Below, piece by piece: positions 1-34,735 of a DNA stretch of 34,735 nucleotides (the first letter of the stretch is position 1; every line of letters starts with the position of its first letter). Source of the DNA: Streptomonospora mangrovi (GTDB taxonomy: Bacteria; Actinomycetota; Actinomycetes; Streptosporangiales; Streptosporangiaceae); the NCBI RefSeq assembly GCF_027604915.1, contig NZ_JAJAQC010000060.1:1-34735 (forward strand). The letters are read 5' to 3'. Made by a program: the position numbers and the translations under genes. Under the pieces are notes generated by a model that worked only from the letters and a program-made list of their open reading frames with translations, did no database searches and was not told the origin of the DNA.

Positions 1-60
1 GGGGGGGGGGCCCCCCCCGGCGGGGGGGTCGGGGGGGCCCCGCGGGGGGGGGGCCGCGCC
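1..60. other. GC homopolymer-rich window edge
   Basis: The first 60 bases are almost only G and C, in long single-base runs that include two stretches of about ten G. They encode nothing recognisable. Runs of this kind are common at low-quality contig ends, so the sequence here may be unreliable. The gene normally found downstream of mec on the minus strand (cysO) would lie further left, outside the window. Confidence 0.5.
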
Positions 61-139
61 GGTGCCGTGCAGTGCAACAGGCGCGGTGCGCCGCTGATTC
101 CGCCGCGCGGGGGGCCGGGGGCGCGGCGGGCGGGCGGGG

Positions 140-553
140 TCAGTCGGTGTCGACGATCTCGACGGGCTCCTCGGTGACCTGGCCGTCGAGGATTCGGTAG
201 GACCGGAACTCCGCGGTCTCGGGGTCGCGGGTGGACACCAGGACGTAGTGGGCGTTGGGCTCGGAGGCGTAGGAGATGTCGGTGCGCGAGGGGTAGGCCT
301 CGGTGGCGGTGTGGGAGTGGTAGATCACCACCGGCTCCTCGTCGCGGTCGTCCATCTCGCGCCAGACCTTCAACTGCTCGTGGGAGTCGAACCGGTAGAA
401 GGTCGGGGAGCGCTCGGCGTTGACCATCTCGATGAACCGCTCGGGGCGGTCGGAGCCGATCGGGCCGGCCACCACCCCGCACGCCTCGTCGGGGTGGTCG
501 CGGCGCGCGTGGGCGACGATCCGCGCATAGACCGCGCGGTTGATCCTCAGCAT
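140..553 (-). CDS. mec: Mec-type JAMM metallopeptidase (CysO-cysteine hydrolase)
   Basis: This 137-aa protein is a Mov34/MPN/JAMM zinc peptidase. In mycobacteria Mec releases cysteine from the sulfur-carrier adduct CysO-Cys, the last step of CysM/CysO cysteine synthesis. The JAMM set is complete: Glu23 in the DEACG segment, then His79-x-His81-x7-Ser89-x2-Asp92. I chose the ATG at 553, not the one at 589, because homologues start with MLR-like sequence and a TAGGCT -10 box lies seven bases upstream, which suggests leaderless mRNA. Upstream on the same strand are DUF2017 (36 bp from the longer frame) and clpS, a common actinobacterial order. The function is assigned by family; cysO and cysM are not in the window, so the pathway link is inferred. 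Confidence 0.88.
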   Translation of the reverse strand: MLRINRAVYARIVAHARRDHPDEACGVVAGPIGSDRPERFIEMVNAERSPTFYRFDSHEQLKVWREMDDRDEEPVVIYHSHTATEAYPSRTDISYASEPNAHYVLVSTRDPETAEFRSYRILDGQVTEEPVEIVDTD

Positions 554-560
554 GGGGCTC

Positions 561-566
561 AGCCTA
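561..566 (-). promoter_or_regulatory. Predicted -10 box of mec (leaderless)
   Basis: TAGGCT on the minus strand fits the actinobacterial TAnnnT -10 consensus and lies seven bases before the ATG at 553. Transcription would begin at or next to the start codon. I see no clear TTGAC-like -35 box and no Shine-Dalgarno sequence before this ATG. Confidence 0.45.
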
Positions 567-579
567 GCCGAGGCGCTAT

Positions 580-602
580 CCATACCCACTCGCTGGGTAT
601 GG
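580..602. repeat. Perfect inverted repeat upstream of mec
   Basis: CCATACCCA (580-588) and TGGGTATGG (594-602) form a perfect 9-bp inverted repeat around the five-base spacer CTCGC. It covers the position expected for the -35 box of the mec promoter and begins 24 bases after the DUF2017 stop on the minus strand. It could be an operator or a short terminator hairpin. It has no T-tract, and its lower GC content stands out from the surroundings. Confidence 0.5.
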
Positions 603-625
603 CTTGGCCCGGGGTGGGGCGGCGC

Positions 626-1189
626 TCAGCGGCGGCCCGTGGAGCCGGCGCCGAAGAGGGCCTGCACCAGGGTCTCCTGGAGGCCGCCGAGCCAGTCGTA
701 GACGTGCATGGCCACCGCCTCGGACTCGGGCACGGAGTACTCCCCCCGCAGGTAGGCCTCGAAGGTCTCCTCCTCGATGCCCAGGCGGGTGCCCAGCACC
801 AGGCGGACGTCGTTGAGGGCCTTGAGCCAGGCGTGGGCGTCGCCGAGGTCGAGGGTGACGCGCCCGCCGCCGCGCGGGGGCAGCGCCGCGGCGATCGCCT
901 GGGCGTTCTCGCGCTTGTGGCGGCGCAGGCCGTCCTCGGTGTAGCGGCGGAAGTCGCCCGCCGAGGCGGAGTCGTCGCTGTAGGCGTCGGGGAACAGGCG
1001 GGCCAGCACCGGGTCCTCGGGCGGGGTGGAACTGGTGCCGATGCCCACGATGCTCTCGAACTCGTCGCGCTCGGGCGGCGGCTCGACCAGGTCGAGCACG
1101 AGCGCGGCCATGGAGCGCAGCACCTCGACCTCGTCGGCGTCGAGGTCGATGGTGACGCCGCCGCGCACGGGTCGGAAGCCTTTGGTCAT
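626..1189 (-). CDS. DUF2017 family protein
   Basis: This 187-aa protein belongs to the actinobacterial DUF2017 family, recognised from its overall sequence (conserved FRPVRGG-like start, helical body, late YDWLGGLQE segment) and its position between clpS and mec. Its function is unknown in the literature I know. It has no signal peptide or membrane segment and is rich in charged residues, so it is probably cytosolic. It starts at ATG 1189 without a strong Shine-Dalgarno sequence. Conserved linkage to clpS hints at a role in Clp proteolysis, but that is inference. Confidence 0.85.
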   Translation of the reverse strand: MTKGFRPVRGGVTIDLDADEVEVLRSMAALVLDLVEPPPERDEFESIVGIGTSSTPPEDPVLARLFPDAYSDDSASAGDFRRYTEDGLRRHKRENAQAIAAALPPRGGGRVTLDLGDAHAWLKALNDVRLVLGTRLGIEEETFEAYLRGEYSVPESEAVAMHVYDWLGGLQETLVQALFGAGSTGRR

Positions 1190-1325
1190 CTGGGAGATCC
1201 GCCGTTTCGCCTGCTGTGGGGTTGCCTGCCGGTGTGCCGGGGGGCCGCGCGCGGGCGCGGCCCGGGCGGGGCCGCCGCGTGGGCGGCCGCCCGCCGGGCG
1301 GGGCCGCGCCGGGCGCGGTGCCGGC

Positions 1326-1616
1326 TCAGGTGTCCTGCTGGAGCGTGGCCCACAGGCCGTACTCGTGCAGGATCGAGACGTCGCGCTCCATCTCCTCGCG
1401 GGTGCCCGAGGACACCACCGCGCGCCCCTTGTGGTGCACGTCGAGCATGAGCGCGTGCGCCTTGCGTTTGGAGTAGCCGAAAACGGCCTGGAAGACGTAG
1501 GTGACGTACGACATCAGGTTGATCGGATCGTTCCAGACGATCGTGACCCATGGGAGGTCGGGCCGCACGTGCTCCTCGGTCTCCGGCCGCTCCAGCTCGA
1601 CCGGTGCCGTTGTCAA
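1326..1616 (-). CDS. clpS: ATP-dependent Clp protease adaptor ClpS
   Basis: ClpS binds ClpC/ClpA-type unfoldases and delivers substrates with bulky N-terminal residues (N-end rule) to ClpP. The 96-aa protein has the ClpS core: the [15 protein letters not shown] segment with substrate-pocket residues Asn29-Asp30, the AVFGYSK-x3-A helix, and His61 in VHHKGRAVV. The start is TTG at 1616, preceded by AGGTGAG about six bases upstream. The frame stays open upstream to 1910, but that extension is Arg/Gly/Pro-rich and unlike ClpS, so I reject it. The gene is transcribed divergently from pncB, and DUF2017 follows after 136 bp. Confidence 0.9.
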
Positions 1617-1864
1617 GGGTGGCTCACCTGCCTCCGTCCGCGTGTGTGGCGGCCTGAAATCGGGTTGTCCGCCGGCCGGGGCGCGGCGCGGCGGGTGCCG
1701 GGGCGCCCGGCCGCGCGGGCGTCCGCCCGGACCAACGCGCGGGGGGCGCTGCGGGTTTCCCCCGCGGCGCGGCCTCCGCGGGTTCCATTGTCCCACCGTT
1801 GCGGGGGTGATCTCGTGGGCAGTGTCATAGCGGACGCCCCATTTTGATACCGACAGACACAAAC

Positions 1865-1870
1865 TAGGCT
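1865..1870 (+). promoter_or_regulatory. Predicted -10 box of pncB (leaderless)
   Basis: TAGGCT lies eight bases before the pncB ATG at 1879. A weak upstream match (TTTTGA at 1842-1847, spacer 17; or TTGATA at 1844-1849, spacer 15) could serve as the -35 box. The predicted transcript would start at the ATG or within a base or two of it. Confidence 0.5.
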
Positions 1871-1878
1871 TGCACGCT

Positions 1879-3192
1879 ATGACCGATGAACCCACCAGCG
1901 CGCTGCTCACCGACCGCTACGAGCTGACCATGCTCCAGGGCGCGCTGCAAAGCGGCGCCGCCCACCGGCGCGCGGTGTTCGAGATGTTCGCCCGCCGGCT
2001 GCCGGAGAACCGCGGCTACGGCGTGGTCGCCGGCACCGGCCGCTTCCTCGACGCGCTGGAGCGCTTCCGCTTCGACACCGGCGCCCTGGACTACCTGGCC
2101 GACGCGGGCGGGCTGGATGACGCCACCCTGGAGTGGCTGGCCGGCTACCGCTTCAGCGGCGAGGTGTGGGGCTACGGCGAGGGCGAGACCTACTTCCCCG
2201 GCTCACCGATCCTGGTGGTGGAGGGGACGTTCGCGGAGTCGGTGCTGCTGGAGACGGTCGCGCTGTCGATCTACAACCACGACAGCGCCATCGCCTCGGC
2301 CGCCTCGCGCATGACGCTGGCGGCGGGCGGGCGGCCCATCATCGAGATGGGGTCGCGCCGCACCCACGAGATGTCGGCCGTGGCCGCCGCCCGCGCGGCC
2401 TACATCACCGGGTTCGGCTCGACCTCCAACCTGGAGGCGGGGCGGCGCTACGGCGTGCCCACGGCGGGCACCAGCGCGCACGCCTTCGTCCTGGTGCACG
2501 ACTCCGAGCGGGCGGCGTTCGAGGCGCAGGTGGCGGCGCTGGGCGCCGACACCACGCTGCTGGTGGACACCTACGACGTGGACGAGGCGGTGCGCACCGC
2601 CGTGGAGCTGGCCGGGCCCAAGCTGGGCGGGGTGCGGATCGACTCCGGCGACCTCAGCGACATCGCCGCGCGGGTGCGCCGCCAGCTCGACGGGCTGGGG
2701 GCCGCCGACACCCGCATCGTGGTGACCGGCGACCTCGACGAGCACGCCATCCAGGCGCTGGCCATCGCCCCGGTCGACGGCTACGGGGTGGGCACCGCGC
2801 TGGTGACCGGTTCGGGCGCGCCCACCGCGTCGCTGGTCTACAAGCTGGTGGCCCGCTCCGGCGAGGACCCCGGCTCGCCGCTGCTGCCGGTGGCCAAGAA
2901 GTCGGTGGGCAAGCCCAGCCGGGGCGGGCGCAAGTGGGGGTTCCGGCGGCTGGACGAGCACGGCACGGCAGTGGCCGAGCTGGTGCTGGAGCGCGACGAG
3001 GCGCCCGCCGAGGGGGTGCGCCCGCTGCTGCGGCGGCTGGTGGCCGGCGGCGAGGTGGTGGGCCGCGAGCCGCTGGCCGACGCCCGGGAGCGGCACGCCC
3101 GCTCGGTGGCCGAGCTGCCGGGGACCGCGCGGCGCATGACGCGCGGCGAGCCGGTGATCCCCACGCACTTCGGTGCGCCGGCGCAGGTCTGA
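1879..3192 (+). CDS. pncB: Nicotinate phosphoribosyltransferase
   Basis: PncB makes nicotinate mononucleotide from nicotinate and PRPP with ATP, in the Preiss-Handler route to NAD. The 437-aa protein has the family's early [10 protein letters not shown] segment, the central EMGSRRTHE motif and VRIDSGDLS motif, and the late [10 protein letters not shown] motif. It shows no membrane segment. I prefer ATG 1879 over the in-frame TTG at 1870 because a -10-like TAGGCT ends at 1870. The next gene, pncA, supplies its substrate 97 bp downstream, so the pair forms a nicotinamide salvage unit. A hairpin-forming repeat lies between the two genes. Confidence 0.95.
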
Positions 3193-3231
3193 GCGGGGCG
3201 GAGATGGGGCAGGTAGACCCCCGGGGGTGGT

Positions 3232-3251
3232 CGCCCGGCACCGGCCGGGCG
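3232..3251 (+). repeat. Inverted repeat between pncB and pncA
   Basis: CGCCCGGC (3232-3239) and GCCGGGCG (3244-3251) form a perfect 8-bp hairpin with an ACCG loop. A 12-bp palindrome, ACCCCCGGGGGT, lies just before it at 3217-3228. Neither has a T-tract. They could cause partial termination or stabilise mRNA between the genes; this is inference. Confidence 0.4.
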
Positions 3252-3289
3252 CGCTCCGCGGGCGCTGAAGCAGGGAAGGATTCGGGCCA

Positions 3290-3862
3290 ATGAGGGCTTT
3301 GATCGTGGTCGACGTGCAGAACGACTTCTGCGAGGGCGGGAGCCTGGCGGTGTCGGGCGGCGCCGCGGTGGCGGCGGCGGTCTCGCGCCACATCGCCGAC
3401 CACCGGGGCGACTACGCCCACATCGTCGCCACGCGCGACCACCACATCGACCCGGGGTCGCACTTCTCCGACACCCCCGACTTCGTCGACAGTTGGCCGC
3501 GCCACTGCGTGGCGGGCACCACCGGGGCGGAGTTCCACCCGGCCTTGGACACCGGCGCGGTGGAGAACGTGTTCAGCAAGGGCGCCTACTCGGCCGCCTA
3601 CAGCGGGTTCGAGGGCGCCGACGACGACGGCCGCTCGCTGGCCGACTGGCTGCGCGAGCGCGGCGTCACCGAGGTCGACGTGGTGGGGATCGCCACCGAC
3701 CACTGCGTGCGCGCCACCGCCGTCGACGCCGATGAGGCCGGGTTCTCCACCCGGGTGCTGCTGGGCCTCACCGCCGGGGTGTCGCGGGCCACCATCGACG
3801 CCGCCCTGGCCGGGCTGGCGGAGCGGGGAGTGGCGCTGGAGGGCGAACCGGTCGTGGCCTGA
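3290..3862 (+). CDS. pncA: Nicotinamidase (isochorismatase-like hydrolase)
   Basis: PncA hydrolyses nicotinamide to nicotinate and ammonia. The mycobacterial enzyme also activates pyrazinamide. The 190-aa length matches the family. The catalytic triad Asp8, Lys97 and Cys139 is present, as are the likely metal ligands Asp50, His52, His58 and His72. The sequence closely follows the M. tuberculosis layout (D8, K96, C138). The start ATG has a GGAAGGA ribosome site nine bases upstream. The product feeds PncB, encoded just upstream. A strong terminator follows the stop. Confidence 0.95.
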   Translation: MRALIVVDVQNDFCEGGSLAVSGGAAVAAAVSRHIADHRGDYAHIVATRDHHIDPGSHFSDTPDFVDSWPRHCVAGTTGAEFHPALDTGAVENVFSKGAYSAAYSGFEGADDDGRSLADWLRERGVTEVDVVGIATDHCVRATAVDADEAGFSTRVLLGLTAGVSRATIDAALAGLAERGVALEGEPVVA

Positions 3863-3883
3863 CCGGCCGCGCGCGTGAGGCGG

Positions 3884-3924
3884 GCGCGGTGCCGCCACGG
3901 CTGTGGCGGCACCGCGCTTTGTGT
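3884..3924 (+). terminator. Rho-independent terminator of pncBA
   Basis: A perfect 15-bp stem (3884-3898 with 3903-3917) with a GGCT loop is followed by the T-rich sequence TTTGTGTTGT. It begins 22 bases after the pncA stop and separates pncBA from the convergent methyltransferase gene. Confidence 0.85.
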
Positions 3925-3975
3925 TGTGCGGTACGCGCGTCGTGCCCGGGGGCGCCGGCGGGCCGGCCCGCGCCC

Positions 3976-4770
3976 TCAGGAGCGGCGGTCGGGCGCGCCC
4001 GGGACGAACAGGTAGTTGCGGTGGCCCTCGCGCACCCGGTCGGCGTCGCGCCAGGCGCGGGCCACCCACACGCGCATGCGGTAGCCCATGGCGGTCAGCC
4101 GGTCGGCGACGTCGGCGGCCCGCGCGCCGTACTTGGCCAGGTGGCGGTCCTCGATCTCCAGCAGCAGGGCGGGGCGGTGGCGCTCCAGGACGGCGGCGCC
4201 GCCGTCGATGACGGCGAGTTCGGCGCCCTCCACGTCGGCCTTGACGAAGTCGAGGCGGTCCAGGCCCAGTTCGGCGGCCAGGGAGTCCAGGGTGCTGACC
4301 GGGGCGGCCACCGTGCGGGCGGCGGAGAACTCGGCGTTGGGGCCGGGCGAGGCGGCGCCGGTGGTGAGGTAGGCGCGGCCGTGCACGGGCAGGCCCCGGC
4401 GCAGCGGCAGGCTGAGCGTGCCGGTGCCCGGTTCGCGGGCCAGCGCGCGGCGCAGGACGCGCACGTTGTCGGCCCCCAGCGCGCTGGCGGCCGTGGTCAG
4501 AAAGCGCGCGGGGCCGGGCAGCGGCTCCACGGCGTAGACCGCGCCGGCGGGGCCGGCCAGGTCGGCGAGGGTGAAGGTGTAGAGGCCGTACTCGGCGCCG
4601 ATGTCCAGGCAGACGGCGCCGGGGCCGACGACCTCGGCGAGCCCGGCGACCTCGCGCTCGATGAAGAACGCGTGCGGGGACAGGCCGCGCAGGGCGGCGC
4701 CGACCGCGCGCAGCGGCGCGGGGCCGCTGCGGGGGGCGGGGACGTCCTGCGGTCGCGGGCGAGTGGTCAT
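3976..4770 (-). CDS. FkbM family SAM-dependent methyltransferase
   Basis: This 264-aa protein has the FkbM methyltransferase fold: SAM-binding motif I (VCLDIGAEYGLYT) and the family signature DFVKADVEGAELAVI. FkbM members usually O-methylate sugars or small molecules; the substrate here cannot be told. I chose ATG 4770 because the reading frame upstream is low-complexity Pro/Gly/Arg and an AGGGA-like ribosome site precedes this ATG. It could also start at 4884. It lies 227 bp downstream of trpS behind a GC-rich hairpin, so it probably has its own promoter. No glycosyltransferase or biosynthetic genes lie nearby to suggest a product. Confidence 0.82.
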   Translation of the reverse strand: MTTRPRPQDVPAPRSGPAPLRAVGAALRGLSPHAFFIEREVAGLAEVVGPGAVCLDIGAEYGLYTFTLADLAGPAGAVYAVEPLPGPARFLTTAASALGADNVRVLRRALAREPGTGTLSLPLRRGLPVHGRAYLTTGAASPGPNAEFSAARTVAAPVSTLDSLAAELGLDRLDFVKADVEGAELAVIDGGAAVLERHRPALLLEIEDRHLAKYGARAADVADRLTAMGYRMRVWVARAWRDADRVREGHRNYLFVPGAPDRRS

Positions 4771-4963
4771 GCCGAATCCCTGGAAGACGTGTGGCGGCGG
4801 ACGGTGCGCGGTGCCGGGCGGGGATCCGCCCGGCGGGCCGCCGGGGTCGGGAGCGGACCGCGAACCCCGGCGCGGCTCGGTCATGCTAGCCCCGCACCGG
4901 CCGCGCCGCACGCACCGGCGCGGCCGCGCCGCGCGGGGGTTCCGCCCCGGCCGTGAGCAGCGC

Positions 4964-4987
4964 GGCCCCGCCCGGCGGGGCGGGGCC
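4964..4987 (-). terminator. GC-rich hairpin after trpS
   Basis: GGCCCCGCCC (4964-4973) and GGGCGGGGCC (4978-4987) form a perfect 10-bp stem with a four-base loop, 10 bases beyond the trpS stop on the minus strand. There is no T-tract. Tail-less hairpins are common as terminators in actinomycetes, so the assignment is likely but not certain. Confidence 0.6.
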
Positions 4988-4997
4988 GGCGGCCGTC

Positions 4998-6008
4998 CTA
5001 GTCGATGCCGACGGCGGCGCGGACCTTGGCCAGGGTCGCGCGGGCGCGCTCGCGGGCGCGCACGGCGCCGGCGGCCAGCACGTCGTCGAGTTCGCTGCCG
5101 GGCTCCATCAGCGCGTCGTAGCGTTCGCGCATGCCGCCGAAGCGGGCGTTGAGCACCTCGAACAGCTCGTTCTTCAGCTCGCCCCAGCCCATGCCGCCGG
5201 CCTCCAGGCGCTTGCGGATGGCGTCGGTGCGCTCGGGCTCGGCGAAGTGGGTGAGCAGTTGGAAGGGCACCGAGGTGTCGGGGTCCTTGGGGTCCTCGAC
5301 CGGGGTGGAGTCGGTGGGGATGCGCCGGATCAGCTTCTTCAGCTTGTTCTCGGGCATGAACAGCGGGATGTGGTTGTCGTAGGACTTGCTCATCTTGCGG
5401 CCGTCGACGCCCGGCAGGACGCTGCCCTGGCCCTCGGGGTAGGAGCCCTCGGGGATGGGGAAGCTGTAGGAGTCGCCGTAGAGGCGGTTGAACGCCTCGG
5501 CGATGTCGGCGGTGTACTCGATGTGCTGGGTCTGGTCGCGGCCCACCGGCACGACGTCGGCCTCCATCACCAGGATGTCGGCCGCCATGAGGATGGGGTA
5601 GTTGAACAGCCCCATGTTGATCCCGGCGTCCAGTTCGGTGCTGCCGGCGGCCTCGTTGCGGTCGCGGGCGGCCTTGTAGGCGTGCGCCCGGTTCATCAGG
5701 CCCTTGGCGGTGACACTGGCGAGGATGGTGGCGAGTTCGAAGACCTCGGGGATGCTGGACTGGCGGTAGAGCACGGTGCGCTGCGGGTCGAGCCCGCAGG
5801 CCAGCCAGGTGGCGGCGACCGACCGGATGTCCTCGCGCAGCTTCGCCGGGTCCTTGACGGAGTTCAGCGAGTGGTAGTCGGCGAGGAAGTACAGCGTCTC
5901 GTTGGACTCCACGGCGGCGAGCGCGGGCTGGATCGCGCCGATGTAGTTGCCGAGGTGGGGCATGCCGGAGGTCTGGATCCCCGTGAGGTAGGTCTTGGTC
6001 GCTGCCAT
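4998..6008 (-). CDS. trpS: Tryptophanyl-tRNA synthetase
   Basis: TrpRS charges tRNA-Trp. The 336-aa protein is a standard class I enzyme. Its HIGH-equivalent is PHLG at residues 17-20 (TSGMPHLGNYIGAI), and GRKMSKSYDN carries KMSKS at 205-209. The central LDAGINMGLFNYPILMAADIL segment matches the family. The PHLGN form of the first motif is unlike the common TLGNYLGA form and resembles the type I recall from gammaproteobacteria. The start ATG at 6008 has no Shine-Dalgarno sequence but has TAAACT seven bases upstream, so a leaderless mRNA is likely. The frame continues open upstream through the kinase gene, but only as shadow sequence. Confidence 0.95.
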   Translation of the reverse strand: MAATKTYLTGIQTSGMPHLGNYIGAIQPALAAVESNETLYFLADYHSLNSVKDPAKLREDIRSVAATWLACGLDPQRTVLYRQSSIPEVFELATILASVTAKGLMNRAHAYKAARDRNEAAGSTELDAGINMGLFNYPILMAADILVMEADVVPVGRDQTQHIEYTADIAEAFNRLYGDSYSFPIPEGSYPEGQGSVLPGVDGRKMSKSYDNHIPLFMPENKLKKLIRRIPTDSTPVEDPKDPDTSVPFQLLTHFAEPERTDAIRKRLEAGGMGWGELKNELFEVLNARFGGMRERYDALMEPGSELDDVLAAGAVRARERARATLAKVRAAVGID

Positions 6009-6015
6009 GCGGCCG

Positions 6016-6021
6016 AGTTTA
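6016..6021 (-). promoter_or_regulatory. Predicted -10 box of trpS (leaderless)
   Basis: TAAACT (minus strand) is followed by seven bases and then the trpS ATG. It is one of very few A/T runs in this GC-rich gap. No clear -35 box is visible. Confidence 0.5.
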
Positions 6022-6038
6022 TCGGGGCGGCGGCGCGC

Positions 6039-6115
6039 GGCCGGACCGGCGGCGCGGCGTCGGCCGGACCGCGCGGACCTGGCGGGCCGCGCGCGCTCCC
6101 GCCGACGGTCCGGCC
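6039..6115 (-). repeat. Repeated GGCCGGACCG elements between kinase and trpS
   Basis: GGCCGGACCG occurs at 6039-6048 and 6062-6071, and its exact inverse CGGTCCGGCC occurs at 6106-6115. The inverse copy can pair with either direct copy, giving alternative 10-bp stems. It lies directly after the kinase stop (6128, minus strand) and so probably ends kinase transcription before the trpS promoter. Confidence 0.45.
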
Positions 6116-6127
6116 GCCGCCGCGCCG

Positions 6128-7999
6128 CTAGTCCCCGGTCTCGGCCTCGGCCAGGATGTCGTCCAGTTCGGGCACGCCGATGTTGTCCACCACCAGGATC
6201 TCCGACTCCGGCAGCAGCCAGGTGCGCTGGCGGTAGGCGGCGAAGTCGAACCCGGGTTCGGTGAGGCAGGGCACCGTGAACTCGTTGTGGTAGGCGTCGA
6301 GGCCGCCGATGGGCGCCAGCCCGGCCTCGGGCTGGTCCACGTCCGCCTCGCGGTCGTAGGGCAGTTGCTCCACGCCCTCGGGGCAGGGGGCGACGTCTCC
6401 GCTGGGCACGTAGAAGGTGTTCTGGTCGAGGGGTCCCCAGCCGGGGCCGCCCCGGGCGATGCCGAGCGGGCCGAGGATCTTGATGTGCTCGCAGCCCTCG
6501 GCGCTGGGGTAGGTCCACGTCAGGTCGGCGTCGCAGGAGCCGCCGCCGGGGAAGACCGCGACCCACTCCTCGAACTCCGGTGTGGGGCTGCCCGGGGTCT
6601 GGAAGTCGTCCTCGATCCGCTCCACGGTCCAGTCCTCGGGGAACACGAACTCCACGGAGCGGAACGCCACGCGCTGGGGGAAGGGGTCCCCCGACTCCGA
6701 TGGGCTGGGGCTGTCCTGGGCGGCCGGGGGCGCGGGCTCCTCGGAGTCGAGGAGCCGGCCGGCGGCCACTCCCCCGCCGACGGCGGCGGTCGCGGTGACC
6801 AGCGCGGCGGTCAGGGCCATGCCCTTGCTCATGCCCAGGATGGTGCCGCCCCCGGCGGCGGCCGCGCCCGCTCCCCCGGCGGCGGCGCCCGCGCCGCCCG
6901 CTCCGGCGGCGGTGCCGGCCGCCGCGCCGCCGGCGATCCCGCCGGCGGCCGTGGCGGTGGCCGAGGAGAGCGCCAGCAGCGATCCCGCCGCCACCCACGG
7001 CCCGGCGCCGCGCCCGGTGGCGCCGAACCCGCGCCAGGTGGCGCTGAGCAGGGCGCGGACTCGGTGGCGCGGCTCGGTTCCGGCGGGGGCCTGCGGCGCG
7101 CCGGCGATCTCCAGCACGGCGGCCAGCGCCTCGGCCGCCGTGGGCCGCTCGGCGGGATCGGCGGCCAGCGCCCGCCGCACCAGCGGCAGCAGGTCCTCGG
7201 GGACGCCGTCGAGGTCGGCCCGGCCCGCGCGGACCCGCTGGTTGCGGGTGTCGGGGTCACCGGCGCCGAAGGGCCGCCGGCCGGTGGCCGCGCAGGCGAC
7301 CAGCGCGCCCCAGGCGAACATGTCGGTGGCCGGGGTGGCGGGCCGCCCCTCCAGCCGCTCGGGCGCCACCCAGCCGGGGGTGCCGTAGACGGCCTCCTCG
7401 GGGCGGGGGTCGTCCAGCGCGCGGGCGATGCCGAAGTCGAGGACGCGCGGCCCCTCGGGTGAGAGGACGACGTTGGCCGGCTTGATGTCGCGGTGCACGA
7501 CCCCGGCCGCGTGGACGGCCGCCAGCGCCTCGGCGGTCCCGGCGGCGAACGCGCGCAGGGCCGGCCCGCTGAGGGCGCCTTCGGCGGCGAGGTGGTCGCT
7601 GAGGGAGCCGCCCTGGACGAACTCGGTGGCCAGCCAGGGCTGGGCGGCGGTGGTCTCGGCGCCGAGGAAGGCGGGCGCGCACTCGGCGGACACCCGGCTG
7701 AGGAGTTCGGCCTCGCGGGCGAACTGGGCGCGGAAGGCCGGTTGGCGGGCGTGCTCGGGCTTGATCACCTTGACGGCGATGCGCCGCCCGGCGGAGTCCA
7801 GGGCGCCGTAGACCACCCCCATGCCGCCCGCGCCGATACGCCCGACCAGGGCGAAGGGTCCGACGGTGGCGGGATCCTCGGGCAGCAGCGGGCTGAAGCC
7901 GACGGGCAGGCGGTCGGGGGCGCCGGTCGGGGGCGCCGGGGTCTGGGGGCCGGTGTCGTGGGAGCCGGGGTCGTGCGGGGGATCGGGGGGAACTGCCAT
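6128..7999 (-). CDS. Membrane Ser/Thr protein kinase with extracellular domain
   Basis: This 623-aa protein has a Hanks-type kinase domain at about residues 47-300: glycine loop GRIGAGGMGVVYG (53-65), Lys77 in IAVKVIK, HRD at 169-171 in HRDIKPANVV, DFG at 188-190 and WVAPERL near 210. All catalytic residues are present. Residues 340-415 are a very Ala/Gly-rich hydrophobic stretch that probably contains the membrane span. The last 190 residues have four cysteines and look like a secreted sensor domain I do not recognise; it has no PASTA repeats. The start ATG has GGAAGGG eight bases upstream. Orientation (kinase inside, sensor outside) and ligand are inferred. A possible ECF-type promoter lies upstream at 8126-8151. 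Confidence 0.9.
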   Translation of the reverse strand: MAVPPDPPHDPGSHDTGPQTPAPPTGAPDRLPVGFSPLLPEDPATVGPFALVGRIGAGGMGVVYGALDSAGRRIAVKVIKPEHARQPAFRAQFAREAELLSRVSAECAPAFLGAETTAAQPWLATEFVQGGSLSDHLAAEGALSGPALRAFAAGTAEALAAVHAAGVVHRDIKPANVVLSPEGPRVLDFGIARALDDPRPEEAVYGTPGWVAPERLEGRPATPATDMFAWGALVACAATGRRPFGAGDPDTRNQRVRAGRADLDGVPEDLLPLVRRALAADPAERPTAAEALAAVLEIAGAPQAPAGTEPRHRVRALLSATWRGFGATGRGAGPWVAAGSLLALSSATATAAGGIAGGAAAGTAAGAGGAGAAAGGAGAAAAGGGTILGMSKGMALTAALVTATAAVGGGVAAGRLLDSEEPAPPAAQDSPSPSESGDPFPQRVAFRSVEFVFPEDWTVERIEDDFQTPGSPTPEFEEWVAVFPGGGSCDADLTWTYPSAEGCEHIKILGPLGIARGGPGWGPLDQNTFYVPSGDVAPCPEGVEQLPYDREADVDQPEAGLAPIGGLDAYHNEFTVPCLTEPGFDFAAYRQRTWLLPESEILVVDNIGVPELDDILAEAETGD

Positions 8000-8459
8000 G
8001 GCTGCATCCCTTCCGTGCCGGGCAGGGGCCGCTCCGCACGGCCGCCGGAACCGGCCCAACGCCCACGCGCCCGCAACGGCCCCTGGGGGCCGGCCGGGCG
8101 GCGTGGCGCTGAGCGGCTCCGGCCGGACGGGCGGTAAGCCACTACCGTTCCGACGCGGCCGGAACCCCGCTCGTTCCGCGCTTCCCGTGGTGCGGCCTCT
8201 TCCGGTGGGACGCGGGTAAGGCGCTCTCCGGTTCGGCGGCCCGTCCGGCTCGGCCGGTTCGGTGGGGAATCGGTGGGGAGGAGGACCGCCCCGAGCGGGC
8301 GGCGCAAGAAGCCCGGAGCCGGGATGCGAGAGGCGATGGGACGGCACCGGCAGCCGAGACCGCCGCCGGCGGGCGGCACGCCCACGGGGCTGAGCGCCCT
8401 TCCCCTCACAGGTCCGAGGTGCTCAGCCCCGTTCGCCGCCGCTCCTGCCGTCGGGGCGG
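8000..8459. other. Intergenic region upstream of the kinase gene
   Basis: These 460 bases carry no gene I can support; all open frames show Arg/Pro/Gly-rich shadow composition. They hold the kinase ribosome site (CCCTTCC at 8008-8014 on the plus strand), a possible ECF sigma promoter at 8126-8151, a GGAAC/GTTCC inverted repeat at 8161-8177, and the 3' flank of the protease gene without an obvious terminator. Confidence 0.5.
8126..8151 (-). promoter_or_regulatory. Possible ECF-sigma promoter of the kinase gene
   Basis: On the minus strand GGAAC (8147-8151) is followed by a 17-base spacer and CGTC (8126-8129), an arrangement known for many ECF sigma factors (cell-envelope stress type). The kinase start lies about 127 bases downstream. 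Both motifs are short and arise often by chance in GC-rich DNA. Confidence 0.25.
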
Positions 8460-9560
8460 CTACCCGGCCGGCTGCTCCGGGGCCGGTGCCGGGGCGGGCT
8501 CGGGCGCCGGGGCGGGCGCCTGGTCAGGGCTCCGGGGCTCGGTCGGCGCGCCCGGGTCGCCGGGCGGTGAGAGCCGGGTGGCCGCGTCTCCGCCCGCCCG
8601 GAACGCCTCCCAGTGCTCGGCCATCCGCCGGGCCTGGCCCCGGGTGAAGTTGTTCAGGCACGGATCGTCGCTGTAGTCCATGAAGTTGTGGACGGGGTCG
8701 GCGCCCCGCTGGGGGCAGGTGTCACTGCCCTCGGGGCAGCCGCTGGACTGCTCGCGCTGGTAGGGCGTGTCGTCCACGTAGTCGCCGGGCCGGTCGCAGC
8801 CGTTCTGGAAGGTGTGGAACAGCCCCAGCCAGTGCCCGGTCTCGTGGACGGCGGTGTAGCCGAGGTTGTAGTTCTCGCGGCTGCCGCCGGGCACGGTGCG
8901 GTAGTCCACCATCACGCCGTCGGCGGCGGCGTCGGTCTCGTACTCCTGCGGGAACGTGGCCTGGCCGAGCACGCCCTCGCCCATGTTGACCAGGTACAGG
9001 TTGAGGGTTTCGGCGCCGCCCCGGCGCAGTTGCGACCTCGCCTCGTCGGCGTGGGAGGTGAAGTCCTCGAACCAGGCGTCGTTGGCGGTGCGGGTGACGT
9101 CGCGCAGGTCGAAGGAGAACCCGGTGTCGGCCCCGGCGAACCCGCCGGCGAACGCCTTGTTCAGCACGTCGACCTGCTCCTGGACGGTGCCGTCGTCGAC
9201 GTCGCCGGTGCCGTCCTCGGCGTGGACGACGTGCACGACCAACGGCACGGCGGCGCCGTCGGCCGACTGCGCGGGCGCCTGCTGGTGGCGCAGCTTCTCG
9301 CGCAGCAGCCGGTCGTAGTCGGCGGCCTGCTCGGCGCTGAGCATGCCGTCGTCGCGGCGCGCCTCGGCCAGGCGGGCGGCGGCGCCCTCGGGCGGGCAGT
9401 CGGGCGGGGCCGGGTCGGCGCCGGTCTGGGCCTGGGCCGCCGACGTGGCGACGACCCCGGCGAGGGCCGCCGCGCCGACCAGCAGCCCGCCCCACGCCGC
9501 GACCGTCCTGACCGGTTTGCCGTTCTTCGTGCCCCTCGGGGCCTTTCCACCTTGATTCAT
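8460..9560 (-). CDS. Secreted M43-family zinc metalloprotease
   Basis: This 366-aa protein is a secreted metzincin-type protease (pappalysin/cytophagalysin family M43). The zinc site is AVHETGHWLGLFH, with HExxHxxGxxH at 239-249, and the Met-turn is NFMDYSDD (Met294). A signal peptide spans residues 1-44: basic start, a hydrophobic core of about 20 residues, and probable cleavage at AQA|QT. Six cysteines lie in the mature chain, several around the active site, as in M43 proteases. The last 45 residues are a Pro/Ala-rich tail. It probably degrades external protein. The start ATG lacks a Shine-Dalgarno sequence but has TACCGT eight bases upstream. The upstream helicase frame runs into this gene in another frame for lack of a stop. 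Confidence 0.9.
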   Translation of the reverse strand: MNQGGKAPRGTKNGKPVRTVAAWGGLLVGAAALAGVVATSAAQAQTGADPAPPDCPPEGAAARLAEARRDDGMLSAEQAADYDRLLREKLRHQQAPAQSADGAAVPLVVHVVHAEDGTGDVDDGTVQEQVDVLNKAFAGGFAGADTGFSFDLRDVTRTANDAWFEDFTSHADEARSQLRRGGAETLNLYLVNMGEGVLGQATFPQEYETDAAADGVMVDYRTVPGGSRENYNLGYTAVHETGHWLGLFHTFQNGCDRPGDYVDDTPYQREQSSGCPEGSDTCPQRGADPVHNFMDYSDDPCLNNFTRGQARRMAEHWEAFRAGGDAATRLSPPGDPGAPTEPRSPDQAPAPAPEPAPAPAPEQPAG

Positions 9561-9568
9561 AGACACGG

Positions 9569-9574
9569 ACGGTA
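9569..9574 (-). promoter_or_regulatory. Predicted -10 box of the M43 protease gene
   Basis: TACCGT (minus strand) lies eight bases before the ATG at 9560. Next to it, at 9580-9590, is the palindrome GTGGTTACCAC (5-bp arms, one central base), a possible operator in the -10/-35 spacer. Confidence 0.4.
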
Positions 9575-9790
9575 GTTGTGTGGTTACCACCCGCCTGTCC
9601 CGGCGCACCCGCGTTGCGAAGTGTTTGCCCGGCCATGGGCGGCCATGGCGCGGCTGTCCGGGGTGTCCGCCTGCTCTGGGGACAGGGCGCACACGGACCG
9701 GGCGGGGGCGGGCGCGCTCTCGGCGCGTCCGCCCCCGCCCGGTGCGGCACAGCGCGGCGCGGTGGGGTGTGGCGCGGTGCGGCGTGGCGG

Positions 9791-11508
9791 CTAGCGCCCG
9801 CCCGTGGCCCCCAGGTGCGGATCTTGGCGATGCGGGCGCGGATCTGGTCGGCGCTGGCCTGGGCGATCGCCGGGCCGCCGCAGACCCGCCGCAGCTCGGT
9901 GTGGATCACCCCGTGCGGCTGCCCGGTGCGGTGGTGCCAGGCGCCCACCAGCGTGTTCAGCTCCTTGCGCAGCTCGGCGAGGACCTCGTGGGCCGGCGGC
10001 TCGTAGGTGTCCTTGGGCGCCTTGCGCTCGTTGGCCCGCTGCTCGCCCTTGCGCTTGCGCAGCAGTTGGGCGACCTGGTCGGGCTCCAGCAGGCCGGGCA
10101 GCCCCAGGAAGTCCTCCTCCTCGGGGGAGCCGGGGGCGCCGCCGCCGAACTCGGCGCCGTCGTAGAGGACCCGGTCGAACTCGGCCGAGGCCTCCATGGT
10201 CTCGAACGGCAGCTCCTCGCCCGCGTCGGGCGTGTCGCGCTTCTTGCGCGCCTCGTCGATCAGGTCCTGCTCGGGGTCGAAGTCGCCCTCGCGGATCGGG
10301 CGGTCCAGCGCGTGGTCGCGCTCGCGCTCCATCTCGCCGGCGTACTCCAGCAGGCTGGGCACCGAGGGCAGGAACACCGAGGCGACCTCGCCGCGCCGCC
10401 GCACCCGCACGAACCGGCCCACGGCCTGGGCGAAGAACAGCGGGGTGCTGGTGGAGGTGGCGTAGACGCCGACCATCAGGCGGGGGACGTCCACGCCCTC
10501 CGACACCATGCGCACCGCGACCATCCACCGCTCGTCGGACCCGGAGAACTGCTTGATCTTCTTGCTGGCGGTGGGGTCGTCGGAGAGCACCACGGTGGCG
10601 CCGCGCCCGGTGATCTGGCGCAGGATGCGGGCGTAGGCGCGGGCGTTCTCGTGGTCGGTGGCGATCACCAGGCCGCCGGCGTCGGGGAAGCTGTTGCGGA
10701 CCTCGGTGAGCCGGCGGTCGGCCGCCGCCAGCACCCGCTTGATCCAGTCGCCCTTGGGGTCGAGCGCGGCGCGCCACGCCTGGGAGAGGGCGTCCTGGGT
10801 CAGCGGCTCGCCCAGGCGCGCGGCGAGTTCGTCGCCGGCGCGGGTGCGCCAGCGCATCTCGCCGGAGTAGGCCATGAAGATGACCGGGCGCACGACCCCG
10901 TCCGACAGCGCCGGGGCGTAGCCGTAGCTGTAGTCCCACGAGCACCGGCGGACGCCGTTGTGGTCCTGGACGTAGTCCACGAACGGGATGGGGTTGACGT
11001 CGGAGCGAAAGGGTGTGCCGGTGAGGGACAGCCGCCGGGCCGCCGGCTCGAAGGACTCCCGAACCGCGTCGCCCCAGCTCAGCGCGTCGCCGGCGTGGTG
11101 GACCTCGTCGAAGATGACGAGCGTGCGGCGGGCCTCGGTGCGGTTGCGGTGCAGCGCCGGGTGCGCGGCCACCTGCGCGTAGGTGACGGCGGCACCGATG
11201 TACTGCTTGCCGAGCGCGCCCTGGCCGTTCTTGAAGTCGGGGTCGATCGCGATGCCGAAGTAGGCGGCGGCCTCGGCCCACTGCTTCTTCAGGTGCTCGG
11301 TGGGGCAGACGATCGTGATGGCGCGCACCACGTGGCGGGCCAGCAGCTCGCTGGCGAGGGTGAGCGCGAACGTCGTCTTGCCGGCCCCGGGCGTGGCCAC
11401 CGCGAGGAAGTCGCGGGGTTCGCGCCGGAAGTACTCCTCGAACGCTTCGCGCTGCCATTGCCGCAGGCCGGCGAGGCGTTCGTCGGTGGTGGTGTCAACA
11501 AGCGTCAT
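9791..11508 (-). CDS. DEAD/DEAH-box SF2 helicase, stop codon shifted out of frame
   Basis: This is an ATP-dependent SF2 helicase of about 572 aa. Motif I is ATPGAGKTT (38-46), motif II DEVH (134-137), motif III SLTGTPFR (161-168) and motif VI QAVGRFVR (361-368). It resembles restriction-type and UvrB-like helicases found across actinobacteria; the substrate is unknown. The start is ATG 11508 after GGGGAA. In the actual reading frame there is no stop after the final helix (AKIRTW). The frame stays open to 8722, through the intergenic region and into the protease gene, as clearly non-coding Arg/Pro-rich sequence. One extra base in the C5 run at 9808-9812 would bring the TAG at 9791-9793 into frame, giving a tail GATGGR. 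I therefore place the real end there. A sequencing error or a natural frameshift are both possible. Confidence 0.8.
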
Positions 11509-11654
11509 GCTGCGGTTCCCCTGGTACTCACTCGGATGAGGGTATCCGCCCGAGGGGGCCGGGACGGCGGGGAACGGCGGGCGCGTTGGTCACTTCCGCG
11601 CGGCGCCGGGGCACGGAAGGCGGCGGGGGCAGGGCCGGTGGTCGGGAGGCAGGT

Positions 11655-12206
11655 TCAGAGTCGGGCGCTGCTGGCCGATCTGACCGCCCGGGCCAGGGCG
11701 CCGCGCGGCAAGTCAAGAAGGCGCGCCGCATCACCCCGCCCCGGCCGGAGGCCGCGAGGGGCGTCCTGGCCGGAAACGCGCCGGGCCTGGTTCTCCCGGG
11801 CGAGGGCCAACTGCTGCCCGTGGGCCGCGACGATGGCCTCGGGAACCCGGTCGTTGCTCTCCAACCGCTCCTGTGTGGCCGCCATACGCCCCACGGTGCG
11901 GTCCAAGGCGGTGTCTGCGGTTCGTACCTGTGCCGCGTTCTGCCCGGCCGACAGTGCCCAGCGGTCCGGCGGATTCCGCGGGCCGGTCGCAGCGGCCTCC
12001 CACCGGGTCGCGTTCAGGGCAAGTCCCGCTTCCACCTTCTCGGCCATCGGGCCGGCGGCCTTGCCAGCCACCACGCCGACGGCTCTGGCGGCCGTCATGC
12101 CGGCCGCCCTGTTGAGCGCGAGCGAGAACGCGAGCGAACGCGCGACCGCGGACACGGCAGCCGTTCCGTAGCTGCGGAGCGCCATGCGCATGAACTCTTT
12201 AACCAT
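11655..12206 (-). CDS. Hypothetical helical protein
   Basis: I do not recognise this 183-aa protein. Residues 10-60 are Ala-rich with weak hydrophobic helices and no clear signal peptide. Residues 85-140 form a charged helical stretch (TALDRTVGRM through ARENQARRV), and the C-terminus is Arg-rich. The start is uncertain: ATG at 12206, 12191 or 12185, none with a strong ribosome site. It lies 99 bp downstream of a membrane-anchored coiled-coil gene on the same strand, and the two may be co-transcribed. Its composition is somewhat less GC-extreme than its neighbours', and neither gene belongs to the usual helicase or sortase neighbourhoods, so they may be lineage-specific insertions. Confidence 0.55.
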   Translation of the reverse strand: MVKEFMRMALRSYGTAAVSAVARSLAFSLALNRAAGMTAARAVGVVAGKAAGPMAEKVEAGLALNATRWEAAATGPRNPPDRWALSAGQNAAQVRTADTALDRTVGRMAATQERLESNDRVPEAIVAAHGQQLALARENQARRVSGQDAPRGLRPGRGDAARLLDLPRGALARAVRSASSARL

Positions 12207-12305
12207 GAAGGCACGCTGCCATCACAAGCGGGGATTGGCAATCCTGGACGGACCTTCGGGTGCCGCACGCGGCCGGTGCCGACGCCGTGTCGGCCGGGTC
12301 AGCCC

Positions 12306-12758
12306 CTACCGTCGCCGACCGGCCGCACCCCGGCGGGTGGGGGTGGGGCGGGCGTCGGGGCGCGCGGGTTGGGTGGCGCCTGCTGAGGCGGCCCGGTTCT
12401 GTGCCGCCACCCGCAGTGTGGAGCGGGTCATGTTCGCCGCGGGGTTGACCGTCGGGCGCTGCGCGGCCCCCGCTCGCGCGCCGGGTTGCGCCCGCTGCGT
12501 GACCTGGGCTTCCTGCGCGTCACGTCGCGCCTGCTCGGCGGCCTCTCGCTGCTGGGCGACCTCCTTGCGGAGCTCCGCGAGTTGGTGGGCCACCTCTGCG
12601 TTCGCCTGCCTGCCGACCTCCGCCCGCCGGTTGTCGACCCGCGTCCGCCGGTTGCGCAGGGCGTCCCTGATGGTGTGGAAACCGGCCCAAGCCGCCATGC
12701 CCAAGACCCCCGATACAGCGAGGTAGGCCGCACCCTGTAACAAGCCCGCAAGATTCAT
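12306..12758 (-). CDS. Membrane-anchored coiled-coil hypothetical protein
   Basis: I do not recognise this 150-aa protein. One membrane segment spans about residues 4-27, followed by a strongly charged coiled coil at about 35-92 (RNRRTRVDNRRAEV through QQREAAEQARRDAQ). A basic, Pro/Ala-rich tail ends in RRGAAGRRR. The layout (short outer N-terminus, cytoplasmic coiled coil by the positive-inside rule) recalls small scaffold proteins such as phage-shock or DivIC-like factors, but no family signature is visible. The start ATG 12758 has TAGGCT six bases upstream and no Shine-Dalgarno sequence. It occupies the place downstream of the 55-aa membrane protein where pabA-type genes are often found in related genomes. 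Confidence 0.65.
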   Translation of the reverse strand: MNLAGLLQGAAYLAVSGVLGMAAWAGFHTIRDALRNRRTRVDNRRAEVGRQANAEVAHQLAELRKEVAQQREAAEQARRDAQEAQVTQRAQPGARAGAAQRPTVNPAANMTRSTLRVAAQNRAASAGATQPARPDARPTPTRRGAAGRRR

Positions 12759-12764
12759 GGAGGG

Positions 12765-12770
12765 AGCCTA
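12765..12770 (-). promoter_or_regulatory. Predicted -10 box of the coiled-coil gene
   Basis: TAGGCT on the minus strand, the same hexamer as before mec and pncB, lies six bases before the ATG at 12758. A leaderless transcript is predicted. Confidence 0.45.
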
Positions 12771-12883
12771 GCCACCCCCGACCGAGCGGAAAGTGAAGCT
12801 CCGGTGAAGCTCCGGCGCCCTTCGCGGGACGCTGCCGTGGGTCCGCCCGACCCGAACGCGCCGGGCTCGGGGCCATCCGCGAT

Positions 12884-13051
12884 CTAGCCGCCCTCGACCT
12901 CCACGGCGCCGTCGTTGAACGGCATGTAGGGGTCGATCGCCGGGAAGACGTAGAACCACAGGCCGGCGGCCACGGCCGCCACCAGTACCAGGGTCAGCAG
13001 CAGCTTCACCGGCCAGGGGCCGGGCAGCACGCGCCAGATGAGGCCGTACAT
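12884..13051 (-). CDS. 55-aa conserved membrane protein next to sortase
   Basis: This small protein starts MYGLIWRVLPGPWPVK and continues with a single membrane helix at about residues 15-36 (LLLTLVLVAAVAAGLWFYVF). It ends in a short acidic tail with the segment PYMPFNDGAVEVE. I recognise it as the small membrane protein found beside actinobacterial class E sortase genes (PGP-x-VK before the helix, PW/PF-ND after it). It begins seven bases after the sortase stop, with GGGGGAG inside the sortase end as ribosome site, so translation is probably coupled. Its function is unknown; a sortase partner role is inference from conserved linkage. Confidence 0.8.
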   Translation of the reverse strand: MYGLIWRVLPGPWPVKLLLTLVLVAAVAAGLWFYVFPAIDPYMPFNDGAVEVEGG

Positions 13052-13058
13052 CAGCGCA

Positions 13059-13868
13059 TCACTCCCCCGCCGCGGCCTGGGTCTCGGGCGCCATGTCGGC
13101 GATGTTCTCGGGCATGCCCTCGTCCTTGGGCCGGGTGTCGGTCAGTTCGGCGTGGATGATCAGCCGGTGGGTGTTGTTCAGCCGGGGCGCGCACGTCGTC
13201 AGCGTCAGCAGGGAGCGCTGCGGGTCCTCGTTGTTCTCCGCGTTGAAGGGGTCGGGGTCGACCACCTCCACCTGGTCGGGGGTGACCGTGCGCTCCTCGA
13301 TCACCTCGTAGGTGTAGAAGTTCTCGGCGTCCTCGACCACGATCTGGTCGCCGTTCTCCAGCAGGTCCAGGTCCCAGAAGATACCGGGGGTGCGGTGGCC
13401 GGCCACCGCGTAGTTGCCGGGCTGGCCGGCGGCCGTGGCGTCGCCGCCGCTGACCGCGTCGTCGCCGTAGTGGCCCGGGCTGTAGCGGATGTCCTCCTGG
13501 CTGACCCCGTTGACCACGACCCACTGGAGGTCCAGGTCGGGGATGTAGAGGCGGCTGTTGGCCGAGCCCGGCAGCGGCTCGGAGTCGGGGCCGCGGACCT
13601 CCTGCTGCTCCCACTGGTCTTCCAGACCCTGGGCCAACTGGTCCTGCTCGCGGTCGGTCTCGAACTGCTTGCCGTAGACCTCGTAGGCGGCGAAGAAGAG
13701 CATGAGCAGCCCGGCGGTGAACAGCAGTTCGCCGAATCCGCGGACGATGCCGCGCGCGATGTCGCCGCCCGTGCGCTCGCGCGGCGGCTCGGGGTGCCTT
13801 CTGCGGCGGCCTCGGGATCCGCGGCCGCGCGACCCTCGGTGCGAATGGCGTTCGCTTGTGTAGACCAT
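13059..13868 (-). CDS. Class E sortase
   Basis: This membrane transpeptidase is expected to anchor cell-wall proteins carrying a LAxTG-type sorting signal. The 269-aa protein has a basic N-terminal tail, a membrane segment at 45-65, and the sortase domain with catalytic His158 (AVAGHRT), Cys226 (TLTTCAP) and Arg235 (NTHRLIIHA). Its domain and gene context fit class E, the housekeeping-type sortase of GC-rich actinobacteria. I chose ATG 13868, since upstream sequence lacks coding character. No sortase substrate with a C-terminal sorting signal is present in this window. It is followed at once by the 55-aa membrane protein. Confidence 0.9.
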   Translation of the reverse strand: MVYTSERHSHRGSRGRGSRGRRRRHPEPPRERTGGDIARGIVRGFGELLFTAGLLMLFFAAYEVYGKQFETDREQDQLAQGLEDQWEQQEVRGPDSEPLPGSANSRLYIPDLDLQWVVVNGVSQEDIRYSPGHYGDDAVSGGDATAAGQPGNYAVAGHRTPGIFWDLDLLENGDQIVVEDAENFYTYEVIEERTVTPDQVEVVDPDPFNAENNEDPQRSLLTLTTCAPRLNNTHRLIIHAELTDTRPKDEGMPENIADMAPETQAAAGE

Positions 13869-14285
13869 GTGACCTGCCGTCGACGTGCCGCCCCTTGCGC
13901 GCCCGGGCGCGGCGAGCGGGCGCGTGCCACGGGGCCTGGGCATGGCGGTGCGGGTGGTGGGGAGTCCGCGCGTCCGGCCCGGTTGGGCCGAATGCGGCGA
14001 TCTGTCCAGTGAGGAGCGTACCGCGCCCGGAGGGACGGCACAGCAGTCATCGGGGGATCCCGGGCGGCCGGGGTCGGCCGCGAGGCCGGTCGCGGAGTGG
14101 CGCCGCGCGGGGCGCGGCGCCGGGCAGGGTCGCGATGCCGGGCCGGGCAAAGGCGCGGTACCGGCCGGACGGGGGCGGTCCGCGGAGCCGGGCCGGGACG
14201 CCGCGCGGCGGTAAGCGCCGGGCCGGCGCGGCGGCGGACGTGCGAGCGCCCGGGTGCCGACGCCCCCGGGCCGCCGCGCAGCCCG
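13869..14285. other. Intergenic region between DUF3039 and sortase genes
   Basis: I see no gene in these 417 bases. Near the DUF3039 end lies an inverted repeat (GCCCGGG at 14248-14254, CCCGGGC at 14265-14271, ten-base loop) that may act as a terminator without a T-tract. The sortase promoter should lie here, but I could not pick out convincing boxes. Confidence 0.5.
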
Positions 14286-14549
14286 CTACTTCATCATCTC
14301 TTCGTAGATCTTCTTGCACTCCGGGCAGACCGGGAACTTCTTGGGGTCGCGGTTGGGGACCCACACCTTGCCGCACAGCGCGATCACCGGGCTGCCGGTG
14401 ACCGCGCTCTCCGTGATCTTGTCCTTCTGCACGTAGTGTGCGAACCGCTCGCGGTCGCCGTCGTCGTGCGAGATGTCCGGCCGGGTCTCGCTGTCCGGCT
14501 TGACCTTGCTCACGACGTGCATCGCCGTGTCCGTCGCCATCGTCGCCAT
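14286..14549 (-). CDS. DUF3039 domain protein (putative zinc-binding)
   Basis: This 87-aa actinobacterial DUF3039 protein has unknown function. His38, Cys59 and the CPEC pair Cys75/Cys78 form a plausible zinc site in the conserved ALCGKVWVP and FPVCPECKKIY segments. The start has a strong AGGAGG sequence 12 bases upstream of ATG 14549; an alternative ATG lies nine bases further in. It follows YqgE by 158 bp, an association common in actinobacteria. It has no membrane or signal segments. Confidence 0.9.
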   Translation of the reverse strand: MATMATDTAMHVVSKVKPDSETRPDISHDDGDRERFAHYVQKDKITESAVTGSPVIALCGKVWVPNRDPKKFPVCPECKKIYEEMMK

Positions 14550-14707
14550 CGTGCCCTCACACCTCCTCGGTGCTCACACGCGGTGCCTCCCTCGCCGCAC
14601 CGCTCCTGCCTCACCGCGCGGCGGGCATGGGCGGCCGGGTGCCCCCGGGGGGCGCCGTCGCCGCTGCCGTGCCGCGCTTCCTCCACGGTATCGGCAGCGG
14701 CCCGCGC

Positions 14708-15295
14708 TCAGTTCAGGCTCGGGTCGTCGGGGAAGGTCGAGACCAAGGCGAGATCGCCGCCCTGGCGGCGCAGCACCCGGGGCCACAGGAGGTCGGGGTC
14801 GGGGGAGAACACGTCGTCGGCCACGGCGGGCAGGACGTACCAGGCGCCCTCGGCGATCTCGCCGGCGAGTTGGCCGGTGCCCCACCCGGAGTAGCCGGCG
14901 AACACGCGGAAGCGGCCCAGCGCGCCGCCCAGGATCTCGGGCGGGGTGTCGAGGTCGACCACGCCCAGGCCCTCGACTCTGGAACCCTCGTGGGTGCGGC
15001 CCTCCAGCGGGCGCCAGCCCAGCGGGGCGTCGCCGCCGCCGGCCAGGCCCAGCGCCAGCCCGGCGCCGGTGCCCACCGGCCCGCCGGAGAACATCACGGC
15101 GGGGTCGCTGGCGAACCCGCTCCAGTCGCCCAGCACCTCACCGACGGGGAGGTCGGAGGGGCGGTTGACGATGACGCCCAGGGTGCCTTCGTCGGGGTCG
15201 TCGTCGACCACGAACACCACGGCCCGCCGGAAGTTGGGATCCTCCAGCCGGGGCGTGGCCACCAGCAGGCTCCCCGTGAGGGTCGGCTCGCTCAT
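14708..15295 (-). CDS. YqgE/AlgH family protein
   Basis: This 195-aa protein belongs to the UPF0301 (YqgE/AlgH) family, recognised from the LTGSLLVATPRLEDPNF start, GVIVNRP, the FSGGPV segment and FAGYSGWGTGQL. In Pseudomonas the AlgH name came from alginate regulation, but the biochemical role of the family is not settled. It is cytosolic. The start ATG 15295 has AAGGTGG about five bases upstream. DUF3039 lies downstream and the malic enzyme upstream. Confidence 0.93.
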   Translation of the reverse strand: MSEPTLTGSLLVATPRLEDPNFRRAVVFVVDDDPDEGTLGVIVNRPSDLPVGEVLGDWSGFASDPAVMFSGGPVGTGAGLALGLAGGGDAPLGWRPLEGRTHEGSRVEGLGVVDLDTPPEILGGALGRFRVFAGYSGWGTGQLAGEIAEGAWYVLPAVADDVFSPDPDLLWPRVLRRQGGDLALVSTFPDDPSLN

Positions 15296-15400
15296 GTTCC
15301 ACCTTTACCCCGATCGCGCCGCCGACGCCAACGGCGCTGTGGCGGCTGTGGACGGCCGGGCGGGGCGCCGGGGGCGCCCCGCCGCGCGGCCGTGCCGGCG

Positions 15401-16864
15401 TCAGCGGATTCCGGCGTCGCCCCGGTCGGCGCGCGCGGCGGCCTCGGCCCGGCCGCGCCGCTCGTTGCGGCGCTCCTGCTCGCGCAGGGCGGCCTCGCGC
15501 ACGGCGGCGGCCACGTGCCCGGACAGGTCGGGCTGGAACACGCTGGGGATGATGTAGTGCGGGCCGAGTTCGTCGTCGGTCACCACGTCGGCCAGCGCCT
15601 TGGCGGCGGCCACCATCATGTCGGAGTCGACGTGGTCGCTCTGGGCGTCGAGCAGGCCGCGGAACACGCCGGGGAAGACCAGCACGTTGTTGATCTGGTT
15701 GGGGTAGTCGCTGCGGCCGGTGGCGACGACGGCGGCGTGCAGGTGGGCGACCTCGGGGTCGACCTCGGGGTCGGGGTTGGCCAGCGCGAAGATGATGGAG
15801 TCGTCGTTCATCTCGGCGATGTCGTCGCCGTCGAGCACGTTGGGCGCCGAGACGCCGATGAACACGTCGGCGCCGTTGACCGCGCCGCGCAGGTCGCCGG
15901 AGTAGCCCTCGGGGTTGGTGTTCTCGGCGATCCAGGCGAGGTTGGGGTCGAGGTCGTCGCGCCCGGAGTGCACGGCGCCGTGGATGTCGCAGACGATGAC
16001 GTCCTTGGCCCCGGCGTGCATGAGCAGCTTGAGGATGGCGGTGCCGGCCGCGCCGGCGCCCGACATGGCGATCCGGACCTCGCTGAGGTTCTTGCCGACC
16101 ACGCGCAGGGCGTTGCGCAGCGCCGCCAGCACCACGATGGCGGTGCCGTGCTGGTCGTCGTGGAAGACGGGGATGTCCAGCAGGTCGCGCAGCCGCGCCT
16201 CGACCTCGAAGCAGCGGGGCGCGGAGATGTCCTCCAGGTTGATGCCGCCGAACCCGGGGGCGAGGATCTGCACGGTGCGCACGATCTCGTCCACGTCCTG
16301 GGTGTCCAGGGCGATGGGCCAGGCGTCGATGTCGGCGAAGCGTTTGAACAGCGCGGCCTTGCCCTCCATGACCGGCATGGCGGCCTGGGGGCCGATGTTG
16401 CCCAGGCCCAGCACGGCCGAGCCGTCGGTGACCACGGCGACGCTGTTGCGCTTGATGGTCAGGCGGCGGGCGTCGTCGGGGTTGGCGGCGATGGCCTGCG
16501 AGACGCGGGCGACGCCGGGGGTGTAGGCCATGGACAGCTCGTCGCGGTTGCGCAGCGGCACCTTGGACTTCATCTCGATCTTGCCGCCGAGGTGCATCAG
16601 GAAGGTGCGGTCGCTGACCTTGTGCACGGTGACGCCCTCGATGGCGCCGAGCGCGTCGACGATCGCCTGGGCGTGGTCGGTGTCGCGGGCGGCGCAGGTG
16701 ACGTCGATGCGGATGCGCTCGTGGCCCGCCGAGGCGACGTCGAGGGCCGTGATGACGCCACCCACGTGCTCGACTGCGTTGGTGAGGCTGCCCACCGCGC
16801 TGCCGTGTCCGTCCAGCTCCAGACGAACCGTTATGGAATAGGAAACGCTGGGAAGGGTGGCCAC
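15401..16864 (-). CDS. NAD-dependent malic enzyme with N-terminal ACT domain
   Basis: This enzyme oxidatively decarboxylates malate to pyruvate. The 487-aa protein has an ACT-type regulatory domain in about the first 90 residues, then the malic enzyme core: catalytic Tyr114 (MAYTPGVARV), Lys169 (EGKAALFK), metal site around Glu211-Asp212 and FHDDQHGTA (235-242), and the dinucleotide loop SGAGAAGTA (268-276). The ACT domain suggests allosteric control by a small ligand, perhaps an amino acid; this is inference. The start is GTG 16864 with GAGGAG five bases upstream. A charged Arg/Glu/Ala-rich tail of about 30 residues follows the core. No operon partner is evident. Confidence 0.93.
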   Translation of the reverse strand: MATLPSVSYSITVRLELDGHGSAVGSLTNAVEHVGGVITALDVASAGHERIRIDVTCAARDTDHAQAIVDALGAIEGVTVHKVSDRTFLMHLGGKIEMKSKVPLRNRDELSMAYTPGVARVSQAIAANPDDARRLTIKRNSVAVVTDGSAVLGLGNIGPQAAMPVMEGKAALFKRFADIDAWPIALDTQDVDEIVRTVQILAPGFGGINLEDISAPRCFEVEARLRDLLDIPVFHDDQHGTAIVVLAALRNALRVVGKNLSEVRIAMSGAGAAGTAILKLLMHAGAKDVIVCDIHGAVHSGRDDLDPNLAWIAENTNPEGYSGDLRGAVNGADVFIGVSAPNVLDGDDIAEMNDDSIIFALANPDPEVDPEVAHLHAAVVATGRSDYPNQINNVLVFPGVFRGLLDAQSDHVDSDMMVAAAKALADVVTDDELGPHYIIPSVFQPDLSGHVAAAVREAALREQERRNERRGRAEAAARADRGDAGIR

Positions 16865-17201
16865 GTAAGCTCCTCTGATTCACGGATCTGGCACAGGTCG
16901 CGACGTGCCTGGCGTGCCGGGTGCCTTGGCGGCGGGGGGAACTCAGCCGGGCGCCGGGGCGCGGGGCGGTCGCTGCCGCGGCGGCGCGGGGCGGGGGCCG
17001 AGCGCCGGGCCGGCCGGACGGCCGCGTCAAGCCGCACCTCTCATAGTGCCATCACCACCGCTGGTTGCGTGCGGCCTCATCGTGAGAAAGCGGACACCGG
17101 CCGCGCCCCCGAGTGCCGCCGCCCGCGCGGCGGGCGGCCCGGACCGGCGGTGTTAGGCGGTCTTGGCGGCGGGCTCGGCGGCGGGACGGCCTGCGGTGCC
17201 G
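16865..17201. other. Intergenic region upstream of malic enzyme gene
   Basis: I see no gene in these 337 bases. The GAGGAG ribosome site of the malic enzyme gene lies at its left end. A somewhat less GC-rich stretch near 17040-17095 is the most likely promoter position, but no clear pair of boxes is visible. Confidence 0.45.
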
Positions 17202-17924
17202 CTATTCCCGGTCGGCGTGCTCGCGCACCACGCGCTCGATGAGGTCGGCGCACGTGTCCAGGTCGATCACGGTGGAGTCCAGCACCAGGTGGTAGAGCGC
17301 GGCCGTGGCGGGGTCGCGCTGGTAGAAGCGGCGCACGTAGGCGGCGCGGGCGCGGTCGTTGTCGCGCAGGTCGCGCATGGTGGGCGGGCTCCACAACTGG
17401 GCGTGGCGGCCCTCGCTCCCCGTGCCCTCCCCGCTCTCACCGTGGGCGGGCTCGCGGCCGGTGGACTCGCGCAGCACGGTGGCCTGGCGCAGCCGCCGCT
17501 CGGGCGGGCCGTCCAGCCGCACGTGCACGGCGCGCGGGTTGTCGGCGAGCACGGAGGCCCCGGCGCGGCCGAGGATCACGCCCCCGGATTCGGCGACCTT
17601 GCGGATCACCTGCTCGGTGCGGTCGACGAACTCGTGGTCGAACAGCAGCCGGCCCTCGCCGTCGGCGGCGGGGATGTAGGTCATGTCGACGCTGCCGGGG
17701 GTGATGGCGGGCAGCCGGGCCGCGCCCGCCAGCAGCCGCTGGAACCCGGTGGGCGCGCGGTCGTCGTGCTCCAGCACCTCTTGGAGGGAGCAACCGATCT
17801 CGCGGGCCACGGCCGTGGGGATGGCGCGGTCCACGAACGGGACCCCGAGCCGTTCGGCGAGGGAGGGGCCGACCACGCTGCCGCCCGCTCCGAAGGTCGC
17901 GGAGATCGTCACCACGTGGGTCAT
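17202..17924 (-). CDS. Cytidylate kinase-like family protein
   Basis: This 240-aa P-loop protein belongs to the cytidylate-kinase-like family. The N-terminus VVTISATFGAGGSVVGPSLAERLGVPFVD carries a degenerate Walker A loop around Gly12-Gly15. The late region (MRDLRDNDRARAAYVRRFYQRDP, followed by VIDLDTCADLIE) matches the lid and substrate region of such kinases. It is not the housekeeping Cmk and the substrate is unknown. I prefer ATG 17924, with GGTGG five bases upstream, over GTG 17933. Residues 165-185 are a Gly/Glu-rich insert, probably a surface loop. Confidence 0.82.
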   Translation of the reverse strand: MTHVVTISATFGAGGSVVGPSLAERLGVPFVDRAIPTAVAREIGCSLQEVLEHDDRAPTGFQRLLAGAARLPAITPGSVDMTYIPAADGEGRLLFDHEFVDRTEQVIRKVAESGGVILGRAGASVLADNPRAVHVRLDGPPERRLRQATVLRESTGREPAHGESGEGTGSEGRHAQLWSPPTMRDLRDNDRARAAYVRRFYQRDPATAALYHLVLDSTVIDLDTCADLIERVVREHADRE

Positions 17925-18213
17925 CGCAGCCACCGCCCGTTGTCGGCTGTGCTCGTACGTGCCTGGGTGGTACCCGCAACGGGGGCGCGCCTAGCATCCC
18001 GGGCGCGCATATGTGCCGATTTGGGGTCCACCGCGCGGGGTCGGCCCGGCAGAGGGCGGGTGGCAGGGGAAGTGGCAGGGGCAGGGGGCTGTACCGCCGG
18101 GGTCGCCGGGCGGGTCACCCGCCCCGCGCCGCGCGGCGGCGGAGCGGGGCGGGTGGCAGCAGCGGCGACGGATCGGCCGGGCGCCGGCCGCGAGGCGGCG
18201 GCCGACGCGGCGG

Positions 18214-19161
18214 CTAGAACAGCGCCGAGGTGAGGGCGCGCCGCGCCTTGCCCACGCGGGGGTCGCCGGGCGGCAGGATCTCGAACAGCGACAGCAGGTG
18301 CTTGCGCACGCGGTCGCGGTCGTCCTCGCTGGTGCGCCGCACGGTGGCGATCAGCCGGTCGAAGGCGTCCTCGATCTTGCCGCCGTACATGTCGATGTCG
18401 GCGACGTTGATCTGGGCCTCGACGTCGGCGGGGTCGTCGGCGGCGGCCTTGCGCGCGGCGGCGGCGTCGAGGGCGTGCACCCGGGTGAGCAGGCGGACCT
18501 GGGCCAGCTTGGACCGGGCCTCGTCGTTCTTGGGGTCGCCCTCGACAACCTTGGCGTAGACGGCCTCGGCGGCGGCGAAGTCGCCGCGCTGGAGGGCTTC
18601 CTGCGCCTCGACGTCGGCGGGGTCGCCGCCGCCCGCCGGACCGGCGGCCTCCTGGGGGTCGGCCTCGCCCTGGGGACCCAGCCCCGCGTACTCCTGGGGC
18701 AGGATGCCCTGCTGGCGCAGGCCGTCGAAGACCTGGCCGAGCCAGTCGCGGAGCTGGTCGTAGGTGGCGGGTCCGACGGGGCCGGGCACGACCTGGCCGC
18801 CGATGACCATGGCGACCATGGGCACGCCCGGCACGCGCAGCGCCTGCGCGATCTGCGGGCTGGCCTGGACGTCGACCTTGGCGACGGCCCACTGGCCGCC
18901 CGCCTCGACCGCGAGCTTGTCGAGGGCCTTCTCGACCTGGTTCGACTGCTCGGAGCGGGCCTGGAGGACCGCGAGGATGACGGGGGCGCTCATCGAGCGT
19001 TCGAGGACCTCCTGCTGGAAGTTCTCCTCGCTGATGTCGATGGCGTAGGGGTTGGCGTGGCCGGATGACGCCTCGGCCTGCCGCTTGGCCTCGCGTTCCA
19101 AGGCCGCCTTGCGAGCACCGAGGTCGACCGCGCCCTGCATGGAGTAGTCCGAAGGCTGCAT
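18214..19161 (-). CDS. YbbN-like co-chaperone: thioredoxin fold plus TPR
   Basis: This 315-aa protein has a thioredoxin-like domain at about 38-150 and a helical tetratricopeptide region at about 195-315. The redox motif is missing: where CxxC is expected (after VILAVLQ) the sequence is ARSEQSN, with no cysteine. The cis-proline loop (VPGVPMV, 110-116) is kept. In E. coli the YbbN family (CnoX) binds unfolded or oxidised proteins and hands them to GroEL/DnaK; without CxxC this one probably acts only as a holdase. The start ATG 19161 has AGGATGGA just upstream. An earlier in-frame ATG at 19206 lacks family similarity. Confidence 0.9.
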   Translation of the reverse strand: MQPSDYSMQGAVDLGARKAALEREAKRQAEASSGHANPYAIDISEENFQQEVLERSMSAPVILAVLQARSEQSNQVEKALDKLAVEAGGQWAVAKVDVQASPQIAQALRVPGVPMVAMVIGGQVVPGPVGPATYDQLRDWLGQVFDGLRQQGILPQEYAGLGPQGEADPQEAAGPAGGGDPADVEAQEALQRGDFAAAEAVYAKVVEGDPKNDEARSKLAQVRLLTRVHALDAAAARKAAADDPADVEAQINVADIDMYGGKIEDAFDRLIATVRRTSEDDRDRVRKHLLSLFEILPPGDPRVGKARRALTSALF

Positions 19162-19235
19162 GCTTCCATCCTGCCGCATGCGCAAGGGCGCGAGTGAAGT
19201 ATCCACAGGCCGAGTCGGGTCACACAGGAGGCGGA

Positions 19236-19262
19236 GGAACCCCTCACGGGGGGAGGGGTTCC
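19236..19262 (-). terminator. Hairpin ending the XRE-DUF397 operon
   Basis: GGAACCCCTC (19236-19245) and GAGGGGTTCC (19253-19262) form a perfect 10-bp stem with a seven-base loop, ten bases after the DUF397 stop on the minus strand. It lacks a long T-tract. Confidence 0.75.
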
Positions 19263-19272
19263 CATCGGAAGG

Positions 19273-19458
19273 CTAGGAGCGGTCCGGGGCGTCGTCTTTC
19301 ACATCGCGAAGGAAGGACGCCCACTCGCGTGCGGGGAACGAGAGGAACCCGAGGTGCCGCTGCTGGGAGTCCCGCACAAAGGTCCGAGGGCCTTCGGACA
19401 CTTCGACGCAGTTGCCTCCATGGTTGGAGCTGTAGCTACTTTTGTGCCACTCACGCAT
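19273..19458 (-). CDS. DUF397 domain protein
   Basis: This 61-aa protein has the classic DUF397 pattern: W-x-KSSYSSNHGGNCVEV at the start, a VRDS-like segment, then LGFLSFPAREWASFL. In streptomycetes, DUF397 proteins are paired with XRE/DUF5753 regulators (WhiJ-type systems) that affect development. Its ATG overlaps the end of the XRE gene by eight bases, so translation is coupled. How these small proteins act is not settled; binding to the partner regulator is inferred from the family. Confidence 0.93.
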   Translation of the reverse strand: MREWHKSSYSSNHGGNCVEVSEGPRTFVRDSQQRHLGFLSFPAREWASFLRDVKDDAPDRS

Positions 19459-20266
19459 TGCCGTCCATCTCTTCCTCTAGTTTCTTGATCATGGCCAGGG
19501 AGTCCTCGGGGGACGACGCGGAAGCCTGGAGCGACCCGAACAGGCTCATGATTTCAGCGACCTTCTCCGCCTTCTCGAAGGTCTCCCCACCAAGGGCGTG
19601 CTCCGCGTACACCACGGACTGGTTCGCGTTCAACGTGTTGATCCGGAGGGGGAGCGTCAGCCCTGGCGTAATGGGAGCGTCGCGAAGGACCTGGAGATAG
19701 ATCGTCTCCTCCTCGATCAGCGCCGCGATATGCCCCAACTGGTCCTTCATGATCCTGCCGCTTCCGACGACCGTGGCGAGCGCTGTCTCGCGGACGACGA
19801 ACCACATCACCGGACGCTTGTCCGCCAAGGCGGGAAGCCGCTCAGCCCGAGCGCGAGCGATCTGCATCAACTCGTCACGGGTATGGCGGTTCCTCCGGCC
19901 CAAGAGCATGGAGTAGGCGTACTCCGCCGTCTGCAAGAGTCCGGGAACGAAAAGTGGCTCGTATTCGCGAATCTCGATGGCCTGCCGTTCCAACAGCACG
20001 GCATTGCGGAACCAATCAGGGACTTGGCGCTGGTTCGTCAAGTCCTCAAACAATCGCCGAAGGGTGCCGCCCGTGGAGAGAGCGGCATCGAGCGCGTCCG
20101 CTAGGTCTGCTTTGGGCTTTCGCGTGGCACGTTCCAGACTACTGATAGTCGACGCTGCCACGTTGACGCGATTGGCCAACTGGTCCTGCATCAGCCCTGC
20201 TGACGAGCGTATGCGCCGCAGTTCATCGCCCCATTGAATGTACTGGGCGTGCTGCTTCTCCGCCAT
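19451..20266 (-). CDS. XRE-family regulator with DUF5753 domain
   Basis: This 271-aa DNA-binding regulator has a helix-turn-helix at about 12-66 (ELRRIRSSAGLMQDQLANRV, then VAASTISSLERATRKPK). The DUF5753 ligand or partner domain runs from about 85 to the end (DWFRNAVLLERQAIEIREYE, VPGLLQTAEYAYSML). This architecture is abundant in actinomycetes and always tied to DUF397 proteins. I chose ATG 20266 because GAGG lies nine bases upstream; ATG 20275 is possible. The GC content is visibly lower than in most neighbours, which fits a mobile or recently gained unit. Two 8-bp direct repeats in the promoter region (20282-20310) are candidate self-operators. Confidence 0.93.
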   Translation of the reverse strand: MAEKQHAQYIQWGDELRRIRSSAGLMQDQLANRVNVAASTISSLERATRKPKADLADALDAALSTGGTLRRLFEDLTNQRQVPDWFRNAVLLERQAIEIREYEPLFVPGLLQTAEYAYSMLLGRRNRHTRDELMQIARARAERLPALADKRPVMWFVVRETALATVVGSGRIMKDQLGHIAALIEEETIYLQVLRDAPITPGLTLPLRINTLNANQSVVYAEHALGGETFEKAEKVAEIMSLFGSLQASASSPEDSLAMIKKLEEEMDGNA

Positions 20267-20281
20267 AGAACACATCCTCGC

Positions 20282-20310
20282 ACAGCCCCAATACAGGAAT
20301 CTACAGCCCC
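20282..20310. repeat. Direct repeats in the XRE promoter, 21-bp spacing
   Basis: ACAGCCCC occurs at 20282-20289 and 20303-20310, start to start 21 bp, which is two helical turns. The repeats lie 16-45 bases upstream of the XRE start, where an autoregulatory operator would be expected. Between them is the AT-richer segment AATACAGGAATCT, which on the minus strand includes a TAGATT -10-like hexamer. Confidence 0.5.
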
Positions 20311-20410
20311 GACAAGCCAACACAGAAATGTAGCAGTTATGGCAGGTGGTGGCTGTGCAGTCCATGATTGCAGTCAACCGAGCAGCACCATCCGAACCTC
20401 GGAGACGCGA

Positions 20411-20731
20411 ATGGAAAACACAGAAGGGCGGGAATGTCGGCTTTGCACCAGGCCCAACAACACTGAGGAGGTATGCGGGTACTGCGGAAATCCTTTGAGC
20501 GCCAACGAGACGCTCCCTCCGCTCCCGCATAAAAGACCCGTCCGACGGGTCCGACGCACCTCCCGGATCCGGCCCTACGTGCACCGGCACTTCCGGTACC
20601 ACGCACTAACCGACTCCCCTCCCCCGGCCACTCCCTGGCCGGAACGAGGGTTGAGGGAGGAGGGCGCCGTCGCGGGCGCTCTCCCAACGGCGGTCGGCTG
20701 TCTCACCAGCACTGCGGCCACCGCCGGATAA
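20411..20731 (+). CDS. Small four-cysteine zinc-ribbon-like protein
   Basis: I do not recognise this 106-aa protein. Residues 9-25 form CRLC-x9-CGYC, a compact zinc-ribbon-like four-cysteine site. After it comes a basic stretch (KRPVRRVRRTSRIRPYVHRHFRYH) and a low-complexity tail. The start ATG 20411 has GGAG seven bases upstream. It is divergent from the XRE/DUF397 pair with 144 bp between, so both may share control by the XRE protein. The zinc site plus basic patch suggests nucleic acid binding (inference). The C-terminal third reads like poorly conserved sequence, so the true end is less certain. Confidence 0.55.
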   Translation: MENTEGRECRLCTRPNNTEEVCGYCGNPLSANETLPPLPHKRPVRRVRRTSRIRPYVHRHFRYHALTDSPPPATPWPERGLREEGAVAGALPTAVGCLTSTAATAG

Positions 20732-20755
20732 GGCGGGGTAGGGCATAGCCCCGCC
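20732..20755 (+). terminator. Possible hairpin after the zinc-ribbon gene
   Basis: GGCGGGG (20732-20738) and CCCCGCC (20749-20755) form a 7-bp stem with a ten-base loop directly after the stop at 20731. There is no T-tract, so the terminator assignment is tentative. Confidence 0.4.
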
Positions 20756-20781
20756 GGGCGGGGAGTGCCAGCCCCCCGCCC

Positions 20782-20829
20782 ACAACAAAGAGGGGCGGCC
20801 GCGTTCTTCTCCCACGTTGCGGCCGCCCC
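20782..20829 (-). terminator. Rho-independent terminator after the 142-aa gene
   Basis: A perfect 11-bp stem (GGGGCGGCCGC at 20792-20802 with GCGGCCGCCCC at 20819-20829) is followed on the minus strand by the T-rich sequence TCTTTGTTGTG. It begins seven bases beyond the stop at 20836 and ends the 388-aa/142-aa operon. Confidence 0.85.
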
Positions 20830-20835
20830 CGTCAT

Positions 20836-21264
20836 TCAGCGGATGACCGCGCCCTTGGACAGGGAGACGTACCTGTCGTTCGCGCGCAGGGTGGCGATGT
20901 CCTCAAGAGATTTGTCCTTCGCCGTGGCTCCCTTGGCGACGTCCGTGATACGGCGCTCGCCGTCCTTCCTCTCCACGGCGGCCGAGGCCAACTTCTCTGC
21001 CACGGTCGCGGCGGCCTGCGTCGGGTCGACGCCGGCGGCGGGGGTGTCGAGCCCGATCGCCTCCATACCGGGGACGCCGCCCACGGACGAGACGAGGGCG
21101 GCCCTGGTCATTCCCCGCGCAGCGTCCTCAACCAGGGACGCCATCTCCGCCCCCGACTGCACCGCCTGCTCGCCGTCCGTCTGCGGCGCCTCGGGCGGCG
21201 GCGAGGTGACCTCGGCGGACACCCGTGCGGCGAGCAGGTCTCGTTCTTCTTCGGCAGACGCCAT
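20836..21264 (-). CDS. Hypothetical helical protein, partner of the 388-aa gene
   Basis: I do not recognise this 142-aa protein. It is acidic and Ala-rich at the start (MASAEEERDLLAARVSAEV), with a middle MASLVEDAARGMTRAAL helix. Its second half runs DPTQAAATVAEKLASAAVERK, then a lysine-containing segment (KGATAKDKSLEDIATLRAND). It has no signal or membrane segment and no cysteine. The start ATG 21264 has GAGAGG six bases upstream. It lies 99 bp downstream of the 388-aa gene and is followed by a strong terminator, so the two form one transcription unit. The DP-x3-A-x2-VA-x2-L pattern loosely recalls the third helix of the module described for the neighbouring proteins. Confidence 0.65.
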   Translation of the reverse strand: MASAEEERDLLAARVSAEVTSPPPEAPQTDGEQAVQSGAEMASLVEDAARGMTRAALVSSVGGVPGMEAIGLDTPAAGVDPTQAAATVAEKLASAAVERKDGERRITDVAKGATAKDKSLEDIATLRANDRYVSLSKGAVIR

Positions 21265-21363
21265 TGTCGCCTCTCACTTCTCATTCGCGGCAGGTGAATA
21301 CAGACGGGGCAGGGTCCGCAGAAGATCATCGTCGTTCACCGGAAGTTCGACAACCCGAAAGGA

Positions 21364-22530
21364 CTATGCGGTGCGTCCCCTCCCGGCGCCCGAGGACGGC
21401 GGCTGTTGACGGGCGGCGGATAGCATTTTTCTCCGCCGGGCGCTCCGCCTCGCCCGCTTGCCCGGACTGTCATGGAGGGCCGCCGTCTGCCGCAGGTACG
21501 AGGCGGTCACCCGGTCCAGGTTGTCCGCCATGCTCCTGCCCTTGGCGGTCTGGCGCTTGACGTCGGCCGTCCTGCCTTCGTACTGGAGGACCCCCTGAGC
21601 GGCCAGTTCGCGTGCCTCGCGGGCGCCGCCGGGTTCATGGTCGGCGGTGACGCCGCCGAACCGCCAGTAGCCCGGCTCGTGGTACTCGGTGCTGTTCACC
21701 TCGGCCATGGCCTTGTCGAGCCACGGCCGCATCCGCCGCGCCACCTCAGCGTCACCGCGCGACTCGGCGGTCACCACCAGGGCGGCGAACTCGTGCGCCT
21801 TCTTCCTTAAGTCGCCGACTTCCTTCCGCATGTCCTTAACGGCCGCCTGGTAGGCGTCCCGCCGCTCCAAGACGTATGCCTCGGTCGTCGGGGAAACGCG
21901 TCCCAGCACCGGAAGCAGGTGCTGGAAGTACTCGGCCTCGGAGCGGCAGTGCAGGTCCACTCCCGCCCCTCTGCCCGCCCCTGCTCCGGACGCCGAAAGG
22001 GCGGACTCCGCATGCCCGCTCCGCACGGCGGCGTCCCCCCGGACCGCGAGCCGTGCGGCCTCGCGCTCCCGGTACTCGGCGACCGTCGTCGCGAGTTTCC
22101 CGGCGAACGCGTTGACATTCGCCGTGCGCTCTTCGACCATCGCCGTCCTGCGGACGTACAGATCCGCGCCCATCTCCGCCCTCTCGGCGGCGGTGCGGGG
22201 CGGGTCGGTCGAGTAGGCCCACATGCCGGGCTCGTGGAAGGCGCCCTCGTCGGCAAGGCGCCCACCCTCGCGCAGCAGCGCCCGCAGGCCCTCGGCGGCG
22301 GCGCGGGAGCCGTCGGCGTCGGAAAGGGGTGTGTCGGGCAGGCGGCCGACGATCCCCTTCAATTCCGCCAGCCGCTCCACCACGGGACCGGCCGCCTTCC
22401 GCAGTTCGCGGGCGGCGGCCTGGTAGCCCTTCCGGGCGTCGGTGTACTTCCCCCGGAGCACGTCGGAGACCTGGCCCAGGGTCGGCGAAAGCATCGTGTG
22501 GTAGTCGCCCTCGGTGGAGTGGATGTACAT
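21364..22530 (-). CDS. Hypothetical protein with two tandem helical modules
   Basis: I do not recognise this 388-aa protein, but it is an internal duplication. Module A spans about residues 9-155 and module B about 199-348. Matching points are DYHTMLSPTLGQVS (9-22) and EYFQHLLPVLGRVS (200-213); DARKGYQAAARELRKAAG (31-48) and ERRDAYQAAVKDMRKEVG (222-239); FHEPGMW (98-104) and YHEPGYW (283-289); then a final long helix in each. The offset is about 185-190 residues. The tail is very basic (KRARRSARRRKML). It has no signal peptide or membrane span. The start ATG 22530 has GGGAGG seven bases upstream. The same module seems to occur in the proteins at 24748-25374 and 25402-26541, on the other side of icmA. 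Confidence 0.75.
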   Translation of the reverse strand: MYIHSTEGDYHTMLSPTLGQVSDVLRGKYTDARKGYQAAARELRKAAGPVVERLAELKGIVGRLPDTPLSDADGSRAAAEGLRALLREGGRLADEGAFHEPGMWAYSTDPPRTAAERAEMGADLYVRRTAMVEERTANVNAFAGKLATTVAEYREREAARLAVRGDAAVRSGHAESALSASGAGAGRGAGVDLHCRSEAEYFQHLLPVLGRVSPTTEAYVLERRDAYQAAVKDMRKEVGDLRKKAHEFAALVVTAESRGDAEVARRMRPWLDKAMAEVNSTEYHEPGYWRFGGVTADHEPGGAREARELAAQGVLQYEGRTADVKRQTAKGRSMADNLDRVTASYLRQTAALHDSPGKRARRSARRRKMLSAARQQPPSSGAGRGRTA

Positions 22531-22678
22531 CGCTCGCCTCCCGTGTCGCCCCGCGCGCAGCACCGGCGGCGGAGTCCACAGGATCATGCTGCACGGCGGC
22601 CCCCGGCACAACCCCGCCGGAGGCCGCGCGGTGCGCCGGGCGCCCGGCCGTGCCCGCAGCCGCCCGCACGCGCGCAAG

Positions 22679-22709
22679 GGGGCGCGCGGACGGTGCGTCC
22701 GCGCGCCCC
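22679..22709 (-). terminator. Perfect 13-bp hairpin after icmA
   Basis: GGGGCGCGCGGAC (22679-22691) and GTCCGCGCGCCCC (22697-22709) form a perfect 13-bp stem with a five-base loop, about 53 bases after the icmA stop on the minus strand. Only two T bases follow (CTTGCG), but stem strength makes termination likely. Confidence 0.75.
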
Positions 22710-22762
22710 TGGGTCGCTGCCTCCCGCGCGGCGCGCCGGGATGCCGCCGGGATGCCCTCGGG

Positions 22763-24544
22763 CTAGAGCCGGGGGTCCTCGGTGTAGGTGCCGAACTCCT
22801 GGCCCATCGTGCCGCAGATCTCGCCGAGGGTGGCCTCCACGCGGGCGGCCTGGAGGATGACCGGGATCAGATTGGGCCGGGCGGGGTCGCGCACGGCGTC
22901 AAGCAGGTCGGCCAGTGCGGCGTCGACGGCGGCCTGGTCGCGCTTGGCGCGGCGCTCGGCCAGCACCCGCTTCTGCTCCTCCTCGACCTCGTGGCTGATG
23001 CGCAGGGTCTCGACCTCGCCAGTGATGGTGGAGGTGTGGCAGTTGACGCCGACGATGCGCTTCTCGTCCTTCTCCAGCGCCTGCTGGTACTGGAACGCCG
23101 ACTCGGCGATCTCGGAGGTGAACCAGCCGTTCTCGATGCCCGCCAGGATACCCGAGGTGATGGGGCCGATGGCGTGCTCGGCGGCGTCGCGGCCGGTCGC
23201 GGCGGCGCCGCCCCCGGCGCGCTCGGCGCGCTCGGCCTCCTTGGCGGCGCCCATGCGCTCGATGCGCTCGAAGATCCGCTCGGCCTCCTCCTCCAGCCGG
23301 TCGGTCAGCGCCTCGACGTAGTAGGAACCGCCGAGCGGGTCGGCGACGTTGACCACGCCGGTCTCCTCCATGATCACCTGCTGGGTGCGCAGGGCGATCT
23401 CGGCGGAGGTGGCGGTGGGCAGCGCCAGGGTCTCGTCCAGGGCGTTGGTGTGCAGGGAGTTGGTGCCGCCCAGCACCGCCGACAGCGCCTCCACGGCGGT
23501 GCGCACCACGTTGTTGTAGGGCTGCTGGGCGGTGAGGGAGACGCCGGCGGTCTGGGTGTGGAAGCGCAGCCACATGGCGCGGTCGTCGGTGGCGCCGAAG
23601 CGGTCGCGCATCCAGCGGGCCCAGATGCGGCGGGCCGCGCGGAACTTGGCGATCTCCTCGAAGAAGTCGATGTGGGCGTCGAAGAAGAACGACAGCCCGC
23701 GCGCCAGCTTGTTGACGTCGAGCCCGCGCGAGAGGCCCAGTTCGACGTAGCCGAACCCGTCGGCGAGCGTGAACGCCAACTCCTGCGCGGCCGTGGCCCC
23801 GGCCTCGCGGATGTGGTAGCCCGACACCGACAGCGGCTTGAACGCCGGGATGTTCTCGGTGCAGTACTCCATCAGGTCGCCGATGAGGCGCAGGTGCGGC
23901 TCGGGCGGGTACAGCCACTCCTTCTGGGCGATGTACTCCTTGAAGATGTCGGTCTGGAGGGTGCCGTTGAGGGTGGTGATGTCGGCGCCCTGGCGTTCGG
24001 CGGCCACCAGGTACATGCAGAAGACGGGGATGGCCGGGCCGCTGACGGTCATGGACGTGGTGGTCTCGTCCAGCGGGATGCCGTCGAACAGGACGTCCAT
24101 GTCGGCGGCGGAGTCGACGGCCACGCCGCAGTGGCCGACCTCGCCCAGGGCCATGGCGGCGTCGGAGTCGTAGCCCATGAGGGTGGGCATGTCGAAGGCC
24201 ACCGAGAGCCCGCCGCCGCCGGAGGCCAGGATCATGCGGTAGCGCTCGTTGGTCTGGTGGGCGTTGCCGAAGCCGGCGAACTGGCGGATGGTCCACGGCC
24301 GCCCCCGGTAGCCCGTGGGGTACAGGCCGCGGGTGAAGGGGAACTCCCCCGGCCACCCGATGCGCTCGAACCCGGGGACGTCGGCTCCGGGCGGGGGGCC
24401 GTAGACGGGGTCGACCGGTTGCCCGGACAGGGTGGTGCGGGGTTCGGGCGCGGCGGCGCCGCGCCCCTGGCGCGGTGCCCGCGCGGCGTCATAGCGCGCC
24501 TGCCAGCGGGCCCGGCCCGCGGCGATCTCCTCAGCCTTGGCCAT
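22763..24544 (-). CDS. icmA: Acyl-CoA mutase large subunit, isobutyryl-CoA mutase type
   Basis: This is the 593-aa substrate-binding subunit of a coenzyme-B12 acyl-CoA mutase. It ends before any cobalamin-binding domain (no DxHxxG motif), so it needs a separate small subunit, not present here. The diagnostic residues are Phe89 in TIRQFAGF and Gln207 in EYIAQKEW. Methylmalonyl-CoA mutase has Tyr89 and Arg207 there, while isobutyryl-CoA mutase has Phe and Gln. This points to interconversion of isobutyryl-CoA and n-butyryl-CoA, linking valine breakdown and fatty acid building blocks. MeaB, mce and a thiolase lie upstream. The start ATG 24544 has TACTAT six bases upstream and overlapping palindromes, so it is probably leaderless and repressor-controlled. 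Substrate specificity is inferred from two residues and overall similarity. Confidence 0.92.
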
Positions 24545-24550
24545 GCCCCA

Positions 24551-24556
24551 ATAGTA
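24551..24556 (-). promoter_or_regulatory. Predicted -10 box of icmA (leaderless)
   Basis: TACTAT (minus strand) is a good -10 match six bases before the icmA ATG. No standard -35 box is present 17 bases upstream; an operator-like AT-rich patch occupies the spacer. Confidence 0.55.
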
Positions 24557-24580
24557 GGACGTCCAACTATATTTGTATAG
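24553..24580. promoter_or_regulatory. Two overlapping palindromes at the icmA promoter
   Basis: AGTAGGACGTCCAACT (24553-24568) is an imperfect palindrome around a perfect GGACGTCC core (7 of 8 arm positions pair). It overlaps the -10 box. CTATATTTGTATAG (24567-24580) is a perfect 5-bp inverted repeat around TTTG. The second element is almost pure A/T in a very GC-rich chromosome. Together they look like operators for a dimeric repressor, for example of the TetR, GntR or MarR type. The regulator is not known. Confidence 0.55.
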
Positions 24581-24591
24581 GAACCGCGCGA

Positions 24592-24613
24592 CGCACCGGT
24601 GCGCGCCGGTGCG
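24592..24613 (-). repeat. Hairpin between the helical-protein operon and icmA
   Basis: CGCACCGG (24592-24599) and CCGGTGCG (24606-24613) form a perfect 8-bp stem with a six-base loop, just upstream of the icmA operator region. On the minus strand it lies after the 24748-28153 gene run and may end that transcript. Confidence 0.45.
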
Positions 24614-24747
24614 CAAGGAGCGCAGCGCGGGGCGGCGGGCACCGACGCGCATGGAGCCCGCCGCGCCGCCGCTAAAGGCGGGGCGCCCGCTGCTCGGTGC
24701 CGGTGTCCGGGCGGTGCCGGGCGGAGTCGGCGGCCGCCGCTCGCGCG

Positions 24748-25374
24748 TCATTCCCGTCCGGCGCCGCGCCCCTCGGCGCGTCGAGGCGCGCGTCGGCGGC
24801 CGGGGAGGCGGCGCCGCCCTGGCCGGCGCCGGGGACGGAGCGGCCCCGCTCCGTCGCGTCGAGCGCCTCCCGCCGCCCGGCCCCGCGCGGTTTCCCGCAC
24901 CAGGTCCGCCGCCTGGTCGGCCAGGTCCAGGACCGCGTCGGTGAGCGCGCTCCTGGCCGCGCGCATGACCGCCCGCCCGTAACCGGCCCGGGTGAGGTGG
25001 GAGATGTGCCGGAGCGGGTCGCGCCGGGGCGGCTCCAGCCTGACCTGCTGGTCGGCGTAGAGGCTGCCCGCCAGGACGTCCAGGCGGTACTGGGCCTTCT
25101 CCACCTCCTCGCCGTAGGGGCGGAGGCTGCGGCGCGCCTCGTCGGGCAGACCGGCCGACCGCTCCGCGATCTCGCGGATGAGGGCGCCCAGCTCCGCGGC
25201 CTCGGCGGCGGCAGCCTCCCGCGCCGCCGCGCGGACCTCCCAGGCGCCCTGGAAGCGGTACACGGTGTGGGCGTAGCTCCAGTTCTCGTGGCCGGGAGCC
25301 GCGCGTGTCGGCTGCGGGTCGTAGGAGGTGTACGGCGCCAGCGCCGAGTCGTCGAGGCGGTCGTGGTCGGACAT
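24748..25374 (-). CDS. Hypothetical helical-module protein, probable C-terminal frameshift
   Basis: I do not recognise this 208-aa protein. It contains one copy of the module shared with its neighbours. The N-terminus APYTSYDP with GHENWSY resembles SPYLGYEK with ESSY in the upstream protein. Helices follow at about 40-75 and 85-110, then RLEPPRRDPLRH (112-123) and a long helix (GYGRAVMRAARSALTDAV). After residue 163 (ETARG) the sequence becomes Arg/Gly/Pro-rich as if out of frame. In the +1 frame from the GGGG run near 24886-24890 a normal-looking tail (RREALDATERGRSVPGAG, ending EQRAPRL at 24672) continues. One surplus base would explain this. The start ATG 25374 has GGAG seven bases upstream, 27 bp after the preceding gene. 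Confidence 0.65.
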   Translation of the reverse strand: MSDHDRLDDSALAPYTSYDPQPTRAAPGHENWSYAHTVYRFQGAWEVRAAAREAAAAEAAELGALIREIAERSAGLPDEARRSLRPYGEEVEKAQYRLDVLAGSLYADQQVRLEPPRRDPLRHISHLTRAGYGRAVMRAARSALTDAVLDLADQAADLVRETARGRAAGGARRDGAGPLRPRRRPGRRRLPGRRRAPRRAEGRGAGRE

Positions 25375-25401
25375 GGCGGCTCCGGCGGGGGGAGGGGTGG
25401 G

Positions 25402-26541
25402 TCAGCGGCGGTGCGTTGGCCGGTCTCCGCCGGACGGGAACCCGCGGCGACTCGCGGGCTGGATGACCGCGCGCGTGGAGCGACGCGTCGGCGTCTCGGA
25501 AGGTCGGGCGGCGGTGGAGCGGCGCGGCGCGTCGGTGGCCACCGCGCCGGTGGGGCGGGCGGCGGCCTCGGCGGCCGTCTCGGATTTCGCCTCCAACGGG
25601 TCACCACCGCGCGAGCGCCGACTCCGCTCCGTCAACTCGGCGGCGTCCCGCGTCTGCCTGATGACCTTCCCGATCTCCCGCGCCAGCGCGCGCTTGGCGC
25701 GCTCCACCGTCGCCACGGGGTCCGGCTCCTGGTCCCCCCGGGTGGGCGGCGGCTCCAGCGTGAAGCGGTCGTTGCGCACCTCCTTCCGGAGTTCCGTCCA
25801 GCGCGGGTCCAGCCGCAGGGCGTCGTCGTTCTTCTCCGCCTGGAGGTCGCGCATCGCCCGCCCCCGCTCCACCCGGACCTCCTTGTAGCGGTCCAGCAGA
25901 AGCGCGTAGGAGCGCAGCAGAGGCGCCTGGTCCGGGACCGCGCGCACCGCGTTCACGTGGTGGCGGATCGGCCTGTCGACGTCGGCGAACTCGTGGCGGT
26001 GGGCGTTCGCCTCGTTGCGGCCGTACAGGGCCGCCGCGAGTTCCTGCTCGGCCGCCCTCAGCACCGCGCGCGTGTCCTTGGCCGCGGCCGCAATCCGTTC
26101 GGTGTCGTAGCCGACGGCGGTGGTGTTGGCCGAGAGCGTGCGCTTGGCGCCGTCGACGACCGCCGCGCCGTAGGAGCGTCTCGTCGGGTGCCGCCACCGC
26201 TGCCGTCGGCCCGCCTGGAGTTGCAGCGTGGGCGCCTCATAGGGTGCGGCGTTCACCCGGTCGGGGTCGCGGTACGCCTCCGACAGCCGCCGCCAGGCGG
26301 CGGAGAGGTCAGGGTTCGCGGAGGATTCCACCAGCCCGCGGACCTTCTCCTCGAACGCCGTGTGGAAGTCCGCAAGCTCCTTGGCCGCCTCGCCGAGGAC
26401 CTCCCTCGCCTTGGCGTAGCCCTCCCGGGCCTTGACGTTCTCCCCCCGCAGGTCGACGTAGGAGCTTTCACCGGGCTGCCGCTTTTCGTAACCGAGGTAG
26501 GGACTGATCGACGCGTCTTCGACGGGAGGGTCAATGGTCAT
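25402..26541 (-). CDS. Hypothetical protein with two helical modules and basic tail
   Basis: I do not recognise this 379-aa protein. It appears to carry two copies of the module. The first has helix 36-74 (KAREGYAKAREVLGEAAKEL), AAWRRLSEAYRDPDRV, APYEAPTLQLQ (99-109) and helix 123-172 (SYGAAVVDGAKRTLSA). The second has helix 211-240 (YALLLDRYKEVRVERGRAM), FTLEPPPTRG (260-269), then DPVATVERAKRALAREIGKV (274-293). The last 75 residues are Arg/Ser/Thr/Pro-rich and basic. There is no signal peptide, membrane span or cysteine. The start ATG 26541 has GGAG eight bases upstream. It is the closest relative in the window of the gene that follows it after 27 bp. Confidence 0.75.
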   Translation of the reverse strand: MTIDPPVEDASISPYLGYEKRQPGESSYVDLRGENVKAREGYAKAREVLGEAAKELADFHTAFEEKVRGLVESSANPDLSAAWRRLSEAYRDPDRVNAAPYEAPTLQLQAGRRQRWRHPTRRSYGAAVVDGAKRTLSANTTAVGYDTERIAAAAKDTRAVLRAAEQELAAALYGRNEANAHRHEFADVDRPIRHHVNAVRAVPDQAPLLRSYALLLDRYKEVRVERGRAMRDLQAEKNDDALRLDPRWTELRKEVRNDRFTLEPPPTRGDQEPDPVATVERAKRALAREIGKVIRQTRDAAELTERSRRSRGGDPLEAKSETAAEAAARPTGAVATDAPRRSTAARPSETPTRRSTRAVIQPASRRGFPSGGDRPTHRR

Positions 26542-26695
26542 GGCTGGCTCCGTGGGGCGGGGTGGTCGTGAACGGCGGGGAGGCGGGAATAGGGGTCGGG
26601 TGGTGGTCATGCCGGTGGGCCGCCTCGGCGGACGCCTCCCGCCACCCGGCGTCCAGCGAGCGGACCGGGCGGCGCGGCGGCGCGGGCGGGTCCGG

Positions 26696-27370
26696 CTACG
26701 CCTTCGCGGATTGCCCCTGGCCTTCGCGGGCCTGCGGGACAGGGGCGCGCGAGGGCTGGGTCCGCCCGGGGCGCGCCTCGCCGCCGTCCGCGCTCGCCCT
26801 GCGGAACCTCCCCCTGACCTCGTCCGCGATTCTGCTCGCGAGCGGGCTCTGCTCGGCCGGGGGCTCCTCGGCCTTGCCCCGCCCGTCGAACTCGGCCTGA
26901 ACGTCCCAAATGGTGCGGATGTCCGCGCGCATGCCTTCGGTCTGCTGGGTGATCCGCCTCGTGTCCGCCCGCAGCGCCTCGGTCATGGCGTCCACGGTCT
27001 CCTTCGGACGCCCCCACGACAGCGCCCGGTCGACCACCCCGTTGCGCCGGCGCAACTCATCCAGCGCACCGCCGCGCAGCGGGCTGCCCCGCTGCGGGGA
27101 CTGTGCGGTCCCGCTCTGCGTCACCAGGCTTTCGAGGCTCCCGGCGCGGGGGTGCGCGGAGTTCCTGGCCTGGTCCAGCAGGCTCCGCGCATTCGGCATC
27201 AGGGCGGACAGCTCCCGGCGCGCCGCCGACCAGTCGCGCACGGCGGCTTCCAAGTCCGCGGCCGCGCCACCGAGGGCTTCGCGCCTGCGGCCCTTGACCT
27301 GGTTCAACAACTGGTTCAGGTACTCCAGCCCTTCGGTGCTGGGACCGTCGGGGTTACCGCTCTCGACCAT
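26696..27370 (-). CDS. Hypothetical helical protein (operon member)
   Basis: I do not recognise this 224-aa protein. It is largely helical: EYLNQLLNQVKGRRREALGG, DLEAAVRDWSAARRELSAL, then DELRRRNGVVDRALSWGRPK followed by TVDAMTEALRADTRRITQQT. A charged, Arg/Gln-rich tail ends in QSAKA. It has no signal peptide, membrane span or cysteine. I chose ATG 27370 (GGAGG six bases upstream) over ATG 27397. The order helix, helix, short Pro-containing linker, helix matches the module layout of the downstream genes, though I see no clear Glu-Pro motif, so membership in the same family is only possible. It lies 141 bp from the gene before it and 154 bp from the one after it. Confidence 0.7.
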   Translation of the reverse strand: MVESGNPDGPSTEGLEYLNQLLNQVKGRRREALGGAAADLEAAVRDWSAARRELSALMPNARSLLDQARNSAHPRAGSLESLVTQSGTAQSPQRGSPLRGGALDELRRRNGVVDRALSWGRPKETVDAMTEALRADTRRITQQTEGMRADIRTIWDVQAEFDGRGKAEEPPAEQSPLASRIADEVRGRFRRASADGGEARPGRTQPSRAPVPQAREGQGQSAKA

Positions 27371-27511
27371 GCCGCCTCCGTTGTCCGACACGTGCACGTT
27401 GGGATGGCGGACGGGGGCGGGGTCCGGAACCGGATGATGGCGTGCGGGCGGCCGAAGGGCAACCCCGGGGACCGGCTCCGGCCTGCGCGCGCCCCGGACC
27501 CGCCCCCGGGC

Positions 27512-28153
27512 TCAGCGGGTGCGGCGGCGCGCGGAGCCGGGGTCCGTGCGCGGGGTCCGGGCCGCCGGCGCGGTTTGCGGCCGCTGGGCGGCGGCCTTCT
27601 TCGGCGACTTCGGCAGTCCCGCGCCGTCGGCCCCGCGCGCCTTTGCGCGCGCGGCCGCCTCGATCGCGCCGCGGGTGGTGCGGACGCCGTCGCGGGCGTC
27701 CACGGTCGCCGCGACCAGGGTGCCGTGGCGGTCCTCCAGGCTCTTGCGGGCCTGGTTCACCTGGGCGGCGGCGTCGGCCACCACCTGCCGGGAGTGCTCC
27801 ACGGGCTCGGCGCCGGGGCCGGGCGGGCGCGAGGCGAGGACCACGGCCTCCGGCGGGCGGGCCGCCTCGGCGATGCGCTCCCGCAGGGCGGACAGGTCGG
27901 CCAGTCCGGCGGGGCGGTCCGCGCCCAGGGCCTCGACCTCGCGCTGGGTCCGGGCGGCCTGCTCGTCGGCCCGCCGGGCGTCGTCGCCGCCCGCGCCCCA
28001 GGCCGCGCGGGCGTGGTCGTACTCCTCCAGCGCCCGCTCCAGCAGCCCGACCTCCGGCGCGGGCCGGGTCCCTCCGGCCCCGGCCGTGCGCAGCCGTTGC
28101 AGGTCCGCCTGGATGGCCGTGGCGTCCACGGCGCCGAAGTGGTCGTCGGGCAT
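27512..28153 (-). CDS. Hypothetical helical protein (first gene of the run)
   Basis: I do not recognise this 213-aa protein. It has a helical N-terminal half (LLERALEEYDHARAAWGAGG, then AARTQREVEALG), a Pro-rich linker (ASRPPGPGAEPVEHSR) and a long helix (VVADAAAQVNQARKSLEDRH). A basic tail rich in Lys/Arg/Pro follows (KSPKKAAAQRPQ, ending SARRRTR). No signal, membrane span or cysteine. The start ATG 28153 has GGAAGG six bases upstream. It is probably the first gene of a four-gene run ending at 24748. The GAEP linker before the final helix could be a degenerate version of the Glu-Pro motif in the other proteins. The DARRADEQ region is too irregular to assign to a known family. Confidence 0.7.
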   Translation of the reverse strand: MPDDHFGAVDATAIQADLQRLRTAGAGGTRPAPEVGLLERALEEYDHARAAWGAGGDDARRADEQAARTQREVEALGADRPAGLADLSALRERIAEAARPPEAVVLASRPPGPGAEPVEHSRQVVADAAAQVNQARKSLEDRHGTLVAATVDARDGVRTTRGAIEAAARAKARGADGAGLPKSPKKAAAQRPQTAPAARTPRTDPGSARRRTR

Positions 28154-28389
28154 GCCGCACCTTCCGTCGTGGGGGGTCTGCGAGCGGCGGGGTCGGGGCC
28201 GAGGACGATGATCGCGCCTGGCGGCCGTCCTGGCAATCTTCCCGGCCCGGCCCGCCCTCCCGCGCCCGGTTCGCCCTTCCCCGCACGGCCCGCGCGGCGG
28301 CGGGCCGGGGGGCTCGCGACACTGCACCGCGTCGCCGCGCCCGCCTCGTGCGCACGAACGCGGGCGAGTGCGGCCCGGCTCCGGCGCCC

Positions 28390-28920
28390 TCAGCGGCCGG
28401 CCGCGCCGCCCTTGTCCGCCGGGAAGTCGCCGAACTCCACCCGGAGCTTGGTGAACATGGCGTGGATCTGCCAATTCTCCTCGTCGGAGTAGCAGTCCAG
28501 GCCGAAGTCCATGGCGGTGAGGTCGCGGGTGGCGTCCTCGACCACCTGGCGGCCGCTGTCGGTGATCTCGGCGAGGGTGCCCCGGCCGTCGCTGGGGTTG
28601 GGCTTGCGGCGCACGAAGCCCTGGCGCTCCAGGCGGTCGATGGTGTTGGTGACGCTCGTGGGGTGCACCATCAGCCGTTCGCCGATCTTGCCCAGCGGCA
28701 GGGCGCCCGTGGAGCTGAAGGTCAGCAGCACCAGCGCCTCGTAGCGCGCGAAGGTCAGCTCGTAGGGTTTGAGCGCGGCGTCCAGTTGGCCGAGCAGGAT
28801 CTGCTGGGCGCGCATGATCGAGGTGACCGCCGCCATCGCCGGGTTGGCCCCCCAGCGGCGCGTCCAGTTCTCGTGCGCACGCTCGATGGGGTCGAACGGA
28901 AGATTAAGCGGGTTACCCAC
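28390..28920 (-). CDS. MarR-family transcriptional regulator
   Basis: This 176-aa MarR regulator has the winged helix at about 45-125: YEALVLLTFSSTGALPLGKI, the recognition helix HPTSVTNTIDRLERQGFV and the wing RRKPNPSDGRGTLAEITDSG. Flanking helices would form the dimer. It has an extended N-terminus (FDPIERAHENWTRRWG), as in AbsC-like MarR proteins of streptomycetes; that match is from memory. The start is GTG 28920, with TACAGT six bases upstream and no Shine-Dalgarno sequence, so it is probably leaderless. Its position between meaB and icmA makes the acyl-CoA genes its likely targets, and the palindromes before icmA a possible site; both are inference. Confidence 0.9.
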   Translation of the reverse strand: MGNPLNLPFDPIERAHENWTRRWGANPAMAAVTSIMRAQQILLGQLDAALKPYELTFARYEALVLLTFSSTGALPLGKIGERLMVHPTSVTNTIDRLERQGFVRRKPNPSDGRGTLAEITDSGRQVVEDATRDLTAMDFGLDCYSDEENWQIHAMFTKLRVEFGDFPADKGGAAGR

Positions 28921-28926
28921 TCCGCT

Positions 28927-28932
28927 ACTGTA
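28927..28932 (-). promoter_or_regulatory. Predicted -10 box of the marR gene (leaderless)
   Basis: TACAGT (minus strand) lies six bases before the GTG at 28920. No clear -35 box is visible. Confidence 0.45.
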
Positions 28933-29106
28933 TCGAGCGCCGCGCGCGGCCGATCACCCACACCCTGTGGTCACCGCAGCTCGGCGGGGTGTTACCGGAC
29001 TCGGCGCCGCACCGGTTTTCCCGTGTCTTTCAACGCTTTCTCCCGGTGCGCACAACAGGCAGCGGCGGCGCCGGTATCGACACCGCCGACCCCGCTCCTC
29101 CGCCGG

Positions 29107-30051
29107 TCAGCGCTCCAGCGCGGCCAGCACGGAGTCGGCGGCGGCGTAGGGGTCGCCGCCCCCGGCGACCTCGCCGGCCAGCGCGTCGAGCGCGGCGTGG
29201 CCCCGCACGTCGGCGAGGCGGTCCACGAGCGCGGCCATGGCGATGGCCTCGATCTCGCGGCGGGCGCGGGCGCGGCGGCGGCGCTCCAGCTCACCGGCGG
29301 CGCGCAGGTGGGCGGCGTGCTCGTCCAGGCGCTTGAGCAGGTCGTCCACGCCCTCGCCCGTTGCGGCGGACATGGCCACCACCGGCGGCTTCCACTCCTC
29401 GGGGGCGCGGTCGACCTGCGCCACCATCTGGCGCAGGTCGCGCACGGTGGCCTGGGCGCCGTCGCGGTCGGCCTTGTTGACGGCGAGGATGTCGGCGACC
29501 TCCAGCACACCGGCCTTGCCCGCCTGCACGCCGTCGCCCATGCCCGGCGCGGCCAGCACCACGGTGGTGTCGGCGTGGGCGGCGATGTCGACCTCGGCCT
29601 GGCCCACGCCCACGGTCTCGACCAGGACGTGGTCGAACCCGGCGGCGTCCAGGACCCGCAGCGCGTGCGGCGTGGCCCAGGACAGCCCGCCCAGGTGGCC
29701 CCGGCTGGCCATGGAGCGGATGTAGACCCCGGGGTCGGTGGCGTGCTCCTGCATGCGCACCCGGTCGCCCAGCAGGGCGCCGCCGGTGAACGGGGAGGAG
29801 GGGTCGACCGCCAGGACGGCCGCGGTCTCGCCGCGCGCCCGCAGCGCGGCCACCAGGGCGCTGGTGGAGGTGGACTTGCCCACCCCCGGCGACCCGGTGA
29901 GCCCGGTGATGCGCGCCCGGCCGGTGGCGGGGGCCAGCCCGGCGGTGATCTCGCGCAGTTGGGGCGCGGCGTTCTCGACCAGGGAGATCGCCCGCGCCAG
30001 GGCCCGGCGGTCGCCGCCGCGCACCCGCTCCACCAGCTCGCCGACCCGCAT
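29107..30051 (-). CDS. meaB: MeaB-type GTPase chaperone of acyl-CoA mutase
   Basis: MeaB (ArgK) is a G3E-family P-loop GTPase that guards B12-dependent acyl-CoA mutases, gating cofactor loading and preventing inactivation. The 314-aa protein has Walker A GSPGVGKST (53-61), DPSSPFTGGALLGDR (83-97), switch-type ETVGVGQAEVDIA (145-157) and base-recognition NKAD (192-195). A helical C-terminal dimerisation arm follows. Start ATG 30051 has AAGGGGG six bases upstream. Its partner is probably the icmA product encoded 4.5 kb downstream, or a methylmalonyl-CoA mutase elsewhere. The frame is open upstream to 30801 through the DinB gene, but only as shadow. Confidence 0.95.
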   Translation of the reverse strand: MRVGELVERVRGGDRRALARAISLVENAAPQLREITAGLAPATGRARITGLTGSPGVGKSTSTSALVAALRARGETAAVLAVDPSSPFTGGALLGDRVRMQEHATDPGVYIRSMASRGHLGGLSWATPHALRVLDAAGFDHVLVETVGVGQAEVDIAAHADTTVVLAAPGMGDGVQAGKAGVLEVADILAVNKADRDGAQATVRDLRQMVAQVDRAPEEWKPPVVAMSAATGEGVDDLLKRLDEHAAHLRAAGELERRRRARARREIEAIAMAALVDRLADVRGHAALDALAGEVAGGGDPYAAADSVLAALER

Positions 30052-30265
30052 CGGACCCCCTTCGTGTGTGCTCCGGCCGCCGCCGGGCGCGACCGCCCCA
30101 ACGGCCCGTGCTCTGAGCCCCTGAGTATGGCAAACGCCGCCCGCCGGGGGTACCGACGCCCCGGCGCGGGCCGGGGCCGCGGCGCCACCGGCCGGCCACC
30201 GACGGCCCCGGCCCCCACCGCGCGGGCGCGACGCACCGCCTGGGGGTCCGCACCGCGCGGGCGGG

Positions 30266-30928
30266 TCAGCCGGGGCCGGTTGCGGGCTCCCGGTCGCCGG
30301 TGGCGCCGTCGATCTGCTCGCGGAGGATGTCGAGGTGGCCGGCGTGGCGGGCGGTCTCCTCGACCATGTGGAGGAGGATCCAGCGCAGGGACACCGGGCC
30401 GAGTTCGTCGTGGTCGACGGTGTGGTCGAGGGGGTGGGCGGCGACCGCCGCGCGGGAGCGGGCGCACTCGCGCTCGTAGTCGGCGACCACCGCCGACAGC
30501 GGGGTGTCGTCGGGGACGGTGAAGGTGGACTCCACGGCCTCCAGGAGCGGGCGCAACTCCTTCTCGACCCCGGGGTCGGCGCGCAGCACGCGCTGGAACC
30601 AGTTGCGTTCGACAACGGTGAGGTGGCGCAGGACCCCGGCCACGGTGGTGCCGGAGGGCACCAGGCGGCGCCGGGCGGCGGAGTCGGACAGCCCGCGCGC
30701 CTTGTGCGCGGCGGCCCAGCGCAGGTAGTCGAGGAACGCGGTGAGGGTGGCGCGCTCGCCGGCGGCGGTGGTGCCCAGCACCCACGGGGCGGTCTGCTCA
30801 AGGGTGAGCGGGCCGGGCAGCGGCGCGGTGTCGCCGACGGGGCGGGTGGGGTCGACGGGGACGGCGGGGTCGGCGGGAGCGGAGGGGTCAGAGGAGCCGG
30901 CGGAGGGGAGCGGTGTGGCGTCCGTCAT
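30266..30928 (-). CDS. DinB/DUF664 family protein
   Basis: This 220-aa protein has the DinB-like four-helix bundle of the DUF664 group, which in actinobacteria includes mycothiol-dependent enzymes. The probable metal ligands are His102 (VLRHLTVVERNWF) and the pair His195/His198 in HMVEETARHAGHLDILREQIDG. The first 40 residues are a Pro/Ala/Asp-rich disordered leader. A catalytic role is unproven; thiol transferase or detoxification activity is inferred from the family. The start ATG 30928 has TAGATT seven bases upstream and no Shine-Dalgarno sequence. It lies between thiolase and meaB on the same strand but seems to have its own promoter. Confidence 0.9.
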   Translation of the reverse strand: MTDATPLPSAGSSDPSAPADPAVPVDPTRPVGDTAPLPGPLTLEQTAPWVLGTTAAGERATLTAFLDYLRWAAAHKARGLSDSAARRRLVPSGTTVAGVLRHLTVVERNWFQRVLRADPGVEKELRPLLEAVESTFTVPDDTPLSAVVADYERECARSRAAVAAHPLDHTVDHDELGPVSLRWILLHMVEETARHAGHLDILREQIDGATGDREPATGPG

Positions 30929-30935
30929 GGTGGCG

Positions 30936-30941
30936 AATCTA
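30936..30941 (-). promoter_or_regulatory. Predicted -10 box of the DinB gene (leaderless)
   Basis: TAGATT (minus strand) is followed by seven bases and the ATG at 30928. It is the only A/T-rich hexamer in this stretch. Confidence 0.5.
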
Positions 30942-31018
30942 GGCCGCCGCCGGCCCCGGGGAAAAGCGGCATCCGGGGGCTGTGGACAACCGCGCCGCGC
31001 ACGGGCCGGGCGGCGGGG

Positions 31019-32212
31019 TCAGGCCCCGGGAACGCGGAGCAGCAGGGCGTCGCCCTGGCCGCCGCCCCCGCACAGGGCCGCCGCGCCCAGGCCGCCGCCC
31101 CGGCGGCGCAGCTCGTAGACCAGGTGCAGGGCCAGCCGCGCGCCCGAGGCGCCGATGGGGTGGCCCAGCGCGATGGCGCCGCCGTCGGGGTTGACGATGT
31201 CGGAGTCCTCGGGCAGGCCCAGGTCGCGCATGGACTGCACGGCCACGCTGGCGAACGCCTCGTTGATCTCGATGAGGTCGAGGTCGGCGACCTCGCGGCC
31301 GGCCTTGCCCAGCGCGTGCCGGATGGCGTTGGAGGGCTGGGACTGCAACGCGTTGTCGGGCCCGGCGACGTTGCCGTGCGCGCCGACCTCGGCCAGGATC
31401 TCGCAGCCCAGTTCCTCGGCCTTGGCGCGGCTCATGACGACCACCGCGCAGGCGCCGTCGGAGATCTGGGAGGAGGATCCGGCGGTGATGGTGCCCTCGG
31501 GCGAGAACGCCGGGCGCAGCCGGGCCAGGGTCTCCACGGTGGTGTCGGGCCGCACGCCCTCGTCCTCGGTGACCAGGCGGTCCTCGCCCTTGCGCTGGGG
31601 CACCCGGACCGGCGCGATCTCGGCCTCGAACCGGCCGTCCTTGACGGCGGCGGCGGCGCGCTGGTGGGAGCGGGCGGCGAAGGCGTCCTGCTCGGCGCGG
31701 CCGATGCCCAGGCGGGCGTTGTGCCGCTCGGTGGAGGCGCCCATGGAGTCGCCGTCGAAGGCGTCGGTCAGGCCGTCGTGGGCCGTGGCGTCGAGCACCT
31801 CGATCGACCCGTACTTGTAGCCGTGGCGGGACTTGGGCAGCAGGTGGGGGGCGTTGGTCATGGACTCCATGCCCCCGGCCACCACCACGTCGAACTCGCC
31901 GGCGGCGATGAGCTGGTCGGCCAGCGCGATGGCGTCCAGGCCCGACAGGCACACCTTGTTGATGGTCAGCGAGGGCACGCTCATGGGGATGCCGGCCTTG
32001 ACGGCGGCCTGGCGGGAGGGGATCTGGCCCTGGCCGGCCTGGAGCACCTGGCCCATCACGACGTAGTCGACCCGCTCGCCGCCGATCCCGGCGCGCTCCA
32101 GGGCGGCCTTGATCGCGAAGCCGCCGAGGTCCACGGCGGAGAATCCGGCGAGGGATCCGAGCAGCCGGCCGATGGGGGTCCGCGCTCCGCTGACGATGAC
32201 GGATCCGGGCAT
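31019..32212 (-). CDS. Acetyl-CoA C-acetyltransferase (thiolase)
   Basis: This thiolase condenses two acetyl-CoA to acetoacetyl-CoA or runs the reverse cleavage in fatty acid and amino acid breakdown. The 397-aa protein has the full active site: nucleophile Cys88 ([12 protein letters not shown]), His351 ([10 protein letters not shown]) and Cys381 ([10 protein letters not shown]). The start ATG 32212 has GGAGG seven bases upstream. It is divergent from mce with 105 bp between them, so the pair may share regulation. In S. coelicolor a thiolase gene also lies beside mce and meaB. Biosynthetic versus degradative use cannot be decided from sequence. Confidence 0.95.
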
Positions 32213-32317
32213 TGGCGAGCCTCCGTAGTGTTTGAGCGGCTTTCGACTTCGCGCCACACCTCGTCTGCCACCATACATAGACGCCCCACGGCCGCAGCTC
32301 AAGAGGTTGGAGTCCCC

Positions 32318-32764
32318 ATGCTGACCCGCATCGACCACGTCGGAATCGCCTGCGCCGACCTGGCGGCGAGCATCGAGTTCTACCGCCGGACCTACGGCTT
32401 CGAGGTGGCCCACGAGGAGGTCAACGAGGAGCAGGGCGTGCGCGAGGCCATGCTGCGCGTCAACGGCACCGACGACGGCGGCGCCACCTACCTGCAACTG
32501 CTGGAGCCCACCCGCGACGACTCCCCCGTGGCGAAGTTCCTCGCCCGGCACGGCGAGGGCGTGCACCACATCGCCTTCGGCACCGCCGACGTGGCGGGCG
32601 CCGCCGCCGGGATCGGCGGCGCGGGCGTGCGGGTGCTGGACTCCGCGCCGCGGCGGGGGTCGATGGACTCCCGCATCGTGTTCCTGCACCCCAAGGACTG
32701 CGGCGGGGTCCTCACCGAGCTGGTGCAGGCCGCCGACCAGGGGCGGCACCACGGCGAGGGGTGA
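32318..32764 (+). CDS. mce: Methylmalonyl-CoA epimerase
   Basis: This enzyme converts (2S)- and (2R)-methylmalonyl-CoA, linking propionyl-CoA carboxylation to the mutase. The 148-aa vicinal-oxygen-chelate protein has the expected metal ligands His7 ([10 protein letters not shown]), Gln60 (YLQLLEP), His84 (GVHHIAF) and catalytic Glu134 (VLTELV), matching the Propionibacterium enzyme layout. Start ATG 32318 has GGAG five bases upstream. It is divergent from the thiolase gene. With meaB and icmA nearby it completes a C4 acyl-CoA module, although neither methylmalonyl-CoA mutase nor the B12 small subunit is in the window. Confidence 0.95.
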
Positions 32765-33345
32765 GGCGCGGCGGCGCGCGCGGGCGGCGGGGCCGGCCGG
32801 CGGCAGCGGCGGGACCGCCCTTCCTTAGCACATTTCGGGGCGTATGGACCTCTTGCGGCACTATGATGGAAATGCGTCACTGGACCCGTGGCGCGCCCCG
32901 CACCCCCGCGGGAAGCGCCAGTCAGGTGTAACGAAACCGTCACATTGGGCATCGCCGCACGTCTCGGCGTCGCCGTTTGCACCGGGAAGTGTTCGGTGTG
33001 CCGGAAACCCTCCTCCGCGGGGCGTTGAGCTTGATAAAGTCTGCTAGCTGCCGGGTTTCCCGGTACGACCACTGTCCCCTGCCCGTCGCGGTCGGCCGAG
33101 TCGGGCACGTCGCGAACGGCGGCCGCGGCCCACGGCCGAAGAAAACGTGCATCTCCGTACCAACGGAGTGAACCGCCACCGCGGGCCACGCTCGTCGGAG
33201 TACCCTCCCCCGAGAGGTGCCCGCACAACCGCCGGATCGTGGCGAGAGGAGCGGCAGCACGTGTTGATGCGTCATCGACCGCGCCTCGACTCGACACGAA
33301 CATCCGTCCAGAAGCCGTCTCGTCACTCGTTCAGGATTCCGCCAC
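32765..33345. other. Long intergenic region before the FilP-like gene
   Basis: I can support no gene in these 581 bases. From about 32825 the composition is less GC-rich. It holds -10-like boxes TATGAT (32862-32867, without a matching -35) and TTGATAAAGT (33031-33040). The long, relatively AT-richer leader suggests that the cytoskeletal gene has complex regulation or a long 5' untranslated region. A weak AGGA ribosome site lies ten bases before its ATG. No riboswitch class is recognisable. Confidence 0.45.
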
Positions 33346-34647
33346 ATGTCGTCGTCCGATATTGAAGCCCAGCTCACCAATTTCTTCGAGGAAGGCAACC
33401 AAGCCACCGAGTTCGACGTGGTGCTGCGCGGTTTCGACCGGCAGCAGGTCCTCTCCTTCGTCGACCAACTGAAGTCCGAGCTCCAGCGCGCCCGCGAAGA
33501 GTCCGACCGCCAGCGGAACGAACTCGCCGAGGCCAAGCGCCAGCTCCAGGAGCAGGAGCGCCCCACCTACTCCGGTCTGGGCGCGCGCATCGAGCAACTG
33601 CTGCGCCTCGCCGAGGAGCAGGCCACCGAACTCGTCCAGGGCGCCCGCGCCGAGGCCAACGACATCAAGGCCGAGGCCAAGATCGAGGCCGCCGAGATGC
33701 GCTCGGCCGCCGAGAACGAGTCCACCGAGCTGCGCGCCACCGCCCAGCGCGAGGCCGACGAGATGCGCGCCTCCGCCGAGGGCGAGGCCGACGAGATCCG
33801 CACCACGGCCCGCCGCGAGGCCGACGAGCTGACCTCCACCACCGAGCGCGAGGTCCAGAAGAAGCGCTCGGCCGTCGACCACGAGATCGCCGAGAAGCGG
33901 GCGACCTTCGAGGGCGAGATCGCCAAGCTGCGCACCACCACCGAGCGCGAGTGCGCGCAGGCCCGCGCCTCGGCCAAGCGCGAGCGCGACGAAACCCTCC
34001 AGACCGCCAAGCGCCAGGCCGACGAGATGCGCGCCCAGGCCCAGCGCCTCCTTGAGGAGAGCGAGGCCAAGCGGGCCCAGGAGGAGGCGGAGTTCGAGAT
34101 CCAGCTCGCCGCCCGCCGCGAGGAGGCCGAGCGCCAGGACGCCGAGCGCCTGGCCGCCGCCCAGGCCGCCACCCAGAAGCTGGTGGCCGAGGCCGAGGAG
34201 CGGGCCGCCAGCGCCGAGCAGCGCGCCACCAAGGCCAGCGCCCAGGCCGAGCAGACCCGCCGCGACGCCGAGCAGCACGCCAAGCAGCTCGTCGCCAACG
34301 CCAAGAAGAACGCCGAGCAGATCACGGCCGAGGCCAAGTCCAAGGCCGAGCACCTGGTCAGCGACGCCAAGTCCGAGGCCGAGCGCATCCGGGGCATCGC
34401 CCAGCACGAGGTCGACGAGCTCAGCCGCCAGCGCGACAGCATCCAGTCGCACCTGGACCAGCTCCGCCAGCTCCTGGGCGGTGGCGGCGGCGCCGCTCCG
34501 GCGGCCCCGCCGGCTCCCGAGCCCGCCCCGGTCGCGGCGGCCGAACCCCCCGCGGCGATCGAGTCCAAGGGCCAGCGGTCCCCGCGGCAGCCGGTCGGCG
34601 CCGCCTCGGGCCGCAAGAACGACGACGAGGACTGGTGGCAGGAGTAG
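33346..34647 (+). CDS. FilP/Scy-like coiled-coil cytoskeletal protein
   Basis: This 433-aa protein is nearly all coiled coil. The N-terminus has a DivIVA-like segment (VVLRGFDRQQVLSFVDQL, 25-42), then RPTYSGLGARIEQLLRLAEEQA (72-93), which closely matches the FilP/Scy family of Streptomyces (PSYAGLGARVEKILRLAEEEA in FilP). Residues 103-234 are twelve consecutive 11-residue repeats of the type EADEMRASAEG. The 11-residue spacing continues, with a one-residue register change, to about 366. A Gly/Pro/Ala linker and an acidic DDEDWWQE end follow. FilP is about 310 aa and Scy over 1300, so this is an intermediate size. It probably organises polar growth with DivIVA. Linkage to mce matches S. coelicolor. 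Confidence 0.9.
   Translation: MSSSDIEAQLTNFFEEGNQATEFDVVLRGFDRQQVLSFVDQLKSELQRAREESDRQRNELAEAKRQLQEQERPTYSGLGARIEQLLRLAEEQATELVQGARAEANDIKAEAKIEAAEMRSAAENESTELRATAQREADEMRASAEGEADEIRTTARREADELTSTTEREVQKKRSAVDHEIAEKRATFEGEIAKLRTTTERECAQARASAKRERDETLQTAKRQADEMRAQAQRLLEESEAKRAQEEAEFEIQLAARREEAERQDAERLAAAQAATQKLVAEAEERAASAEQRATKASAQAEQTRRDAEQHAKQLVANAKKNAEQITAEAKSKAEHLVSDAKSEAERIRGIAQHEVDELSRQRDSIQSHLDQLRQLLGGGGGAAPAAPPAPEPAPVAAAEPPAAIESKGQRSPRQPVGAASGRKNDDEDWWQE
33652..34047 (+). repeat. 33-bp-period coding repeats (hendecads)
   Basis: Within the FilP-like gene, residues 103-234 are encoded by twelve consecutive 33-bp units. Most begin with a GAG/GCC-type start (Glu-Ala-x-Glu) and place Met, Ile or Leu at unit position five. 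The units differ enough that this is selection on an 11-residue helical pattern and not a recent DNA expansion. Confidence 0.8.
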
Positions 34648-34735
34648 GCCGAGCGGCCTTCCCCGGCTTCCTTGACTCCGCGGCCTGAGCGCCGCGACAC
34701 GACGGCGGCGGCCCCGCCCCCGGTTCGCCCGGGGG

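What the first reader, a model, noticed from the sequence alone, without database searches (positions are those of the whole stretch)
20836..28153. A family of tandem helical-module proteins flanking an acyl-CoA mutase gene
Three proteins of no recognised family share one architecture: a helix with a Y-x2-A-x2-x-L-type pattern, a second helix, a short linker with an aromatic or aliphatic residue then Glu-Pro/Glu-Ala, and a final helix with A/G-x2-A-K/R-x2-L. I count five linkers: RLEPPRRDP (24748-25374); PYEAP and TLEPPP (25402-26541); FHEPGMW and YHEPGYW (21364-22530). Two proteins are internal duplications. Tails are Arg-rich and none has a signal peptide, membrane span or cysteine. Two further helical genes (26696-27370, 27512-28153) precede them in the same run. 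They form two transcription units on either side of icmA, interrupting a mce-meaB-icmA neighbourhood known from other actinomycetes. This is the best candidate for an undescribed system; function is unknown.
Basis: partly seen in the sequence, partly recalled or inferred. Interest (0 to 1): 0.82.

Follow-up and report, generated by a model that had tools for sequence, protein, structure and literature searches.

The report
Fast-diverging orphan gene cluster around icmA
Two closely related actinomycete species carry a set of unstudied small-protein genes that wrap around an ordinary metabolic gene and differ far more between the species than the genes beside them, so this looks like a local, fast-changing gene family rather than part of the metabolic pathway.

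Summary
The genes are real and reach no curated Pfam or NCBIfam cut-off, but "one five-module family" is only partly right. P5 (21364-22530) is an internal duplication (E 1e-14). A close relative (G003) has the same modules as separate genes, and P5's inter-module linker aligns with the intergenic DNA between two of them, so P5 is probably a fused pair. Glu-Pro-x-x-Trp is kept in all five P5-type modules known. P4 matches P3's first half. A duplicated P3 and homology of P3/P4 to P5 are not supported: a coiled-coil control scores nearly as well. New: (i) a promoter-like element, TTG-N21-ATSATC (defined after the fact), upstream of P1, P2, P5, P6, not icmA; (ii) G003 has the syntenic cluster at 38-63% amino-acid identity while MarR, icmA and malE are 98.6-99.6%, with sharp edges inside P1 and at both icmA ends; (iii) no convincing relative in the 327-341 family genomes searched with four profiles, nor at 13 other icmA loci. 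Most likely a lineage-restricted, co-regulated orphan family evolving by duplication, fusion, loss and allele exchange; icmA a bystander. The biochemical role (coiled-coil proteins with basic tails, perhaps nucleic-acid-binding, perhaps conflict-related) is inferred.

The parts
27512..28153 (-). P1, 213 aa, basic tail; first 152 codons 99.3% identical (nt) to G003, the rest 67%
28207..28236 (-). promoter-like element of P1 (TTG-N21-ATCATC)
26696..27370 (-). P2, 224 aa; 43% aa identity to G003 orthologue
27433..27462 (-). promoter-like element of P2
25402..26541 (-). P3, 379 aa; first module homologous to P4; G003 orthologue is frame-broken, its two pieces 63% and 44% identical
24748..25374 (-). 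P4, 208 aa, single module with very basic tail; only a 20-residue match found in G003
22763..24544 (-). acyl-CoA mutase large subunit (icmA-like, MM_CoA_mutase; no B12 domain matched); conserved island, 98.6% aa to G003; judged a bystander
21364..22530 (-). P5, 388 aa, two EPxxW modules fused
22582..22611 (-). promoter-like element of P5
20836..21264 (-). P6, 142 aa; 48% aa identity to G003 orthologue
21324..21353 (-). promoter-like element of P6
20411..20731 (+). possible small C-x2-C ... C-x2-C (zinc-ribbon-like, by eye) ORF in an island 92-98% identical (nt) to G003; no Pfam family
19451..20266 (-). XRE regulator with DUF5753; 39% aa to its G003 counterpart
19273..19458 (-). DUF397 protein beside the XRE regulator

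Best explanation
P1-P6 are a lineage-restricted set of small proteins, several of them transcribed from near-identical promoters, in two blocks on either side of icmA. The P5-type genes multiply by tandem duplication and merge by fusion. Alleles of the blocks have been exchanged or have diverged fast, with edges inside P1 and at the two ends of icmA, which itself was not exchanged. Shown: the P5 duplication, single-module P5-type genes in a close relative, the P3-P4 pair, the shared promoter-like sequence, the sharp conserved/divergent mosaic, absence from the other icmA loci examined. Inferred: the fusion direction; that exchange rather than local hypermutation made the mosaic; that the products are coiled-coil bundles which assemble through their long helices and bind nucleic acid or another polyanion with their basic tails; that turnover reflects conflict (phage or rival strains). 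icmA is most likely only the landmark beside which the set inserted.
For: P5 halves align at E 1e-14. G003 has three P5-type genes a, b, c in tandem after icmA, and the P5 junction aligns with the b-c intergenic DNA including a CGGA[GC]TCCGCCC stretch. TTG-N21-ATSATC: 4 hits in the window, all upstream of P1, P2, P5, P6; 0.14 expected, 0 of 100 shuffles reach 4. 6 hits in the G003 stretch, 0.04 expected, at P1, P2, P3, a, b, P6. No hit in the 13 other icmA loci L040-L052. Divergence: pS 0.17-0.48 in the pieces of P1C, P2, P3, P5, P6 and 0.63 in XRE, against 0.02-0.18 in P1N, MarR, malE, icmA, Trx, ACAT, MeaB, DinB. The 100-bp map falls from 98 to 65 at about 27,700 and between there and 19.2 kb exceeds 90 only over icmA and 20.4-20.8 kb. 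Gaps are multiples of three in 15 of 15 cases in P2, P6 and the P1 tail.
Against: No function was tested. The element was defined from these same upstream regions, so its shuffle odds are flattering; window P3 and P4 and G003 c lack an exact copy. P3's first part has pS 0.17, no higher than DinB's 0.18. Amino-acid identity in the true frame is not higher than in other frames for P2, P6 and P3N, though it is for P5m1/b and the P1 tail, so weak constraint or decay is possible; G003 a, c and P3 have broken frames and P4 is nearly gone there. In P5m1/b only 1 of 3 gaps is a multiple of three, the comparison including the tail region. Two exchange tracts stopping at the ends of icmA is an unexplained coincidence. 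Only two species are known to carry the set. Tails are basic (R+K 0.22-0.40 of the last 45 residues, 0.05-0.18 in the rest), which does not by itself show nucleic-acid binding. The junction alignment has large gaps and no significance test.
Confidence: 0.45

Rival explanations
1. Decaying lineage-specific genes or remains of an old integrated element: proteins under little or no selection that drift fast.
For: Nearly equal change at all codon positions in P2 (0.385, 0.376, 0.385) and dN/dS 0.5-1.3 in the pieces of P1C, P2, P3, P5, P6; broken frames of a, c and P3 and near loss of P4 in G003; the MarR-icmA gap holds unrelated TPR-type genes in 4 of 4 congeners.
Against: Relaxed selection on protein does not by itself raise silent divergence two- to tenfold above the neighbours (P3's first part is an exception). 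All six genes have open frames in the window; gaps keep frame in 15 of 15 cases in P2, P6 and the P1 tail; the promoter-like element is kept. No relative in PHROGs below E 0.02, none of P5 or P3 in phages and plasmids, none of P6 in plasmids. Integrases and attachment sites were not searched for.
Confidence: 0.25
2. Functional partners of the acyl-CoA mutase (chaperone, scaffold or compartment proteins), as their position suggests.
For: They flank icmA on both sides in both species.
Against: icmA, MarR and MeaB occur without them at 13 of 13 other loci; icmA lacks the shared element; icmA is 98.6% identical while they are 38-63%.
Confidence: 0.07
3. Secreted ESX (type VII) helical effectors or WXG100-like proteins.
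For: The P5 profile's best outside hit of 11, and one other, are WXG100 proteins.
Against: None of P1-P6 matches WXG100 in Pfam at E up to 5; the predicted helix runs straight through the stretch aligned to the WXG turn, which reads LRG in P5; the match covers one helix; E 3.6e-5 in one of 341 genomes is marginal. ESX genes and export motifs were not searched for.
Confidence: 0.06

Closest known systems
XRE-DUF5753/DUF397 regulator pairs of Streptomyces (PMC10364602: outline and abstract seen; PMC6262351: search listing with start of abstract)
   Same: An HTH-DUF5753 gene followed by a DUF397 gene lies at the end of block 2; the XRE gene shares the divergence.
   Different: It is a neighbour; P1-P6 match neither domain.
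PE/PPE families of mycobacteria (PMC3319526: search listing with start of abstract; comparison otherwise recalled)
   Same: A multigene family with high sequence variation and apparent lack of constraint, in an actinobacterium.
   Different: No PE or PPE hit for P1-P6 in Pfam; no secretion link known here.
WXG100 (PF06013)
   Same: One helix of the P5 module resembles the second helix of two WXG100 proteins.
   Different: No W-x-G, no Pfam match, different length and predicted architecture.

Membership tests
   P5m1-P5m2 and P3m1-P4 are significant. P3m1-P3m2 is not (244 of 500); P5 against P3m1, P3m2 and P4 gives 10 to 450 of 500 global shuffles (best P5m2-P4, 10 of 500); hhalign probability 3%; DivIVA control close.
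   E-P-x-x-W is in 5 of 5 P5-type modules, 2 from the window and 3 from G003; not kept in the P3 orthologue and not aligned between P3 and P4.
   Same order of elements in P5 and P3, but the P3 model has pLDDT 44 and no superposition was made.
WXG100 / ESX substrate | PF06013 match and W-x-G turn | tested here: not met
Anti-phage defence system | Match to a PADLOC model | tested here: not met
   P1-P6 no family at E up to 1; the G003 P2 orthologue has 10 weak hits, best E 0.003.
Phage- or plasmid-borne gene | Relative in PHROGs, phage or plasmid records | tested here: not met
   PHROGs best E 0.024; no tblastn match for P5 and P3 in phages and plasmids, P6 in plasmids. P1, P2, P4 were not searched in those records.
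Acyl-CoA mutase accessory genes | Conserved co-occurrence with icmA | tested here: not met
   13 of 13 other icmA loci (20 kb each) lack P1-P6 at tblastn E 1e-4.
XRE-DUF397 pair | HTH/DUF5753 gene next to a DUF397 gene | tested here: met
   (19273-20266 only).

The most novel reading that the evidence does not exclude
A self-diversifying recognition or conflict locus of a new kind: a co-regulated set of interchangeable helical modules with basic tails whose alleles are swapped as two cassettes around a fixed housekeeping gene, so that strains differ in modules and perhaps in phage resistance or kin recognition.
Probability: 0.12. Interest if true: 0.75.

Novelty: new variant of a known kind. 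Interest (0 to 1): 0.42.

Why it matters
If the reading holds, the locus is a compact natural experiment: two close species share the same ordered genes, promoter-like elements and flanks, yet the proteins have diverged to about half identity while most neighbours are nearly identical. That lets one ask whether orphan genes of actinomycetes are kept by diversifying selection or are decaying, and how tandem orphan genes fuse into longer proteins.

Tried and rejected
Mutase partner: rejected as above. Prophage or plasmid gene: no support in the searches made. WXG100: one-helix resemblance only. Defence system: no PADLOC match. Dispersed regulon: the 27 other sites of the GTTG form in the own genome were taken as stretches of 1.0-1.3 kb. 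By the script's test 15 of 27 lie in a coding-like frame and 7 have a downstream coding-like start; none of those products matched the profiles of P5, P2, P6 or P3's N-terminus (P1 and P4 profiles were not used). Superfamily of all modules: some pairs looked significant against shuffles (P2-P3m1 2, P2-P4 6, G003b-P3m1 4, G003a-G003P2 0, G003P2-G003P3C 0 of 1000), while other pairs of the same families did not (G003P2-P3m1 196, G003a-P3m1 208 of 1000). Best scores against a DivIVA coiled-coil were close (cross-family maxima 62-65; DivIVA 59 with P5, 53 with P3m1/P4, 61 with P2, 70 with P1), so it was not claimed; P2 as a P3/P4 relative stays open. Solved structures: P5 profile best E 0.019 to a designed helical protein, P3 best E 0.16, P6 best E 0.59; Foldseek on the P5 model had no PDB match at E 0.001. 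Weak outside hits of the profile and protein searches (11, 4 in 65, 9 in 78, 2 in 79, 1 in 103, 2 in 104) were treated as chance; 5 of the 11 were read, two of them WXG100, and the other hits were not read. Papers: none held three of icmA, isobutyryl-CoA mutase, MeaB, MarR; two searches were seen as listings, with only PMC10364602 opened (outline and abstract). A first value for the second part of P3 (33.5% identity, pS 0.77) came from a reading frame that I set wrongly; one search gives 43.5% and 0.36, which the report uses.
Full report
What is there. On the minus strand, between a MarR gene and a thioredoxin/TPR gene, lie P1 (27512-28153), P2 (26696-27370), P3 (25402-26541), P4 (24748-25374), icmA (22763-24544), P5 (21364-22530), P6 (20836-21264), an XRE-DUF5753 regulator (19451-20266) and a DUF397 gene (19273-19458). 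P1-P6 have no NCBIfam or PADLOC family, and only weak or sub-cut-off hits in Pfam (best E 0.0034, 17.6 bits against a cut-off of 90) and PHROGs (best E 0.024).

Checking the module claim. The two halves of P5 align over their length with the loops FHEPGMW and YHEPGYW in register (E 1e-14; 0 of 500 in both shuffle controls). P3's first module and P4 are related (0 of 500 global, 1 of 500 windowed shuffles; alignment). P3's second half is not detectably a repeat of the first (244 of 500). P5 modules against P3m1, P3m2 and P4 range from 10 to 450 of 500 global shuffles. The best cross-family scores, 62-65, are close to those of a coiled-coil control, DivIVA (53-61 against P5, P3m1/P4 and P2; 70 against P1). 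P2 against P3m1 and P4 is the strongest open case (0-2 of 500; but 196 and 319 of 1000 for the G003 P2). The Glu-Pro-x-x-Trp loop is kept in all five P5-type modules seen, two in the window and three in G003. It is not a shared linker with P3/P4: the residues claimed there are not aligned with each other and are not kept in the P3 orthologue. AlphaFold gave P5 two copies of long helix, short helix, loop, long helix (best model pLDDT 69.6, the other four 44-53); the P3 model, made with P4 as its only other row, has the same order of elements but is poor (pLDDT 44). Foldseek with the P5 model had no PDB match at E 0.001.

A close relative. G003, of the same genus, has icmA at 98.6%, MarR at 99.4% and malE at 99.6% amino-acid identity and the same gene order, while the pieces of P1C, P2, P3, P5 and P6 are 38-63% identical and XRE 39%. 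Silent differences are raised too: pS 0.36-0.48 for P1C, P2, P6, the P5 pieces and the second part of P3, 0.17 for the first part of P3, 0.63 for XRE, against 0.02-0.18 for P1N, MarR, malE, icmA, Trx, ACAT, MeaB and DinB. The first part of P3 thus does not exceed the most diverged flank, DinB (0.18). At this GC content a pS of 0.4 is near saturation (inference). The 100-bp identity map shows sharp steps: 97-100 from 27.7 to 28.9 kb; 52-82 from 25.2 to 27.7 kb; little or no aligned counterpart from 24.6 to 25.2 kb (P4); 86-100 over icmA; 50-84 from 20.8 to 22.8 kb; 92-98 from 20.4 to 20.8 kb; 40-68 over XRE/DUF397. The first 152 codons of P1 are 99.3% identical and the rest 67%. Exchange of divergent alleles in tracts that end in P1 and at icmA explains this best; why icmA is spared so exactly is unexplained, and local hypermutation is not excluded.

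Duplication, fusion and loss. G003 has three P5-type genes in tandem after icmA (a, b, c). b matches the first half of P5 (58%), c the second (38-44% in two pieces), and the DNA of the P5 junction aligns, with gaps, with the b-c intergenic stretch. So P5 most likely arose by fusion of two tandem genes; the direction is inferred. a, c and the P3 orthologue have broken frames in G003, and only a 20-residue match to P4 was found; sequencing error cannot be excluded.

A shared promoter-like element. 81-102 bases upstream of the starts of P1, P2, P5 and P6 in the window, and of P1, P2, P3, a, b and P6 in G003, is TTG-N21-ATSATC, a -35/-10-like pair with a 17-base spacer. The window has 4 matches, all of these, against 0.14 expected; the G003 stretch has 6 against 0.04 expected. 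The pattern was drawn from these same regions, so the odds flatter it; the P1 copy is identical in both because that DNA is. Window P3 and P4 and G003 c have no exact copy; icmA, MarR and the window XRE gene lack it too. None of the 13 other icmA loci has it. A slightly longer form has 30 matches in the own genome, 3 of them here; of the other 27, 15 lie in coding-like frames, and none was found to precede a related protein. The set on both sides of icmA is therefore likely regulated together and apart from icmA (inference).

Are they proteins? Codon-position GC of P1-P6 is that of coding sequence. All 15 gaps in the P2, P6 and P1-tail alignments are multiples of three, but in P5m1/b only 1 of 3, and P3N has none. 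Amino-acid identity in the reading frame is the highest of six frames for P5m1/b and the P1 tail, but not for P2, P6 and P3N. dN/dS is 0.5-1.3 in these pieces against 0.04-0.48 in the flanks other than P1N. The frames are kept but the sequence is weakly constrained or diversified; decay is a serious rival.

Distribution. P3 protein: 2 of 60 genomes, the own one and G003. P5 protein: 2 of 6 genus members. P5 profile: strong in those two among 341 family genomes (11 weak others) and in the own one among 396 of the phylum (2 weak others). P3 N-terminal profile: 2 strong of 338. P6: 2 strong of 335. P2: 2 strong of 327. P1 protein: 2 strong of 149. P4 was not searched. These searches score only some first-look candidates per genome, so distant relatives could be missed. 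Pattern scans of 84,980 species genomes with the P3-N and P5m1 orthologue pairs (two peptide patterns each), and of viral contigs with the latter, confirmed no relative; the tool may leave out genomes very near the window's. At 13 other icmA loci MarR, icmA and Trx are present and P1-P6 absent. The four congeners have one or two TPR-type genes between MarR and icmA (6 ORFs seen; 5 tested, all with a TPR_12 match, 2 above Pfam's cut-off), and three other genera have long secreted-looking ORFs, which I take from memory for chitinases, between MeaB and MarR. The neighbourhood is thus insertion-prone.

Verdict. The finding is a real, undescribed, lineage-restricted gene set with unusual evolution; its link to the mutase is most likely incidental, and its function is open. 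XRE-DUF397 pairs, one of which ends block 2, are reported as pleiotropic regulators in Streptomyces rather than toxin-antitoxin pairs (PMC10364602, abstract).

Noticed in passing
19273-20266: XRE-DUF5753 and DUF397 pair; the XRE protein is 39% identical to its G003 counterpart at the same place, where two DUF397-like ORFs follow (by eye).
   Followed up: partly
20411-20731 (+): Small C-x2-C/C-x2-C ORF in a 400-base island 92-98% identical to G003 between two divergent blocks; no Pfam family.
   Followed up: partly
L040-L043, between MarR and icmA: Four congeners carry one or two TPR-type genes (349-462 aa) in the slot that P1-P4 occupy in the window.
   Followed up: partly
L045, L046, L048, between MeaB and MarR: Long ORFs that look like chitinases (recognised from memory, no family search) inserted in the same conserved neighbourhood in three other genera.
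   Followed up: no
30266-30928: DinB/mycothiol-S-transferase gene, 79-82% identical to G003, more diverged than MeaB and ACAT beside it.
   Followed up: no
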